Shown here in pieces: positions 1-64,000 of a stretch of 64,000 bases of DNA. The DNA comes from an uncultured Ectothiorhodospiraceae bacterium (GTDB lineage: Bacteria > Pseudomonadota > Gammaproteobacteria > UBA6429 > Thiohalophilaceae). The number at the start of each line of letters is the position of its first letter. The stretch's first letter is position 1. The notes beneath the pieces are model-generated. The model ran no database searches and was not told the origin of the DNA. It worked only from the letters and a program-made list of their open reading frames with translations. The translations under genes and the position numbers were made by a program. The stretch lies in contig CAMYOL010000029.1 in the NCBI GenBank assembly GCA_947260005.1, forward strand, positions 1,077-65,076. The letters are read 5' to 3'.

Positions 1-406
1 AACTAGAGTCGCTATCATGTTTTAATTGTTTTGCTAATTGAGATGAAATAGTGGCAGTATGAACGCAGTGATTCCAGGTATTAACAAATTCTTCTTCTGT
101 ATTATCAATATTCTCTAATACTTCTGATACGGCCGCAGCAAGAACCAGATTACGTAAAGTATGCTGACCCAACACCATACAAGACTCGCGGATACTTTTA
201 ATCTTACCCGATAAACCATAAAACGGAGAGTTTGCGACTCTCAACACCTGCGCTACAAGTGATGGTTCAGATTCCAAAGTATGAGTCAGGAGTTGCATAT
301 TTGCTTGATGTTCACCAAACAGATTAAGCGCCTCTTGTGCGGCAAAAGAAAAGGTTGGTATCTTTTCCAATAAACTGGTAATTTTATTTGCTTCAGGTAC
401 AACCAT
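1..406 (-). CDS. HDOD-domain signalling protein (N-terminal part, runs off the window)
   Basis: An open frame on the minus strand starts at ATG 406 behind a GGAG-type ribosome site (about 412-417) and continues past the left edge, giving 135 codons. The N-terminal residues form a short helix followed by text typical of the HDOD family: a segment reading PSLVAQVLRVANSPFYG, then a conserved helix ending in LVLAAAVSE. HDOD proteins are HD-like domains that usually lack hydrolase residues and act in signalling, often with response regulators. It lies 31 bp downstream of the REC-PAS regulator on the same strand, so the two are probably cotranscribed. The missing C-terminus could carry an HD-GYP, GGDEF or kinase domain. 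Confidence 0.82.
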   Translation of the reverse strand, partial: MVVPEANKITSLLEKIPTFSFAAQEALNLFGEHQANMQLLTHTLESEPSLVAQVLRVANSPFYGLSGKIKSIRESCMVLGQHTLRNLVLAAAVSEVLENIDNTEEEFVNTWNHCVHTATISSQLAKQLKHDSDSS

Positions 407-437
407 TCCTATTTTCTCCTTACTGACTATCCAGGTT

Positions 438-1229
438 TCAATTGACTCTAGGATTACTAACAATGACATGACCTCTGAACACATCACCACGGCCTAATTG
501 ATTACTCAATAACTGAAATTGGCAACCATTTAACTCTAGCTCCACTGATTCAGAATTATTTTGATCATTACTTTCAAACAACAGGTGTGCATCCTCTGGT
601 AAGGTATCGAGAGCACGTCGACCAATCAGTCCGTGTTTTTCTTTATCAAATAAACGGTGTGCTTCCTGATTCGCTGCAACGATCACTCCATCTGCATCGA
701 CACCTAATACGATGACGGGTAATTGTTCAAGAACATCATGGGCGACCTGTAAACTACGCATACTTAACATAGCTTCACGTGTGCGTTCTTCTACCCTTTT
801 TTCAAGTCTTTTATTAACATCCTGAAGCTGGTAGTTTAAGTTTTCATTTTCACGGCGCAGTTCATAATATTCAAACGCCTCCTGGATATTGGCACGCAGC
901 AGATCGTCTTCCCAAGGTTTGGTCAGGAATTTGTAAATTGCGCCCTGGTTGATCGCATCAGTGACCGAATTGAGTTCGGTATAACCACTAAGCATTATGC
1001 GGACTGTTTCGGGGTATCGTTCGCGCGCTTTACTTAAAAACTCAGCACCTATCATGCCCGGCATACGTTGATCCGAAACTATGACGCCGATTTTATGCTT
1101 ATCAAGAATTTCCAGCCCCTTTACCCCACCAGTAGCAGTAAATATAGTGTAGTTATCACGCCTCAAGGTTCGGCTTAAAGAGCGAAGGATATTTTCTTCA
1201 TCATCTACTAATAATAGGTTTCTTTGCAT
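438..1229 (-). CDS. Response regulator, REC-coiled coil-PAS
   Basis: The protein has 263 residues from the ATG at 1229; a TTG at 1244 would add five residues but ATG is preferred. The REC domain (residues 1-120) has the acidic pair in LLVDDEEN, the phospho-acceptor Asp in VSDQRMPGM (about D53) and the conserved Lys in FLTKPW. A predicted coiled coil (about 125-165) follows, then a PAS-like domain (about 165-250). There is no DNA-binding or catalytic output domain, so it probably works through a partner, plausibly the HDOD protein encoded just downstream. The REC end INQGAIYKFLTKPW is shared with the divergent REC-PAS-GGDEF-EAL protein and is typical of regulators linked to HD-GYP/HDOD signalling. 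Confidence 0.85.
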   Translation of the reverse strand: MQRNLLLVDDEENILRSLSRTLRRDNYTIFTATGGVKGLEILDKHKIGVIVSDQRMPGMIGAEFLSKARERYPETVRIMLSGYTELNSVTDAINQGAIYKFLTKPWEDDLLRANIQEAFEYYELRRENENLNYQLQDVNKRLEKRVEERTREAMLSMRSLQVAHDVLEQLPVIVLGVDADGVIVAANQEAHRLFDKEKHGLIGRRALDTLPEDAHLLFESNDQNNSESVELELNGCQFQLLSNQLGRGDVFRGHVIVSNPRVN

Positions 1230-1559
1230 CGTCGTATTATCCAATCAATATTTTAACCATATTTTTAAAAGGCATTACTTCAGCTAGCCAAGTAACTCTT
1301 CATCCAGACATAAAATCCTATCAATTTAGTTAATCGGCGTTACTACATGTTACTTGAGAGATTGATGTGATAAGCCAATAGAATGAACACTGTCAGAGTA
1401 AAACTGGTAACTTAAAATAGTAAATTTGGTCATTACCAGCGTAAATAGCTATCTTATTGGTTTAGTTATGTTGAAACTTGTCCGATACACATGTGCATAG
1501 AATCTGGGCGGATCATATCTACGGCAACTCGCACGACATAAAATGAAACTTATCCGAAA
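1230..1559. other. Divergent intergenic region with an inverted repeat
   Basis: This 330 bp AT-rich spacer separates two divergently transcribed signalling genes and must hold both promoters. The one clear element is an inverted repeat, CTGGTAA at 1404-1410 and TTACCAG at 1433-1439, with a 22 bp spacer. It could be an operator or a weak hairpin. No RNA gene or small ORF with a convincing start was seen. Confidence 0.4.
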
Positions 1560-3791
1560 ATGTCACACATAAAGTCACCTCATTCACTGCATGATAAATC
1601 TTATTATCAGGGAACCATTTTATGCGTTGATGATGAAGATAATATCCTATCGGCTTTACGTCGCATATTACGCAAACACGATTACCCGCTTCTTTTTGCC
1701 AGAAATGGAATTGAAGCATTAAACATCCTCGAAAAAAACAATATCGATTTAATCATCTCAGATATGCGGATGCCAGAAATGGATGGTGCAAAACTACTTA
1801 GCCACGTTGCCAAACGCTGGCCGAACACCATGAGAATATTACTAACTGGTCATGCCGATTTAACCTCAACAATTGAGGCGATTAATCAGGGGAACATATA
1901 TAAATACATTAAAAAGCCGTGGGACGAAAACGAACTCATACTTAGCATAAAACAAGCACTGGAACTAAAGCACTCTGAAACTGAACGACGACGCCTGGAA
2001 AATTTAATCCGTGAACAGAATCAGCAATTACACAGGATTAACAGTGATCTATCGGAGCGTAAGCTAGAAGTCGAACAACGAGAATCCCGGTTAGGCCGAA
2101 TACTTCATAGCTCACAGAATGAAATATATATTTTTGACGCAAAGACACTACTCTTCATTGAAGTCAATGAAGGGGCCCGTAAAAATCTAGGCTATAACAT
2201 GGATGAGATTTCCAAACTCACTCCGGCTGATATCAAACCTGAATTTTCACAACAAGAGTTCCTGACCTATGTGCAACCGTTATATAAAAATCACCAGAAA
2301 CAACTTATTTTTGAAACATTACATCAACGCAAAGACCATAGCACCTATCCTGTTGAAGTTCGCTTACAACTGTCTCACACTGAAAAAACACCTGTTTTTT
2401 TCGCCATCATTCAGGATATTACTGAGCGCAAGAAAAATGAACAACAAATACGATACCTGGCTAATTACGACAGTTTAACAGATTTACCGAATCGTCGATT
2501 TTTCATGGAAAAACTCATGGACGCCCTGAATCAGGCTAAGCGTTATAGCAAAAATATTGCTGTATTATATATTAACCTGGATCGTTTCAAACAAATCAAT
2601 GATTCACTAGGGCATAGTACTGGAGATGGATTACTTATAGGTGTCGCAGAACGGTTGAATACAGCTATGCGTGACAGTGACTATATTAGCCGAAACAATG
2701 CAACTAACAACAATAATTTTTGCCGTGTTGGCGGTGATGAATTTACAATATTACTTAATAATATAACTCAAGCAGAAGACGCAGCATTAGTGGCACGCCG
2801 AATCCAGGAAGCGTTATCAAAATCCATTATGGTTGAAGCGCGGGAAATTTTTATAAACACCAGTATCGGCATTGCCGTATACCCTAATGATGGGAAAAAT
2901 ATAGATGACCTGGTAAAGAATGCTGACACCGCCATGTACGATGCCAAGAAGGCTGGACGAAATACTTATCGCTTTTATAATGACTCTATGAATGCAAGAG
3001 CGCTCGAAAACCTTGAAATAGAAAATAAGCTTCGAAAGGCGCATGATCTTAATCAGCTTGAGTTATTCTTTCAGCCTAAAATTAACTGCAAAGATTCCCA
3101 TATTTGCGGAGTAGAAGCATTAATACGTTGGCAGCATGAAACTGATGGTTGGATCTCACCAGCTGATTTCATTCCGATTGCGGAAGAAAATGGCCTGATA
3201 GTACCTATTGGGGAATGGGTAATCAACACAGCAATGCATCAATGTAAAAAATTGCATGATGCTGGATTTGCTGATCTCGATGTCGCTATCAATCTATCAA
3301 GTCGCCAGTTTCAAAACGGTGATTTGGCTAATTTAATACAACAAGCCCTCGAAAAACATCAAGTAGATCCGAACCATATCGAGGTAGAAATAACCGAAAG
3401 CATTTTAATGGAGGATACTGAATTAGCCGAAAAAACATTAAACCAAATAAAAGCAATGGGGCTGCATATTTCAATCGATGATTTTGGCACTGGATATTCT
3501 TCATTGAGCTATTTAAAGAGATTCCCAGTTGATATTTTGAAAATTGATAAATCATTTATTCGAGACGTTCACGTTGATAACGATGACGCTGCCATATCCG
3601 GTGCCATTATAGCCATGGCACACCAGCTTGGACTTAAGGTAGTCGCCGAAGGTGTTGAAAACAAGGAACAATTAGAATTTTTGCGAGAACGAAACTGTGA
3701 CCAAATTCAAGGATTTTATTTTAGTAAGGCATTGCCTGCTGATAAATTAACAGCATTGTTATCCAATCCATCCAAAATGCTTAAGTATTGA
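1560..3791 (+). CDS. REC-PAS-GGDEF-EAL cyclic-di-GMP signalling protein
   Basis: The protein has 743 residues. REC (about 18-135) has the acidic pair in CVDDEDN, the phospho-acceptor in ISDMRMPEMDG and a Lys in IKKPW. A coiled coil (about 140-185) and a PAS domain (about 185-300) lead into GGDEF (about 305-480) and EAL (about 490-735). Both catalytic signatures are intact: RVGGDEF with G391-G392-D393-E394-F395, and E519-A520-L521 plus the DDFGTGYSS loop. The protein could therefore make or degrade c-di-GMP, with activity tuned by phosphorylation. An Asn-rich stretch of about ten residues separates the usual RxxD inhibitory-site region (RDSD) from the GGDEF loop, which is unusual. It is divergent from the REC-PAS/HDOD operon. 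Confidence 0.92.
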   Translation: MSHIKSPHSLHDKSYYQGTILCVDDEDNILSALRRILRKHDYPLLFARNGIEALNILEKNNIDLIISDMRMPEMDGAKLLSHVAKRWPNTMRILLTGHADLTSTIEAINQGNIYKYIKKPWDENELILSIKQALELKHSETERRRLENLIREQNQQLHRINSDLSERKLEVEQRESRLGRILHSSQNEIYIFDAKTLLFIEVNEGARKNLGYNMDEISKLTPADIKPEFSQQEFLTYVQPLYKNHQKQLIFETLHQRKDHSTYPVEVRLQLSHTEKTPVFFAIIQDITERKKNEQQIRYLANYDSLTDLPNRRFFMEKLMDALNQAKRYSKNIAVLYINLDRFKQINDSLGHSTGDGLLIGVAERLNTAMRDSDYISRNNATNNNNFCRVGGDEFTILLNNITQAEDAALVARRIQEALSKSIMVEAREIFINTSIGIAVYPNDGKNIDDLVKNADTAMYDAKKAGRNTYRFYNDSMNARALENLEIENKLRKAHDLNQLELFFQPKINCKDSHICGVEALIRWQHETDGWISPADFIPIAEENGLIVPIGEWVINTAMHQCKKLHDAGFADLDVAINLSSRQFQNGDLANLIQQALEKHQVDPNHIEVEITESILMEDTELAEKTLNQIKAMGLHISIDDFGTGYSSLSYLKRFPVDILKIDKSFIRDVHVDNDDAAISGAIIAMAHQLGLKVVAEGVENKEQLEFLRERNCDQIQGFYFSKALPADKLTALLSNPSKMLKY

Positions 3792-3874
3792 ATCTAAAGC
3801 GCATATCAAAAATCAATTAAACTCCCACATAAAATATTTTATTAAGGAGCATTGTATAGTACCTATAGCAACCA

Positions 3875-4567
3875 TCAATATTTCAGACCTAAATCTTTAA
3901 GAGTACAGTCTAAATCAGGATATAATTCCGCCACAAGAACCAAAAATAATTCCGCCGTTGAGATGGCATCACTCAGCGCATTGTGTGCTTTGTAGGCTGG
4001 CAAATTGTAGCGATCTCGCAAATGAAACAAACGCAAAGAGTTTTCTTGTAACATTATCTGGTTACGGAGCAACTGCCGTTTGGCAAGTAACTGAGTATCT
4101 ATCGTCGGTATCAGAAAATTACATTTATAGATATCCTGGCATAACCGATTTAAAAAGCCCAACTCGACCTGTGCATGATGCGCAATCAGAATATGACCTT
4201 TTAATGAAGTCAAAATTTTATCTAAGGCAACTCTAAGGCCGACTCCCTGCAACAGCATATCATCTGTTATTTTATGGATAACCGTACTCGATTCCGGTAA
4301 GTTTTTTTCGGTTTTGATTATATTATGCCATGCCGTTGTTAATTTGATACCAAGGTTTTGAATCTCAACCAAACCGACACTGATAACATGATCATTTTTT
4401 ATATCCAAACCGGTTGTTTCAAAATCTAATACAACAAAAGATACATCCTTAATAAGTGATTTTGGGTTAGGAAATGGATCAGAATACAAATCATATAGCG
4501 CACCGGAATGTAGTAGTTCAAACAGGCGTTGACGTTTTGCGTTAATCCCGAATAGTTTTGACCACAT
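3875..4567 (-). CDS. DnaQ-like 3'-5' exonuclease (DEDD family)
   Basis: The protein has 230 residues and starts one base after the stop of the upstream CBS/DUF294 gene, so translation is probably coupled. The ExoI motif is VLDFETTGLD, ExoII is IAHHAQVELGFL and ExoIII is HNALSDAISTAEL, which places it in the DEDDh group. In ExoII a Glu stands where DNA polymerase III epsilon usually has Asp; from recollection this HHA-x-x-E form occurs in the subfamily paired with DUF294 proteins. It is too short and in the wrong context to be the replicative epsilon subunit. The substrate is unknown. The pairing suggests nucleic acid or nucleotide processing linked to the CBS protein. Confidence 0.8.
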   Translation of the reverse strand: MWSKLFGINAKRQRLFELLHSGALYDLYSDPFPNPKSLIKDVSFVVLDFETTGLDIKNDHVISVGLVEIQNLGIKLTTAWHNIIKTEKNLPESSTVIHKITDDMLLQGVGLRVALDKILTSLKGHILIAHHAQVELGFLNRLCQDIYKCNFLIPTIDTQLLAKRQLLRNQIMLQENSLRLFHLRDRYNLPAYKAHNALSDAISTAELFLVLVAELYPDLDCTLKDLGLKY

Positions 4568-4568
4568 T

Positions 4569-6428
4569 TTAAACCATACGTCCTGCTTGGTAACGCTGTT
4601 CTAAAACATCCTGCATCGATTTTATAATCGAAAATGCATCTTTTAAATGGCCCCGTTCTAGTCCGCTAAGTTTCCTTGGGTCAAGATAATTATCCGCTTT
4701 TTGCCCGTAACGAATAAGCTCTACTTGATGTTGATTTCGAAGGTTTCCAATATATTCCAGAGCATCAATAAGATTTTCACTCATCTCCTGACTCATTGCA
4801 CCACAGGCACATGCCGCCTCTATTCGTTCACTGGTATTAATTGCATTCAAACCCTCAGACAAGGCATACACACGTCCAACATCAACAATCGGAACTATAC
4901 CACGGTGTTTAACATCTAATGTTTTATCATGCTCCTGATCATGAATTAAAACAAAATTTCTGAAGAACCCTAACGGTGGGCGATGTGTTAAGGCGTTAGC
5001 AACCATATAGGCAATAAATATCCCATTGCGCCTAGCATTCGACAACATCTCGGCATGTACCGACTCAAACAATGAAACATCGCCATAAACCGGACGCAGA
5101 TCAAAAAAGATACTCGCCAACATTAATGCTTTTTGTTCTGGTTTTTCTATCCAATTATTAAAATAATCTCTCCACACAGATACGGTTTGTCGCCATTGTG
5201 GATTGGTTGCCATAGCATCTCCAGGGCAGTATACATAACCACATGCATTCAGACCGTCACTTACAAACTGGCTTAATGCGGAAAAATATTCATCATCGCC
5301 CGGTTGCATCGCATCATCGATAAAAAGGGCATTGTCTTGATCGGAATGAGAGGTCTGTTCATTACGGCCTTGAGAGCCACCAGCCAACCAGACGTAAGGT
5401 ACGGGGGGCGTTCCCAATTCTTGTTCAGCTAATTCAAGTAGACGACTCGTCAAAGAATCGGTCAGCATTGAAAATATCTGACCCACTTGTCTTGATGATG
5501 TATTCGCTAACACTAACTGTAAATGCAGTTCCGGTAATCTATTACTGATATGGACAAGCGCTTCTATACTGTTTGCTTTTTCAATATCACTGGCAATAAA
5601 AGCAGAATTCGTACTGAGATGACGTATTACATCGGATACACTCAGGTTTCCGATTGGCCTGGCATTTTTCATCACGGGTAAGTGGTGTATTTGATGACGT
5701 GTTAAAAATATTAACGCCTCAGATAACATCGTATTATCTTCGATGGTGATTAGGTTGGTCGTCATGATTTTTGATACGGGCGTATCTTTGTCTAACCCCT
5801 TAGCGATATATCGTCGTCGCAAATCACGATCCGTGATCATACCAACTAACTTATTGTTCTCAACAACCAGTACTGACGAGACATTTTCTTCAGTCATGAG
5901 TCTTGCTGTATTAACAACCGTTTCATTCGATGGGACAATGACCGGATCGCGATCAGTTAGATCGCGAGCCAAATAATGCATGGCACTTTGCGTATCACCA
6001 CGTTGTTGACCTTGACTGACCGCATTTTTAATTCGCTGTTCGACCGAGTTTGAAAATTGTTTATCAAAATCGACAGACTCCGCTCGCATTTTCTGAATGA
6101 TTGAACATGGAATATGATATACAAGACAGTCTTCACAAACATGTCCGCTAATGTCAACTTTGTTATTATGCAAACACTGTTCGATAAAACTATCATCTTC
6201 AGCAAGTTTCTCGATTAAATTACCATCACTATCACGTAATTCCACCGCTCCGCTGCGTAGCAAATACAGCTGTCTATCTGCAATTTCGACAGGAGGAAAC
6301 ACCTGGCCTCGACGCAAATACCTTATTGTTAGATGGTTAACTAACCTATCAAGTAATGCCGACGGTAATTCATCAAACAACACATGCTGTGCAACAAAAT
6401 CACGAATTTCTTGTAACTCAATATCCAT
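4569..6428 (-). CDS. Cyclic nucleotide-binding / CBS-pair / DUF294 nucleotidyltransferase-like protein
   Basis: The protein has 619 residues from ATG 6428; an in-frame TTG at 6437 is an alternative start. Order of domains: a cNMP-binding-like domain (about 10-130), a CBS pair (about 160-280) with TDRDLRRRYIAKG, then a DUF294 nucleotidyltransferase-like domain containing GGSQGRNEQTSHSDQDN (about 350) and a helical DUF294 C-terminal domain. The Ser-Asp-x-Asp motif resembles the catalytic motif of GlnD-type nucleotidyltransferases. CBS pairs commonly sense adenine nucleotides. This gene, the DnaQ-like gene and the DUF4212/SLC5 symporter form a gene order found in many gammaproteobacteria, suggesting a role in controlling carbon uptake. 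That functional link is inference. Confidence 0.83.
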   Translation of the reverse strand: MDIELQEIRDFVAQHVLFDELPSALLDRLVNHLTIRYLRRGQVFPPVEIADRQLYLLRSGAVELRDSDGNLIEKLAEDDSFIEQCLHNNKVDISGHVCEDCLVYHIPCSIIQKMRAESVDFDKQFSNSVEQRIKNAVSQGQQRGDTQSAMHYLARDLTDRDPVIVPSNETVVNTARLMTEENVSSVLVVENNKLVGMITDRDLRRRYIAKGLDKDTPVSKIMTTNLITIEDNTMLSEALIFLTRHQIHHLPVMKNARPIGNLSVSDVIRHLSTNSAFIASDIEKANSIEALVHISNRLPELHLQLVLANTSSRQVGQIFSMLTDSLTSRLLELAEQELGTPPVPYVWLAGGSQGRNEQTSHSDQDNALFIDDAMQPGDDEYFSALSQFVSDGLNACGYVYCPGDAMATNPQWRQTVSVWRDYFNNWIEKPEQKALMLASIFFDLRPVYGDVSLFESVHAEMLSNARRNGIFIAYMVANALTHRPPLGFFRNFVLIHDQEHDKTLDVKHRGIVPIVDVGRVYALSEGLNAINTSERIEAACACGAMSQEMSENLIDALEYIGNLRNQHQVELIRYGQKADNYLDPRKLSGLERGHLKDAFSIIKSMQDVLEQRYQAGRMV

Positions 6429-6490
6429 ATTACTCAAGATTAATGTCTCTTAAAATTAAATGGCTTCAATAATAATAAAACACCGGGAAT

Positions 6491-6517
6491 AAAAAAGCCC
6501 CGCATTAACGGGGCTTT
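6491..6517 (-). terminator. Rho-independent terminator of the symporter operon
   Basis: Read on the minus strand, a stem AAAGCCCCG / CGGGGCTTT with a short loop is followed by a run of T. It lies about 20 bp after the symporter stop codon and before the start of the CBS/DUF294 gene, so that gene is probably expressed partly by read-through or from its own promoter. Confidence 0.8.
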
Positions 6518-6537
6518 GTTGATAACGTTGATCTAAA

Positions 6538-8379
6538 TCAATGCCCTGTTGCCGTACCTGCACCTTTTGGCACCCGGATATCTTCAACCAGGTGTTGAAT
6601 ATGCTCAGGAGGTGCAGCAGTTACTTTACTAACTATAATCGCCACCACAAAGTTAATCAGAGCACCAACTGCACCGAATGACTCCGGTTGAATACCCATT
6701 ACCCAATTGGCTGCATCATTCGGCAAGTTGTTGGTACCGGGTATAAAGAACCAGCCCTTATAAATGAAGATATAAATAAGGGTAGTACCAAGACCAGCCA
6801 ACATACCCGCGACTGCACCGATATTGTTCATCTTCTTATAGAAGATACCCATCATCAATGCCGGGAAGATAGACGATGCCGCCAGACCAAAGGCGAGTGC
6901 CACTACTTGCGCAGCAAAGCCTGGCGGGTTCATCCCTAAATAACCAGCCACAATGATCGCACCGGCCATCGCGATCCGTCCTGCCATCAGTTCCTGCTTC
7001 TCTGATATATCTGGCCTGAATATACCTTTGAGCAGGTCATGAGATATCGCTGACGATATCGCCAGCAACAATCCTGCCGCGGTGGATAACGCCGCGGCTA
7101 AACCACCGGCGGCCACTAGTGCAATCACCCAGAACGGTAAGTTGGCGATCTCCGGATTGGCGAGTACCATAATGTCCCTGTCGACGTAGATCTCGTTGGC
7201 AAACGGTGCACCTTCCTTGCGCCCTCCATCACTTGGGTTACTCACGACCCGTTCTTCATAACCGCCTCGTTTGGCCGAACCATCTTCATTGGTGACAAAC
7301 CTGGGCTTACCTTCAAATGCGCTACCCGCTGCGTGTTGGACTTTGCCATCACCGTTGTGATCGTACCAGGCCAATAAACCGGTGTTTTCCCACCGTTTAA
7401 ACCAGGCAGGTAATGCCGTATAGGCCGTACCTTGTGAATCAACACCGTTAACGGTATTGATCATGTTTAGACGAGCCATCGAGCCAACGGCAGGTGCAGT
7501 CGTATATAAGATAGCAATAAAGACTAACGCCCAACCCGCAGAGGCACGTGCATCACGGACTTTTGGTACGGTAAAGAAACGAATGATCACGTGAGGCAAA
7601 CCCGCTGTACCGATCATCAGGGACAGCGTTAACAACACCATATTTAAACTCGTCCCCTTTTGAACCGTATAAGCTTTAAAGCCCAAGTCCATCATCACGG
7701 TATCCAGCTTCGCCAACATGTATCCACTGCCATCGGCAAGTTCACTACCTAAACCAATTTGAGGAACAGGATTACCGGTTAAAGTAAGTGAGATAAAGAT
7801 CGCTGGTATGGTATAGGCAAAGATCAATACACAGTACTGAGCAATCTGTGTATAGGTAATCCCTTTCATACCACCGAGTACGGCATAGATGAATACGATC
7901 GACATACCAACCAGTACACCGACTTCGAAGTCCACCTCGAGGAATCGACCAAAGGCCACACCCACACCTTTCATCTGCCCGATTACATAAGTAATCGATG
8001 CAACGATGAGACAGATAACCGCAACCACACGTGCCGTTTGTGAGTAATAACGTTCACCAATAAATTCAGGAACCGTGAACTTGCCAAACTTACGTAAATA
8101 AGGCGCTAACAACATGGCTAATAAAACATAACCACCTGTCCAGCCCATTAAGTAAACCGAGGCATCATAACCTTTAAAAGCAATCAAACCCGCCATGGAA
8201 ATAAATGATGCGGCTGACATCCAGTCAGCTGCGGTTGCCATACCGTTGGCAACTGGGTGCACACCTTTGCCGGCAACATAAAACTCACCGGTTGTTGAGG
8301 CACGTGCCCAAATTGCGATTCCGATATAAAGCGCGAAAGTCCCACCCACGAAGAGATAGGTTAATGTTTGTAAATCCAT
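6538..8379 (-). CDS. Sodium:solute symporter, VC_2705/ActP-like (probable acetate uptake)
   Basis: This 613-residue integral membrane protein has about 13 predicted hydrophobic segments and belongs to the SLC5 sodium:solute symporter family. A SLC5-type segment runs through ADWMSAASFISMAGL (about residue 52-66). A long hydrophilic loop (about residues 320-420) holds an EF-hand-like DHNGDGKV. A strong AGGGGGG site precedes ATG 8379. The gene lies 8 bp after the DUF4212 small subunit, the standard pair of the VC_2705 subfamily. Family members transport acetate or related monocarboxylates, and an acs gene at 36.1 kb fits that. Substrate is inferred, not shown. Confidence 0.88.
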   Translation of the reverse strand: MDLQTLTYLFVGGTFALYIGIAIWARASTTGEFYVAGKGVHPVANGMATAADWMSAASFISMAGLIAFKGYDASVYLMGWTGGYVLLAMLLAPYLRKFGKFTVPEFIGERYYSQTARVVAVICLIVASITYVIGQMKGVGVAFGRFLEVDFEVGVLVGMSIVFIYAVLGGMKGITYTQIAQYCVLIFAYTIPAIFISLTLTGNPVPQIGLGSELADGSGYMLAKLDTVMMDLGFKAYTVQKGTSLNMVLLTLSLMIGTAGLPHVIIRFFTVPKVRDARASAGWALVFIAILYTTAPAVGSMARLNMINTVNGVDSQGTAYTALPAWFKRWENTGLLAWYDHNGDGKVQHAAGSAFEGKPRFVTNEDGSAKRGGYEERVVSNPSDGGRKEGAPFANEIYVDRDIMVLANPEIANLPFWVIALVAAGGLAAALSTAAGLLLAISSAISHDLLKGIFRPDISEKQELMAGRIAMAGAIIVAGYLGMNPPGFAAQVVALAFGLAASSIFPALMMGIFYKKMNNIGAVAGMLAGLGTTLIYIFIYKGWFFIPGTNNLPNDAANWVMGIQPESFGAVGALINFVVAIIVSKVTAAPPEHIQHLVEDIRVPKGAGTATGH

Positions 8380-8387
8380 GAGCCCCC

Positions 8388-8642
8388 CTAATCTTCGTGA
8401 ACGTCAAATTTACGATCCAATGCATTCATTTTTTTAGCGTAAACAAAAATCAGGATCAGGAAGGTAAAGATTGAACCTTGTTGAGCAAACCAAAAACCCA
8501 GACCGACTCCACCGATCTGAATTTGGTTAAGTACATCAACCAGAATAATGCCGAAAAGATATGAAACTACAAACCAGATAACCAATAAAATCGACACGAG
8601 TCGAATGTTCGCCTTCCAGTAATCACCAGCTGAACCAGACAT
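8388..8642 (-). CDS. DUF4212 small subunit of the solute:sodium symporter
   Basis: The protein has 84 residues with two hydrophobic helices (about 14-36 and 45-67) and charged ends. Length, two-helix topology and position directly before an SLC5 symporter match the DUF4212 family, annotated as the symporter small subunit. It starts at ATG 8642 behind a perfect AGGAGG. The 8 bp gap to the symporter indicates one transcript. Confidence 0.88.
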   Translation of the reverse strand: MSGSAGDYWKANIRLVSILLVIWFVVSYLFGIILVDVLNQIQIGGVGLGFWFAQQGSIFTFLILIFVYAKKMNALDRKFDVHED

Positions 8643-8788
8643 TGTTGCCTCCTAAGGTATTTTATTAATTTATTTACAGGCATCCTGGTAAATAAACTCC
8701 TTGAGACAAAGACAACATGATTTGTCTATATTGGTCGATGGCCTGTAATTAGTTTCTTATAACCACAGCCCATCATAAAAGATCATTA

Positions 8789-8803
8789 GCAAGTCGTACA
8801 CCA
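8789..8803 (-). promoter_or_regulatory. Candidate sigma54 (-24/-12) promoter for the symporter operon
   Basis: On the minus strand the sequence TGGTGTACGACTTGC has GG and GC separated by ten bases, the sigma54 spacing, and ends in TTGC like the consensus. It would start transcription near 8777, about 135 bp before the DUF4212 start. No enhancer-like repeat of the type seen near soxY was found upstream, so this is weaker than the other two candidates. A sigma70 promoter in the same AT-rich region cannot be excluded. Confidence 0.35.
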
Positions 8804-8940
8804 TTATTAGTTTTATTAATCCTTAATTAAGATAAAAATAGTTTGTTACCATATTCTGAATTACTAAACTTTTCATCGACTACTTAGTTAGTAGATCGTA
8901 GAACGGTAGCAGCATTAGCCATCTTGAAACTAATATCTGA

Positions 8941-8996
8941 CTGTCATTCTGAGCATAGCGAAGAATCTAAGATCCTTCGTTGCACTCAAGACGACG
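8941..8996. repeat. Palindromic interspersed repeat of the 'CHSERSEES' type
   Basis: The segment begins GTCATTCTGAGCATAGCG and contains an inverted core, CGAAGAATCT followed by AGATCCTTCG with one mismatch, then a degraded right end (CTCAAGACGAC). Conceptual translation gives CHSEHSEESKILRCTQDD, the peptide seen when this widespread palindromic repeat is wrongly called as protein. It lies in the 403 bp spacer between the symporter operon promoter and the PHP gene. As a single imperfect copy here it may be an old non-autonomous element or a structured RNA hairpin. The rest of the spacer holds only the symporter promoter region. Confidence 0.7.
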
Positions 8997-9045
8997 GTAA
9001 TAGAATAGTACTGGATGTTAATTTTGCCGATGTAAAATGTATTAA

Positions 9046-9891
9046 CTACCCTGCAGCATACCAATCTGAATGGGTCCAGACAGGTCGACAGTTCTCTGGC
9101 AAAGCGGGCAAACGTTTGGGATCGGCATACGCCGTATGTTTGCCATGATAATCCGATCCGCGAGATGCATATAATCCAAAATATTCAGCCACATGAGTAA
9201 AACGCTGAATATCACTGGCGCTATGACTACCCGAGACCACTTCGATCCCGACGCCGCCACAATCGCGAAACGCGGCCAGCATTTGGCGCATCTTATTTGC
9301 CGATAACTGGTATCGAGCGGGATGGGCGATTACGGCTAAGCCACCTGCGGCACGCACCCACTGCACGGCTTCTTCCAAGTCTGCCCATTCACCGGCAACA
9401 TAACCCGGTTTATTGCGAACTAAAAATTTTTTAAAAACCTGTTTAACATTTTTCGCGTGTCCCTCTTCAACCAGAAAATGTGCAAAGTGAGTACGACTTA
9501 TAATATTACCTTCAGCCAATCGATTCGCTGCTTCAAGCGCACCAGGGATGCCGGCCTTTTCTAATTTTTCAGAGATTCGCTCGGCACGGGTTTCCCGAAA
9601 CGCCTGTAGCTTTTTAATGCCCGCCTGTAATTCAGCATTGTTGGGATCAATATGCAAACCCAGCATATGAATCGTTTGATGCGCCCAGGTAATTGATATC
9701 TCGATACCGGGGACAAAGGTCATATCAGCATCATTGGCTGCTGTAATCGCCTCAGACAGTCCATCTGTAATATCGTGATCTGTGATGGCGAGCACATCCG
9801 TGCCACATTGTTGGGCATGAGCAATCAGTTCGGTGGGAGTCAGCGTGCCATCCGAGGCCTTGCTATGGGTATGTAAATCGTAATTATCCAT
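9046..9891 (-). CDS. PHP-domain phosphoesterase, RNase AM-like (YciV/TrpH family)
   Basis: The 281-residue protein carries the metal-binding set of the PHP family: LHTHSKASDG at the N-terminus, AITDHD, PGIEIS, IHMLG, AHPARY and a C-terminal GSDYHG. Length and motif layout match the family containing E. coli RNase AM, a 5'-3' exoribonuclease that also acts on 3',5'-nucleotide bisphosphates. The expected role is trimming 5' ends of rRNA or degrading short RNA in the cytoplasm. It is divergent from a hypothetical gene and yciB/yciI, a neighbourhood resembling the yci region of other gammaproteobacteria. Confidence 0.88.
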   Translation of the reverse strand: MDNYDLHTHSKASDGTLTPTELIAHAQQCGTDVLAITDHDITDGLSEAITAANDADMTFVPGIEISITWAHQTIHMLGLHIDPNNAELQAGIKKLQAFRETRAERISEKLEKAGIPGALEAANRLAEGNIISRTHFAHFLVEEGHAKNVKQVFKKFLVRNKPGYVAGEWADLEEAVQWVRAAGGLAVIAHPARYQLSANKMRQMLAAFRDCGGVGIEVVSGSHSASDIQRFTHVAEYFGLYASRGSDYHGKHTAYADPKRLPALPENCRPVWTHSDWYAAG

Positions 9892-9976
9892 ATACGGGGT
9901 GTAGTGTAACCAATTATTGCCTTTCTGTCTTTGAAATGATGACTATGCTACATTGCCACGCAGTTGGGACAATTAC

Positions 9977-10738
9977 ATGACAATCACACATTCACTCAGT
10001 GGCATTTTCGATATCAATGTCAGCACCATGCGCGAACTTTTCAGCACTGCCATCGTTTGTTGTCTTGATAACGCAGATAAAGATGATTCCGGGTTAGAAG
10101 CATCACCAGCATCACCAAAGGCGCTCAATAAGAGCATGTTGCAGTTTTTCGATATTATCAGTTCGATTGACACTGATTCTAGACCCAATTCAACGACTCA
10201 TACTGACGAAACAAAAAATTTGGCCAATTATGGCCTGGCATTGCTCGCTGAATTAACTGAAAGTGCTCAAAAATTAGGCTGTGATGACTCTTTTGCTATT
10301 TTTGAGCAGCTCTCCATTCCGCTCGCCATCTGGGCTGCGCAACACAATTTAACAATTAATGATATCGAACTGGTGGTCAATGCCATATCCAATACCGCAA
10401 ATCACACCCAGGACAAGGTTCATTTATCAGAACTTATCGATACCATCAATGTCATTATTGAAGCTATTAGCACTGATATCAAAGCCGACCTGGATAAAGC
10501 CGATTCGGGACGGCCATGGAGGATTTTGAACCTGAATCAAGGTATCATTGCCACCCGCTCACAAGACCCGAAACGGATGGAAGCGGTATTTGAGCAATTA
10601 ATGTATCGTTTACCAGAGGATGCCGCAGGCTTTTTTGCGGAGGGCATGGAGCAAATGGACAGTATTGATTATCCTGAACACGTACGAGAAGTAATGCAAC
10701 ATTATTACCATTTAACGAATAAACCAACCTTGCATTGA
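9977..10738 (+). CDS. Hypothetical protein, soluble and helical
   Basis: A protein of 253 residues from ATG 9977, which has GGGA eight bases upstream; a TTG at 9953 would add eight residues. I do not recognise a family. It is acidic, rich in Asp, Asn, Ile and Leu, with no signal peptide or membrane segment. The N-terminal third contains a Ser/Ala/Pro-rich stretch (about 45-55) and the remainder appears helical. It lies 8 bp upstream of yciB, so it probably belongs to the same operon. Confidence 0.65.
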   Translation: MTITHSLSGIFDINVSTMRELFSTAIVCCLDNADKDDSGLEASPASPKALNKSMLQFFDIISSIDTDSRPNSTTHTDETKNLANYGLALLAELTESAQKLGCDDSFAIFEQLSIPLAIWAAQHNLTINDIELVVNAISNTANHTQDKVHLSELIDTINVIIEAISTDIKADLDKADSGRPWRILNLNQGIIATRSQDPKRMEAVFEQLMYRLPEDAAGFFAEGMEQMDSIDYPEHVREVMQHYYHLTNKPTLH

Positions 10739-10746
10739 TATAACTT

Positions 10747-11310
10747 ATGAAATTATTATTTGATTTTTTCCCCGTTGTTTTCTTTTATATTACCTACAAC
10801 CTTGGTAAAAATTATACCGACGAAGTTAACAGCATTATTATCGCCACCGCCGTATTAATGGTCTCAACCGTTATACAAATCAGCATCACCTGGTACAAGC
10901 ACCGCAAAATTGAAAAGATGCATATTATTGTACTGGTTATGGCTCTGGTTTTCGGAGGTGCGACTATTTATTTTAGAGAAGCCCAGTTTTTAATCTGGAA
11001 AGTCAGTCTTGCAAACTGGTTATTTGCCGTGGTTTTTTTAGGCAGCCACTTTATTGGGCACACTCCATTAGTTAAACGTATGATGCAAAGCGCCATCGAA
11101 CTACCCGAAATTGTCTGGAATCGACTCAGCTATATGTGGATTATATTTTTCATTGCACTTGGAGTGATAAATTTAATCGTTGCTGAAAATGTAGACTTTG
11201 ATACCTGGGTTGATTTTAAATTATTTGGTCTGCTTGGATTAACGGTTGTATTCATTGTGTTGCAAACCTTATATCTATCCCGCCATATCAAAGAAGTGAA
11301 GGAAACTTAA
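10747..11310 (+). CDS. yciB: YciB/IspZ-family inner-membrane protein (septation protein A)
   Basis: The protein has 187 residues and five or six hydrophobic helices. It opens with LLFDFFPVVFFYITYN, typical of the family, and contains the conserved WKVSLANWLFAVVFLGS segment and a WNRLSYMWIIFF segment. YciB is an inner-membrane protein implicated in cell-envelope synthesis and intracellular septation; its biochemical role is unsettled. It is directly followed by the yciI-like gene with no gap. Confidence 0.92.
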   Translation: MKLLFDFFPVVFFYITYNLGKNYTDEVNSIIIATAVLMVSTVIQISITWYKHRKIEKMHIIVLVMALVFGGATIYFREAQFLIWKVSLANWLFAVVFLGSHFIGHTPLVKRMMQSAIELPEIVWNRLSYMWIIFFIALGVINLIVAENVDFDTWVDFKLFGLLGLTVVFIVLQTLYLSRHIKEVKET

Positions 11311-11610
11311 GTGTTATACGCTATCTCCGCCACCGATCATGAAAACAGTTTAGATAGCCGTTTAGCTGCCCGCCCTGCGCATCTTGAACGTTTAACCGCT
11401 TTAAAAAATCAGGGCCGCTTAATCCTGGCGGGCCCTTTACCTGCCATAGATTCTGAAGACCCGGGACCGGCTGGTTTCAGTGGTTCACTCATTGTCGCTG
11501 AATTTAACTCACTAGAAGATGCTCAACAATGGGCTGATGCCGATCCTTATGCTCATGCAGGCGTATACCAAAATGTAATCGTTAAACCTTTTAAATACGT
11601 CTTGCCCTAA
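11311..11610 (+). CDS. YciI-family protein
   Basis: A 99-residue protein using GTG 11311 directly after the yciB stop codon, with the AAGGAA site inside the yciB end. It matches the YciI family (dimeric alpha-beta barrel fold): early [20 protein letters not shown], a [10 protein letters not shown] strand and a C-terminal VKPFKYVLP. The conserved His and Asp typical of YciI are visible at H20-like and D38-like family positions ([14 protein letters not shown]). Function in the cell is unknown. The yciB-yciI linkage fits a gammaproteobacterium. Confidence 0.9.
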
Positions 11611-11642
11611 ATTAATTAATTACCTAATTGGAAGGAATAAAC

Positions 11643-12455
11643 ATGAAATCCAAATTAACCTTTTTAACATTAACCACTCTTACAATGCTCATGGCCTTTC
11701 CGGTTGTTGCGGCCGAAACCGTTGCTATAGTGAATGGTAAAAAGCTTACTCAAAAAGACTTAGATAATCATATTGCTATGATTCAGACCATGACCCGCAA
11801 AAAGGTCGAAAATAAAAAAAATGCCTTACAAAACCTGATCGATCGCGAAATTATGTATCAGGAAGTCCAAAAGCAAAAAATTGACCAGGATCCGGAAATG
11901 CAATTCATCGTCCAGTTTCAGGCTCGTGAAATGTACAATAATGCTTTGCTTAAAAAAACAATTGGCAATAATCCAATAACCGATGAAGAAATAAAAAAGC
12001 TCTATGATGAGAAAATAAAGAACCTTGAAATCAAGGAATATAAAGTCCGTCACATACTCTTCAAAAAAGAAACTGCTGATGGAGAAAGTCAGGCCAAGGC
12101 GGTTATTGCCCAGCTGGATACTGGCAAAGATTTTATTGAGTTAGCCAAAGAAAAATCACAAGGCCCATCAGCTGCAAAGGGTGGAGACATCGGCTGGATG
12201 AATCTTGCAACTATGCGTGATATGCCTGGATTTGCTCAGGCCTTATCAGAAATGAAAAAAGGCAGTTACAGTAAAACACCAATAAAATCTAATTTTGGCT
12301 GGCATGTATTAAAGCTCGATGATGTTCGTAATAAAGAGCCTGCTAGCTTCGAACAATCCAAAAAACAATTAGGTACTATCATCCAGCAAGAACGGATTCA
12401 AGCCTATGTGAGTTCGCTCAGAAGCAAAGCAAAGGTTGAAATTAAACTAAAATAA
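11643..12455 (+). CDS. Periplasmic parvulin-type peptidyl-prolyl cis-trans isomerase
   Basis: The protein has 270 residues from ATG 11643, with GGAAGGA just upstream; a TTG at 11628 is unlikely because it would spoil the signal peptide. Residues 1-24 form a Sec signal ending VVAAET. A SurA-like helical region (about 25-125) precedes one PpiC/parvulin domain (about 130-235) with VRHILF, a GGDIGWM strand and SNFGWHVLKLDD. Family members assist folding of outer-membrane and secreted proteins. It closes the yci operon and is followed by a terminator. Confidence 0.9.
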   Translation: MKSKLTFLTLTTLTMLMAFPVVAAETVAIVNGKKLTQKDLDNHIAMIQTMTRKKVENKKNALQNLIDREIMYQEVQKQKIDQDPEMQFIVQFQAREMYNNALLKKTIGNNPITDEEIKKLYDEKIKNLEIKEYKVRHILFKKETADGESQAKAVIAQLDTGKDFIELAKEKSQGPSAAKGGDIGWMNLATMRDMPGFAQALSEMKKGSYSKTPIKSNFGWHVLKLDDVRNKEPASFEQSKKQLGTIIQQERIQAYVSSLRSKAKVEIKLK

Positions 12456-12516
12456 ACTTTGTAAAATCGAGTACAACGATTTCTCAGAGAGGCCACCCCC
12501 CTTATTAAGCTCACCT

Positions 12517-12556
12517 AACCGGAACTAGGTCACACTTTTTCCGGTTTTTATTTTTT
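12517..12556 (+). terminator. Rho-independent terminator after the parvulin gene
   Basis: AACCGGAA (12517-12524) pairs with TTCCGGTT (12539-12546) and is followed by a T-rich tract. It lies about 60 bp after the parvulin stop codon and insulates the pilus operon from the yci operon. Confidence 0.65.
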
Positions 12557-12592
12557 CCGAGTTAATAAACCAAATAATTTTACTCAATAAAT

Positions 12593-12610
12593 TCGTGATC
12601 GATATCACGA
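12593..12610. promoter_or_regulatory. CRP/Vfr-like palindrome upstream of the pilus operon
   Basis: The sequence TCGTGAT-CGAT-ATCACGA is a perfect inverted repeat of 7 bp arms. It reads CGTGA-N6-TCACG, one symmetrical change from the CRP consensus TGTGA-N6-TCACA. It is about 140 bp upstream of the fimT-like start. In Pseudomonas the CRP homologue Vfr affects type IV pilus genes, so the position is sensible. No crp gene is in this window. Confidence 0.45.
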
Positions 12611-12750
12611 GCATTTTAAACCATTCTTGATAAACGGTTCCATTTTCATAGTAAGCGTGCTTTTTCATAAGGTTACGCACATTTTACCCGAACTTAGAAA
12701 ATACAGTTTTTAATTCTAAGGCCGTTATTTCTTCATATGCAAAACAGGTA

Positions 12751-13359
12751 ATGCTTATGATGACAATAACGATTTCACCACACTCTGAAAAGGGTTTTAC
12801 GCTTCAAGAGCTCATGTTAAGCCTCGCGATATTTTTTATCCTGGGTGCCTTAGGCGTTCCAAGTTATGTTGGTTATGTTCGAAACGGTGAATTAAGTAAT
12901 TCAGCTACTTCATTGTTTGCCGATCTCCATCTTGCCCGTAGTGAAGCGATAAAACGTAAAACTACCGTCAGCTTATGCCGCAGTGCTGACTCTATGGCGG
13001 ACAACCCTACTTGTGGTGGAAGCGCAAACAGTTGGTCAGATGGTTGGATCGTTTATGTTGAAGTTGATGGTGTGCAGGGAAACTTTGATCAGGCTGGAGG
13101 CGATGTCTTATTAACTGTCAGCAGTCCACCAGGAAATAACGTAGAAATTGTTTCAAATAGTAACGCTGACGCATTTATTAACTACAACCCGGATGGATCA
13201 TTGAGCTTAATAAATTCTCCTAGTGTGTACTCAGTCTGTGTAGATCGAGATAAAGACGGAGACTTTGAAGAATTAACCGGAAGAGAAATTCGGGTGAATC
13301 CAATGGGTCGACCTGAAATCATGGCCGGTTCGATTATAAGTTGTGAAAATCCGGCTTAG
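12751..13359 (+). CDS. fimT: Type IV pilus minor pilin, GspH/FimT family
   Basis: The protein has 202 residues. A class III prepilin signal is visible: a short leader ending KG, then FTLQELMLSLAIFFILGALG, with Glu at position 5 of the mature chain. The C-terminal part has paired Cys residues (about 72, 86, 168 and 199) and a GspH-like fold signature (DLHLARSEAIKR). It is the first gene of the fimT-pilV-pilW-pilX-pilY1-pilE operon. In Pseudomonas the orthologues fimU/pilVWXY1E prime pilus assembly. Exact fimT versus fimU assignment is uncertain. Confidence 0.85.
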   Translation: MLMMTITISPHSEKGFTLQELMLSLAIFFILGALGVPSYVGYVRNGELSNSATSLFADLHLARSEAIKRKTTVSLCRSADSMADNPTCGGSANSWSDGWIVYVEVDGVQGNFDQAGGDVLLTVSSPPGNNVEIVSNSNADAFINYNPDGSLSLINSPSVYSVCVDRDKDGDFEELTGREIRVNPMGRPEIMAGSIISCENPA

Positions 13360-13369
13360 ATATCGCCTT

Positions 13370-13942
13370 ATGATGAATCATTCACAAACAGGCACTTCAT
13401 TAATCGAAATTTTGGTTTCATTGTTTGTCGTGAGCATTGGTTTGCTAGGTATCGCACGATTGGAGATCTACTCGACTCAGTCAAATAGCGAGGCCATTCA
13501 ACGTACCAGTGCATCACTAATTGCTCATGACTTTATGGAAAAAGTTCGCGCCAACCCGACTGTACTCGCTTCTTATGCCGGTACAAATGTTGGTGATGGT
13601 AGTTTTGCCCTACCTGCAAATGATTGCACTTTAAATAATTGCAACACAACTGACATTGCAGCCTGGGATATATATCAGCTCGATCAACAGTTGATTGGAG
13701 CTGACGCTCAATCAGCCGGTAATAACACTGGTGGACTCGCATTTCCTCGTGCCTGCATTACCGGGCCCGCCGCGGGTGGCGCAGGTGAATATATCATTTC
13801 AATCGCATGGCGTGGCAGCCAACCGCAACCTAATCCTCAAATATCTAATTGTGGTGAAGGTCAGGGTTTATACGGAGCAACTGAAGAATATAGACGTATA
13901 TTAAGTATCACCTTTTTTGTTTCTGACGATGGTATAAATTGA
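13370..13942 (+). CDS. pilV: Type IV pilus minor pilin PilV
   Basis: A protein of 190 residues from ATG 13370 (ATG 13373 equally possible; a GTG at 13343 would overlap the previous gene). The prepilin motif reads QTG then TSLIEILVSLFVVSIGLLG, cleaved after Gly with Glu at +5. The mature part has several Cys in short loops (NDCTLNNCN, RACITG, ISNCGEG). Length and place between fimT and pilW match PilV. It is partly coupled to pilW, whose ATG overlaps the TGA stop. Confidence 0.88.
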   Translation: MMNHSQTGTSLIEILVSLFVVSIGLLGIARLEIYSTQSNSEAIQRTSASLIAHDFMEKVRANPTVLASYAGTNVGDGSFALPANDCTLNNCNTTDIAAWDIYQLDQQLIGADAQSAGNNTGGLAFPRACITGPAAGGAGEYIISIAWRGSQPQPNPQISNCGEGQGLYGATEEYRRILSITFFVSDDGIN

Positions 13943-14949
13943 TGACTACAAAAAAATCGATGGGTTTCAGTCTAATAGAAATGATGATAACACTATCACT
14001 CGGTCTTCTCATTCTTGGTATGGTCATTAACCTGTTTATCACCACAAAACAAAATCACACTCAAAATAGTCGTGTCTCTTCTGTTTTAGAAAACGGCCGG
14101 TTTGCACTACGTATGCTGAGCAATGACTTAAAAGCCGTTGGTTTTATGGGCGGGATGTGGGAAATGACTTCACTTTCTATCGACCCGAGTATTTCACTCG
14201 CCGTTGATTGCGGGCAAGCCGCCGAAGCCAACTGGGCATATGACGTACAAACCTATTCTCATATGCAGTTTCGTTATAACGTCAGCTCAGTTACCGCAAA
14301 TTCTCAATTCCAATGTATTAACGCCGGTGATTTTCAAAATAGTACAGACGTCTTGGCCGTCAAGAGAACGTATACTGAAAAAGATACCGCTGCTTTGGCA
14401 AACAATGTTGTCTACTTACGTTCTGATTATAATACAGGATGTTTTTGGTATCATGATGCTGCAAACCCGAATCCAGCAGGTGTTAATTGTCCGGCCGCTA
14501 ATTTTGAAGACTGGCGGTATTTAGTCAATATTTATTATATCCGTTCTTACACCGATAATCCTGGTGATGGCAATCCTTCCTTATGTAAAAAATACTTAAC
14601 TGCTTCAAATGACCCTACTCCGGTACCAACAATGGCTGAAGTTTGCTTAGCTGAGGGAATAGAACATTTTCACGTTCAATACGGAATAGATACCGATTTG
14701 CCACGAGATGGAGTTGCAAATACATTTATATCTAATCCAACAGCTACTCAGGTAAGCACCCAGGCTGTTTCGGCAAAGATATTTGTGTTAGTTCGTGCTG
14801 ATCGTGAAGATACAACTTTCACCAATAACAAAACATATACGATGGGTGATCGACAGATCGTCGTCAACGATATGTATTACCGTCGTATGTATAGCACTAC
14901 CGTTGTGCTTCGTAATCCACGAAACACCGCTCTGTTTAACGCATTTTAG
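13942..14949 (+). CDS. pilW: Type IV pilus assembly protein PilW
   Basis: A protein of 335 residues starting at ATG 13942, which overlaps the pilV stop as TGATG; a TTG three bases earlier is not needed. The leader MTTKKSMG precedes FSLIEMMITLSLGLLILGM, the class III prepilin motif with Glu5. It has the PilW signature of a long helix (NSRVSSVLENGRFALRMLSNDLKAVGF has the family look) and a large beta-rich C-terminal region. It acts as a minor pilin in the priming complex with PilV, PilX and PilY1. Confidence 0.9.
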   Translation: MTTKKSMGFSLIEMMITLSLGLLILGMVINLFITTKQNHTQNSRVSSVLENGRFALRMLSNDLKAVGFMGGMWEMTSLSIDPSISLAVDCGQAAEANWAYDVQTYSHMQFRYNVSSVTANSQFQCINAGDFQNSTDVLAVKRTYTEKDTAALANNVVYLRSDYNTGCFWYHDAANPNPAGVNCPAANFEDWRYLVNIYYIRSYTDNPGDGNPSLCKKYLTASNDPTPVPTMAEVCLAEGIEHFHVQYGIDTDLPRDGVANTFISNPTATQVSTQAVSAKIFVLVRADREDTTFTNNKTYTMGDRQIVVNDMYYRRMYSTTVVLRNPRNTALFNAF

Positions 14950-14957
14950 GCCAAAGC

Positions 14958-15449
14958 ATGACAAATATAATACTAAGTAAAAATAATGGAACAGCATTAA
15001 TCACCGCCCTGGTACTTTTAGTCGCCTTAACCATGGTAGCTTTATCGGGTGTACGTTCTACGAGTGTGCAACTTTTAATTTCTGGCAACGATGAAACAAC
15101 GGTAGAAGCTTATGAATTTGCACAATCAGTCGTTGATGCCGTTATCGAAAATTCAACCAACTTTGCTATGGGTACTAACGTTGGATTCACTTCCTGTTTA
15201 AATAACGCCGCAGATTGCAACAATGATTCTATTGATTTTACCGAAGCGATGTTTGCAGGTATCAATATACAAGCTAAAGTAAAATTTTTAAAATCGGGAC
15301 CCGCACCCAGGAAACAAAACGCCAGCAGTCTTGCGCAAACTAACGGTGCGTATTTTGATATTACCGGCCAATACGATGAGACGGCCAATAATCGAGGAAA
15401 AGCAGATATCGTACAAGGATTTGTTCTTACCATACCTAACGGGCAATAA
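14958..15449 (+). CDS. pilX: Type IV pilus assembly protein PilX
   Basis: The 163-residue protein has an N-terminal hydrophobic helix, NGTALITALVLLVALTMVAL, typical of PilX, which lacks the usual Glu5 of major pilins and has the PilX pattern of Gly-x-Ala-Leu. One Cys pair (SCLNNAADC) is seen. The gene begins 8 bp after pilW and its stop lies just upstream of the pilY1 ribosome site. In Pseudomonas PilX works with PilY1 at the pilus tip. Confidence 0.88.
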   Translation: MTNIILSKNNGTALITALVLLVALTMVALSGVRSTSVQLLISGNDETTVEAYEFAQSVVDAVIENSTNFAMGTNVGFTSCLNNAADCNNDSIDFTEAMFAGINIQAKVKFLKSGPAPRKQNASSLAQTNGAYFDITGQYDETANNRGKADIVQGFVLTIPNGQ

Positions 15450-15460
15450 AGGGCAATCCT

Positions 15461-18400
15461 ATTAAGTTATTAAAAAATATTAAATCAATTACATTACTGG
15501 TTTCTTTACTTGGGTTTAGTGTAACGACTCTGCAAGCCGATGATACTGATATCTATTTAACAGGCGGAGGTGCCGCGGCAGATGAGCCATTAGTCATGTT
15601 CGTTCTTGACTGGCGCCCAAATCTGACAAGTACGATGTGTAATGCTGGAAGTGTTGCCACCGTGGCTGCGGATTGCGGTTACGATGCAACTTTTGTTAGT
15701 ACCTATTTATTGCCAGCTGATACAACGATTACATATTTCGAGTTATTACGTGGTGTCTTACGTCAGGCCATGGCACCTTTGGATGGCGTTAAAATAGGTT
15801 TTATGATCAATCACGATGATAACTGTACTGGTGGGACAACATCGGGTCCCACTAAAACAGGTTGCAGTAACGGCGCTTATGTCATGCAAGGTTTTAAATC
15901 CATTAATGCCAGTGATTCAAATGGTAATAAAGCTGCATTTCATACTATGTTAGACGGTATACCAGACCCGCAAGGATCTGCCAGTCATAAATTCCAGGGT
16001 AAAGAACTCTATTTCGAATTGTTTCGCTATTTAACCGGACAGGGTATATACAACGGCCACCTTGGCTGGAAAGATTACGATAATAATACCTCGAGCGATA
16101 ATTTAGACGGCAGTGGTGGTCCGGAAACGCCTGATTATTCAGCATTAGCCTGGGACACTTCAATTGAAAGTGGAGGTACACGTTATATCACGCCCCTTTC
16201 ATCCAGCATGACCTGCTCAAAAATATTTGTTATCAATATAATGTTTCAGGTGTCACAACAAGAAGACGATTCGGATGATGCAATCACTGAGACTAAAGCC
16301 AATGAAGGCATGAACAGTATTGTATTAAGTGGGTCCAGTAATAATTTTGATACCGTCGTTAACTGGATGTTTAATAATGATCTGGCTGATGGATCGATTA
16401 CGATGACTAAAGACGCAGCAGGGGCAACGGAAAATATTGATATTCCCGGTCTGCAAAATGTTATTTCTTACTTTTTAGTCAATTCGCCTAATAACACCAC
16501 CAATGGTTACGCCAGTGCCGGCGGTACCGGTAATGCGATTGAATTAGGATCAGACCCCGCTGAGATGGCCGATACGATTACCAATATCTTTAATCAAATT
16601 TTAAGCGTGAGCACGACTTTTGTCTCCGCTTCGGTACCAGTAAATGTATTTAATCGATCTGAATTTTTAGATGATGTTTATATCGCTTTGTTTGAAGCAG
16701 AAGAAAATGGTTTTCCAAAATGGATCGGTAATTTAAAAAAATTAAAACTACAATACGATGGTACCGGAACGTTATTTATTGGTGACGCTAATTCTAATCC
16801 CGCGTTTGCCGCTGATGGCCGCATCAATTTTAATGCACTAACCTATTGGACCGATCCTGGCGGCGCTGATGTTGTTGCCTTTGATAGCAGTGAAGGTGAA
16901 ATTACCGGCTTTGATGGACGAAGCGTAAACCGAGGTGGTGCCGGACAACAAGTTACCGGTATCTTGTCGGGAATCGTAGGTACAAGTAACTCAGATACAA
17001 ATGCTCGCCAGGTATTTACTGAACCAGCCAGTTATACAAATGGTCTGCCTTCAAACGCTTTATTAGAACTGGATGCAACTGTAACCAATGCCTCAGATTT
17101 ATGGGACGATATGAATGCAGCAGGTGTAAATTCATCTGCTGCCATCGTTAATAACACGAACTGGTCCGTTGCGGCTGATTACTCTAGCGCATCTTCAACT
17201 GAAAAAACCACTGCCTTGAATATGTTGAAATGGGCACGAGGTATTGACGTGATGGACGAAGATCTTGATGCCAGCACTACCGATAACCGCCCCTGGCTCA
17301 TGTCCGATCCAATTCATTCTCGACCATTAACCATTAACTATGGTGATACCGGGGCTGGATTCGATGTGAATAATCAAGATGTTAGAATTATTATTACCGG
17401 TAATGATGGTTTTGTGCACATGGTTCAAAATACTAACGCAGCCGCTGCCGAAAGTGGGGTCGAGAATTGGACTTTTATTCCACGTTATGGTTTGCGTCTA
17501 TTAAATCGTTTAATGACTAACACCGCCGGTTCACCTGTTCATCCGTATGGAGTTGATGGAGCACCTGTGGCGTATACCTATGATTCCAACAATGATGGCA
17601 ATCTTATTGCCGCTGATGGTGACAAGGTCTATTTATATTTTGGAATGCGTCGCGGCGGTCGTAACTACTATGCCATGGACATAAGTGATCCTGATACACC
17701 CAAAATGTTATGGTCAATTTCGAACAATGATGCTGATTTTAGTGAAATGGGTTTAACCTTCTCAAAACCGCAACTCATCAAGTTAAACTATGATTCCAAC
17801 ATACTAAAACCAGCGCTAATATTTGGTGGTGGTTACGATACTAATAAGGACACACGTTCTAGCAGTACAGGGACAGATGACAGTATGGGTAATGCTATTT
17901 ATATTATTGATGCTGAAACCGGCGCATTGATCTGGAAAGCCAATCAAGGGGTTTTATCTGCAGGTACGACAAGTTTCCAGCATCCCGATCTATTTGACAG
18001 TATTCCATCTGATATTACTGCCGTTGATACTGATGGTGATAATGCAATTGATCGTTTTTATGTCGGCGATACCGGCGGTACGATTTGGCGAGGTGACATA
18101 AATACTAATGCACGAAATTCCTGGAAGTTACAGAAATTTGCCGATGTCGGACGTCATTATAATACGAATAAACGTAATGATCGACGTTTCTTCCATGCGA
18201 TTGATATTGTCCAAACGCGAGATCAAACAGGTCCTTATGATGCCATTATAATTGGTTCAGGCGATCGCCCAAATCCACTGGATAGCAGCGTTGGTGCAAA
18301 CACACCTGAAAACTGGTTCTATATGTTTAAAGATAGAAAAGTTTTATCCGGCGCGAACTTATCCGGTATTTATAATCAGTCATCGGTGGCAGACCTATCG

Positions 18401-18871
18401 AATAACTGTATCCAGGAATTTGGGCTTACCTGTACTTCAACGCAATTAACCAAGTTAGAGTCTTACGGCTGGAAAATAGAACTTGAGCAATCAATCGGCG
18501 AGAAGGCTTTGTCACGTCCTATTACGCTTAATGGCGTTATCTACTTTACTACCTACCTACCACCAGGTTCTTCGCCAAGTACAACCTGCGGGCCTGATGA
18601 AGGAAGTGGTTTGACTTATGCATTGAACCTGCAAAACGCCACCGCAGCTATTAATAACAATTTAGCTAATTCAATCACTTCGCCAACTGGGGATGTCCTC
18701 ACCCTGCAATCAGGTGATCGATTTAAAGGGGCAGGTGCAGGTATTCCAGCCGACGTAATTGCTATACGTAAAGGTGGTAAAACTTATGCCTTACCGCCAG
18801 GCGAAAACTATCCACCTGTCGTCGATCAGGATGCGGGTTCAAAAACCTATTGGTATGTAGAAGGAGAATAA
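15461..18871 (+). CDS. pilY1: Type IV pilus tip adhesin PilY1, probable ATT start
   Basis: The first ATG (15596) would remove any signal peptide. The same frame is open upstream and from ATT 15461 encodes a good Sec signal: a Lys-rich start, a hydrophobic run (ITLLVSLLGFSV) and a cleavage site near LQA-DD. AAAGGG lies seven bases before the ATT. From there the protein has 1136 residues. No ATG, GTG or TTG exists between the upstream stop at 15437 and 15596. The C-terminal half is the PilY1 beta-propeller with an EF-hand-like calcium loop DTDGDNAID (D856-D864). An N-terminal VWA-like region begins LVMFVLDWRPNLTST, where the usual DxSxS metal motif is missing. PilY1 controls pilus extension and adhesion. 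Confidence 0.87.
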   Translation: MKLLKNIKSITLLVSLLGFSVTTLQADDTDIYLTGGGAAADEPLVMFVLDWRPNLTSTMCNAGSVATVAADCGYDATFVSTYLLPADTTITYFELLRGVLRQAMAPLDGVKIGFMINHDDNCTGGTTSGPTKTGCSNGAYVMQGFKSINASDSNGNKAAFHTMLDGIPDPQGSASHKFQGKELYFELFRYLTGQGIYNGHLGWKDYDNNTSSDNLDGSGGPETPDYSALAWDTSIESGGTRYITPLSSSMTCSKIFVINIMFQVSQQEDDSDDAITETKANEGMNSIVLSGSSNNFDTVVNWMFNNDLADGSITMTKDAAGATENIDIPGLQNVISYFLVNSPNNTTNGYASAGGTGNAIELGSDPAEMADTITNIFNQILSVSTTFVSASVPVNVFNRSEFLDDVYIALFEAEENGFPKWIGNLKKLKLQYDGTGTLFIGDANSNPAFAADGRINFNALTYWTDPGGADVVAFDSSEGEITGFDGRSVNRGGAGQQVTGILSGIVGTSNSDTNARQVFTEPASYTNGLPSNALLELDATVTNASDLWDDMNAAGVNSSAAIVNNTNWSVAADYSSASSTEKTTALNMLKWARGIDVMDEDLDASTTDNRPWLMSDPIHSRPLTINYGDTGAGFDVNNQDVRIIITGNDGFVHMVQNTNAAAAESGVENWTFIPRYGLRLLNRLMTNTAGSPVHPYGVDGAPVAYTYDSNNDGNLIAADGDKVYLYFGMRRGGRNYYAMDISDPDTPKMLWSISNNDADFSEMGLTFSKPQLIKLNYDSNILKPALIFGGGYDTNKDTRSSSTGTDDSMGNAIYIIDAETGALIWKANQGVLSAGTTSFQHPDLFDSIPSDITAVDTDGDNAIDRFYVGDTGGTIWRGDINTNARNSWKLQKFADVGRHYNTNKRNDRRFFHAIDIVQTRDQTGPYDAIIIGSGDRPNPLDSSVGANTPENWFYMFKDRKVLSGANLSGIYNQSSVADLSNNCIQEFGLTCTSTQLTKLESYGWKIELEQSIGEKALSRPITLNGVIYFTTYLPPGSSPSTTCGPDEGSGLTYALNLQNATAAINNNLANSITSPTGDVLTLQSGDRFKGAGAGIPADVIAIRKGGKTYALPPGENYPPVVDQDAGSKTYWYVEGE

Positions 18872-18873
18872 AA

Positions 18874-19347
18874 GTGAAATATGGGCTTAAATCCAGATCG
18901 TCCGCACAACGTGGACTTACCATGATTGAATTAATGGTAACGATTTCTATTATTGCTATCCTCGCTGGTATTGCTATTCCAACCTATGAACGTTATACCC
19001 GTGGTTCAAACCGAACTGCGGCGAAAACCACATTAGAGAGAGTCAGAGGTCTCGCTGAAAGTTATTTTCTTAACAACAAGTCTTACACTAATGATTTAAC
19101 TAATCTTGGTTTTAACGCTAACCCACTTGAGATCGATAAGTCCGGAGAAGAAGTGGCTGCTGGTTCAAGTGATGCAAAATATCAGATTATTATTAATGTA
19201 CCTGGAGTCTTCTGTCCTAATTGTACCTATGAGGTTGGAGCTATCCCAATAAATACACAACTTGATGATACAGACTGTATGACCCTGTTTATAAACTCGA
19301 CAAACCAGAAAGGGGCATCGGGCCCTAAAGGTCTTAAGTGTTGGTAA
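18874..19347 (+). CDS. pilE: Type IV pilin-like protein PilE
   Basis: A protein of 157 residues using GTG 18874 behind AAGGAG (18861-18866). The longer frame from 18850 overlaps pilY1 and is not needed. The prepilin motif is QRG then LTMIELMVTISIIAILAGIA with Glu5. The C-terminal part has a CPNC and a terminal disulfide-type pair (DDTDC ... LKCW). This matches PilE, the last minor pilin in this operon. Being last after pilY1 fits Pseudomonas order. It converges on ligA with only 6 bp between stops. Confidence 0.88.
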   Translation: MKYGLKSRSSAQRGLTMIELMVTISIIAILAGIAIPTYERYTRGSNRTAAKTTLERVRGLAESYFLNNKSYTNDLTNLGFNANPLEIDKSGEEVAAGSSDAKYQIIINVPGVFCPNCTYEVGAIPINTQLDDTDCMTLFINSTNQKGASGPKGLKCW

Positions 19348-19353
19348 TTTTAA

Positions 19354-22171
<2,818 letters not shown>

Positions 22172-22199
22172 CGCTGTTGTACTCTCGCAACAGGTTTAA

Positions 22200-25100
22200 T
22201 TATACAGCCGCCAGTTTTACCGCTTCATCAACGTCAACAGCCACTAACCGCGAAACACCTGGTTCATGCATAGTCACACCAGTAAGATGTTCTGCGATTT
22301 CCATTGTAATTTTGTTATGCGTAATAAAAATAAACTGAATTCTATCCGACATGTGTTTCAACATATCGCAATAGCGTCCTACGTTAGCGTCATCGAGCGG
22401 CGCATCAACCTCATCAAGCATACAGAAAGGTGCAGGATTCAATTCGAAGATTGCAAACACCAAGGCCACTGCAGTCAATGCTTTCTCACCACCCGATAAG
22501 AGATGAATAGTACTGTTGCGTTTACCCGGAGGTCGAGCCATCACCGTAATACCAGTATCCAGAATATTTTCACTGGTCATTTCTAAATATGCTTTACCGC
22601 CACCAAACAACCGAGGGAATAAATCCTTAAATCCACTATTTACCTTGTCGAATGTTTCCTGAAAACGTGTTTTAGTTTCTTTATCGATTTTTTCTATCGC
22701 ATCTTCGAGCGTTTTTAATGCCGCAACAAGATCCTCATTTTGAGCATCCAGATAGACTTTACGTTCTGATTGTTGCTCAAATTCCTCAATCGCCGCCAGG
22801 TTTATCGCCCCTAAACGATTAATCTTACGTTCAACCGAATCGACAGTTTCCTGCCATTTAGATGTCTCGGCATCTTCTGGCATTTCCTTGATCAAATTAT
22901 CCACCTGGAAACCGGCGTTTTGTACATCTTCCTGAATGGTTTGTCGGCGAACTTTTGTTTCCTGCCAGCCAATGCGTGTTTGTTCTAATTTGCCACGACT
23001 GCTTTGTACACCTTCTTCAGCTTTAACACGTGCCTCATCCAACTCACGGTGTGTGCCTTCAATTTCCTGCACTTTATCACGCGCAGTATTCAATGTTGTT
23101 TCAATCTCAACACGATTTTGTAAATATTTTTCCAGCTCTTCAGCCATTTCGGTTAAGGGTTTATCAACTTCTTTTATTGCCTCGTGCAGCTCTTCCCGGC
23201 GTGTTGTAAGCTGATTCTGTTGAGTGTCTGTTCTTTCTAACGCCTTTTTGATAGAGCCTAGCTCAGCTCGAATTGCCTCTGCACGCACCCGTACTTCCTG
23301 AGCCTGTTCTCTCGAGCTATTAGCCTTACTACGCGCCTCTTCTAAAGCCGTTTGTAAAGCACTACGTTGTTCATTTAATTTTTCACGTTTTAATTCGAAC
23401 CCACCAATTAACTTTTTAGCCTGCTGCTGGCGCTCATGTGACTGGACTATGGCTTTTTCAGCACTTTCAATTTGGGTTTTTAATTCTGATAGATCATGTT
23501 CGATATGTTGAATGCGTTTTTGCATTTGCTCATAACGAGAGTTTAGCCCGCTGGCTTTACCATTCGCCTCATTGTACTCTTTATTAAGAGACTGCAATGA
23601 TTGTTGCAATATATCGCGTTGTTGCTCATATTGCTTTAATTTATCCTGGACCAGATTACGTTGCATCTGAATTTCAGCGAAGTCTTTTTCAAGTTCGTTG
23701 ATGTTGCCTTCGAGTTGTTTTAACTCTTGTTCACGTTGCAATACACCTTTATGTGATTCTTCTTGCTTAATCACCCGTAACCAACCAATACCTAACCAAA
23801 GTCCATCTTTGGTGACCACCGATTCCTGGCGCATAAGCCGCGGACGCAATGCTAATGCATCGTTCAGACTTTCGACTGCATAAACACCTTCAAGTTGTGG
23901 TAACGATGGTCCACCCGCACGTATCTTACTACTTAGATTGGTCGCCTTGCTATGTTGCGTCTCATCATACGATTGCGCATTCTCGACCAAAGTAAGCTGA
24001 CCTTCTGAAAATGCCTTTAGCTTGCTGAATAATGAATCCAGACTATCAACACACACGGCCTCAAGATGTGCACCAAGTACACATTCAATCGCAACCTCCC
24101 AACCCTGTTCAACATCTAATACTTCAGCGAGACGTTTGGCCTGATCAAGATTTTCACTTTGTAGCCAATCCTTTACCCCTTCTTGTTCTTTACCCAGTGC
24201 TGCTTTTTGCACCGCCACTTGAGAGGCATATTTTGAACGCAATACCTGTAGGTTTTCTTGCTCGTCATCATAGCGGGTATTGATTTCTTGTAGTTGATCA
24301 CGAAATTGAGTGATCTCAGTTTGGGTTGAAACCAGATCTTTTTGCTTTTCGTCTAAAGTTTGCTTTTTTGATTCCAGCTCAGAATTTAAGTCCGCCAGAT
24401 CTTTTTCCAGATCAGGATCGGTATTGTTATCAAGTTCTGTTTTTAATTTATCCTGTCGCTCAGACAAATGAGACTGTTGCATCTCCAATTGCTGACTACG
24501 AGCTGCTTCCACTTCAACCACTCGCGCAGGTTCTGCAGCCTGGTGAGTAAAAGACTCCCACTGTGTTTGCCAGGTATGCATCGCCGCTTCAGATTCATTT
24601 AAGGCTTGCACGGCGTCTTTTTCTGCCGCTTCCGCTTGTTCAGAAGCTGGTGTGATCTTTTCTAATTCCTGTTCTAACTCAACGATCTTGTTTTGATCGG
24701 TGTTTAAATGTGATTTCGCTTCATTTAGATCCTTGTCGAGCTGCGATAAATCATCCTGCTGTTGTTGTTTGCGTTCGCGGGTATGCTGAATAGATTGCTC
24801 GAGACGGGCAATATCCGAACCAACCGCATAAAATTGACTTTGAATTTTATTGAACAACTCGTTCGCTTCGGCCAAAGCCTCACGTTGTTTTTCAATGTCA
24901 GACTCATAACTACGCTGCTTGGCAACGGATGCTTCTAACTCAGTTTCCTGATCGCGTATTTTGGTCTCAATACCTTGAGCACTTTCGTGTAAGGCTTTCC
25001 ATTTTAAGGCTTGCAGTTGAGCATTTAATATACGTTCTTCTTCTTTTAAGATTTTATATCGCTCTGCTGCCTTGGCCTGTCGTTGTAAATGATTAAGCTG

Positions 25101-25709
25101 TTTTTCCAGTTCTTCGCGTAGATCATTAAGACGATCCAGGTTATCACGCGTATGGCGAATGCGGTTTTCGGTTTCTTTACGACGTTCTTTATATTTTGAA
25201 ATACCCGCGGCCTCTTCCAAAAAGACCCGTAAATCTTCTGGTCGAGCTTCAATAATTCGCGATATCGTGCCTTGCTCGATAATCGCATAACTACGCGGAC
25301 CCAGCCCGGTCCCTAGAAATATATCGGTAATATCACGACGCCGGCACTTAGCGCCATTTAGATAATAATTCGATTGCCCTTCCCTGCTGACACTGCGCTT
25401 GACTGAAATCTCGTTATAGTTGGCGTATTGCCCACCCAAACGACCTTCTTTATTGTCAAACACCATTTCAACGGAAGCCTGACCGACCGGTTTACGGGTA
25501 TTTGAGCCATTGAAGACCACATCAGACATATGATCGCCACGTAGTTGCTTGGCTGAGCTCTCCCCCATCACCCAGCGCACGGCATCAATGACATTGGACT
25601 TACCACAACCATTTGGGCCCACCACGCCAATGCGTTCACTGGGGAAATGCACGGTAGTGGGATCGACGAAGGACTTGAATCCAGCTAGTTTTAATTTTCT
25701 TAATCGCAT
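22200..25709 (-). CDS. smc: Chromosome segregation ATPase SMC
   Basis: A 1169-residue SMC protein. Walker A GPNGCGKSN is at residues 31-39, two long coiled coils flank a hinge (about 520-640), and the C-terminal head has the signature LLSGGEKALTAVAL and Walker B MLDEVDAPLDDAN. It condenses and segregates the chromosome with ScpA/ScpB. Many gammaproteobacteria use MukB instead, so SMC points away from the Enterobacterales/Vibrio branch. Confidence 0.97.
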   Translation of the reverse strand: MRLRKLKLAGFKSFVDPTTVHFPSERIGVVGPNGCGKSNVIDAVRWVMGESSAKQLRGDHMSDVVFNGSNTRKPVGQASVEMVFDNKEGRLGGQYANYNEISVKRSVSREGQSNYYLNGAKCRRRDITDIFLGTGLGPRSYAIIEQGTISRIIEARPEDLRVFLEEAAGISKYKERRKETENRIRHTRDNLDRLNDLREELEKQLNHLQRQAKAAERYKILKEEERILNAQLQALKWKALHESAQGIETKIRDQETELEASVAKQRSYESDIEKQREALAEANELFNKIQSQFYAVGSDIARLEQSIQHTRERKQQQQDDLSQLDKDLNEAKSHLNTDQNKIVELEQELEKITPASEQAEAAEKDAVQALNESEAAMHTWQTQWESFTHQAAEPARVVEVEAARSQQLEMQQSHLSERQDKLKTELDNNTDPDLEKDLADLNSELESKKQTLDEKQKDLVSTQTEITQFRDQLQEINTRYDDEQENLQVLRSKYASQVAVQKAALGKEQEGVKDWLQSENLDQAKRLAEVLDVEQGWEVAIECVLGAHLEAVCVDSLDSLFSKLKAFSEGQLTLVENAQSYDETQHSKATNLSSKIRAGGPSLPQLEGVYAVESLNDALALRPRLMRQESVVTKDGLWLGIGWLRVIKQEESHKGVLQREQELKQLEGNINELEKDFAEIQMQRNLVQDKLKQYEQQRDILQQSLQSLNKEYNEANGKASGLNSRYEQMQKRIQHIEHDLSELKTQIESAEKAIVQSHERQQQAKKLIGGFELKREKLNEQRSALQTALEEARSKANSSREQAQEVRVRAEAIRAELGSIKKALERTDTQQNQLTTRREELHEAIKEVDKPLTEMAEELEKYLQNRVEIETTLNTARDKVQEIEGTHRELDEARVKAEEGVQSSRGKLEQTRIGWQETKVRRQTIQEDVQNAGFQVDNLIKEMPEDAETSKWQETVDSVERKINRLGAINLAAIEEFEQQSERKVYLDAQNEDLVAALKTLEDAIEKIDKETKTRFQETFDKVNSGFKDLFPRLFGGGKAYLEMTSENILDTGITVMARPPGKRNSTIHLLSGGEKALTAVALVFAIFELNPAPFCMLDEVDAPLDDANVGRYCDMLKHMSDRIQFIFITHNKITMEIAEHLTGVTMHEPGVSRLVAVDVDEAVKLAAV

Positions 25710-25865
25710 GGGCGACTAAGATACTCGATCGCCACCAGATCACACAAGATTGACATTGCCGACAATTGAAAATATTTCGAATTAATTTCAAATTTTTAAA
25801 ATTTATCGTGTGAGTGTATAAGAGAAGGCTTGTAGAGGTGCCTTGCATCCGTTATCTTCCCGCCT

Positions 25866-26255
25866 ATGCCAAGTCAACCCAGTAAAGACCTCGAAACATT
25901 CGAGAACCCCATGCCCGAGCGGGATTACACCATCCGTATTGATGTTCCTGAATTCACCTGCTTATGTCCCAAAACCGGTCAACCCGATTTTGCTGAGCTT
26001 AAGATCGAATACGTGGCCGACAAATTGTGTGTCGAGCTTAAGTCATTGAAACTCTATGTGTGGGCCTTCCGTGAAGAAGGGGCGTTTCACGAGGCCGTTA
26101 CGAATCAAATACTTGACGACCTGGTTGCGGCAACATCGCCTCGATTTATGCGTTTGACCGCTGAATTCAATGTGCGAGGTGGCATCTATACAACCGTGGT
26201 GTGTGAGCACAAACAGCCCGACTGGCAAGCGCCGGACACTGTTAATTTACCCTGA
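25866..26255 (+). CDS. queF: preQ1 nitrile reductase QueF (type I, YkvM-like)
   Basis: The protein has 129 residues, the short unimodular QueF form. It has the catalytic Cys in [14 protein letters not shown], the NADPH motif ELKSLKLY and the [13 protein letters not shown] segment with the catalytic-site Asp and His. It reduces 7-cyano-7-deazaguanine to preQ1 for queuosine in tRNA. It starts at ATG 25866, divergent from smc, and has only 21 bp to the next gene. No riboswitch was recognised in the 156 bp leader. Confidence 0.95.
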
Positions 26256-26276
26256 GCCTTAATCTGAGCCAGCACT

Positions 26277-27617
26277 ATGGCCAACCAACCTAGTCAGCTA
26301 CAGCCAACCACGCCTATATATATGGGTATCGATGCAGGCACCTCAGGTATGCGTGCCTGCTGCATCGATAATCGGGCCGTCCTGCTGGCCCAAACGGATA
26401 TTTCCTTTCCCGAGCCAATCGTCCATGGGCCTGAGGTATCACAAGATCCATTACTATGGTCCAAAACACTTTTAACGATTATAAAACAACTAAACACTGT
26501 TATCCTTTTTGACCAACTCAAAGCCATTGCCATCGATGGCACCTCTGGCTCCGTCTTTATTAGTGATACCACAGGCCACCCAACGTCTGAAGCCCTGATG
26601 TATAACGATGCCCGCTCGGGTCAGCAGGTTGAACAGCTCAAGGCGATAACTGACAATACGACGGTACAATCGGTGAGCGCAGGTTTGCCCAAGCTAATGT
26701 GGCTCCTCGAAAATATGACCAACGCAAATACCACGGGTACCAATGGCACCGTTCAGAAACCGGCTTATGTGATGCATCAGGCAGACTGGTTGAGTAGTCA
26801 ATTGACTCACCAGCCAGGACATAGTGATATCAATAACTGTTTGAAAACGGGCTACGATCCTGTTCAACATCGATGGCCGAAATGGTTTGAGCAATTACCC
26901 ACACTCCAAACTCTCCTGCCTCAAGTGCACAAGCCTGGCGACCTCATGAGCGAAATCGACCGTGACGTTGCAGATCGGTTGCACCTGCCCTGTGATACAA
27001 AAATCGTCGCAGGCACCACGGACTCGCATGCTGCCATTTTAGCCACCGGTATTAGTCAGCCCGGTGAAGCGGTCACCTCATTGGGCTCTACCCTGGTGGT
27101 TAAAGTGATCAGTAAAACACCAATCTTCAATGAGCAATATGGTATTTATAGCCAGCCGTTTGGGGAATACTGGCTGGTTGGAGGCGGTTCTAACACCGGT
27201 GGCGCGGTGTTGCGAGAGTATTTTAACAATGAACAGATGGAATCGCTCAGTAAGCATATCGATCCTGAACGCGACACCGAGTTGAATTACTACCCCTTAC
27301 TAAAAACTGGCGAACGCTTTCCGGAGAACAACCCAAACTTGAGCCCGATGTTAAGCCCACGCCCGGATGATGATATGCTTTTTTTACAGGCTTTATTCGA
27401 AGGCATTGCCCGAATCGAATACAATGCCTATCAAAAGCTGGCCGAATTAGGGGCACCGTATCCGAAAATTATCTATACCGCTGGAGGCGGCGCAAAAAAT
27501 TCGGTCTGGACTCGAATTCGACAGCGATATTGTCAAACAACGATAAAACAAAGCCAGTATACTGAAGCATGTTATGGAACAGCCTTACTGGCAAAACATG
27601 GTTATCAACAATTATAG
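26277..27617 (+). CDS. FGGY-family carbohydrate kinase, possible D-ribulose kinase
   Basis: A 446-residue FGGY kinase. The phosphate-1 motif is GIDAGTSGMRACCID near the N-terminus, followed by IDGTSGSVFI, YNDARSG, TTDSHAAI, a SLGSTLVVK segment and the C-terminal AGGGAKNSVWTRIRQ adenosine-binding part. The pattern resembles the plant and cyanobacterial clade shown to phosphorylate D-ribulose, but specificity cannot be read from sequence. The gene follows queF with 21 bp, likely cotranscribed without a functional tie. Confidence 0.8.
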   Translation: MANQPSQLQPTTPIYMGIDAGTSGMRACCIDNRAVLLAQTDISFPEPIVHGPEVSQDPLLWSKTLLTIIKQLNTVILFDQLKAIAIDGTSGSVFISDTTGHPTSEALMYNDARSGQQVEQLKAITDNTTVQSVSAGLPKLMWLLENMTNANTTGTNGTVQKPAYVMHQADWLSSQLTHQPGHSDINNCLKTGYDPVQHRWPKWFEQLPTLQTLLPQVHKPGDLMSEIDRDVADRLHLPCDTKIVAGTTDSHAAILATGISQPGEAVTSLGSTLVVKVISKTPIFNEQYGIYSQPFGEYWLVGGGSNTGGAVLREYFNNEQMESLSKHIDPERDTELNYYPLLKTGERFPENNPNLSPMLSPRPDDDMLFLQALFEGIARIEYNAYQKLAELGAPYPKIIYTAGGGAKNSVWTRIRQRYCQTTIKQSQYTEACYGTALLAKHGYQQL

Positions 27618-27655
27618 ATTCGAAAATCATTTGAGAACGTCACGAGGAATTTAAA

Positions 27656-28399
27656 ATGTCGGGTACTACTGGTGGGTTTGGTTATTTTATTAAAGGTTTG
27701 AGTCTTATCACTAAACCGGGCATAAAACGGTTTGTCATCATTCCACTCATCATCAACATACTGACCTTTGTGCTTTTAATCGCAGTCGGTGGGTCATATG
27801 TTAGTAACTTGATCAATGAATACGTCCCCGAACTTGATGGCTGGTTATCGTTTATCAATATCTTTCTTGAGATCCTTTCTTACCTATTAGTCGCAGTAAT
27901 TATATTTTATACCTCCTCCTTTATTGCTAATGTGCTGGCCTCCCCCTTTAATGGCCCTCTCGCCGCCGCAGTAGAAAAACACTTAACGAATAAAACCCCT
28001 CCCGGAAGCGATCGCAACATGACCGCCGAAATCGGTTTTACGATGGTTAATGAATTAAAAAAATGGTTATATTATTTTATGTGGGCTATTCCACTGGCGA
28101 TAATTTCGCTCATTTTGCTATTTATCTTTGCGCCACTCGTGGGCGTGATCTGGTTTATCTTCGGCGCCTGGATGTTTAGCCTGGAATATTCAGATTACCC
28201 AATGGGTAACTATGGCATGAGTTTTAAAGAAATTCGTAATGAAGTAGCGAAAAAACGAATGATGTCGCTCGGCTTTGGTAGTGCAGTCACATTAGGCACG
28301 ATGATCCCACTTATTAACTTTATGGTAATGCCTGTTGCTGTCGCGGGTGCCACTGCGATGCGCGTAGAACAATATCCATTACAGTTGGAAAATAATTAA
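27656..28399 (+). CDS. cysZ: CysZ-family sulfate transporter homologue
   Basis: This 247-residue membrane protein has the CysZ/DUF540 pattern: an N-terminal GTTGGFGYFIKGLSLITKPG segment, four or more membrane helices, the conserved ASPFNGPLAAAVE loop and ending in the MPVAVAGATAM helix. CysZ imports sulfate for cysteine synthesis in E. coli. A start at ATG 27656 has ACGAGGAA upstream. It converges on the SHOCT gene at its end. Confidence 0.88.
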   Translation: MSGTTGGFGYFIKGLSLITKPGIKRFVIIPLIINILTFVLLIAVGGSYVSNLINEYVPELDGWLSFINIFLEILSYLLVAVIIFYTSSFIANVLASPFNGPLAAAVEKHLTNKTPPGSDRNMTAEIGFTMVNELKKWLYYFMWAIPLAIISLILLFIFAPLVGVIWFIFGAWMFSLEYSDYPMGNYGMSFKEIRNEVAKKRMMSLGFGSAVTLGTMIPLINFMVMPVAVAGATAMRVEQYPLQLENN

Positions 28400-28447
28400 T
28401 TCTCATACAAGAATTATATAATACATTTTCAATTCTATTGCCTTAGA

Positions 28448-28894
28448 TTAATACCTCGACAGTATCTCCTGTTTTTTCTTCTTGTATTCTGACTCAGTTA
28501 TCAATTGTCTATCGTACATTTTTTTCAGACTTTCTAATTTAGCTTCTAGATTTTCAGTTGAAATTTTTGTTTTGTTTTTTGTACTTCTCTCCATACTGCT
28601 CATAAAACTAGTGGCATCTCTTTTAATATTATTTAACCAGTTTCTTGGGACAGGAGTATAACCTCCAGCTTCAATATTACTAAATTCGTCATCATCTTCA
28701 GTGGTTGTTAAATCTTTATAATGAACTTCACCATTCGAAATTGAAAATATGAGTTGCGCATGATATCCATGATGATTCAGCTTAACTTGAACTTCATTAT
28801 TTTCTAATACTGAAGCGGTCCATTTTCGTCTAATAGCAGCTTTCTTGATCGCCTGATTAGCTTGTAAAGCCGTGATGCCTTCAGGCACTTTCAT
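28448..28894 (-). CDS. SHOCT-domain protein, separated from its signal peptide by a frameshift
   Basis: The frame from ATG 28894 gives 148 residues. The last 33 or so (starting LEAKLESLKKMYDRQLIT) are a SHOCT domain, a short C-terminal oligomerisation element. The rest is unrecognised. An ATG at 28965 with GAGGGG upstream encodes a signal peptide and then stops after 24 codons. Adding one T to the minus-strand T7 tract (28895-28901 on plus strand) would fuse that signal peptide to this ORF in frame. So the true gene is probably 28448-28965, interrupted by a real mutation, a slip site or a sequencing error. ATG 28894 itself has no convincing ribosome site. Confidence 0.6.
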   Translation of the reverse strand: MKVPEGITALQANQAIKKAAIRRKWTASVLENNEVQVKLNHHGYHAQLIFSISNGEVHYKDLTTTEDDDEFSNIEAGGYTPVPRNWLNNIKRDATSFMSSMERSTKNKTKISTENLEAKLESLKKMYDRQLITESEYKKKKQEILSRY

Positions 28895-28965
28895 AAAAAA
28901 ATTTTATCAACTGCGAATACAAAGCTGGTATTTAAAGCTAAAATCAAAAATATAAATATTTTCAT
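28888..28965 (-). pseudogene. 5' fragment encoding the signal peptide of the SHOCT-domain gene
   Basis: ATG 28965 is preceded by GAGGGG and encodes a 24-residue peptide beginning MKIFIFLILALNTSFVFA, a Sec signal with a good cleavage site after FA. It ends at a TGA immediately after the T7 run. One extra T would restore a continuous protein of about 172 residues with the downstream frame. Confidence 0.55.
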
Positions 28966-29146
28966 ATGTCCCCTCATGTATTGTGAGATGATTATATAAC
29001 CCACAATAAATAGCATACCTTAGTACAATACAAACCTACATATTAAATGTCTTAAAATGGATAAAATTCGAATGCAGTGCAGATATTAACAATTAAACAG
29101 GCATTATAGATATCCGACCCTTTAAAAAACTAATTAGCTGACTTCA

Positions 29147-29671
29147 TCAAAAAGCAAAGGTAAAACTAATCTCAGGATAAGTATCATCACAAGAGGTATA
29201 AATAGTTTCCTGGCAATTCAGATAAGACTCGTAAACACCACCAATGCCGATAAAGAGATTGCCACCACTGGCAATATAAACACCCGCACGCAGACCTGTT
29301 GATTCCAGATCTTCGAGATCTTCTATGTAAGTTCGACGATAAAAAGCGCCGATATAGGGCTTGACCGCTTTTGGTTGATAGAAAACATATTGAATCGAAG
29401 GGGTCAGTTTGGTGATGTCCGGATTGCCGCCTGTCCAGGTCTCTACTGCCAGCCCTGCATTAAAGCCATTGGCAAAATAATAACTGCCGCCAATACCGAT
29501 CACAAAATAATCGTCATTAAAGGCGCGGCCGCTACCCCCATAGATTGCGAAATGTTTTTGGCCTTTAGAAAAGGCCCCGGCTACATCTGCTTGAGCTGTA
29601 TGAGCGATAACAAACAAGGCCAGGCCAATCATGAGTAAAAAGGTAATGCGATGAATTCCCGATCTATACAT
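29147..29671 (-). CDS. Outer-membrane beta-barrel-like protein
   Basis: A protein of 174 residues from ATG 29671; a TTG at 29704 would add 11 residues ahead of the signal. A Sec signal (about 1-28) ends AQA-DV. The mature part alternates polar and aromatic residues (HFAIYGGSGRAF, YFVIGIGGSYYF, LTPSIQYVFY, PYIGAFYRR) and ends in Phe (ISFTFAF), all typical of small outer-membrane barrels. Cys residues (LNCQ, SCDD) may form one disulfide. Function is unknown. Confidence 0.75.
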   Translation of the reverse strand: MYRSGIHRITFLLMIGLALFVIAHTAQADVAGAFSKGQKHFAIYGGSGRAFNDDYFVIGIGGSYYFANGFNAGLAVETWTGGNPDITKLTPSIQYVFYQPKAVKPYIGAFYRRTYIEDLEDLESTGLRAGVYIASGGNLFIGIGGVYESYLNCQETIYTSCDDTYPEISFTFAF

Positions 29672-29768
29672 TCTGTTGTAATCCTTTATCTTTTTGAACG
29701 TCAAGTTTATCCTAATTTTTTCAAAAAAGGAAAAGTTGGCTCAGTTCGCATTACGAATATAGAAGTAG

Positions 29769-30938
29769 TCAGGTTGCGGAGATATAGTCTTTGATTCGCT
29801 TAACCCCCTCGACAAGCCGTTCCAATGAGGTGGTGTAAGCAAAGCGAACATGTTGTTTTGCCCGGTATGCTCCAAAATCGATTCCCGGTGTAATCGCCAC
29901 GCCGGCCTGCTCAAGTAATTGTTCGGTAAATTTTTCACTGTCATGGGTTATTTCACTGCAATCGGCATAGATATAAAAAGCACCTTGTGGTTCTGAACTC
30001 ACCTTAAAACCCATTGCTTTAATTTCAGGAACTAGATAATTACGTCGTTCTTCAAATGACGTTCGCCTTTGTTCCAATATACTTTTGGTCTCATCACTAA
30101 AAGCAGCGAGTGCCGCATGTTGCGCAGTTGTCGGCGCGGCTAAAAATATATTTTGCGCAAAGTTATCAACCGCCCTTATATATTGTACAGGGACAACACA
30201 CCAACCCACTCGCCAGCCCGTCATTCCGTAGTATTTAGAAAAGCTATTAATCACAAAAGCACGATCGGTATATTCCAGGATCGAGTGGGCCTGTTGTTGA
30301 TAAACTAATCCATGATAGATCTCATCCATAATGATCACGCCATTATGTTGAGCAACCACCTCCACCATCGAGTGTAATTGTGTTGATTCAATTAATGTAC
30401 CGGTTGGATTGGATGGCGAAGCTAAAATAACCGCTACGGTGTTTTCATCCCAGTGAGCGTCAATCAATTCAGCGGTTAACTGGTAGTCAGTACTGGCATC
30501 AACTGCGATAGCCTTTACTTCCCCATTAAGAAAATAACTAAAATTGCGATTACACGGGTATCCCGGGTCTGCAAGTAAAATATTTTTAGCAGGTTCAACC
30601 AGACAGGCCAATGATAACAACAAGGCACCTGATGCACCTGGAGTAATTACGATCTGATTTGGGTTAACGGGTACGTTATATGTCTGTTGATAATGTTCTG
30701 ATATTTTTTGTTTTAAGCCAAACAACCCCGTCGCCGCTGTATAGTGAACATTACCGGTACTGATAGCAGATAAACCCGCGTCGATAATTGGTTGTGGTGT
30801 TTTAAAATCGGGCTCACCGACTTCCATATGCACAATATCACGACCCTGGCTTTCCAATTCACGCGCACGAGCCAGTAACCGCATCACATGAAAAGGTTGA
30901 ATCTGGTTTGATCTTTTAGAGATAGGCAGCATGTTCAT
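29769..30938 (-). CDS. Class I/II pyridoxal-phosphate aminotransferase
   Basis: The 389-residue protein is a fold-type I aminotransferase. It has MEVGEPDFKTP at the N-terminus, GASGALLLSLACL, the ASPSNPTGT motif, DEIYHGLVY with the cofactor-binding Asp and Tyr, and the Schiff-base Lys in NSFSKYYGMTGWRVGW. The amino donor is not evident; relatives include aspartate and alanine/2-aminoadipate-type enzymes. It follows the cbbY gene by 9 bp, so both are cotranscribed. Confidence 0.9.
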   Translation of the reverse strand: MNMLPISKRSNQIQPFHVMRLLARARELESQGRDIVHMEVGEPDFKTPQPIIDAGLSAISTGNVHYTAATGLFGLKQKISEHYQQTYNVPVNPNQIVITPGASGALLLSLACLVEPAKNILLADPGYPCNRNFSYFLNGEVKAIAVDASTDYQLTAELIDAHWDENTVAVILASPSNPTGTLIESTQLHSMVEVVAQHNGVIIMDEIYHGLVYQQQAHSILEYTDRAFVINSFSKYYGMTGWRVGWCVVPVQYIRAVDNFAQNIFLAAPTTAQHAALAAFSDETKSILEQRRTSFEERRNYLVPEIKAMGFKVSSEPQGAFYIYADCSEITHDSEKFTEQLLEQAGVAITPGIDFGAYRAKQHVRFAYTTSLERLVEGVKRIKDYISAT

Positions 30939-30947
30939 GGTTTCTAA

Positions 30948-31709
30948 TTAGTTTCGCTCGAATAGTGTGTTAACCAATTCAATATCAACATAAGTTTTAT
31001 CTCCCGCATCACCGCTAATCACATTAAAGGCTTGATCAGGCTCGCCAAAACAATCCATCACGATGGCCGCACCAGTAAAATCATGCTTCACAGTGTAATC
31101 ATTTATAGTGATGATGGTTTTCAGATTCGCTCCCATTGAAGACTTAATTCCGTTCTCTGAATCCTCAAAGGCAATACATTCCTTCTCGGTCAGGTTCATC
31201 GCTTGCATCGCGTAAGTATAAATATCAGACGCCGGTTTTTTAGCGGGAACGATATCTCCTGCAGCAATCACTTCAAACCAGGACTCCCCGTCTTCACCCA
31301 GGGTATTCTTTAACAAGGCACTCACATTCGCCGGGGTGGTTGTGGTGGCTATCGCCAGACGCAGACCTGCGGCCCGCGCTTCTTTTAAAAGGCGAAGAAC
31401 GCCCACCCGTAGTGGTATGGCACCGGTGTTCAGTAGTTCTGTGTAATGCCTGGTCTTGGATTGGTGCAATCCGATGATAAAGTCATCTAATGCTGCGGGC
31501 CGATCGAATTCGGTATTGTAATGATCCAAATAATGCCGAATTCGCTCCTTACCCCCCGTCACGGCCAACAATTTTCCATATATCTCGACCGACCAATCCC
31601 AATCAAGCCCGGCATCTGCAAATGCCTGATTAAAAGCGACTCGATGACCATCACGTTCGGTATCGGCCAGAGTGCCATCGACGTCAAAAAGTAATGCCTG
31701 TAATGCCAT
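30948..31709 (-). CDS. cbbY: CbbY-type HAD phosphatase (xylulose-1,5-bisphosphate)
   Basis: The protein has 253 residues and a HAD core: motif I FDVDGTLADTE, the cap with ERDGHRVAFNQAF and VTGGKERIRHY, motif II ATTTTPANV, motif III KKPASDIY and motif IV EDSENGIKS. The ERDGHRxAFNxAF and GGKERIxHY text is characteristic of CbbY, which dephosphorylates xylulose-1,5-bisphosphate, a RuBisCO misfire product and inhibitor. This predicts a Calvin cycle elsewhere in the genome. A broader HAD role remains possible. Confidence 0.85.
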   Translation of the reverse strand: MALQALLFDVDGTLADTERDGHRVAFNQAFADAGLDWDWSVEIYGKLLAVTGGKERIRHYLDHYNTEFDRPAALDDFIIGLHQSKTRHYTELLNTGAIPLRVGVLRLLKEARAAGLRLAIATTTTPANVSALLKNTLGEDGESWFEVIAAGDIVPAKKPASDIYTYAMQAMNLTEKECIAFEDSENGIKSSMGANLKTIITINDYTVKHDFTGAAIVMDCFGEPDQAFNVISGDAGDKTYVDIELVNTLFERN

Positions 31710-31762
31710 AAAACTGTCCCATATGAAAAAAAATTTGGCCGTTATTGTGCCTGAAAGCCTTA

Positions 31763-31774
31763 ACTGACGTCAGT
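31763..31774. promoter_or_regulatory. 12 bp perfect palindrome in the cbbY/dksA divergent region
   Basis: ACTGACGTCAGT is its own reverse complement and lies between the divergent cbbY and dksA starts. It could be an operator. No known factor is assigned. The 214 bp region also holds a small GGGG/CCCC hairpin in the dksA leader (31877-31893). Confidence 0.35.
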
Positions 31775-31923
31775 GGTAATATCATTTAAGCGAAAATCGG
31801 CTATCGGGTAATAATTACTGCAAAAAGAGCTAGATTTTTGTCGCTATTGCATTAAGATACTTGGCTTTCTAAATTCTGGGGCAAAAACCCCTGGAGTGTA
31901 TCGAATACGGGCAGGAGTACTGT

Positions 31924-32580
31924 ATGGCCACTAAGAAAAAGGCTTCTAAGAAAAAAGCCGCAACTAAGAAAAAAGCTGCTAAGAAGACCGCAGCCAAGAA
32001 AAAAACCGTCGCAAAGAAAAAGACTGCAGCGAAGAAAAAAACCGTTGCTAAGAAAAAAGTGGTCAAAAAGGCTGCAAAAAAGACGGCGGCTAAGAAAAAG
32101 ACCGTTGCTAAGAAAAAAGCGACTTCCACAAGCAAAAAACCGGCTAAAAAAGCGGCTTCGAAGAAGTCTTCTTCAGATTTCGGTGACTTTATCCCCTATC
32201 AGGAGAAAGTTGACGAAGATTACATGAATGAAGACCAGTCAAAACACTTCATGGAACTTTTATTATCCTGGAAACAGGAATTAATGGAAGAAGTCGACCG
32301 TACCGTATCTCATATGAAGGATGAGGCGGCTAATTTTCCTGATCCGAATGACCGCGCGACTCAGGAATCAGAATTCACCATGGAGTTACGAACTCGCGAC
32401 CGTGAACGCAAACTGATTAAGAAAATCGACGAATCCATGGAAATGCTGGAAAACAATGAATACGGTTATTGTGAAGAATGTGGAATCGAGATTGGGGTGC
32501 GACGCCTCGAAGCCAGACCAACGGCAACCCTTTGTATTGATTGTAAAAGTCTCGATGAAATCAGAGAGCGCCAGCGTTAA
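31924..32580 (+). CDS. dksA: DksA with a lysine/alanine-rich histone-like N-terminal tail
   Basis: The protein has 218 residues, versus about 150 for E. coli DksA. Residues 2-81 are almost entirely Lys and Ala with some Thr/Val in AAKKKT-type repeats, like bacterial histone H1 homologues. Residues 82-218 are a standard DksA: coiled coil with NFPDPNDRATQ holding the acidic tip, and a four-Cys zinc motif (CEEC, then CIDC). DksA binds RNA polymerase through the secondary channel with ppGpp. Start ATG 31924 has AGGAG. The tail probably binds DNA or RNA non-specifically; that is inference. The gluQ gene nearby is a usual dksA neighbour. Confidence 0.95.
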   Translation: MATKKKASKKKAATKKKAAKKTAAKKKTVAKKKTAAKKKTVAKKKVVKKAAKKTAAKKKTVAKKKATSTSKKPAKKAASKKSSSDFGDFIPYQEKVDEDYMNEDQSKHFMELLLSWKQELMEEVDRTVSHMKDEAANFPDPNDRATQESEFTMELRTRDRERKLIKKIDESMEMLENNEYGYCEECGIEIGVRRLEARPTATLCIDCKSLDEIRERQR

Positions 32581-32586
32581 ATATAA

Positions 32587-32904
32587 CTAATCCGTAATTG
32601 GCACAGGACGGGGCAAAGCACGCTCCCCCTGTCGCCGATCGGCCTGGATTTTCAGATTGTTACTGGTCGCAAAGGCCATGACAAACTGATAGACGTCCGG
32701 ATTGGTTTCCTCCAGACACCGCGCTACCACCAGACATTTTTGCCCGTCAATGACGCAAGGCTTTACGCTATTTGAATACTGCAGTCTCTGATCCTGCCCA
32801 AAACTGGCCAATGTTGAGGATATTCTTTCTATCCAATCACTTGGGCGTAATTTACTGCCATCTTCCTTAATACCTTGAATGACGACTTTATCGTGTTGTG
32901 TCAT
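32587..32904 (-). CDS. DUF3579-family small protein
   Basis: The protein has 105 residues with text typical of the DUF3579 family: VIQGIKEDGSKLRPSDWIERI near the start, then KPCVIDGQKCLVVARCLEE and YQFVMAFATSNNLKI. The family is common in beta and gammaproteobacteria and has no known function. It converges on dksA with 6 bp between stops, so its promoter lies in the gap before the nitroreductase gene. Confidence 0.8.
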   Translation of the reverse strand: MTQHDKVVIQGIKEDGSKLRPSDWIERISSTLASFGQDQRLQYSNSVKPCVIDGQKCLVVARCLEETNPDVYQFVMAFATSNNLKIQADRRQGERALPRPVPITD

Positions 32905-33023
32905 GCTGTTTCCTGATTAATATATAAAGTGAGTATTTATTCACCGGATCATGCAAATTTTCGGCAATATGACTCAGTAACTTTAGTTATTCTTATGATT
33001 TTCCAAATAAAAAGGAGTTTTCA

Positions 33024-33689
33024 ATGGAAACGATAGAGGCTATCAAGCAACGAAAATCTATTCGAGCCTATACTCAGAAGCCGGTAAAACGCCAGGATAT
33101 TGAAGAAATATTAGCCTGTGCCAGCCAGGCCCCATCTGGAGTGAACAGCCAACCCTGGCATGTCGCCGTGCTTGAGGGGCAGACTAAAATGGCCATCACA
33201 GAGGCCCTCATTGCAGCTAGAAGGGCCGATGATGAGTCTGTTCCAGATTACGAATATTACCCAACAGACTGGCAGGAGCCTTATAACAGCCGACGCATTG
33301 AATGTGGTCGAGCACTCTATAAAGCACTTGGGATTCAGCGTAAAGACCGGGAAAGCAAACAACAAGCCTGGGAAAATAACTACCGTTTCTTTGGGGCCCC
33401 GGTTGGTGTTTTATTCTTTATTAATCAGTCACTTAACAAAGGTTCCTGGGTCGACATGGGGATGTTTATCCAGTCTGTCATGATCGCTGCAACCGCAAAA
33501 GGCTTGAGCACTTGTCCGCAGGCCTCATTAGCCGAATATCCCAATATCGTTCGAGAAATACTCGATATGGATGATCAATATTTACTGATCTGTGGCATGT
33601 CTTTAGGTTACGCCGATCTTGAGCAGCCCGTGAACCAATATCGATTGCCCCGTGAGTCGCCTGACCAATTTACACGCTGGTTTGATTAA
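33024..33689 (+). CDS. Nitroreductase-family FMN oxidoreductase
   Basis: A 221-residue protein with the nitroreductase fold: RKSIRAY at the start for FMN phosphate, ASQAPSGVNSQPWHVAVLEG, and a C-terminal GLSTCPQASLAEYPNIVRE. Typically a homodimeric NAD(P)H-dependent FMN enzyme reducing nitroaromatics or quinones; the natural substrate is unknown. It starts at ATG 33024 behind AAGGAG and lies 11 bp before gluQ. Confidence 0.92.
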   Translation: METIEAIKQRKSIRAYTQKPVKRQDIEEILACASQAPSGVNSQPWHVAVLEGQTKMAITEALIAARRADDESVPDYEYYPTDWQEPYNSRRIECGRALYKALGIQRKDRESKQQAWENNYRFFGAPVGVLFFINQSLNKGSWVDMGMFIQSVMIAATAKGLSTCPQASLAEYPNIVREILDMDDQYLLICGMSLGYADLEQPVNQYRLPRESPDQFTRWFD

Positions 33690-33700
33690 GAGCCCTTATC

Positions 33701-34600
33701 ATGGTGATGAATAGTCAGACTTATCGTGGCCGCTTTGCTCCCTCACCCACCGGCCCTTTACATTTTGGCTCACTCATCGCCGCCGTCGCCAGCTATTGTC
33801 AGGCAAAATCAAATAACGGTGAATGGCTGCTTCGCATTGAGGATATTGACCGTCCAAGAGAAGTTCCAAGAGCAAGTGACGATATTATTCGTCATCTGGA
33901 GTTATTTGGATTTAACTGGGATGGCCCGGTTACTTATCAAAAAAATCGTATTGAACACTATCAGGCCGCGTTCGATCAATTAATCCAGCAGCAACGGCTT
34001 TACCCTTGCGCGTGTAGCCGAAAAGATATCGCAAAACTAAATCCATTTGGTATCTACCCCGGGACTTGCCGAAATGGCATCCCAATAAGTGAAAAATCGA
34101 ATTTAAGCTGGAGAATTCGTACTGAATCTAATGCCGTCGAATTTTTAGATCGTATTCAGGGTCAAGTAAATTGTCGCCTTGATCTTGAGGTTGGTGATTT
34201 TGTAATAAAACGTAGCGATGGTTTATTCAGTTATCAATTAGCGGTCGCCGTTGATGATGCCCTGCAAGAGATTAGTGAGGTCGTGCGCGGTTATGATCTA
34301 CTCGACTCAACGCCCAGACAAATTTTTTTACAACAGCAACTAGATTATACGAGCCCGGAATATGCACATCATCCCATTGCGGTTAATTCAAATGGTATAA
34401 AATTGAGTAAACAAACCTTTGCTAAAGCCATTCACGAAAAAGAGTTTGGTCTGGCAATCTATCAGGCACTGGAATTCCTGGGCCAAACTCCACCTGCTGA
34501 ATTACAATTTGAATCGGTTGAACTAATATGGACATGGGCGATACGACATTGGCACCTTAACGACATTCCTCACTATGAGTCGATTGAAGTCCAGAATTGA
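33701..34600 (+). CDS. gluQ: Glutamyl-Q tRNA(Asp) synthetase
   Basis: The 299-residue protein resembles the catalytic half of glutamyl-tRNA synthetase and lacks the anticodon-binding domain. Motifs: FAPSPTGPLHFGSL for ATP (HIGH-type), LLRIEDID, a zinc region CACSRK ... YPGTCRNG, and GIKLSKQ (KMSKS-like). It attaches glutamate to queuosine at position 34 of tRNA-Asp. Start ATG 33701, with ATG 33707 also possible. The function links to queF at 25.9 kb, which makes the queuosine precursor. Confidence 0.93.
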   Translation: MVMNSQTYRGRFAPSPTGPLHFGSLIAAVASYCQAKSNNGEWLLRIEDIDRPREVPRASDDIIRHLELFGFNWDGPVTYQKNRIEHYQAAFDQLIQQQRLYPCACSRKDIAKLNPFGIYPGTCRNGIPISEKSNLSWRIRTESNAVEFLDRIQGQVNCRLDLEVGDFVIKRSDGLFSYQLAVAVDDALQEISEVVRGYDLLDSTPRQIFLQQQLDYTSPEYAHHPIAVNSNGIKLSKQTFAKAIHEKEFGLAIYQALEFLGQTPPAELQFESVELIWTWAIRHWHLNDIPHYESIEVQN

Positions 34601-34710
34601 GACTAGGCATTGAGGTCAAAGATTGACGCCAGAAATTGAAGAAATTCACCACTTTGGCCGATATTGAAAATATATATAGAATAATTCCTGTAAAGACAGA
34701 TAAGAAAATT

Positions 34711-35469
34711 ATGGAAAATCCCAACCCTACAGAAAAAGCTCGGCAGGATAGCGCTGAAAATCAGGAAAACTATCTGGTCGAAAATAAAGCGGGAATAATT
34801 GCCAAGCTAAAGCAATTGGTTAAACACCATTGTATGGTGACCGCAACCTTTAACAATGGAAGTCAGTCTCTGACCACCGTTGTTCTGGATGTGTTAAAAG
34901 ATATGGATCTGGTTGCATTAGATTACGGTGCCAGTGAATCTCAAAATGTACAGCTCTTGAATTCCGATCGGGTGTTTTTCAAAGCGGAACTCGATGGCAT
35001 CACAGTGCAATTTGATGCCGATTCCGTTACCAAAGCGAAACTACAAAATGATCCTGTGTTTGCCATTCCGATTCCTTCCAGTATTTTGTGGATTCAACGG
35101 CGTGAATTTTTTCGTGTACGTATACCATTAGGCACACCGGCCTTTTGTGAAGTCAAACAAAAAGACGGCAGTTATCGCAAATATAAGTTGGTTGATATTA
35201 GTGCCGGTGGATTGTCATTGCTTGATGAGTACCAGGATCTAGATTTTGAAGAAGGCCTGGTGCTTAGTGGTTGTAAACTGGAATTGCCGGATCATGGTCA
35301 CGATACGATTAACCTGAAAATTCAAAATTCATTTCCGGCGGATAAAAACAAACCGCGTGCAGGAAAACGTATAGGATGTGAGTTCGTTGGTATTGGTATG
35401 TCTTTTGGCGCGACTATTCAGCGCTATATCCATGCAATCGAGCTGACCAGAAGACAGGTCGAGAGTTAA
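34711..35469 (+). CDS. YcgR-like PilZ-domain c-di-GMP-binding protein
   Basis: A protein of 252 residues from ATG 34711; a TTG at 34636 would add 25 residues. The N-terminal half resembles the YcgR domain (about 40-130). The PilZ domain (about 132-250) has the ligand motif RREFFRVRIP and the DISAGGLSL loop (D-x-S-x-x-G). YcgR proteins slow the flagellar motor on binding c-di-GMP, but no flagellar genes are in the window, so a role with the pilus is equally possible. It could read the output of the GGDEF/EAL protein at 1.6 kb. Confidence 0.82.
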   Translation: MENPNPTEKARQDSAENQENYLVENKAGIIAKLKQLVKHHCMVTATFNNGSQSLTTVVLDVLKDMDLVALDYGASESQNVQLLNSDRVFFKAELDGITVQFDADSVTKAKLQNDPVFAIPIPSSILWIQRREFFRVRIPLGTPAFCEVKQKDGSYRKYKLVDISAGGLSLLDEYQDLDFEEGLVLSGCKLELPDHGHDTINLKIQNSFPADKNKPRAGKRIGCEFVGIGMSFGATIQRYIHAIELTRRQVES

Positions 35470-35488
35470 TCTCGCGTGGTTAACTTAT

Positions 35489-35842
35489 TTAAACCACCAT
35501 CATCGAAATAACACTGAGAAATAATATAAAGCTCCACACTTCGATGGATTTTAATGCTGTCGACAAAGTATTTGCACGAGCCGATAGCTTTGGTAAAAAC
35601 AGACCCGCCTCATCACATAGCTGTAATGTCTTACGTGAAAAGTGTCGCAACCAGCACGGTACCGTCCCGCACACCACGTACGGCATATAGGCAGACTCAA
35701 GCTTGTTTTCTTTGGCCAACACACCAAACCAATCCTGATACGCCAGCTCAAAGAGTCTAAATTCTGACACATTTAAAATAGCCGCGGCCTGTTCAACCTG
35801 TTGTGCATCACCATTTGCGACGAGTTTGCTTGTTTTGATCAT
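35489..35842 (-). CDS. Hypothetical protein with a C-terminal membrane helix
   Basis: A protein of 117 residues, not recognised. Residues 1-95 are soluble with a WFGVLAKENKL segment and four Cys in the middle (VVCGTVPCW and others). The last 18 residues (WSFILFLSVISMMVV region) look like a membrane anchor. It converges on the PilZ gene and divergence from acs places its promoter in the 269 bp spacer 35843-36111, in which I saw no other element. Confidence 0.6.
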   Translation of the reverse strand: MIKTSKLVANGDAQQVEQAAAILNVSEFRLFELAYQDWFGVLAKENKLESAYMPYVVCGTVPCWLRHFSRKTLQLCDEAGLFLPKLSARANTLSTALKSIEVWSFILFLSVISMMVV

Positions 35843-36111
35843 TTCGTTTGCCTAATTCATCCTGTCTTATACAGGGATAATGCAAATATCAGGCCTGTCA
35901 TCGCAGTTTCTTATTATTAAAATAACCTCAATTTATCTGGATGATTATTAAGAAAAAAATACCGTCCACTCTATAAGAAAATCACCATATAGATGGGTGA
36001 CGAGTTGAAAATCCACGGAGGATGGCACCAAGTGACAATTTTGCGCATAATGACGGTCTCAAATTTAGACAATTATTGATAACAATAACGACTTAGGACA
36101 GGAGTATTCCG

Positions 36112-38058
36112 ATGTCAGATAAAATTTACGATGTCCCTGCAAACTTTGCCAGTAAAACCAATATCAGCGCTGAGCAATATCAACAAATGTATCAACATTC
36201 GATAGACGACCCCGATGGTTTTTGGGCCGAGCAAGCCGACAAATTTATCAGTTGGGATAAAAAATGGGATACCGTGTCGAACTGGAGTTATGACAAAAGC
36301 AACTTGTCGATTAAATGGTTTGAAGGCGCCGAACTAAATGTCTCATACAATTGTATAGATCGTCACCTAAAAGATCGGGGCGATCAAACCGCCATTATCT
36401 GGGAAGGTGATGATCCCAACGACAGTCAAAACATCAGTTATACGCAATTGCACGAACAGGTCTGTAAACTGGCCAATGTGCTGAAAAACCGGGGCGTTAA
36501 AAAAGGCGATCGTGTCTGCATCTATATGCCGATGATTCCGGAAGCCGCCTATGCGATGTTGGCCTGTACCCGTATTGGTGCTGTGCATTCCGTCGTGTTT
36601 GGTGGTTTTTCACCTGCATCATTAAAAGATCGCATCCTGGATTCGGATTGTCGAGTCGTCATCACGGCCGACGAAGGAATTCGTGGCGGAAAAGCGGTTC
36701 CATTAAAAGCTAATACCGATCAGGCCGTTGCAGGATGTCCAAATGTACATACCGTTTTAACGGTTAAACGTACCGGTGGCACCATCGACTGGAATGATAA
36801 ACACGATGTCTGGTATCACGATTTAATGGCTGAAGCTTCTGCTGATTGTGAACCTGAAAAAATGGCCGCCGAAGATCCGATGTTTATTCTCTATACATCC
36901 GGCTCAACAGGTAAACCCAAGGGTGTATTGCACAGTACTGGCGGTTATATCCTGTTTGCCACCATGACGACGAAATATACTTTTGATTTACAGGAAGGTG
37001 ATATTTACTGGTGTACCGCCGATGTCGGCTGGATTACTGGTCACACTTATTTAATATACGGCCCTTTGGCTAACGGTAGTACAACCATTTCATTTGAAGG
37101 CGTTCCCAACTATCCAGATGCTTCTCGCTTTTGGCAGGTATGCGATAAACACAAGGTTAGTGTTTTTTATACGGCTCCCACGGCGATACGGGCATTAATG
37201 CGCGAAGGCGATGAGCCGGTTAGCAAAACATCCCGCAGTAGTTTGCGTTTACTGGGAACGGTCGGTGAACCGATAAACCCGGAGGCATGGGAGTGGTACC
37301 ACAAAGTCGTTGGAGAAGAACGCTGCCCGATTGTTGATACCTGGTGGCAAACCGAAACCGGTGGCCATCTCATTACCCCGCTCCCCGGCGCAACCAAATT
37401 AAAACCCGGTTCGGCATCAGTGCCTTTTTTTGGTGTGGTCCCCGCTATTGTGGATCCTGAAACCGGAAAAATCATAGAAGAAACCGAGGCACGAGGCGCC
37501 TTAGTCATGACTCGTCCCTGGCCAAGCCAGATGCGCAGTATTTACGGCGATCATGATCGGTTCTATGAGACATATTTCAGCCAATACCCCGGTTATTACT
37601 TTACCGGTGACGGCGCGCGGCGAGACAAAGATGGTTACTACTGGATTACCGGTCGCATGGACGATGTGTTAAATATATCAGGCCATCGCATGGGAACGGC
37701 TGAAATAGAGAGCGCCTTAGTATTGCATGATGACATTGCCGAAGCCGCCGTGGTCGGTTATCCGCACGATATTAAAGGCCAGGGTATTTATGCCTACGTC
37801 ACACCAATCATTGGAGTTGAACCTGGCGACAAACTAAAAGATGAATTAGTTAGTTTGTGTCGCAGAGAGATCGGTCCAATTGCCAAACCTGATGTCATTC
37901 AATGGGCCCCGGGATTACCCAAGACACGTTCTGGAAAAATCATGCGCCGTATTTTAAGAAAGATTGCCGAAAATGATCTTGATAACCTAGGTGACACCTC
38001 AACACTCGCCGACCCGGCCGTGGTCAATGATTTGATTGAAAATAGGGAAAATAAATAA
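36112..38058 (+). CDS. acs: Acetyl-CoA synthetase (AMP-forming)
   Basis: The protein has 648 residues, the usual Acs length. It has the adenylation motifs [15 protein letters not shown] and [15 protein letters not shown], and the C-terminal [23 protein letters not shown]. The acetylation-regulated Lys is in TRSGKIMRR. It converts acetate, ATP and CoA to acetyl-CoA, AMP and PPi. Start ATG 36112 behind AGGAG. With the 6.5-8.6 kb symporter it forms a likely acetate uptake-activation route. The pyrophosphate made could be used by the HppA pump at 58.8 kb. Confidence 0.97.
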
Positions 38059-38065
38059 ACGTATT

Positions 38066-38088
38066 GGGCTCTCAAATCTGAGAGTCCC
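38066..38088 (+). terminator. Possible weak terminator after acs
   Basis: GGGCTCTCA and TGAGAGTCCC form a hairpin with one bulge 8 bp after the acs stop codon. No long T-run follows, so it may only stabilise the mRNA end. Confidence 0.4.
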
Positions 38089-38231
38089 ATTAATCATTTT
38101 CTACATTTATTACCCAACGTGAGTAGTTCGATATTTAATAAAAAATATGGAATCAATCACTTGTCATTTTGAGATAACACCATAAAGTTACGATGACTAA
38201 GTTTGATATGAACAAAGGATTTCTTGCCTAG

Positions 38232-38639
38232 ATGCCAACTAAAAAATTAAAATTTATCCTCGACACCAGTGACAAAAAACACCACCTCAAACTGCTGGAT
38301 GTCGATTATCTCGGCAATGGTGTTTATACCAGTGAGATCCAGGTAAACTCAAATGGATTTATGTGTAAGCGTATTTTCGGTTTCGATAATGACGAATATT
38401 TTCTGGCAAAGTTAAATGCCATGCTAAACAATAATCAAGGTGAAGCCACACTCATGGATATGCAGGCTGATAGCTTTCTACGTTTTAACTTTCTAGAAAA
38501 CAATACTATTCAGCTAACCGGCTACCTTGTCGAACAAACCGAAGTTACTCACAGCCTGGAATTTTCTTTTAATCTTGATTTAAAAAAAATATCCAAATTT
38601 GTAAAAGATTTTGAACAAATGGTCCGCGCTAATATTTAA
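38232..38639 (+). CDS. Hypothetical small protein
   Basis: The 135-residue protein is not recognised. It is soluble, with an alternating beta pattern (KLKFILDTSDK, YTSEIQVNSNGF, FLRFNFLENNTIQLTGYLVEQ) and a C-terminal helix, so a small beta-sandwich is likely. Start ATG 38232 has AAAGGA upstream. It lies alone between acs and a convergent lipoprotein gene. Confidence 0.6.
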   Translation: MPTKKLKFILDTSDKKHHLKLLDVDYLGNGVYTSEIQVNSNGFMCKRIFGFDNDEYFLAKLNAMLNNNQGEATLMDMQADSFLRFNFLENNTIQLTGYLVEQTEVTHSLEFSFNLDLKKISKFVKDFEQMVRANI

Positions 38640-38655
38640 TTTACCGTCATCCAAC

Positions 38656-39216
38656 TCATAATTGTCGTAACTGTCTTAAGCGACGTGCGATTTTATCCTG
38701 CCATGCCGTACCTTCTGTCGCATGATATAGTTCTTTTAATGCATCACGCTCACCAGGCCGCTGTAATTCAGTAATACTAAACCGACCATAGCGAAGATCG
38801 CCTTGTTTTGTCACTCGAACATTGAAGGCACCAAGATACTCCATTTCTCCCGGCATAATTCGATAAATCTTCTGATAAGCATCGCGTTTGCTACGTGCTA
38901 AATTGTAATGATTGCGAGCAGAACGAAAACCTGAAATGACGTACTTTCCAGGTTTTATATTTTCAGCCATGAAGTAGCCATTGTTATAGACCAACACACG
39001 TGCGGGTTTATTAAAAGGTGGAATATACACGCGCCCATACTCAACCAGATCGACACGGTCAATTGCATCGTTTTCTGCCTCCACATAACCATAAACAAAG
39101 CCCATGTCATTTGCGCTGATATCACTTGGTGGCGCACTCGATCGAGAAACCACCGTACAGCTGGCGACCAGACTCACCAGGATTAAAATTGTGGCTTGTG
39201 CATATCGCAATCGCAT
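38656..39216 (-). CDS. Putative lipoprotein
   Basis: A 186-residue protein with a lipoprotein signal; the lipobox is LVASC, so the mature chain begins at about Cys20. The mature part (PGKYVISGFRSARN, GRVYIPPF) suggests a beta-sandwich such as a carboxypeptidase regulatory-like fold. The residue after Cys is Thr, so outer-membrane sorting is expected. Function unknown. Its promoter lies between this gene and the pnp terminator. Confidence 0.72.
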   Translation of the reverse strand: MRLRYAQATILILVSLVASCTVVSRSSAPPSDISANDMGFVYGYVEAENDAIDRVDLVEYGRVYIPPFNKPARVLVYNNGYFMAENIKPGKYVISGFRSARNHYNLARSKRDAYQKIYRIMPGEMEYLGAFNVRVTKQGDLRYGRFSITELQRPGERDALKELYHATEGTAWQDKIARRLRQLRQL

Positions 39217-39281
39217 AATAAACCCTCATACCATTTGGCATAGTTGTCAATATTGATGGAAATAATGCAATTAGCGTGCAC

Positions 39282-39317
39282 AAAAAAGCCCCCACCCGTT
39301 AAGGCGGAGGCTTTTTT
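39282..39317 (-). terminator. Terminator of the rimP-pnp operon
   Basis: AAAAAAGCC and GGCTTTTTT close a stem about 25 bp after the pnp stop codon. The A-run and T-run on both sides would let it act in either direction. Confidence 0.75.
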
Positions 39318-39342
39318 AGGCCATATTTGTGAAAATGGCGGT

Positions 39343-41439
39343 TTAAGCGACGCTGACAGCCTTCATAGACAAACGGATACGGCCTTGTTTATCAATTTCC
39401 AGAACCTTCACTTTGACCATCTGGCCTTCGCTTAACTCATCGCTGACCTTCTCGACACGCTCTTCTGAGATTTGAGAGACGTGAACGAGACCATCTTTAC
39501 CCGGTAAAATATTCACAAAGGCACCGAAGTCCATGAGTTTCGCGACACGACCTTCATATATCTTACCGACTTCGACATCTGCAGTAAGTTGCTCAATCAT
39601 CGCACGGGCCTTCTCTGCGGCAATGGAGTCGTTAGAGGCAATCTTGACCGCTCCGTCATCACTTATGTCGACACTACAGCCGGTTTCTTCAGTAATAGAG
39701 CGAATGGTTGCACCACCCTTACCGATAACATCACGAATCTTATCTGGATTAATTTTCATGGTCACATAGCGTGGGGCATATTGAGACATGTCAGTTCGAG
39801 GCTCACCCAGTACGGCGTTCATTTCACCCAGGATAAACATACGGCCTTCTTTTGCCTGTTCTAATGCTATCTCCATAATCTCTTTCGTTATACCGTCGAT
39901 CTTAATGTCCATTTGCAGTGCGGTAATACCATTAGCGCTACCCGCTACTTTAAAGTCCATGTCGCCAAGATGATCTTCATCACCCAGGATATCCGATAAA
40001 ACAGCAAATTCGTCACCTTCTTTAATCAACCCCATCGCAATACCCGCAACTGGAGCAGATAACGGCACACCAGCATCCATCATCGCTAATGAGCTACCGC
40101 ATACGCTGGCCATTGAGCTTGAGCCATTCGACTCGGTAATCTCTGAAACCACACGAATACTGTATGGGAAATCCGCTAGATCAGGCATCACACCAGTGAC
40201 ACCACGGCGGGCAAGACGTCCATGACCGACTTCACGACGGCCTGGGCTTCCAGTACGACCGGTTTCACCGACCGAAAATGGCGGAAAGTTATAGTGCAGC
40301 ATGAACGGATCACGATATGAGCCTTCCAGTGCATCGATAATCTGGCTGTCTTTCTCGGTACCGAGCGTGGTCACGACTAAGGCCTGAGTTTCACCACGGG
40401 TAAATAGGGCTGAACCATGCACACGGGGTAATACACCAACTTTTACGGTAATCGGACGGACGGTCTTGGTATCACGTCCATCAATACGAGGATCACCGGC
40501 AATAATTTGCCCACGAACAATCTTTTTCTTGATTGAGTCGATTTCACCGTACACATCGCCGTCTGTCGGACTGTCTTCGGCATCCGTAATTAGTTTTGCT
40601 TTGGTCGCGCTAATCACTTCATCAATCGCTTCATAGCGGGCCATTTTTTCGCTAATTTTATAGGCTTCACGTAAGCCAGCTTCACTCTCAGCCGCTACCG
40701 CATCCGCCAAAGCAGTATTCTTCACCGGTGCAACCCATTCCATTGGGGTTACGCCCACATCTTTGGCCATTTCATTAATCGCTTTGATGATAACCTGTTG
40801 TTGATCGTGACCAAATACAACCGCGCCTAACATCACTTCTTCAGATAAGAGTTTGGCTTCTGATTCCACCATTAGAACCGCATGTTCAGTACCTGCAACG
40901 ATCAAATCCAGATCAGATTCTTCCAAATCGGTCATGCTTGGATTTAACAGGTATTCACCGTCTTTGTAGCCAACACGCGCGGCACCAATTGGACCACTGA
41001 ACGGAGCACCACTTAACGCGAGTGCCGCTGAAGTTCCAATCAAAGCAGGGATATCTGGCGTCACATCAGCATCCAGAGAAATAACGGTCGCAATAACCTG
41101 AGTCTCTTTGGTAAAACCATCCGGGAAAAGTGGACGGATAGGACGATCAATCAAACGACTGGTCAGGGTTTCCGTCTCAGAAGGACGCCCTTCTCGACGT
41201 AAAAAACCGCCTGGAATACGACCGGCGGCATAGGTTTTCTCTTGATAGTTGACGGTTAACGGGAAAAAGTCTTTCCCTTCGCCGGAGTTTTGATCGACTA
41301 CGGCGGTAACCAGGACAACGGTGTCCCCCATGCTTACCTTAACTGCGCCGTCTGCCTGGCGGGCAATCTGCCCGGTCTCCATGCGAACTGTGTGTTTGCC
41401 GTATTGAAATTCTTTTACTACAGGATCGGGTAATGACAT
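39343..41439 (-). CDS. pnp: Polyribonucleotide nucleotidyltransferase (PNPase)
   Basis: The protein has 698 residues, the standard PNPase length. Two RNase PH-like cores are followed by KH (about 553-615, [13 protein letters not shown]) and S1 (about 620-690, [15 protein letters not shown]) domains. It degrades RNA from the 3' end using phosphate and joins the degradosome. It follows rpsO as usual in gammaproteobacteria. Confidence 0.98.
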
Positions 41440-41470
41440 GGGAGTCCTTTAAATTGTTTGATTTTTTAGC

Positions 41471-41740
41471 TTATTTGCGGAGGCCAAGACTTCCGATTAA
41501 ATCGCGATAACGTTGTAAATCTTTATTCTTAAGATAATCCAACAGCTTGCGACGCTGACTCACCATCTGCAACAAACCCTGACGAGAATGATGATCGTGA
41601 ATGTGTGTTTTAAAGTGATCAGAAAGATCATTAATTCGCGCAGATAATAATGCCACCTGTACTTCTGGTGAACCGGTATCATTCGCTCCACGCGCATGAT
41701 CCTTAACTATCTGAGACTTTTGTTCGGCACTCAGAGACAT
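41471..41740 (-). CDS. rpsO: 30S ribosomal protein S15
   Basis: The 89-residue protein matches S15, including [22 protein letters not shown] and [21 protein letters not shown]. It binds the central domain of 16S rRNA. It lies 150 bp downstream of truB; the spacer is expected to hold its own promoter and, by analogy with E. coli, the S15 autoregulatory leader. Confidence 0.98.
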
Positions 41741-41890
41741 TGTGTTACTCCTGTCATATATAAAATTTAAAAAATAGTGTGGCCGCTATAGACGACAGCC
41801 AAAAATCAGCGCGTATTTTACCCGCGCATGCCCCCAAGTTACAACACTCAAGGACGGAAAATCATATTCTTAGGTGCAATTAGCTGGCAT

Positions 41891-42811
41891 TTAGCCGACA
41901 TTTACAAGTCTTTTCGGGGCAACTCGACCATCGTCCATGATTTGACCCACACCAATGAAATTATCATTGTTGGCAAACAGTCGAACCCAGCCACTGGTCG
42001 GCGCTTTTGCTACCTGTACCGGCTGCCCCTGACGCACATAGTAAGTTGAGTTTTCGCTCAAACGCACTGCCGGCCAGTTTTCCAGTGCCTGATCCATTGG
42101 GATCATCAGTTTATCCAGCTCCTCATAACCGCCATCAGCGGCCACATGAGCAATGACTTCAGGCGTTACGGCATGCTCCAGATCAAAGGGCCCAACCTGT
42201 GTCCGGCGTAAATCCGTTAAATGCGCTCCGCATCCCATCACCTCCCCCATATCTTCGACCAGAGTTCGAACATAGGTACCCTTTGAACAGCGCAGGCGGA
42301 AACGGAAACTTTTCTCATCATGACTGAGGTAATCAAGTTCATAGATATGCACCTGACGCGGCTCTCGTTCGACCACGATGCCCTGATGAGCTAATTTATA
42401 GAGAGGCTGACCATTTTGTTTAATCGCCGAATGCATGGGTGGGATTTGCTCGATATCCCCCATGAACTGGCTAAATACTTTTTTAATTGTCGCTTCGTCG
42501 AATTCCGGTACAGGACGCTCTTGAATTACGTCACCTTCAGCATCACCAGTAGAAGTCTTCTTACCGAGCTGACAGACACCTTCATAAACTTTATCGGAAT
42601 CCAGTAAAAAACTGGACAGCTTGGTTGCTTCGCCAAGACATAATGGCAACAAGCCACTGGCTAATGGATCCAGCGAACCGGTATGCCCCGCTTTTTTGGC
42701 ATAGAAGAGCTTTTTCACTTCTTGCAATGCCGCATTCGATGACATCCCGACTGACTTGTCGAGTAGCAATATACCGTTAACATTGCGTCCGCGTTGGCGT
42801 TTACGTCCCAT
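41891..42811 (-). CDS. truB: tRNA pseudouridine 55 synthase TruB
   Basis: A 306-residue pseudouridine synthase with GILLLDKSVGMSSN at the start, the catalytic Asp in HTGSLDPLASGLLPL and KGTYVRTLVEDMG. It modifies U55 of tRNA. The C-terminal PUA-like domain is present. It is 8 bp downstream of rbfA. Confidence 0.97.
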   Translation of the reverse strand: MGRKRQRGRNVNGILLLDKSVGMSSNAALQEVKKLFYAKKAGHTGSLDPLASGLLPLCLGEATKLSSFLLDSDKVYEGVCQLGKKTSTGDAEGDVIQERPVPEFDEATIKKVFSQFMGDIEQIPPMHSAIKQNGQPLYKLAHQGIVVEREPRQVHIYELDYLSHDEKSFRFRLRCSKGTYVRTLVEDMGEVMGCGAHLTDLRRTQVGPFDLEHAVTPEVIAHVAADGGYEELDKLMIPMDQALENWPAVRLSENSTYYVRQGQPVQVAKAPTSGWVRLFANNDNFIGVGQIMDDGRVAPKRLVNVG

Positions 42812-42819
42812 CGTCGCTT

Positions 42820-43194
42820 TTAACCTTCGTTGTTCTGATCAGATTCAATTGCAGAATCAATCAACGCCGATAAATTTGTACCACGTTCTATTGATTCATC
42901 GTAGATAAACTTTAAATGTGGAATCGTTCTTAGCTTCATACGTTTGCCCAGTTCATGTTGCAAAAAACCGGCTGCATGCTGCAGAGCTTCAATAGATGCT
43001 TTTTTGTCTTGCTCTTCTTCGACAACAAGCGCCGTTACAAACACCTTGGCATGGGCAAAATCTTTCGTCACCTCAACCGCTGATACGGTAATCATACCGA
43101 CACGAGGATCATTTACTTCTTGCTGTATCAGGATAGCCAACTCACGCTGGAGCTGTTCAGAAACACGGCGGGTGCGTTCAAAGTCTTTTGGCAT
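42820..43194 (-). CDS. rbfA: Ribosome-binding factor A
   Basis: The 124-residue protein has the RbfA KH-like fold and signature text (RVSEQLQRELAILIQ, DPRVGMITVSAVEVTKDFAHAKVFV). It matures the 5' end of 16S rRNA. It sits between infB and truB. Confidence 0.96.
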   Translation of the reverse strand: MPKDFERTRRVSEQLQRELAILIQQEVNDPRVGMITVSAVEVTKDFAHAKVFVTALVVEEEQDKKASIEALQHAAGFLQHELGKRMKLRTIPHLKFIYDESIERGTNLSALIDSAIESDQNNEG

Positions 43195-43228
43195 GCAGTA
43201 ACTGTTCTAGCTTAAGTGAAATAAAATA

Positions 43229-45745
43229 TTAGAGCTTACGCTCAACTTGTACGCGCTCATAGACTTCTATTTGATCGCCCACTTTGACATCGTTGTAATT
43301 TTTGACGCCAATACCGCATTCCATGTTCTGTTTAACTTCATTGGCATCATCTTTAAAACGCCGTAAAGACTCTAACTCACCTTCGTAAATAACAATATTG
43401 TCGCGTAATACACGAATCGGGTTGTTTCGTTTAACCACACCATCAACCACCATGCAACCTGCAATACTGCCAAATTTTGGAGATCGGAATACGTCGCGGA
43501 CTTCAGCGAGACCAATAATCTCTTCTTTGAACTCTGGAGCCAACATACCCGTCATGGATTGTTTTATTTCATCAATCAATTCATAAATAATACTGTAGTA
43601 ATGCAGGTCAATAGCTTCTTCATCGATCATGCGTTTCGCAGAAGCCTCCGCACGCACATTAAAACCAATTATGATTGCATTAGATGCAACTGCTAAATTA
43701 GCATCGGATTCAGTTATGCCACCCACTGCGCTGGCTACGATATTGACCTTTACTTCATCAGTCGATAATTTCGTTAACGCATCTGCGATGGCTTCAACTG
43801 AACCTTGTACATCCGCTTTCAGGATGACATTTAGATTTTGCACATCGCCTTCGGACATCTTGGCGAACATATTTTCCAATTTAGCAGCTTGTTGACGTGC
43901 CAGCTTCACATCACGATGTTTTCCCTGGCGGAAGTTTGCAACCTCACGTGCCTTACGTTCATCTTGTACAACGGTCGCTTCATCACCCGCGGTTGGCACT
44001 CCAGACAAACCCAGAACCTCAACCGGTGTTGAAGGTCCAGCCTCGTCGATTGACTGGCCATGTTCATTAATCATCGCTCGCACCCGACCATATTCAAGAC
44101 CGGCTAAAAGCATGTCACCTTTCTTAAGCGTACCTCGTTGAACCAGGATCGAAGCAACGGTACCCCGCCCTTTATCAAGACGAGATTCGATGACGATACC
44201 GCGAGCAGCGCCCGTCGGTACGGCTTTTAATTCCATGACTTCAGTTGTTAACAGGATGGCTTCAAGCAATGCATCCACACCATCACCGGTATGCGCCGAT
44301 ACGTTTACAAAAATCGTATCACCACCCCAGTCTTCAGGTATGACATCTTCCTGGCCTAGTTCATTTTTAACCCGATCGGGATCCGCCTCAGGCTTATCCA
44401 TTTTATTGACCGCAATGATTAAAGGCACACCTGCCGCTTTAGAGTGTTGTATTGCTTCACGCGTCTGAGGCATAACACCATCATCCGCAGCAACCACTAA
44501 GACCACAACGTCGGTCACTTGTGCACCACGAGCACGCATCGCCGTGAAGGCTGCGTGTCCGGGCGTATCTAAAAAGGTAATATCGCCATTTTCGGTTTCA
44601 ACGTGATACGCACCAATATGTTGGGTAATACCGCCGGCTTCTCCAGAGGCAACACGACTTTTACGAATGTAATCAAGTAAAGAAGTTTTACCATGGTCAA
44701 CATGACCCATGATGGTAACAACGGGTGCACGTTCAACGGCTTCACCATCATCTTCACTATCTTCAATGATCGAATCTTCAAGAGCATCATCGTTAATCAC
44801 TTTTGCCGTATGACCAAACTCTTCTACAACAATTTGAGCCGTTTCTTGATCAAGTACCTGATTGATAGTAACCATTGAACCGAGGCCCATCATGACTTTA
44901 ATGACCTCAGCGGCTTTAATCGACATCTTCTGAGCAAGCTCAGCAACGGTAATGGTTTCAGGAAGTTCTACTTCATGAATAATAGGTGCAGTCGGTTTAG
45001 TAAAACCATGTTCTTCACTAGACTCACCTGTAGCGGCACGTCTGGATGGTTTTTTCTTCTTACGACGACCTGACATCTCAGCACTGACATGTAATTCTTT
45101 TCGACCATAGCGTGTTTTACGGTCTTTATCGTCGAAATCATCTTTCGTTTTCTTTTTCTTACGGCTGGTAGTCGTACGCGCTTCTTTTTCAGCCGTTGCC
45201 TGCTTTTTAGCTAATTCTTCCTCTGCCTTTTTCTTGGCTTCTTGTTCTTTGTTTTTTTCTTTTTCAGCATCCGCCTCAGCAAGTGCTTTTTTACGTGCTT
45301 CTTCTTCCGCTAACCGTTCGGCTTCTTTTTCTTCCAGGTTGCGCTTGGCCACTTCATCAATGGCTTCCTGTTTTGCTTTTTCTTCTTCGCGTTGAGCCTG
45401 CACTTCTTCCTGGCGTTTGGTTTCTTCTTCAACTATAACACTGCGTTTTATGTATGTACGTTTCTTACGTACCTCAACGTTAACCGATTTGGTTTTACCC
45501 TGAGAACCAGTAACTTTTAATTCAGAAGATGATTTACGCTTGAGCGTAATTTTTTTACCACCCTCGGCTTTATCAGAGTCCCCATGTTTACGGCGTAAGT
45601 GGCCGAGTAATTCCATTTTCTCATCGTCAGAGATCATTGCATCAGGATCAGCAATGGGCACACCTGCATCCTTCAGCTGCTCCATTAATCGATCGATGGA
45701 TACTCCAACGACTTCTGCAAATTGTTTTACGGTAACTTCAGCCAT
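43229..45745 (-). CDS. infB: Translation initiation factor IF-2
   Basis: The 838-residue protein has two short N-terminal IF2_N domains, a long charged Lys/Glu/Ala linker (about 60-240), the GTPase domain with G1 [13 protein letters not shown]3 DTPGHAAF and G4 NKMDKP, and C-terminal domains that bind fMet-tRNA. It positions initiator tRNA on the ribosome. The gene for initiator tRNA begins the same operon. Confidence 0.98.
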
Positions 45746-45771
45746 TTATATACTTACTACCTTAAATTAAA

Positions 45772-47295
45772 TTATTCGCTTGCCTGACTCTGCTCTTGCT
45801 CAGGTTCTTGATTCTCAAACCAGGGGGCACGTGCAGTCATAATTAATTTTGCCGCAGCTTCTTCGCCCATATCTTCAATCTCAAGAAGATCATCAACGGA
45901 TTGCTCAGCCAGATCTTCCATTGAAACAATGCCACCTTTAGCTAATCTGGCCGCCAGGTCATCGTTCATACCTTCCATGTTTACTAAATCATCAGCCGGA
46001 CTACCGTCTGGTATCCCTTCTTCGCTGGTAATCGCTCGAGTTAATAAGACGTCCTTGGCTCGGCCACGTAACTCATCAACAATTTCTTCGTCAAATTCTT
46101 CTATCTCAAGCATCTCTGATTTAGGCACGTAAGCCACTTCATCAATTGATGAAAATCCTTCCTGAACCAGGATTAAGGCAATTTCCTCATCCACATCCAG
46201 ATCATCCATAAAGACTTTAACCACTTTCTCATTTTCAGCTTCCGTCTTGGCATCGGCATCCGTTTCAGACATGACGTTAAGTGTCCAGCCTGTCAATTCA
46301 CTTGCAAGTTTGACATTCTGTCCGCCACGACCAATCGCTTGAGAGAGTTGATCTTCTTTTACAGCAATGTCCATGCTCGAAGAATCTTCATCTACCACAA
46401 TAGACTCAACTTCAGCTGGTGACATTGCATTCACCACATATTGGGCAGGATTTTCATCCCAAAGTACGATGTCGATTCGTTCACCGGCCAGTTCATTGGA
46501 TACCGCCTGTACACGAGAACCTCGCATACCCACACAGGCACCAACAGGATCGATTCGATCTTCATTACTCCTAACCGCAATTTTCGCACGTGAACCGGGA
46601 TCACGTGACGCATTTAGGATATCAATCAGACCTTCGCCAATTTCCGGCACTTCGATCATAAACAGTTCCGTTAAAAAACGTGGATCGGTGCGACTTACGA
46701 TCAGTTGCGGGCCACGTGCCTCTGGCTTAACTTCTTTCAATATACCGCGGATGCGATCGCCAGCACGAACAGACTCGCGAGGAATCATTTCTTCCCGAGG
46801 TACAATCGCATCAGCATTACCACCCAAATCCAAATAGACATTGCCACGTTCTACACGTTTTACAACACCCATCACCAGTTCAGCAACCTTGCCTTCGTAT
46901 TCGTCAAAAACTTTTTCCCGCTCAGCTTCGCGAACTTTTTGCACAATCACCTGCTTGGCTGTTTGTGCGGCAATCCGTCCAAAGGCTACTGACTCTATAG
47001 GCTCTTCAGTAAAATCACCGACGGCTATCTCCGGCTCGTCAATTTGCGCTGCGCTTAGGGTCGTTTGTCGTTCTGGAAATTCCATTTCTTCATCATCTTC
47101 AATGATTTCCCAACGCCGGAAAGTGTCATAGTCGCCACTTTCCCGATCAATCGCGACGCGTACCGCAACATCGTTGGGATAACGTTTTTTGGTCGCCATT
47201 TCCAGAGCCGCTTCAATCGCGCCAAAGATGACATCCTTCTCAACACCTTTTTCGTTTGAGACGGCGTCAACAACCAATAAGATTTCCTTGTTCAT
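45772..47295 (-). CDS. nusA: Transcription termination/antitermination factor NusA
   Basis: The protein has 507 residues: an N-terminal RNA polymerase-binding domain, S1 (about 135-200), two KH domains (about 230-350, [14 protein letters not shown] and [12 protein letters not shown]) and two acidic C-terminal helix-hairpin repeats (about 365-430 and 440-500), as in E. coli. It controls pausing and termination. Confidence 0.98.
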
Positions 47296-47339
47296 GTTCT
47301 AGCCTCGTATACTTCCACTTTCATAATAATGGTGATTTT

Positions 47340-47798
47340 CTATAAGTCCGGCACTAAGTTGGCTCGTTCGATATCGCCACAAACAAACTTGAGCACCTCA
47401 CCATCTTCAATACTGATATAGATATCCTGTTGATCCACTTTTTGGATCTCACCCTCAAAATTTCTTTGTCCATCGACCGGCAGCTTTACTCTAAATTTGA
47501 CGCGCTGACCAATGTAAGTCGCATAATGCTCAGGCTGGAACAAGGGTCTATCCAGTCCGGGTGACGAGACTTCCAGGGCATATTGGCCTTTGATTGGATC
47601 CTCGACATCTAACACGGCACTCGCCTGATGACTCACTTTCTCACAATCTTTCAAGCCAATGCCATCAGGTGCGTCGATAAACAGACGTAATCGGCTATGC
47701 TTGCCCTGGCCCAGATATTCCACGCCAAGAAGCTCATAACCCAGTGCGCTTAACGTGGGTTCCAACAGGCGCTGTACGCGTTCTTCCATTGGTCCCAT
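47340..47798 (-). CDS. rimP: Ribosome maturation factor RimP
   Basis: The 152-residue protein matches RimP: LEPTLSALGYELLGVEYLGQGKHSRLRLFID, CEKVSHQASAVLDVED and the LEVSSPGLDRPL segment. It is needed for 30S maturation. It may start at ATG 47798 or the second Met (47789). First protein gene of the operon. Confidence 0.96.
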   Translation of the reverse strand: MGPMEERVQRLLEPTLSALGYELLGVEYLGQGKHSRLRLFIDAPDGIGLKDCEKVSHQASAVLDVEDPIKGQYALEVSSPGLDRPLFQPEHYATYIGQRVKFRVKLPVDGQRNFEGEIQKVDQQDIYISIEDGEVLKFVCGDIERANLVPDL

Positions 47799-47818
47799 AT
47801 TCTTTCCCCGTAAACGAA

Positions 47819-47841
47819 AAGTGGGCCTCTGAGGCCCACTT
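47819..47841 (-). terminator. Hairpin between tRNA-fMet and rimP
   Basis: AAGTGGGCCTC and GAGGCCCACTT form a strong stem around a single T. On the minus strand it is followed by a short T-tract, so it could be a partial terminator or an RNA-processing site that separates tRNA from mRNA, as in the E. coli metY operon. Confidence 0.6.
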
Positions 47842-47916
47842 CATAAACACTGTAAAATTTCAAGGCATTATAGCATGCCTTATCGAAATCACCAGCTATG
47901 GTGCCCTCGAATGAAT

Positions 47917-47993
<77 letters not shown>

Positions 47994-48143
47994 TCAGAGG
48001 CTGATCAAAATTAATATTGATATTTTCCAGCCTGATTACAATTAATCTACAGAAACTGAACTTTTGGACGATAATAAGACCATATTGGGTGCAGGCTAAA
48101 TACGTTGATACTGCATGAACGGGTTATTTGCACTCCATAATGT

Positions 48144-48154
48144 TGCAGATTGCA
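48144..48154. promoter_or_regulatory. TGCA-N3-TGCA inverted repeat upstream of soxY (putative enhancer site)
   Basis: TGCA-GAT-TGCA lies 67 bp upstream of the candidate sigma54 promoter of soxYZ. The same symmetrical pattern occurs upstream of the dsrE-like gene and twice upstream of the sensor kinase gene. Enhancer sites of sigma54 activators usually lie in this distance range. The factor is inferred. Confidence 0.45.
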
Positions 48155-48220
48155 GTGTCTAACTAAGCCGCTCTCCTGAACATTAGTATAAGTCAATGTT
48201 ATTTAATGATATTTATTGCA

Positions 48221-48236
48221 TGGTATAAGAATTGCA
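48221..48236 (+). promoter_or_regulatory. Candidate sigma54 (-24/-12) promoter of soxYZ
   Basis: TGGTATAAGAATTGCA has GG and GC ten bases apart and ends in TTGCA like the consensus. Predicted transcription start is about 48247, 54 bp before the soxY ATG. The rest of the 307 bp region (47994-48300) separates this operon from the divergent tRNA-fMet operon and holds that operon's promoter. Confidence 0.55.
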
Positions 48237-48300
48237 GTAATACTCATTACGGGAGAGAAATATAATTTTAGTCGAAACGAATTAACGAAGGAGCCGTTCG

Positions 48301-48771
48301 ATGAACCAGACTCGTAGAACTTTTTTACAAGCCAGTATGGCAGCCGGCACAGTTGCTATTGCAACCAGTGCAGGATTATTAAGTCCTCGCACAGTACTTG
48401 CTGCATGGCCTAAAAAGGCATTTGATGCCAGTAGTCTCGCTGATGCCGTGAAAGCGATTGCAGGCAGTGATAAAACCGTTAACAGTAAAGAAATCTCTGT
48501 GGAAGCACCTGATATTGCTGAAAACGGGGCAGTTGTCTCTGTTACTGTCAAAAGTAAGGCCGCTAACACGGAGCAAATCTCTGTCTTAGTACCTGAAAAC
48601 GCTAACCCATTATGCGCTAGTTATGTCACCACCGACGCCGTCGATGGTTTTGTTACTGGTCGTATTAAAATGCGTAAAACATCTGATGTCATTGCTGTAG
48701 TTAAAGCAAATGGCAAATTACTCACCGCAAAGAAACCCGTTAAGGTAACACTGGGTGGTTGTGGCGGTTAA
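48301..48771 (+). CDS. soxY: Sulfur-carrier protein SoxY
   Basis: The 156-residue protein begins with a twin-arginine signal (TRRTFLQ with a hydrophobic stretch ending near LAA-WP), sending a folded protein to the periplasm. The C-terminus is VTLGGCGG, the swinging arm whose Cys carries the sulfur substrate in thiosulfate oxidation. It is immediately followed by soxZ. No soxXA, soxB or soxCD is in the window. A strong AAGGAG site precedes the ATG. Confidence 0.96.
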   Translation: MNQTRRTFLQASMAAGTVAIATSAGLLSPRTVLAAWPKKAFDASSLADAVKAIAGSDKTVNSKEISVEAPDIAENGAVVSVTVKSKAANTEQISVLVPENANPLCASYVTTDAVDGFVTGRIKMRKTSDVIAVVKANGKLLTAKKPVKVTLGGCGG

Positions 48772-48804
48772 TGGACAGTAACGAGATTTAAGAGGTAATA
48801 GACC

Positions 48805-49122
48805 ATGGCAAAGAAGAAAATGAAAATACGTGCGTGGGCCGACAAAGGCAGCGCCACAGTAAAAGCAATCGTATTCCATCCAATGGAAACTGGATTGCGT
48901 AAAGATAAAGCAACAGGTAAAAAAATCCCTCCTCACTTCATTGAAGAATTAGCCGTAAAGCATAATGGCAAACAGGTTCTGACTTGCCTGTGGGGACCGG
49001 GCGTATCGAAAAACCCCTTCTTATCATTCCGACTAAAGAGTGCCAAGAAAGGCGATACACTTCAGCTAAGCTGGATTGATAATAAAGGTGGTAAGGATGT
49101 CGCTGAAGCGAAGGTTAAATAA
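48805..49122 (+). CDS. soxZ: Sulfur-carrier partner SoxZ
   Basis: The 105-residue protein matches SoxZ: IVFHPMETGLRKDKATGKKIPPHFIEELAV and a beta-sandwich pattern ending FRLKSAKKGDTLQLSW. It has no signal peptide and is expected to be exported with SoxY. It lies 33 bp after soxY with its own GAGG site and ends at a terminator. Confidence 0.96.
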   Translation: MAKKKMKIRAWADKGSATVKAIVFHPMETGLRKDKATGKKIPPHFIEELAVKHNGKQVLTCLWGPGVSKNPFLSFRLKSAKKGDTLQLSWIDNKGGKDVAEAKVK

Positions 49123-49160
49123 CCCTCGTACCCAATCTCTCGTTTTAGATGGACTAAAAA

Positions 49161-49187
49161 GGCGCATCACTTGATGCGCCTTTTTTT
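49161..49187 (+). terminator. Rho-independent terminator of soxYZ
   Basis: GGCGCATCA and TGATGCGCC form a perfect stem followed by a run of seven T, 38 bp after the soxZ stop. Confidence 0.9.
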
Positions 49188-49352
49188 ATTGAGGCCGCCA
49201 GTAATTCTGAGTAACTATCAGGTATAATTATCCGTAATTAAAACACAAACAAATTTAAGATATAAAAGTAAAATTTTTGAGATCCATTTTCCTAAATATG
49301 TAAATCAAGTAAAAACCCGTACATTTTTTTAGTTTTAAATATCATGATTGCC

Positions 49353-51338
49353 TCAACTATCCGATTTTGATTGATTTAAACACCAATCTTTCCACATATC
49401 GCGATAAGCCTTTTCAATATTATTTGTTAAGGATTCAGCATCCATCAAGGGAGACATCATCATGTTTTCTCTTAATTTTTTGCGAAGAACTGATAATTTA
49501 TCAGAGTCCCTAGCCAAATTTACCGCTATCCTGACATATTCTTCCTTTGACTGTGCTATATGTTCTTTCAAGCCCAAGTTTATCATTTGGCTCACACCTA
49601 CTCTTGAAACATGTGAATTACCTTCCAATACTATTACTGGCACCCCCATCCATAAGGCTTCGCACGTTGTGGTTGTTCCATTGTAAGGAAAGGTGTCTAA
49701 CGCTATATCAACCTGATTATATTTTGTCAGATGTTCAATTTGACTTACATCTCTCTCAATACATATTACTCTGGATGGATCAACGCCATATGTAGAGAAA
49801 TTATTACGAAGATCGTTTCTCACAGAAGATTCATGTAAGGCAGCAGTTTTTAGCAGCAGTTGTGAGTTTGGTAACTCGAGAAGTATTTGAGCCCAAACAT
49901 TAATTGAGTCAGGCGTGATCTTAGCGAGTTTGTTAAAGCAACCAAAAGTAAATACTTCTGAGTTGAAGGAAGGTGGAACCCCGACATCTGGTGAATTATC
50001 TGGGGGAGAAAAACATGAAAAACTACCAGGTAACCTAATCAGTCGTTCCGAGTAGTATTTTTCAGTTGTTCCGATTGGATCAGCATAAGCATCCGTAATT
50101 CGATAATCTATCGTAGATAGACCGGTCGTGTTTGGATAACCTATCCAACTAACCTGTATTGGCGCAGGCTTTCTGGCAAAAACCAACAGTCTACCGGCCG
50201 AAGTATGTCCCGATAAGTCAACCAGAATGTCTATTTGGTCTTTTTGTATTAATTCAGTTGCTTTGTCGTCACTCAGACTGTAAATATCGCGCCAATGATG
50301 ACAGTAATTTTTAATTTGCTCGGTTAATTTATCTTTTTCTTTATTATTGCAATAGCAATACACTTCGACTTGTTCAGGATTATGATGTTCTAATACAGGT
50401 GAAATGAAAAAAGCTACTGAGTGTTTTCTAAAATCCCCAGATACATATCCTATTTTAATCCTGCGCTCTTGTTCGGAATTGTTGTTATGAACAGGAATAA
50501 ACGGTACAAGAGGTTCAGCAAATTTCCTGGAATATTTCAGGTGTTCATTAAAAATATTTTCTGCCGTTCTCGTACCTGAGTAATTTAACGTTAAGAGTAT
50601 ATTGCTAAACGTGATTGCTTTATCAGAGCCCGAAGCCATATCCAATGCAAGATTAAATTGCTCACTTGCATCCTCGGGTCTTCCTAAATTATAAAGAGCA
50701 TTCCCTAGCTCCAATTGTGCGATATAAGTTGGTCGATTTAATAAAGATTTTTTATAGCATTTAATAGCATCTTCATAGTGTCCAAGATTCACTAAAGTCT
50801 GAGCTAAGTTAAATAGTGTTTCATAATTGTCAGGCTCTAATTGTGAGGCATACTTATAATGTATCTTCGCCTCTTCGTATTGATGATTATTGAAAAATAA
50901 TAATCCCAGATTAATATGAGCATCAACTAAATCCGGATGGATTTCCAATGCTTTTTGGTAATGTAATAATGCCTTTTGAGCATCTCCCTTATCTTGCATA
51001 GCTTTAGCCAGATTATATTGAAACTCTCCAGCATTTGGATCAATTAGTAGTGCTCGGGAAATAAGGTCAATTGCATTGTCGAGATCACCTGATTTATATG
51101 CAATTACACCTAAGAGATTCAATGCATTATCATTGTTAGGATCATGTTGTAGTACTTTATGATAAAGACTTCTCGCTTTTTCGATATCACCATCTATCTG
51201 TAGCTGAACTGCAGAGTTCAACAATTGGTCAACATTTGGAGAATCAGAGACTGCCTTGTTCTCTTTGCCACAACATTTTTTCAGTTTTTTACCGCTACCG
51301 CAAGGGCAAGGAGAGTTACGACCAATTTTTGTTACCAT
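49353..51338 (-). CDS. SEC-C motif / TPR / O-GlcNAc transferase-like (GT41) protein
   Basis: The 661-residue protein starts with a SEC-C zinc motif (SPCPCGSGKKLKKCC, residues 9-23). TPR repeats (about 33-245) of the usual 34-residue type follow. The C-terminal half is a GT41/SPINDLY-like glycosyltransferase: IGYVSGDFRKHSVAFF, VDLSGHTSAGRL, QVSWIGYPNTTG, and DTFPYNGTTTTCEALWMGVPVI. Relatives transfer N-acetylglucosamine or other sugars to proteins. SEC-C motifs normally bind ribosome or SecB-type partners. The substrate is unknown. It is convergent with soxYZ. Confidence 0.85.
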   Translation of the reverse strand: MVTKIGRNSPCPCGSGKKLKKCCGKENKAVSDSPNVDQLLNSAVQLQIDGDIEKARSLYHKVLQHDPNNDNALNLLGVIAYKSGDLDNAIDLISRALLIDPNAGEFQYNLAKAMQDKGDAQKALLHYQKALEIHPDLVDAHINLGLLFFNNHQYEEAKIHYKYASQLEPDNYETLFNLAQTLVNLGHYEDAIKCYKKSLLNRPTYIAQLELGNALYNLGRPEDASEQFNLALDMASGSDKAITFSNILLTLNYSGTRTAENIFNEHLKYSRKFAEPLVPFIPVHNNNSEQERRIKIGYVSGDFRKHSVAFFISPVLEHHNPEQVEVYCYCNNKEKDKLTEQIKNYCHHWRDIYSLSDDKATELIQKDQIDILVDLSGHTSAGRLLVFARKPAPIQVSWIGYPNTTGLSTIDYRITDAYADPIGTTEKYYSERLIRLPGSFSCFSPPDNSPDVGVPPSFNSEVFTFGCFNKLAKITPDSINVWAQILLELPNSQLLLKTAALHESSVRNDLRNNFSTYGVDPSRVICIERDVSQIEHLTKYNQVDIALDTFPYNGTTTTCEALWMGVPVIVLEGNSHVSRVGVSQMINLGLKEHIAQSKEEYVRIAVNLARDSDKLSVLRKKLRENMMMSPLMDAESLTNNIEKAYRDMWKDWCLNQSKSDS

Positions 51339-51540
51339 TGTAAGAACTCATAATAAAATAAATCAGCGAGATTTATCATACACAAATAATATTAACACAG
51401 AAAATTCAAGTTTTTTATTATTCATTCCAGCAGACAAGATTATATACCCTATCTATTTAATCAACTCTATAGTTTTTTTGAATAGATTATTTTAAAACAG
51501 TATTCTCAAAAAATAAAAAAACTTATGTCTAGTTTTAATA

Positions 51541-51569
51541 AAAAACGGGTGCCGAAGCACCCGTTTTTT
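51541..51569 (-). terminator. Rho-independent terminator of the dsrE-like gene
   Basis: ACGGGTGC and GCACCCGT pair around CGAA, flanked by A-rich and T-rich runs. It is 21 bp after the dsrE-like stop. The spacer 51339-51540 up to the glycosyltransferase start shows nothing else but AT-rich sequence. Confidence 0.85.
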
Positions 51570-51590
51570 AGATTAACAGTAAATCAAACC

Positions 51591-52061
51591 TTATGGTTTA
51601 ACGTAGTTGTAACCTTTTTGTTGCAAGTGAGCAACATGAGCAACGCCTGATGGAATTACTTCCGCGTTTTCATTGATTTTATCTTTAGGTATTTTTTTTC
51701 CGCGGATAGTGTTTGCACAGATTGTGAATTTAACACCACGGTTAGCTAAACCAGCGATTTGATCGTTGAAATTATAGACTTTACCTTTTTTGTTCTTTTT
51801 ACCCATTGAGCCGTCAACCATTGCGAAAGCACCAGAGCTATGAGTAACAACGATCACTTCAATGTTGGCATCACCCAATGCATTCAGGTGATTTTTAACA
51901 TTACGAAGTGCACCTTTAGCGGTGTGGATGTTGTTTACATGATAAACAACTTTTTGTTGGTTATAACCATTTTTTGCAGCTTTTGATGGATCAATAGCAT
52001 AAGCTGATGCGGTCATCGCAACACCTGCAGCAATTAACGCAGCTTTACTTAATAATTTCAT
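51591..52061 (-). CDS. Periplasmic DsrE/DsrF-like protein
   Basis: The 156-residue protein has a Sec signal (1-22, ending SAYA) and a DsrE-like alpha/beta fold: VVYHVNNIHTAKGALRNVKNHL, IEVIVVTHSSGAFAMV and GVKFTICANTIRG. The single mature Cys (C115) sits at the position of the conserved Cys of DsrE relatives. DsrE-type proteins handle persulfide sulfur; the secreted group is poorly understood. It starts at ATG 52061 behind AGGAGGA. A sigma54 promoter candidate and repeat lie upstream and a sigma54 regulator is the next gene. Confidence 0.85.
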   Translation of the reverse strand: MKLLSKAALIAAGVAMTASAYAIDPSKAAKNGYNQQKVVYHVNNIHTAKGALRNVKNHLNALGDANIEVIVVTHSSGAFAMVDGSMGKKNKKGKVYNFNDQIAGLANRGVKFTICANTIRGKKIPKDKINENAEVIPSGVAHVAHLQQKGYNYVKP

Positions 52062-52108
52062 TTTAACTCCTCCTAAGAATTAGGTATAAATGTTACATAA
52101 CAAAGTAC

Positions 52109-52120
52109 TACTCGCGAGTA
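52109..52120. promoter_or_regulatory. 12 bp palindrome in the dsrE-like leader
   Basis: TACTCGCGAGTA is its own reverse complement. It lies downstream of the predicted sigma54 start site (about 52126), so it is in the 5' untranslated region and may form a short hairpin or bind a repressor. Confidence 0.4.
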
Positions 52121-52137
52121 CTGTATACATAGATACA

Positions 52138-52152
52138 GCAAATGGCGTTCCA
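52138..52152 (-). promoter_or_regulatory. Candidate sigma54 (-24/-12) promoter of the dsrE-like gene
   Basis: On the minus strand TGGAACGCCATTTGC has GG and GC ten bases apart, matching TGGcACG-N4-TTGC at most fixed positions. It is the best sigma54 match in the window and lies beside a sigma54-activator gene. Predicted start is near 52126, 65 bp before the ATG. Confidence 0.6.
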
Positions 52153-52238
52153 AAGTCTAGGTTTTTTTTATCTAAAGATATTTCAATAACTTAGTTGATT
52201 TTAGCGAGCATATCAGTACTATCTAATATCATTTCGGG

Positions 52239-52249
52239 TGCATTATGCA
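52239..52249. promoter_or_regulatory. TGCA-N3-TGCA inverted repeat upstream of the dsrE-like promoter
   Basis: TGCA-TTA-TGCA lies 87 bp upstream of the -24 element of the dsrE-like gene, in the gap after the regulator's stop codon. It matches the repeats before soxY and the sensor kinase gene. Confidence 0.45.
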
Positions 52250-52276
52250 TCTTTTATAAGGTTTTAAGATGGTAAT

Positions 52277-53656
52277 TTACACCGTTTCTAAATCATTGTC
52301 ATAACGTCTTAACTTTCTCCACAGTGTTGTCTTATCAATACCTAACACTTTTGCTGCCTGGGTTTTTTTACCCCGACAACATTTCAAAACATGCTGGATG
52401 TATTCCTGTTCCAATTCTAATAATGATATAAAATCATTTTCAGAAAATGTAGCGGCAAGCAGGTCATCTTCACTAACAACCGGATTTGAATCTTCCCAGG
52501 TCAAGATTGGACTATCTGCGAGGATGACACAACGCTCTACCGTGTTTCTCAATTCACGAACATTACCTTTCCAGTCTGCCTCACACATACGCTGTAAAGA
52601 GGTGCTATCATAACCTTTCACACTACGTTGATAGCGCTCATTAAACTCTTTCAGATAATAATCGACCAATGCAGGAACATCCTCTCTACGTTCATTTAAG
52701 GAAGGCACACGGATGGTCACCACATTTAAGCGATGATAGAAATCATGGCGTAAATTTCCCTCCTCGACCATTTGCTCCAGATCCTGATTGCTTGCGGCAA
52801 CGACTCTGACATCCACTGGAATTGGAGTTATACCGCCCACCCTGATAATTCTTCGATCTTCGATCGCTCGCATCAATTTAATTTGCATCTTGTCGGAAAT
52901 ATTGCAAATTTCATCCAGAAACAAGGTTCCCCCATCAGCCTGTTCCATAAGCCCATATTTCCGCTGTGTTGCACCGGTAAAAGCACCTTTTTCATGCCCG
53001 AATAATTCACTTTCAAGTAAAGTATCGCTCAATGCACCACAATCAATAGCCACAAAGGGTTTGTCATTTCGCGGACTGAAATCATGTAACGCACGCGCGA
53101 CGAGTTCTTTACCGGTTCCGGATTCTCCAGTTAGAATGGCACTACAGCTTACTTCAGCTATTTTCTCAATCGTAGTGAACAGAGTTCGCATTACCGGCGT
53201 ATCACCGATCATACCGAAGCGATTACGTTTTTGACCAATTCGCCGTTTTAATAGTTTATTTTCAGTACGTAAGTGACGTGATTTAATCGTTCGTTCAAGC
53301 ATAATCCGTAGCTCTTCAAAATCGAACGGTTTTTTAATGAAATCATTTGCTCCGCGTTTCATTGCTTCTACGGCATTCTCTACAGAAGAATAGCCTGTCA
53401 TCACGACCACAGGAACATCTTGATCAACACTTCTAAGTTCACTCAATAATTCAAACCCGTTCATGCCCGGCATTCGTAAATCTGTTATGACAATATCAGC
53501 ACCATCTTTTTTGAACTCTTCCAGACATGCTGACGCATCCTGAAACACCGTACAATCATAATCCGCATTGTCGCAGTTTCGTTTCATGACTCGGCATGTT
53601 ACTGCATCATCATCTATAAACATTATACGAGTTGACTTATTTGATTTAGACGACAT
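52277..53656 (-). CDS. Sigma54-dependent response regulator (NtrC family)
   Basis: A protein of 459 residues from ATG 53656, overlapping the kinase gene end by 11 bp; an upstream start at 53704 would put extra residues inside the kinase gene. REC (about 9-125) has FIDDDAVT, the phospho-Asp in ITDLRMPGMNG and Lys in IKKPF. The AAA+ domain (about 145-365) has Walker A GESGTGKE, the sigma54 loop GAFTGA and Walker B GGTLFLDE. A Fis-type helix-turn-helix ends the protein (TQAAKVLGIDKTTLWRKLRRY). It is predicted to activate sigma54 promoters such as those before dsrE-like and soxY. Confidence 0.95.
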   Translation of the reverse strand: MSSKSNKSTRIMFIDDDAVTCRVMKRNCDNADYDCTVFQDASACLEEFKKDGADIVITDLRMPGMNGFELLSELRSVDQDVPVVVMTGYSSVENAVEAMKRGANDFIKKPFDFEELRIMLERTIKSRHLRTENKLLKRRIGQKRNRFGMIGDTPVMRTLFTTIEKIAEVSCSAILTGESGTGKELVARALHDFSPRNDKPFVAIDCGALSDTLLESELFGHEKGAFTGATQRKYGLMEQADGGTLFLDEICNISDKMQIKLMRAIEDRRIIRVGGITPIPVDVRVVAASNQDLEQMVEEGNLRHDFYHRLNVVTIRVPSLNERREDVPALVDYYLKEFNERYQRSVKGYDSTSLQRMCEADWKGNVRELRNTVERCVILADSPILTWEDSNPVVSEDDLLAATFSENDFISLLELEQEYIQHVLKCCRGKKTQAAKVLGIDKTTLWRKLRRYDNDLETV

Positions 53657-55610
53657 ATTTAGCCTCCATAATTTCGTCATCAGATTGATCATCCATTTCA
53701 GCATGAAAAGGCAAAAGAATTACAACACGCAGTCCTTCTCCCGGTGTATTTTCCAGATGTATTGTCCCACCATGATGTTTAACAATGCCATAACTCACTG
53801 ACAAACCCAGTCCAGTCCCTTCGCCTTCTTGTTTGGTCGTAAAAAAGGGATCGAATACTTTGGAAATTTCCTGGGTTTTAATTCCGGCCCCAGTATCGAT
53901 GATTTCAACTGCAATATAATCGATATCTTTATAGGATTTGATATGGATAGTGCCACCGGCAACAGAAGCCTGTACTGCATTTAAAATAATATTAACCAAT
54001 ACCTGCTGTATCTGATTCATATCAGCGACGAGAAATAAGTCATGTTGCAGATCCGTAACGACGGTAATTTCAGCCGATTCGATTCGATGTTGCAACAAAT
54101 CCAGGGTGTCTTCGATTAACTGACTCATATTGAATTCGTGATAGTCAGGTTTATTTTCTCTTGCAAAGCTTAAAATACCCTGCACAATCCGTGCGCAACG
54201 TTGACCTTCTTTTTTGAGGAGATTTAAATCATTCAACGCTTCTTCATTGTCTTTCACGCCTTCTTCAATTAGTGATGCGAGAGACATGATATTCATAAGT
54301 GGGTTATTAATTTCATGGCCAATACCCGCCGCTAACTGCCCAACAGAAGCAAGTCGTTCGGATTGTCGTGCCAGTTTTTCAGCTTTATCTCTTTCGCGTT
54401 TGGCTTTAACTAAACTGGCCGTTAAATAATTAAACGCTTTACCTGCAACCCCTATTTCATCATTGCGAGTATCGTTAGAACGAGATGAGTGGTCACCATC
54501 CGCATAACGGGTAATCGCTTCCGCCAGATCATGTACAGGTTGCGACATACGCCATGCCGCCCATACAGATATTAATAAACTAATTACCAGCAGAACACCC
54601 AGCAATAACCAGATTGACTTGCGCAGGCTGTCTATTGAAGCAAAGACGGTTTTACTATCTGCTTCAACTAATAACAACCAGGAAGTATTCGGTCTTGATT
54701 CAAAGGGTGATAGATTTTTAAAAAATAGCATACGGCCATCATTTCGAAACAGTGAACCTTTTTCCCGATTTTGTTTTATATACTGCCACTCTTCTTTAGA
54801 GATCTCATTCGTAAAACGATATTGAGACTCTAGCTGGTTACCAAAACGTTTGGAAATATCGTGGTGGTATAAATAGATTCCATCACGTACTGTCCCTTCA
54901 TTAATTTCAACGACAAAGGCATTTCCTGGATACCCACCTAAAGCAGATTTAATCGTTGAATCAAGTCGAGTCCCCCACATGTTTACAACCAACAGACCTT
55001 CTTCTCGATCGAGTTCATCTTTTACCGTCGCAGAATAACGCACCATTGCCGGACAAAAATCGGCATCATGCGTCACGCGACCTAACTCAAAATCGGACAT
55101 CACGACATCTTGATCGATACCTAAGGTGTATTTAAAAAAAGATTTATTGGACTGATCGGCAACGTAGAGTCGTTTAAATTTGTCATCGATTAACTTTGGC
55201 TCAATTGGTTTTCCTTCTTTGACCTTAACCAGGGTTCTGCCCTGTGGATCAATAAACCGCAAGGCCTGAATACTCGGTACCACATGTGAATAGTTTAAAA
55301 AAAACAGTTCCAGGTCTTCGGCGAGACGCTGGTAATCAGCCGGATTCATCACTTTACCAGATTGTTTTTGGGTAAAGGAGGCAAACTGCCTTACCGCCGG
55401 CACATGAGCGAGACCTCTGGCGATGGCTTTCTGATTATTTAGAATCAGCTTAATCTCGTCAGACATTTTGTTCAGAGTGACATGCAGTTCTTTTTCCGTC
55501 TGAACACGTAACTCAGATTCAGCACGATCAACAACACCAAACAGAAGGATGAGCAACGGAACCGCTGTCATTAGACTTAGAATTAGAAAGAATTTATGGC
55601 GCAGTTGCAT
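53646..55610 (-). CDS. Membrane sensor histidine kinase with dCache-like periplasmic domain
   Basis: The 654-residue protein has a first membrane helix (about 8-27), a large periplasmic domain (about 30-325) of double-Cache type, a second helix (about 330-352), HAMP (about 353-405), a HisKA box with GIGHEINNPLMNIMSLA, and HATPase motifs (NIILNAVQAS, DTGAGI, EGTGLGLSVSYGIVKHHGG). It is the cognate kinase of the overlapping regulator. The ligand is unknown. Context suggests a sulfur compound, but that is inference. Confidence 0.93.
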   Translation of the reverse strand: MQLRHKFFLILSLMTAVPLLILLFGVVDRAESELRVQTEKELHVTLNKMSDEIKLILNNQKAIARGLAHVPAVRQFASFTQKQSGKVMNPADYQRLAEDLELFFLNYSHVVPSIQALRFIDPQGRTLVKVKEGKPIEPKLIDDKFKRLYVADQSNKSFFKYTLGIDQDVVMSDFELGRVTHDADFCPAMVRYSATVKDELDREEGLLVVNMWGTRLDSTIKSALGGYPGNAFVVEINEGTVRDGIYLYHHDISKRFGNQLESQYRFTNEISKEEWQYIKQNREKGSLFRNDGRMLFFKNLSPFESRPNTSWLLLVEADSKTVFASIDSLRKSIWLLLGVLLVISLLISVWAAWRMSQPVHDLAEAITRYADGDHSSRSNDTRNDEIGVAGKAFNYLTASLVKAKRERDKAEKLARQSERLASVGQLAAGIGHEINNPLMNIMSLASLIEEGVKDNEEALNDLNLLKKEGQRCARIVQGILSFARENKPDYHEFNMSQLIEDTLDLLQHRIESAEITVVTDLQHDLFLVADMNQIQQVLVNIILNAVQASVAGGTIHIKSYKDIDYIAVEIIDTGAGIKTQEISKVFDPFFTTKQEGEGTGLGLSVSYGIVKHHGGTIHLENTPGEGLRVVILLPFHAEMDDQSDDEIMEAKYVV

Positions 55611-55632
55611 ATCGGTAAATTGCTATTTTCTC

Positions 55633-55643
55633 TGCATTTTGCA
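55633..55643. promoter_or_regulatory. TGCA-TTT-TGCA inverted repeat just before the sensor kinase
   Basis: A perfect TGCA-N3-TGCA repeat 23 bp upstream of the kinase start. With the copy at 55737 it brackets the likely promoter of the kinase-regulator operon and suggests autoregulation. No clear -24/-12 element was seen here. Confidence 0.4.
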
Positions 55644-55736
55644 TAAGTATAGCAAGATATAACTCAATACAACAAAATAAACTTACTTTTTCAGGGTTAT
55701 ATATTAGAGAACTCTAATGCGGCATGCAGTTTTTAG

Positions 55737-55747
55737 TGCATTTTGCA
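55737..55747. promoter_or_regulatory. Second TGCA-TTT-TGCA repeat upstream of the sensor kinase
   Basis: Identical to the copy at 55633 in all 11 bases. It lies just after the stop of the DUF2818-like gene and 127 bp before the kinase start. Confidence 0.4.
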
Positions 55748-55750
55748 GTA

Positions 55751-56083
55751 TTATTTGCTGCGTCGATGCCGTTTGTCCAGATGAGGACGAAGATCATAAC
55801 GATAGATAAATCCAGGTAAGGCAAATACAACAAATAAGCAGAAAATAACCGCGTAAAACTCCCAATCCTGGTGATACAACTCGCCCATTAGCTTCTGTTC
55901 CAGTCCCAGAGCGCCAAGTAAGAAAACCACAAGTAATACCAGCCATTCCAGTAAACACATCCATAAGCGCTTACCGGTACCACCTGGCGGCTCTATCAGC
56001 AGGAAAAAGCGTTCACTGAACCAGGGTAAATTGGCCGAAATGATCGCAATGACTATTAAGATAAGTATGGCATTTTGTAGCAT
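55751..56083 (-). CDS. DUF2818-family small membrane protein
   Basis: A protein of 110 residues from ATG 56083; a TTG at 56125 would add 14 polar residues ahead of the first helix. It has three hydrophobic helices (AILILIVIAIISANLPW, WLVLLVVFLLGALG, FYAVIFCLFVVFALPGFIYRY). The pattern NLPWFSERFFLL and a Pro-Gly-Phe-x-Tyr-Arg-Tyr end matches DUF2818, often seen near complex I genes. Function unknown. Confidence 0.75.
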   Translation of the reverse strand: MLQNAILILIVIAIISANLPWFSERFFLLIEPPGGTGKRLWMCLLEWLVLLVVFLLGALGLEQKLMGELYHQDWEFYAVIFCLFVVFALPGFIYRYDLRPHLDKRHRRSK

Positions 56084-56158
56084 ATCGGGATTATACAGAC
56101 GAAAACGGACGTTGTCAGAGACCAACGCCTATTACCGCTCAGATTTTGGTAAATCGGT

Positions 56159-56596
56159 CTACTTTAAGGTAACCACTTCCCCCTGTAAGGCTACCCCCGC
56201 GATAATGGCCCCGGCACCACATTTGAAGGTTTCATCACTGCTCGTCAAATTCCCTTTATAGTTCGATTTAATATTGATAACCGCATTTCCGCCGAGCTGA
56301 AGAGCCCTTTCCTTCAGTTGTATCATTGCACTCAAAAAAACCCACTCGCAGGCTTCCTGGTCGGATTTTCCAAATGCATTGCTTTTTTTGTTTGTACTGA
56401 ATGTTCCATATCGTTTTGATACTTTGCTATGTTTTTGAGTACCAAAATAATATTTAACACCGGCCAATTTCTCTTTTGCCTGCTCAGTCATTAAGACATT
56501 TGCGACCGAATAGTCTCCAATATCATCCCGGGCCATACTCACAGAGCTAAGCATTAACAAACTAAAGCTCGTTATCAGCAATGTAACTTTGTACAT
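56159..56596 (-). CDS. Small secreted YbjQ-like protein
   Basis: The 145-residue protein has a Sec signal (1-22, MARD cleavage region). The core contains LKERALQLGGNAVINIKSNYKG and the C-terminal GAIIAGVALQGEVVTLK. Proteins of this size and ending are often mislabelled 'excinuclease ATPase subunit' in databases; there is no UvrA-like ATPase motif here. A fold like heavy-metal-binding YbjQ is likely. Confidence 0.65.
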   Translation of the reverse strand: MYKVTLLITSFSLLMLSSVSMARDDIGDYSVANVLMTEQAKEKLAGVKYYFGTQKHSKVSKRYGTFSTNKKSNAFGKSDQEACEWVFLSAMIQLKERALQLGGNAVINIKSNYKGNLTSSDETFKCGAGAIIAGVALQGEVVTLK

Positions 56597-56709
56597 AAAT
56601 ATCCCTCACAATTATTTACATATATCTCATAGTACTAAATATTAACGAAACAATAACACCTGTTATTAAATATAGACTGAACGGAATAACCATATACATA
56701 AGATACCGA

Positions 56710-58698
56710 CTAGATTACCCGTAAATCTCCACCATCTATGGGTAATTGAGCCGCCGTTGTTTTCGCAAACAAAGACCCACACATTTCGGCTACTAATTCC
56801 GCTACATCATGACTGGTGACTTCTGTCGTAAGTAGATTTCTAGTTTTATATTCTTCCACACTTAGCTTATATGATTCAGCGCGTGCTTGTAATATTTCAT
56901 CCGTCCATATACCAGTATCAAAAACAGCATTAGGATGCACGGCGTTAATGCGAATATTATCACTTGCCCATTCAAGTGTGACCACCCGCATCAATTGATT
57001 TAACGCTGCTTTAGATACAGAATAGGCACTGGCACCGGGTCCCGGTGCCGGTACATTCTTTGAGCCAATAATCACGACCCGTCCATATCTCGGTGCAAGC
57101 GTTAAGAATGGATGCACGGCTTTTAATAACTGTAGATTTGCCGTTAGATTTATATTTAATGTCTTATTCCATTGTTCGACCTCGAGTTCGTCAACCGTAG
57201 CAGAAGCTGGAAATATTCCAGCATTCAAAATCATCATATCAATACCGCCAAACTTCTTAACGCCTTGTTCCAGCGCTGCGTTAATTTCATGTGAAGAAGT
57301 TACATCACAAACTAATCCACTATAATTCGATGAGCTGTGTAAATCGGTTATCCGTTCATTAATATCAAGCGCAATTACCGCCGCACCGCGTTTTAGCAAT
57401 GAATCAACACAGGCTTTACCGATACCCGAGGCCGCACCGGTTACTAATGCTACTTCACCTTCGAACTCAAGTTTATTTCCCGCTTTTTTCAATTTATTTT
57501 GTTCCAGATCCCAATACTCAACTGCAAAGATATCATTCGCTGGCAATGCTTGATAATTTCCCAACATTGTTGACCTTTGGATGATTTCGATCGTATGTTG
57601 ATAGATGTCACGATTAATTAACGCATCTTTAATAGTATTTCCAAGTGTGCATAATCCTAGTTCGTGATCAAGAACAACTCGAGGAGCCGGATCCAGCATG
57701 GTGATATTGTTTTTACAGCACTTAGAATATTTTTCAAAATAATCTTTGTATGCCTGAACATAGTTCTCAAGATCTAGTTCGATATCGTGATTCAACATCG
57801 GAAGCTGTTTCGTTCTGATTACATGGTCTGGTGTTGCAGGACCCTGTTGCGATATTTTATTGATGTCCTTTCTGGTAATAAACGACCTCGCATCAGCATT
57901 TCTATGCGAGTGTAGTATCATTGGTTTTTTAGCGACTGCTGATAATTTACTACGCATCTTCGCCTGTATGATTTTTTTATCATTGTTTTGATTTTTATCT
58001 ACTTTATTAATTGCTATATCCCAAGCCTTATTATCTTTTAGATACATTTCGGCTCGAGAAACCAATTCAATCATTCGTTCATATGAGTCTTTAGCATTAT
58101 CTGCAAAAGAAAATATTCCATGGTTCATTAACACCATACCGATGGTCTTATTATTTTTTTGTTCTGAAAATTGCCTGGCACAAACTCTGGCCAAATCGAA
58201 TCCAGGCATAACATACGGGACAATAACGACTTCATCATCATATATTGATTTAATACGATCGGCCCCATCAGGCGTGTTGGTTATAGTGACAATCGCATCA
58301 GCATGAGTATGATCAACATATTTAAATGGTAAGATTGCATGCAGTATCGCTTCAACCGAGGGTGTTGGTGCGGAGGCATTTGTCATATGAGTCTTAAGTT
58401 CATTGACCATATCGGGATCAGAAATTGAATCAAGCCCGGCCAGGGCCTGCAGATGATTTAGATTTACCGCCGGAAATCCAGCCGCTTCGATAGTTGCCAG
58501 GTCCCAACCGCTTCCTTTGACATAAAGAAGCTTCTCCTCATTACCCAGGATATCTTTTTGACTGATCTTAACCGAGGTATTACCACCTCCATGCAATACC
58601 AGATCAGGCGCCTGGCCTAATAATCGAGAAGTATAGACTCGCAAGGCAAGTTCGTCCTCGCACTTTTTTGCCTCTTGCTCATTCCATAAATTTTTCAT
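56710..58698 (-). CDS. Bifunctional class II aldolase / short-chain dehydrogenase
   Basis: A protein of 662 residues with two domains. Residues 1-260 form a class II aldolase/adducin-like domain with the zinc-binding VDHTHADAIV and a later MNHGIFSFA. Residues 410-655 are an SDR with ALVTGAASGIGKAC for NAD(P), NAGIF and the catalytic YSVSK. Relatives in the COG3347 group include rhamnulose-phosphate aldolase/lactaldehyde dehydrogenase types, but the sugar substrate is not evident. It is alone between the YbjQ-like gene and the hppA terminator. Confidence 0.85.
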   Translation of the reverse strand: MKNLWNEQEAKKCEDELALRVYTSRLLGQAPDLVLHGGGNTSVKISQKDILGNEEKLLYVKGSGWDLATIEAAGFPAVNLNHLQALAGLDSISDPDMVNELKTHMTNASAPTPSVEAILHAILPFKYVDHTHADAIVTITNTPDGADRIKSIYDDEVVIVPYVMPGFDLARVCARQFSEQKNNKTIGMVLMNHGIFSFADNAKDSYERMIELVSRAEMYLKDNKAWDIAINKVDKNQNNDKKIIQAKMRSKLSAVAKKPMILHSHRNADARSFITRKDINKISQQGPATPDHVIRTKQLPMLNHDIELDLENYVQAYKDYFEKYSKCCKNNITMLDPAPRVVLDHELGLCTLGNTIKDALINRDIYQHTIEIIQRSTMLGNYQALPANDIFAVEYWDLEQNKLKKAGNKLEFEGEVALVTGAASGIGKACVDSLLKRGAAVIALDINERITDLHSSSNYSGLVCDVTSSHEINAALEQGVKKFGGIDMMILNAGIFPASATVDELEVEQWNKTLNINLTANLQLLKAVHPFLTLAPRYGRVVIIGSKNVPAPGPGASAYSVSKAALNQLMRVVTLEWASDNIRINAVHPNAVFDTGIWTDEILQARAESYKLSVEEYKTRNLLTTEVTSHDVAELVAEMCGSLFAKTTAAQLPIDGGDLRVI

Positions 58699-58754
58699 AA
58701 TCGAACAACCGTCATTAATTATCGATAATAACTATAACATTAAAAGATGGACAT

Positions 58755-58788
58755 AAAAAAACCCGGTTGAATGAGATTCAACCGGGTT
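58755..58788 (-). terminator. Rho-independent terminator of hppA
   Basis: AACCCGGTTGAAT and ATTCAACCGGGTT form a strong stem followed by T-rich sequence on the minus strand, 19 bp after the hppA stop. Confidence 0.9.
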
Positions 58789-58806
58789 ATACGAAGGCTT
58801 TCGTTT

Positions 58807-60831
58807 TTATTGTACTGCTGGAAGTATCGGAATAATTAACAGCGCAACAATATTGATGATCTTAATCAGTGGATTGATAGCCGGTCCCGCCGTATCTTTA
58901 TAGGGATCGCCAACCGTATCACCGGTCACTGCCGCTTTATGGGCATCAGAACCCTTGCCGCCACAATTACCATCTTCAATGTATTTCTTGGCATTATCCC
59001 AGGCACCGCCACCAGTGGTCATTGATATCGCAACAAATATACCAGTAATTATGGTTCCCAGTAACAAACCACCCAGTGCCTTTGGCCCTAAAACTAAACC
59101 TACGATTATTGGTACGGCTATTGGTAGTAATGAAGGAATAATCATTTCTTTAATCGCAGAACGCGTTAACATATCAACTGCACGCGAGTAGTCAGGACGT
59201 TCACTGCGATCCATGATACCCGGCATTTCTCTAAACTGGCGTCGCACTTCGTTCACAATGCCTCCTGCCGCACGACCTACGGCTTCCATAGCCATCGCAC
59301 CAAACAAATAAGGCACCAGTCCACCTAAAAATAGACCAATAATAACCATGTGATCAGACAGATCGAATGTCACGTTGATGCCTGCTTTTTCAAGACCATG
59401 GGTAAAATCAGCAAACAGAACGAGGGCAGCTAATGCAGCTGAACCAATCGCATATCCTTTCGTGACTGCTTTCGTCGTATTACCAACCGCATCTAATGGA
59501 TCAGTAATATTTCGAACAGACTCATCAAGTTCGGCCATTTCAGCAATACCACCGGCATTATCGGTGATTGGACCATAGGCATCGAGGGCGACAATAATTC
59601 CAGTCATTGACAGCATGGAAGTTGCCGCTATGGCAATACCATACAAACCCGCAAGCTCATAAGCGCCGTAGATAGATGCGCATACGACAATCACTGGCGC
59701 TGCGGTAGATTTCATTGAAACACCCAAACCAGCAATAACATTTGTACCGTCACCGGTTGTTGATGCTTCGGCTATGTGACGGACAGGCTGGTACTCAGTG
59801 GCAGTGTAATATTCAGTAATGACAACCATAGCAGCCGTAAGTCCCAGACCGATCAGGGCGCACCAGAACAGATTCATAAACCCGCCTTCAAAACCCGCCA
59901 TCATATCTTTGGTAATAAAGTAAAAAGCAACCGCTGCAAGAACACCGGAAACCGCTAAGCCACGATAGAGCGCATTCATGATCTTGCCACCTTCACGGGC
60001 TTTCACAAAAAAAGTTCCGATAACGGAAGCCACAATGGAGGCACCACCAAGAACTAAGGGGTATAAAATTGCCTGTTGGCCTAAATTGCTATATAACAAA
60101 CTGCCCAATAACATCGTAGCAATGACAGTCACGGCATAGGTTTCAAATAAATCGGCGGCCATACCGGCACAATCACCTACGTTATCACCGACGTTATCGG
60201 CTATCACCGCCGGGTTACGGGGATCATCTTCAGGTATGCCCGCTTCGACTTTACCCACGATGTCAGCACCAACGTCTGCCCCCTTGGTAAAGATGCCGCC
60301 ACCCAGGCGCGCAAAGATTGAGATCAATGAACCACCAAAGGCCAAGCCAATTAATGGGTGCAATGGATCTTTAATACCCATTTGCAACAAAATTGCATAG
60401 AAACCTGCAACTCCGAGTAACCCTAAACCAACGACTAACATACCCGTAATGGCACCACCTTTAAACGCCACTCTAAGAGCACTGTTCAATCCTCCACGTG
60501 CGGCCTCGGCCGTACGAGCATTTGATCTAACTGACACATGCATGCCAATAAATCCTGTTGCACCAGATAAAACAGCGCCCACTAGAAAACCAAATGCGGT
60601 TGCTGGCGAATCGAGTAAGACGTAAATCAGGATAAATAATATGACACCCACTATGGAAATCGTCACATATTGTCGTTTTAAATATGCAGAAGCACCATCT
60701 TGAATTGCTTTAGAGATGCGTTTCATATCGTCATTGCCTTCTGATAATTTTAATATTGACGATATCGAAATGAGGCCGTAGACAACTGCGACAATAGCGC
60801 AGCCTATGGCAAACATGAGCGCTTGATCCAT
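58807..60831 (-). CDS. hppA: Membrane proton-pumping pyrophosphatase
   Basis: The 674-residue protein has about 16 membrane helices and the PPi-binding signature [39 protein letters not shown]. The segment [16 protein letters not shown] has Lys where K+-dependent enzymes have Ala, so it should be the K+-independent H+-pumping type. It turns pyrophosphate energy into a proton gradient, or runs in reverse. PPi from acetyl-CoA synthetase and other synthetases would be its fuel. Confidence 0.97.
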
Positions 60832-61173
60832 GGTATACCCCTTTGACTCTTTTTAGAAAAATGATTTTATTATTATGCTAACTGTGCCTTATTTTAGGTC
60901 TCTTCACCATTCAATCTGGTGTTTGCATCATAACTACGATTAATATGCAAAAATAGTAATGTTTATCAAATGGGCATATGCGTCATTCTAGCGCAAAAAG
61001 ATGTTCATTTATTCGTCATTTTGAACCAATTTGTATATCTACTAACCATCTTTGCTAATGGTTCAAGGGAGGCTGACAACAGTAAATACCAAACCATATA
61101 AGATAAAAAAATGAATTTATGATCTATCGTATAATGAATTAGCTTCCGTCTAAGGTCGAATTAGTGAAGGAGT
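60832..61173. other. Intergenic region with two overlapping hairpins
   Basis: TTGAACCA (61021) and AACCAT (61044) can each pair with the single element ATGGTTCAA (61058-61066), so they are mutually exclusive hairpins. The region carries the hppA promoter and the end of the reductase gene. No small gene was convincing. Confidence 0.35.
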
Positions 61174-62181
61174 TTATCTATCGTTTAGTTTCTTTTTTCG
61201 GCTTCGTTTCCTTAAGTCTCTTAAATTAAAAGGATCAAGATGAATCTCATCAAGATTCGCGCCTGCAAGATATGCCCGCTTTTGTGTCTCTTTAACCATT
61301 TGTGGTTCTCCACACAAGAACACCTGCCAACCTGTTAAATCTTTATGTTTTTGCAATGCTAACTCATTTGCTCGACCATTCAACGGACCATTAAATTCTA
61401 TGTCACCCGACAAACATGCATTATATGAAAAATTGTTCACCTTAGAAGATAACTCTAACAACTCATTATTTAAATACAGGCCCGATGAATGTCGTGTACC
61501 ATGATACAAAACTATCTCTCCTCTATGACCATGTCCAATTGCACTTCGGGTAATACTTAATAAGGGGGCTAACCCTGTACCTGTCCCAATCAATAACATG
61601 GGCTGTACCAAATTATCTTTATTATAAAAGCTATTCCCATTAGGACCTTGAAATTCGATCTCATCACCTACTTGCAATTCATCAAATAACCAGTTGCTCA
61701 TTTTCCCATTCGGCATGCGTTTAATATGTAATTCGATTAGTTCATATTTAGCCGGGTTACTAGCCATAGAATAACTACGTATCATTTGCTCATCAGCTTT
61801 TAGATTGATGAATTGGCCGGCAAAAAAATCCACAAAACCGTCGGGCTCTAATATTAATTGAAGAACACTATCCGATAGGTTCTGTTTTGATATTGTTTTG
61901 GCTTTTCGAAATAAATCTTTTTCGTTTGCGTTGGATATGGTCAGATCGAATTCGGGATATAGCAAACATGACAAAAAATATTTTTGTTTTACCAGATTCT
62001 TTGGTAAACCAGTCTGCGCACCAGGAGGGATCTCACTATTTTCAGACTTCAGCAAGCATGTTTGACAGGTTCCAATCTTGCAGGAATAGTTTATTTTCTC
62101 ATTATGGCGTAACAAACACTCAAGCACTGACTCGCCTTCAATGCATTCATATGAGGTGCCTTCAAAGATTACCTTATTCAA
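61174..62181 (-). CDS. 2Fe-2S ferredoxin / FAD-NAD(P) oxidoreductase
   Basis: A protein of 335 residues starting at TTG 62181, 9 bp after the globin stop codon. A plant-type 2Fe-2S domain (about 1-90) has CKIGTCQTC and a fourth Cys in FLSCLL. An FAD-binding domain (about 95-195, MIRSYSMAS) and a NAD-binding domain (about 195-310, LIGTGTGLAPLL and a CGEPQMV) follow. This layout is that of reductases for oxygenases. Next to a truncated haemoglobin it may reduce the globin haem. Confidence 0.88.
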   Translation of the reverse strand: MNKVIFEGTSYECIEGESVLECLLRHNEKINYSCKIGTCQTCLLKSENSEIPPGAQTGLPKNLVKQKYFLSCLLYPEFDLTISNANEKDLFRKAKTISKQNLSDSVLQLILEPDGFVDFFAGQFINLKADEQMIRSYSMASNPAKYELIELHIKRMPNGKMSNWLFDELQVGDEIEFQGPNGNSFYNKDNLVQPMLLIGTGTGLAPLLSITRSAIGHGHRGEIVLYHGTRHSSGLYLNNELLELSSKVNNFSYNACLSGDIEFNGPLNGRANELALQKHKDLTGWQVFLCGEPQMVKETQKRAYLAGANLDEIHLDPFNLRDLRKRSRKKKLNDR

Positions 62182-62190
62182 ATGAAAAAA

Positions 62191-62559
62191 CTATAGATTT
62201 AAAACATCATCATGAGTGCTTGCCGCAATTGCCATAACCTCTGTAATTAAGTCATCTGTCACTTTTAATTCAGATAATGTGTCCTGTAGGTGTTTAGCAA
62301 CCGAATTGAAATGTGCTTCTCCTAATCCGTTTTCGACAAGGGCTTTATGAGCTGAGCGTAAATCACTACCGGTATAGTTATTAGGTCCTCCAAAGGCCAT
62401 AGTCAAAAATGATTTCTGCTTTGCACGTTGTTCACCCATATCTGTGGAATCAAAAAAATGACTGATTGAATCATCACTTAAAACCTTCCGATAGAAAATA
62501 TCAACGGCCGAATTCACTGCAACTTCTCCACCTATGCGTTCATATAAAATAGCTGGCAT
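62191..62559 (-). CDS. Group I truncated haemoglobin
   Basis: The 122-residue protein from ATG 62559 (GAAGGA upstream) starts LYERIGGEVAV and shows the 2-on-2 globin pattern, with FFDSTDMGEQRAKQKSFLTMAFGG and the proximal His in RSAHKAL. An earlier start at 62628 would add 23 residues of no globin similarity. Group I truncated haemoglobins bind O2 and NO. The reductase gene follows by 9 bp, so NO detoxification or O2 sensing is likely. Confidence 0.92.
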   Translation of the reverse strand: MPAILYERIGGEVAVNSAVDIFYRKVLSDDSISHFFDSTDMGEQRAKQKSFLTMAFGGPNNYTGSDLRSAHKALVENGLGEAHFNSVAKHLQDTLSELKVTDDLITEVMAIAASTHDDVLNL

Positions 62560-63034
62560 AAAAATAATCCTTCTCGAGTTATGGTCTTTTCTAACCATAG
62601 ACATAGCAAATGGTAAGTCAAGCGACAATAGAAGACATTACCTCTATATCTACTAATTTTAAAAATTTAAATTCCACTAATAATCTCCTTAAAATATTTC
62701 TCATGAAATATTAATGAATGCTAATGATTAGTATTTACCTGCGGGCAGACATTCCTTAAGTGAGTCATATTTCTAGCATATGAAACCTGAAATTACGGTC
62801 ATCTCGACGGCATAAAACCAGGATTTTACCCACCAGATTCACAAAACATAATTTACTGATTATCACGTTTATAAATACATCATTAAGTTCAATTGCATGA
62901 TTTTATTGATAATATCAATAAGTCCTTGATTCCACTTTTAAATTTTTAATAATTCTTCATAAAATCGATATTTGTAGGCTTAATTTTTGTTAGTATTAAA
63001 TACATAGATGTGAAAGATTTGGTTTGAGTAAAAA
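62560..63034. other. Divergent intergenic region with a Fur-like inverted repeat
   Basis: This 475 bp AT-rich spacer lies between the globin-reductase operon and an outward gene. At 62717-62735, AATGCTAAT-G-ATTAGTATT is a 9-1-9 inverted repeat with one mismatch, like the layout of a Fur box (11 of 19 positions match). It is 158 bp upstream of the globin start. The rest holds no gene I could support. Confidence 0.35.
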
Positions 63035-64000
63035 GTGATCATAAATATAGGGCAATTAACATTTACCACTGTCGCCACGATATGTGTACTTGCCTTTTCC
63101 ACTTATAGCTTCGCGGAAAATAATGAACAGACACCACCGTTTCTCCTGATCGATGCCCCTGTCACAAATGAGAAGTTGATTGTGGATACAAGCGAGACAA
63201 CATCGCCGTCCAATATTAAACAAACAACTCCCTCTACAAATATCGAAAATAAAGACACTTTGAATAATAACTTAGTGCATGACGATGAACAGAGTCCTCC
63301 TTTTCTGTTAATTGACGATGTATCCACAGAGAAAGAAATAGAACCCGAGAAAAACATAGGTGAAATATATACAGCCCCAACACCCTATAAACCAGAAAGA
63401 CCTTCGAGTGGAAATGATGAAGATTTATTAGACGAGAGCGAAGATGATTTCCTTAATGAAGACATCGTCGTGGCAACTGAAATAGCTAAACCTCCATTTT
63501 TTTCATTCCTTGATGACCATCAAAAATTAATCTCTGACTATTTACATATAACAGTACTAAGTGTCGATAACTTCTTTGCCACTAACGAAGCGATTAACGA
63601 AAGCACAGGGAGTCATCTACGTATCACTGTCGAAACACTTTGGCCTGAAGGAGATGGGGCCAAGTTTGACGGTTCAATTAGTTTAAGAGCACGTTTACCG
63701 GGAATAAGAGAAAAATACCGGCTGGTTATAGAAAGCGATCCTGATGAAACAAAAGAACTACTTGAACTTGAGAGTCGCAATAAAAATCTCGGTACAAGCG
63801 AAAATCAGAATGATGGAGTATATACTGGCCTGGAAAAAAATGTCGGTTATTTTGGCTGGAAAGTACGACCTTCACTTGGTGTAAAATTTCGTTCTCCTCT
63901 TGATACTTATGCACGGCTTAGAATGGATAGAAGTCATTTTTTCGATCGGTGGGCATTATACCTGCATGAGAGCCTTTATTGGTTTGATTCATCCGGTTTT
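63035..64000 (+). CDS. Envelope protein with repeated PPFLLID motifs (partial, cut by window end)
   Basis: From GTG 63035 the frame is open to the last base, 322 codons. A Sec signal (about 1-27, hydrophobic then SYSFA) leads to an acidic low-complexity region. Within it QTPPFLLID (about 35-43) and QSPPFLLID (about 88-96) are repeated, with a related KPPFFSFLD later. The following part (LHITVLSVDNFFA, SHLRITVETLWPEG, RARLPG, LGVKFRSP) alternates like the start of an outer-membrane barrel. Function unknown. Confidence 0.65.
   Translation, partial: MIINIGQLTFTTVATICVLAFSTYSFAENNEQTPPFLLIDAPVTNEKLIVDTSETTSPSNIKQTTPSTNIENKDTLNNNLVHDDEQSPPFLLIDDVSTEKEIEPEKNIGEIYTAPTPYKPERPSSGNDEDLLDESEDDFLNEDIVVATEIAKPPFFSFLDDHQKLISDYLHITVLSVDNFFATNEAINESTGSHLRITVETLWPEGDGAKFDGSISLRARLPGIREKYRLVIESDPDETKELLELESRNKNLGTSENQNDGVYTGLEKNVGYFGWKVRPSLGVKFRSPLDTYARLRMDRSHFFDRWALYLHESLYWFDSSGF

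Follow-up and report, generated by a model that had tools for sequence, protein, structure and literature searches.

Initiation at AUU has been experimentally proven for infC and pcnB of E. coli, in which the codon follows a Shine-Dalgarno (SD) sequence without a canonical start in frame and is tied to autoregulation or limited expression (PMC5472188, cited in PMC13009471). In S. aureus, AUU and AUA starts were measured at ~10% of AUG (PMC13009471). The AUA of citZ, an ordinary gene, is limited to the NCTC 8325 lineage, also reaches ~10% of AUG, and was confirmed in several related strains and with reporters (PMC13009471). The AUU of cvfC1 and the AUA of ccpN in S. aureus (PMC13009471), as well as the GTC of sigR in Streptomyces (PMC5472188), are likewise non-canonical and lower expression; these codons are conserved, and those of S. 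aureus are accompanied by an extended SD. The pilY1 gene analyzed here shares with infC and pcnB an apparent AUU after an SD and the lack of an in-frame canonical start, whereas its ATT is known from one assembly and its relatives start canonically. It shares with citZ a near-cognate start in one lineage, although the codon is AUU and not AUA; neither the codon conservation nor the extended SD of the remaining cases holds for pilY1.

The PilY1/PilC tip proteins of type IVa pili (PMC7541494, PMC13190605) have a signal peptide, a propeller, a calcium loop and a minor-pilin operon in common with the window protein, which differs from them in its ATT start and in carrying DWRPN in place of the MIDAS motif. 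Three minor-pilin/PilY1 clusters occur in Myxococcus xanthus (PMC7541494), and the window genome likewise has more than one. In Neisseria, pilC, also a PilY1 homolog with translational control near the start, undergoes phase variation through slippage at a poly-G tract in the region encoding the signal peptide (PMC13190605). Window pilY1, in contrast, has no poly-G tract, and phase variation at its A6 run was rejected given that no other-frame canonical start lies upstream of the run for slippage to use.

Reading frame and candidate start codons of pilY1

The window is the whole stretch of 64,000 nucleotides that was analyzed, and all coordinates refer to it unless a contig is named. The features around the start of pilY1 are as follows.

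14958..15449, + strand: pilX, the upstream gene, with its stop (TAA 15447-15449) 11 nt before the ATT (PF14341)
15448..15453, + strand: AAAGGG, Shine-Dalgarno sequence, 7 nt before the ATT and overlapping the pilX stop (anti-SD duplex -4.4 kcal/mol)
15461..15463, + strand: ATT, predicted pilY1 start codon (codon-for-codon alignment with the ATG of the closest orthologue; equal signal peptide and gap)
15461..15538, + strand: predicted signal peptide, 26 codons, cleavage LQA-DD (Kyte-Doolittle peak 2.18; three Lys among the first eight residues)
15461..18871, + strand: pilY1, 1136 codons plus stop (PF05567 over the cut-off in the genome search; profile match to 3HX6)
15596..15598, + strand: first in-frame ATG, almost certainly an internal codon and not a start (within the conserved E-P-[LM]-V-M-F-x-L-D; weak SD; stable fold)

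In the window sequence, the pilY1 frame has a TAA stop at 15437-15439 and is then open through 18868, with its stop codon at 18869-18871. An earlier note on this DNA had placed the stop at 15437, the ATT at 15461, the first in-frame ATG at 15596 and AAAGGG seven bases before the ATT, and all of these coordinates were right; its statement that no ATG, GTG or TTG lies between the stop and ATG 15596 agreed with our re-reading of the frame. At the codon frequencies of pilY1 itself, the chance that 45 successive codons include no canonical start is ~17%, so the missing start alone proves nothing and its weight comes only from homology. When all frames were scanned from 15440 to 15509, no canonical start was found. 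A one-base indel error therefore does not account for the absence and was rejected in favor of a substitution; the simplest single change restoring a canonical start is at the third base of codon 15461.

Other near-cognate codons in this stretch were also considered. ATA 15446, ATT 15479, ATT 15488 and CTG 15497 were rejected, having no well-placed SD and standing out of register with the orthologues, and so was AAG 15464, which seldom serves as an initiation codon and is likewise out of register. Fusion of pilX and pilY1 by frameshifting was discarded as well, given that visual inspection of the 15440-15449 overlap showed no slippery heptamer and that the closest orthologue has a separate ATG.

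Comparison with orthologues

The closest orthologue, with 57-59% identity, is located on contig C124 of genome G022 and was recovered again as L051 (JAHECZ010000017.1). An ATG stands at its exactly aligned codon, its signal peptide has 26 residues, and the gap behind its pilX stop is 11 nt, a length found only in the window gene and this orthologue among ~60 genes in which the gap was measurable. Start codons were counted in relatives from genome contigs with a readable N-terminus (L105, cut by a contig end, was left out): 69 of the 70 begin with ATG and one with GTG, and the window gene is alone in having no canonical start. Nearly all of these canonical starts lie 21-31 codons ahead of the mature end. 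This alignment settles the pilY1 N-terminus whether the T at 15463 is real or an error, and translation almost certainly starts at 15461. The start proposed in the earlier note is thus strongly supported in its position.

A start at ATG 15596, giving a protein without a signal peptide, is the call that a standard gene finder would make, since this is the first in-frame ATG. This reading is extremely improbable: it breaks a segment that every member of the subfamily conserves, loses the signal peptide, and has a weak SD in a structured context. The whole subfamily conserves the residues from DDTDIY onward, between the signal peptide and this ATG, which makes 15596 an internal codon; the orthologues exclude it as the functional start, and the earlier remark that a start there would remove the signal peptide holds.

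At the 157 columns that are invariant in the other 36 aligned members, the pilY1 protein departs once, by a conservative V to I, and it looks intact, although this comparison lacks the resolution to constrain an error rate near 1 in 100,000. No lesions were seen in pilY1, and an established pseudogene was rejected.

Initiation region and signal peptide

The AAAGGG sequence is suitable for ATT 15461 but ordinary, being neither extended nor strengthened to compensate. Its anti-SD duplex of -4.4 kcal/mol is near the orthologue median (39 of 69 are equal or stronger), and this strength is reached by 7% of random window positions. Of the near-cognate codons here, ATT 15461 is the one that has the best SD energy together with correct spacing and a full signal peptide. 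The mRNA near it is almost unstructured, and ATG 15596 lies within a stable fold. Thus, as in known near-cognate initiation, no usable ATG, GTG or TTG is available and a suitable SD is present; the conservation of the codon in relatives that marks the regulated cases was not found.

The N-terminus read from the ATT would be (f)M-KLLKNIKSITLLVSLLGFSVTTLQA / DDTDIY, with Met expected at position 1, and KLLKNIKSITLLVSLLGFSVTTLQA is predicted to be a good Sec signal peptide. Its length of 26 residues is the commonest among the orthologues. Charge, hydropathy and alignment agree with a type I signal peptide, Lys-rich, hydrophobic and ending near LQA-DD as noted earlier, only if translation begins at ATT 15461.

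PilY1 protein and the pil module

The following features concern the protein and the rest of the operon.

12751..14949, + strand: fimT/fimU-like gene, pilV and pilW, same operon (PF12019, TIGR02523, PF16074)
15608..15622, + strand: D-W-R-P-N in place of the MIDAS D-x-S-x-S (sequence comparison)
18026..18052, + strand: DTDGDNAID, putative PilY1-type calcium-binding loop (sequence pattern only)
18874..19347, + strand: pilE-like minor pilin, GTG start behind AAGGAG (N-methylation motif; sequence)

The product is a PilY1 protein by its propeller, calcium-loop pattern, signal peptide and neighborhood. The C-terminal beta-propeller was recovered in the genome search, with PF05567 over the cut-off at contig coordinates G000:C29:18451-19191, and the profile matched P. 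aeruginosa PilY1 (3HX6, E 1.1e-22). An ordinary Pfam scan does not pick up PF05567 in the protein, and the product is therefore called divergent. The N-terminal vWA MIDAS, common but not universal in PilY1, is lacking: where MIDAS-type members carry D-T-S-G-S, the window protein has D-W-R-P-N. A D-[WY]-R-[PS]-N subfamily was observed in dozens of gammaproteobacterial genomes, mostly metagenome-assembled (L051-L111).

The neighborhood is one of minor pilins, with fimU, pilV, pilW, pilX and pilE genes adjoining pilY1. The pilE-like gene itself has an apparent GTG start at 18874-18876, and its first ATG would drop the prepilin leader. Elsewhere in the window genome (G000), contig C51 carries a second minor-pilin/PilY1 cluster with an ATG-started open frame of 1414 residues (L146, 84000-92500), of which counterparts are found in G001, G008 and G022; PilQ is also encoded in G000. 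This second cluster indicates that the window cluster is an accessory tip module. The pil module (window 12455-19354) is absent in the three genomes of the same genus, G001-G003 (L045-L047), in which the peptidyl-prolyl isomerase gene is directly followed by ligA; at the same site G008 carries one such module and G022 a tandem pair (L048, L049). The accessory, second-module status of pilY1 is new and could not have been seen in the earlier note. New as well is the subfamily of PilY1 proteins that lack the MIDAS motif.

Is the ATT codon real?

The earlier note had allowed both a genuine ATT and an erroneous ATG-to-ATT change. The start position stands in either case, and the sequence cannot say whether the ATT is real or an assembly error; we consider it probably real in the organism. 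The comparison at this codon found ATG in relatives, which had been named as the mark of an error, but these relatives belong to other genera, at 57-59% identity or less. They thus argue for a lineage-specific change and are not proof of error. Searches for a further genome of the species were negative: genome contigs gave other species only, and viral contigs and the family and order searches gave nothing. The three same-genus genomes have no pilY1 at the site.

Prior rates help little in this decision, since consensus errors in good assemblies are of the same order as AUG-to-AUU switches. A study of start-codon evolution counted such a switch at 1 of 61,358 ancestral AUG starts (PMC5622118). 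Contig C29 is 253 kb long, and the flanking genes on it match the genus. Elsewhere in the assembly, contigs C15 and C67 (L131-L134) carry two divergent rplT-pheS regions, which suggests some contamination or duplication.

A consensus error or minor strain variant at 15463, with the organism's own gene starting at ATG like its relatives, is the serious rival, though rather unlikely: no other lesion is present across 3.4 kb of pilY1, and a consensus sequence, if of good depth here, would seldom carry substitution errors. Still, the closest orthologue's ATG differs from the ATT at a single base, the ATT comes from one assembly, the SD is ordinary, the two rplT-pheS regions hint at a mixture, and genuine switches from AUG to AUU and assembly errors are equally rare (PMC5622118). 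If the base is an error, it would illustrate how a single-base change makes a start look exotic.

Proposed effect of the ATT start

On balance, we favor, with some reserve, a start at 15461 and a real, lineage-specific change from ATG to ATT that lowers expression and is tolerated in an accessory module. Translation begins at codon 15461, on the evidence of homology, and this codon, the base being taken as real, would be an ATT replacing an ancestral ATG in the lineage. Ribosomes ending pilX 11 nt upstream, or binding AAAGGG, would bring the initiator tRNA to AUU, with which it pairs in part. Since the ribosome ending pilX would sit on AAAGGG, it could plausibly reinitiate at AUU through coupling to termination. 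Met inserted at AUU would yield exported PilY1, perhaps at a tenth of the AUG level, to judge from other AUU/AUA starts, and such a weak start may be tolerated when PilY1 belongs to an accessory second pilus-tip module, beside a core PilY1 that starts with ATG elsewhere in the genome. This reading is supported by the absence of a canonical start in frame, the aligned ATG of the closest orthologue with its equal signal-peptide length and gap, the same start place in 70 of 70 relatives, the apparent use of near-cognate starts in the family (infC), the intact protein, the suitable SD with open mRNA, the second PilY1 cluster, and the absence of the module from three sister species. The citZ AUA, confined to a strain lineage, is a fair precedent for a lineage-specific start change. 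Against it stand the canonical starts of all orthologues, the great rarity of AUG-to-AUU switches (PMC5622118), an SD that is not strengthened, and a single species assembly with some contamination signs.

The earlier suggestion that the ATT keeps PilY1 levels low is a fair inference from the measured AUU/AUA starts; a dedicated control circuit is unsupported, and a tolerated weak start is preferred to it, because the ATT is not conserved and the SD is near the median. A selected AUU start that keeps expression of the accessory tip protein low and sensitive to IF3, as in infC and pcnB, is accordingly improbable: the ATT is conserved in no relative, and the SD is not extended, unlike that of the conserved S. 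aureus cases (PMC13009471). The pilus tip does, however, need few copies of PilY1, translation could be coupled to pilX, and near-cognate starts are repressed by IF3 (PMC5472188). With a real, fixed AUU of this kind, start-codon strength would determine in what proportion a single pilus machine carries two alternative tips, a proposal to which we give the same low probability.

Early decay, in which a gene of a dispensable module has lost its start and is turning into a pseudogene, is quite improbable. The module is accessory and missing from three sister species, and a second PilY1 exists; however, the 1136-codon frame is intact with its conserved columns kept, and the adjoining pil genes are intact too. 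A very recent loss may still have occurred. Loss or weakening of an accessory module would be cheap, and this fits a real ATT and early decay alike. The likelihoods given to these explanations overlap slightly, as selected use and early decay also treat the base as real.

If the base is real, as in the favored tolerated weak start, pilY1 would be a further natural AUU-initiated gene beyond infC and pcnB, with a lineage-specific change beside an ATG orthologue. Standard gene finders would then mis-start it, hiding the signal peptide of a surface adhesin.

Relaxation of start selection by loss of IF3 was considered and rejected; infC is absent from the assembly, most likely through a contig gap, because the beginning of C67 falls within rpmI-rplT, a region immediately downstream of infC. 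In seven family relatives (L032-L038), infC has an ATC start preceded by GGAGG, none of the seven offers a canonical start within reach, and near-cognate initiation seems to be in use in the family.

Follow-up and report, generated by a model that had tools for sequence, protein, structure and literature searches.

How sulfur oxidisers sense inorganic sulfur compounds has been called little known (PMC10451225). In Acidithiobacillus caldus, TspS/TspR is a sigma-54-dependent two-component system that adjoins sox genes and controls them, with an upstream site (PMC6335251; PMC12194929). Sigma-54 regulators and kinases also occur beside sulfur genes in Thiohalomonadales lucinid symbionts, where soxYZ has a histidine kinase and a sigma-54 regulator as neighbours (PMC11237559), and in the thiocyanate-dehydrogenase cluster of Thioalkalivibrio thiocyanoxidans, where they stand beside sulfur-compound genes (PMC5744179). 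Two other systems resemble the regulator described below: LuxO/VanO of vibrios, a sigma-54 regulator of the NtrC family with the LuxO box TTGCA-N3-TGCAA (PMC3352281), and the NtrC proteins of Caulobacter and Rhodobacter capsulatus, which lack GAFTGA and are active at sigma-70 promoters (PMC10274813). All these statements are limited to the available parts of the publications.

Here we describe a kinase and a regulator that, judging from comparative analysis, appear to switch on genes for sulfur handling outside the cell membrane via a conserved DNA mark. Their features in the window, meaning the whole stretch of 64,000 nucleotides analysed, are given in Table 1.

Table 1. Features of the soxYZ, dsrE and kinase-regulator region of the window
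Feature	Position	Strand	Remarks
soxYZ TGCA-N3-TGCA site	48144..48154	+	TGCAGATTGCA; proposed regulator-binding UAS (no binding data)
soxYZ -24/-12 (sigma-54) promoter element	48221..48236	+	TGGTATAAGAATTGCA
soxY	48301..48771	+	PF13501, E 6.8e-28
soxZ	48805..49122	+	PF08770, E 9.4e-35
dsrE-like gene	51591..52061	-	PF02635, E 7.3e-11
dsrE -24/-12 (sigma-54) promoter element	52137..52152	-	TGGAACGCCATTTGCT
IHF-like element	52181..52193	.	Matches 8/9 positions of the consensus; lies between the dsrE promoter and its TGCA site
dsrE TGCA-N3-TGCA site	52239..52249	-	
NtrC-family response regulator	52277..53704	-	Receiver, AAA+, Fis-type HTH
GAFTGA codons	52970..52987	-	AAA+ L1 loop (sigma-54 contact)
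Sensor histidine kinase	53646..55610	-	Predicted periplasmic double-CACHE, HAMP, HisKA, HATPase_c
Cys186 codon	55053..55055	-	Sole cysteine in kinase sensor part, motif DFCPAMVRYS
Proximal TGCA-N3-TGCA site of kinase operon	55633..55643	-	22 bp upstream of kinase start codon
Sigma-70-like -10	55646..55651	-	TATACT; two bases upstream of proximal site
Distal TGCA-N3-TGCA site of kinase operon	55737..55747	-	104 bp upstream of proximal site

The regulator, the kinase and the DsrE-like protein

In Pfam the regulator has a receiver (PF00072), Sigma54_activat (PF00158) and HTH_8 (PF02954), and in its domain make-up it fits the NtrC-family (group 1) sigma-54 activators. Both the GAFTGA loop and Walker A are present, in agreement with a previous sequence-only reading of this DNA, which had assigned it a GAFTGA loop and a Fis-type DNA-binding end. 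The true start may lie some codons downstream of the annotated one, because numerous orthologs align only from residue 5-25 onward. For the kinase, Pfam confirmed HisKA and HATPase_c, and the sensor part is predicted to be a periplasmic double-CACHE domain. The sensor cysteine was found in 47/48 kinases of the same type and in 0/11 paralogous kinases. The dsrE-like product meets the criteria of the DsrE/DsrF family (DsrE fold, conserved cysteine): its predicted fold resembles YchN and DsrE-family structures, and Cys115 is invariant in the alignments. It is probably exported, considering its signal-peptide-like N-terminus (read by eye). Among relatives, kinase, regulator, dsrE and soxYZ occur together, the kinase-regulator-dsrE trio being more widespread.

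Paired sites at the soxYZ and dsrE promoters

The sequence-only reading had placed GG-N10-GC elements with a TTGC end before soxY and dsrE, and had seen an inverted TGCA-N3-TGCA repeat upstream of each. Results confirmed the elements: both promoters fulfil GG-N10-GC with TTGC at -12, and they are the only positions with a -24/-12 score of at least 20 in the 64 kb scan. The upstream repeats were also found, at gaps of 66 bp for soxY and 86 bp for dsrE, so that the 67 and 87 bp given before need correction.

The repeat alone is weak evidence, as had been cautioned, because 2/100 shuffles reach the window count of 6 copies (1.87 expected, sd 1.37). The whole genome contains 59 copies vs 21 for a reversed control, too common for the motif to be used by itself. 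Moreover, two window copies are intragenic, at 42973 (rbfA) and 43453 (infB), and not only the rbfA copy previously ascribed to chance. This mild excess is what could still speak for chance motifs, an explanation that is refuted by conservation and that we consider negligible. In relatives, soxY and dsrE have kept both the site and the -24/-12, with almost constant spacing (dozens of loci), and lack of such conservation had been set beforehand as a refuting result. The exact site is present in 21/23 soxY and 36/41 dsrE promoters with a GAFTGA-type regulator, mostly 63-90 bp upstream of -24/-12. The strict combined pattern has 2 matches in the 3.7 Mb genome, which are the soxY and dsrE promoters, while the reversed combined pattern has 0 in 58 genomes.

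We also inspected 50/59 exact TGCA copies of the genome (44 outside and 6 in the window). Among these, besides soxY and dsrE, a -24/-12 score of at least 19.4 was found near two genes only, one fliD-like and the other an orphan soxY. The fliD-like gene was rejected as a target, its promoter being read as an ordinary flagellar one and the site, within a flaG-like gene, as a chance copy (gene names by eye), and the orphan soxY (G000:C7) was demoted because one of its two sites has an extension of the type seen in a paralogous system.

That paralogous kinase-regulator system (G000:C74) could itself own the sites, the adjacent regulator then controlling something else. Its regulator is 48% identical and adjoins a soxY, and its site has the same TGCA-N3-TGCA core. 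However, paralog sites are mostly TC[GA]TGCA-N3-TGCA[CT]GA (10/14, by eye), vs 0/111 sites at the soxY, dsrE and kinase starts of the regulon, and -24/-12 is missing where the loop of the adjacent regulator is lost, although the paralog is intact. We consider such an ownership very improbable and keep the adjacent regulator as the one acting at these sites.

Joint loss of the loop and the -24/-12 elements in relatives

Where a GAFTGA-type loop is present, -24/-12 was detected in 37/41 dsrE and 22/23 soxY promoters; in the loop-lost group the corresponding counts are 0/8 and 0/6, while all 14 of these promoters retain the exact TGCA site (8/8 dsrE, 6/6 soxY). No set distance from the TGCA site was required here. 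The counts exclude L185 (loop not in contig) and the dsrE promoter of L177 (43 bp upstream only; locus taken as genome G030 from contig number and identities), and the paralog row G055a was removed by hand from the soxY counts. We found rpoN in 7/7 loop-lost genomes of the family. As an internal control, the same seven genomes have a paralogous sox regulator with GAFTGA (7/7), whose soxY carries GG-N10-GC in 5/5 cases having enough sequence. Since -24/-12 loss tracks loop loss with the paralog system intact in the same genomes, the comparison indicates that the regulator very probably drives the soxYZ and dsrE promoters. The match is imperfect in one direction because four loci (L183, L203, L205, L208) have an intact loop yet no dsrE -24/-12, L183 being also without that of soxY.

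From these relatives, we infer that the regulon probably left sigma-54 at least twice, the losses being few. A single event is not excluded for the family's two loop-lost clades (p-AU 0.44), and the distant loop-lost lineage G055b is a long branch in the regulator tree. An independent-pairs sign test of loop vs promoter had 2-3 pairs; it was not significant and cannot reach significance.

The stem branches of both loop-lost clades are long in the regulator tree (0.84 and 1.27), as they might be if the regulator was merely decaying and not re-employed with another sigma factor. In addition, no replacement promoter can be named in these lineages; candidates such as TTTACA boxes were seen by eye only and are not claimed. 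On the contrary, the receiver aspartate, Walker A GK, HTH, binding sites and sensor cysteine are retained, in species of two genera, and decay seems to us improbable compared with re-employment.

Concerning IHF, an element in the same orientation and offset (43-48) as in the window is present in 17/38 dsrE promoters of the group without lost loop; that of the window's soxY is weak (7/9). A match near the usual offset is still found in 3/6 loop-lost soxY promoters, and loss of the IHF element along with the loop is thus not shown.

Sites at the kinase operon and at soxB

Two identical copies, TGCATTTTGCA, indeed precede the kinase-regulator operon as had been reported, and the proximal one is found at 38/45 loci. 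The inclusion of this operon in the sigma-54 regulon held only in part: it carries the site but no conserved -24/-12, having a sigma-70-like -10 instead, clear for the window and close relatives and weak in many others. No sigma-54 promoter was found at a conserved position upstream of the kinase, only scattered GG-N10-GC matches a long way upstream (best match TGGTATTTGCTTTGCC, in G017 at -203; the window's best, a poor one, at -413), and such a promoter was rejected. A regulator site just downstream of a -10 usually means repression. Because the window's site has this position, autoregulation, probably repression, is favoured over activation by sigma-54. A test for helical phasing between the proximal and distal sites gave a Rayleigh p of about 0.005 (10.5 bp) and 0.03 (10 bp); with n=11 related genomes and three periods tried, it is not claimed.

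Outside the window, TGCA-N3-TGCA lies upstream of one soxB copy in 11/17 genomes with the system vs 0/4 without it. The exact site is missing in the other 6/17, and it is absent at a second soxB copy (three genomes of the genus) and at two soxA genes of the window's genome. On this distribution, soxB is likely a further target. We found no strong -24/-12 on the gene's strand upstream of soxB, and therefore the site would act there independently of sigma-54.

Loop-less NtrC-type regulators work at sigma-70 promoters (PMC10274813, available part), and the kinase-operon and soxB sites could likewise serve sigma-70 activation, not repression. In the window's genome the soxB site is indeed ~100 bp upstream of a sigma-70-like promoter (by eye). 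The window's kinase-operon site, just downstream of the -10, has a place that is usually repressing, and this makes activation unlikely, though still a serious contender. Autorepression remains our preferred reading of the kinase operon.

Proposed mechanism and significance

In the absence of expression or binding data, we are fairly confident in the overall explanation: a kinase-regulator regulon using sigma-54 at soxYZ and dsrE, with later departure from sigma-54. The signal to the kinase would come from the periplasm, with a reduced sulfur compound as the likeliest candidate (ligand not identified), and would perhaps be read via the single sensor cysteine. That the kinase phosphorylates the regulator is inferred from their domains and the adjacency of their genes. 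The regulator would bind TGCA-N3-TGCA, as site conservation implies, and at soxYZ and dsrE would be an enhancer-binding protein whose GAFTGA loop drives sigma-54 polymerase, a step supported by the joint loss; an IHF bend may assist at both. At its own operon, the site beside the sigma-70-like -10 would probably mediate autorepression, and at soxB it would act without sigma-54 in a direction not established. The loop was altered or deleted and the regulon promoters left sigma-54, while binding sites stayed, in probably two or more lineages. A stronger version combines sigma-54 at soxYZ/dsrE with sigma-70 at soxB and the own operon, a duality that would have allowed the sigma-54 arm to be abandoned entirely in several lineages (loop and both -24/-12 lost, sites kept), the single periplasmic cysteine sensing sulfane sulfur directly. 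We regard this version as possible but tentative, and would sooner doubt than adopt it.

A guess based on two sites has become a regulon with defined parts, testable in a cultured relative such as Thiohalophilus thiocyanatoxydans DSM 16326, which carries the system (L170), and a periplasmic cysteine is proposed as sulfur-signal sensor. The relatives offer a natural experiment on regulon exit from sigma-54, with the same regulator, sites and genes with and without sigma-54 machinery, in which loop-lost genomes still have rpoN and retain -24/-12 elements in a sister sox system.

Comparison with known systems

As far as the available parts of the sources go, for the lucinid symbionts, whose system may or may not be this one, adjacency is noted with no binding site, dsrE or promoter being reported, and the Thioalkalivibrio thiocyanoxidans system has a GAF-domain kinase and thiocyanate genes, unlike the predicted double-CACHE kinase here. 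The core of the LuxO box is common to our site, but its outer T/A pair is not conserved here; LuxO has qrr small RNA targets and a phosphotransferase relay as input according to the portion consulted, whereas the adjacent partner here is an ordinary membrane kinase. LuxO was not the best-scoring solved structure for the regulator. TspR has the site TGTCCCAAATGGGACA, a type whose criterion TGCA-N3-TGCA does not meet, and its target is the adjoining sox-II cluster, with no dsrE partner or loop-lost relatives reported in what is available of these papers. Compared with GAFTGA-less NtrC, the missing or altered loop, with the rest kept, is found only in loop-lost orthologs, the window's regulator having GAFTGA, and the loss can be traced inside one orthologous regulon, promoters losing -24/-12 and sites staying. 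The sequence-only reading had predicted a sulfur-related sigma-54 regulon not described before. Conservation and the joint loss of loop and promoter support such a regulon, and its novelty has to be narrowed, as sigma-54 two-component control of sox genes is already known from TspS/TspR. In conclusion, both loop-less regulators and sox genes under sigma-54 control have precedents; what is new, as reconstructed here from genomes, is this regulon and its rewiring.

Gene layout and specificity of the promoter pattern

The sequence-only reading had joined a kinase, its adjacent regulator, a dsrE-like gene and soxYZ into one candidate regulon, marked by TGCA-N3-TGCA repeats (the proposed regulator-binding site) and sigma-54 promoter elements (-24/-12). 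Pfam names SoxY and SoxZ for the plus-strand genes. The TPR/glycosyltransferase-41 gene looks like an insertion in the window's genome, G000, because soxZ and dsrE stand no more than about 1.1 kb apart in relatives sharing the gene order.

Positions of the genes, promoter elements and sites discussed (window coordinates unless a contig is named)
Feature	Position	Strand	Remarks
soxY + soxZ	48301-49122	+	downstream of -24/-12; site TGCAGATTGCA 66 bp above element
TPR/glycosyltransferase-41 gene	49353-51338		between soxZ and dsrE in G000
dsrE-like gene	51591-52061	-	Pfam DsrE; third in series kinase, regulator, dsrE
dsrE -24/-12	52137-52152	-	dsrE's own element
dsrE site TGCATAATGCA	86 bp above dsrE -24/-12	-	in gap after regulator gene
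Regulator gene	52277-53704	-	Pfam receiver, sigma-54 activator, Fis HTH
Kinase gene	53646-55610	-	Pfam HAMP/HisKA/HATPase
Two kinase-operon sites	55633-55747
soxB site	G000:C7:78178-78188		L326; above one soxB copy
Orphan soxY	G000:C7:423767-424391		L219 1468-2095; two tandem sites + TGGCACAGAGTCTGCA
fliD-like gene region	G000:C29:197200-198500		L240; strong -24/-12 TGGCATTGGAATTGCA before gene

The TGCA motif by itself is weak evidence: the window holds six copies against 1.87 expected, and the genome 59, with 21 for the same motif reversed. In the window, no element besides those of soxY and dsrE reaches a -24/-12 score of 20 or above. A strict combined pattern (TGCA-N3-TGCA, 56-86 bp, TGGNAYN5TTGCW) has two matches in G000, both at these promoters, and its reversed form none in 58 genomes. 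A looser pattern has four, at the soxY and dsrE promoters and the orphan soxY (via its two tandem sites); it has some match in 28 of the 58 genomes and lies at the soxY or dsrE promoter in 18 (list read by hand), besides scattered others, and its reversed form again matches nowhere in the 58. The TGCA site near the fliD-like gene was rejected as a target: it falls within a flaG-like gene and looks like a chance copy.

Conservation in related genomes

We looked in 58 related genomes for relatives of the regulator, of soxY and of dsrE, and read the cassette in those fetched. A named collection yielded 61 dsrE-like loci; Thiohalophilus thiocyanatoxydans DSM 16326 (L170) and a MAG of Sulfuriflexus (L208) are among them. 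The kinase-regulator-dsrE trio lies, in several loci, between nuo genes and rimP-nusA-infB (names by eye), and soxYZ adjoins it in part of the loci. The site stands 63-66 bp from the -24/-12 at soxY; at dsrE the distance is mostly 84-90 bp (extremes 73 and 109). Other loci have the trio but, in the stretch examined, no soxYZ match (L190, L191, L192, L196, L198, L201, L202, L205-L208, L212); by eye, the trio precedes rimP-nusA-infB in L190, L207 and L212, and in L190 and L212 it is itself preceded by nuo genes. Some DsrE proteins of these loci resemble lipoproteins.

Joint loss of the regulator loop and the -24/-12 element

Inspection of promoters lacking the -24/-12 turned our attention to the GAFTGA-type L1 loop of their regulators, which contacts sigma-54. 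With a GAFTGA or GSFTGA regulator, dsrE has the -24/-12 in 37 of 41 promoters and the exact site in 36 of 41, and soxY in 22/23 and 21/23; with a loop-lost regulator, the -24/-12 is found in none of eight dsrE and none of six soxY promoters, and the exact site in all of them (8/8 and 6/6). In place of the loop motif, one group has NAFSGA, a second GVNDAT and the distant G055b GALPGA; in G030 the loop is deleted. These regulators all retain the receiver aspartate, the Walker A GK and the HTH. Four loci (L183, L203, L205, L208) have the loop and lack the dsrE -24/-12. In L183 (genome G008) the GSFTGA is intact and the elements at dsrE (TGGACTATTTATTGTT) and soxY (TAGTATGGGAATTGAC) look freshly decayed; this locus may show the departure from sigma-54 at an early point, with the promoters going first.

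On the regulator tree, loop state needs three changes and promoter state six. A topology that unites the family's two loop-lost groups cannot be rejected (p-AU 0.44), which leaves room for only two losses. The loop columns were among those used for the tree, and G055b sits on a long branch; an independent-pairs test of loop against promoter found only 2-3 pairs, too few for significance.

A paralogous kinase-regulator pair near another soxY served as a control within the same genomes. It was seen in G000:C74 (L042, L315), G010, G014, G019, G028 and others; its regulator is 48% identical to the window's in G000, and the pair mostly comes with a longer site and its own -24/-12-like element. The family has seven loop-lost genomes (G015, G016, G026, G030, G031, G034, G036). 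Each has rpoN (partial in G015), the paralogous regulator keeps GAFTGA in 7/7, and its soxY promoter carries GG-N10-GC and TGCA-N3-TGCA in all five with enough sequence. Therefore, sigma-54 has not vanished; this regulon left it. The paralogous promoters of other genomes are less tidy, with TTGG rather than TTGC at -12 in G010, G028 and G032 and neither element seen in G009. The longer form TC[GA]TGCA-N3-TGCA[CT]GA occurs in 10 of 14 paralog sites (own reading) and in none of 111 sites of the window's regulon. The orphan soxY probably belongs to the paralogous regulator's targets; its tandem sites recur in both G001 and G002, and G007 has a single exact site. Some contigs end within the paralog soxY, as if several near-identical copies broke the assembly.

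Additional promoter features

An IHF-like element with a constant offset and orientation recurs between site and promoter; the offset is 43-48 in 17/38 dsrE promoters and 33-35 in 17/23 soxY promoters (counted by eye from the list; a few rows whose regulator is unclassified are included, plus G055a). Best scores are only moderately above shuffles (7.8 versus 7.0 and 7.4 versus 6.6), and related genomes are not independent. The match at the window's soxY is weak; three of six loop-lost soxY promoters still show a match at 33-35.

At the kinase operon, 38 of the 45 loci that have upstream sequence carry the site, its upstream end 28-36 bp before the start codon; no -24/-12 occurs there at a conserved position. 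A -10-like TATACT or TATAAT stands two bases above the site in the window and close relatives, and a site just below such a box suggests putative autorepression. Where two sites occur they are 72-105 bp apart, and some helical phasing (post hoc; n=11, Rayleigh p ~0.005 for a 10.5 bp period) hints at a DNA loop.

G000 has two soxB genes over the family cut-off, one preceded by a site that recurs in G004 and in the genus's three other genomes. Of 17 genomes that have the system, 11 carry it 190-260 bp above the soxB profile start (present in G000-G004, G011, G014, G016, G017, G019, G021; absent in G006-G010, G022; G005, without soxB match, and G015, with too little sequence, left out), against about 0.01 sites expected per 700 bp at the genome-wide density. 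None of the four genomes in which a regulator ortholog was not found has it (G012, G013, G018, G020; drafts 84-97% complete), nor do the second soxB copies of G000, G002 and G003 (0/3) or two soxA genes of G000 (one with 521 bp only). No strong -24/-12 was found above soxB on the gene's strand; in G000 a sigma-70-like TTTAAA-17-CATAAT follows the site (by eye).

Protein features

The kinase sensor is predicted to be a double-CACHE domain (mean pLDDT 88.8), with vpHK1S-Z8 and other dCACHE sensors as best PDB matches. Its only cysteine, Cys186 (DFCPAMVRYS), is present in 47 of 48 kinases of the window type, loop-lost lineages included, and was found in none of 11 paralogous kinases (loose alignment there); the exception, L205, also lacks both dsrE promoter elements. 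The DsrE-like model (mean pLDDT 90.3, high confidence outside the first 20 residues) resembles YchN and DsrE-family structures, and its Cys115 is invariant in 34 sequences.

Proposed mechanism and known systems

On the best reading, the regulator would be a sulfur-responsive enhancer-binding protein that raises soxYZ and dsrE via sigma-54, restrains its own kinase operon, acts on soxB by a sigma-54-free route and, in some lineages, has switched to working without sigma-54 altogether. Sequence comparison shows the conservation, spacing, joint loss and controls; the ligand, phosphotransfer and binding are inferred, as is the direction in which soxB and the kinase operon are regulated. Among the papers listed first in our literature searches, which did not cover most subscription journals, none was seen to describe this regulon. 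Sigma-54 control of sox is known from TspS/TspR, with site TGTCCCAAATGGGACA (PMC6335251; PMC12194929), NtrC proteins without the loop work at sigma-70 promoters (PMC10274813), the LuxO box is TTGCA-N3-TGCAA (PMC3352281), and soxYZ, a sigma-54 regulator and a kinase are adjacent in Thiohalomonadales symbionts (PMC11237559).
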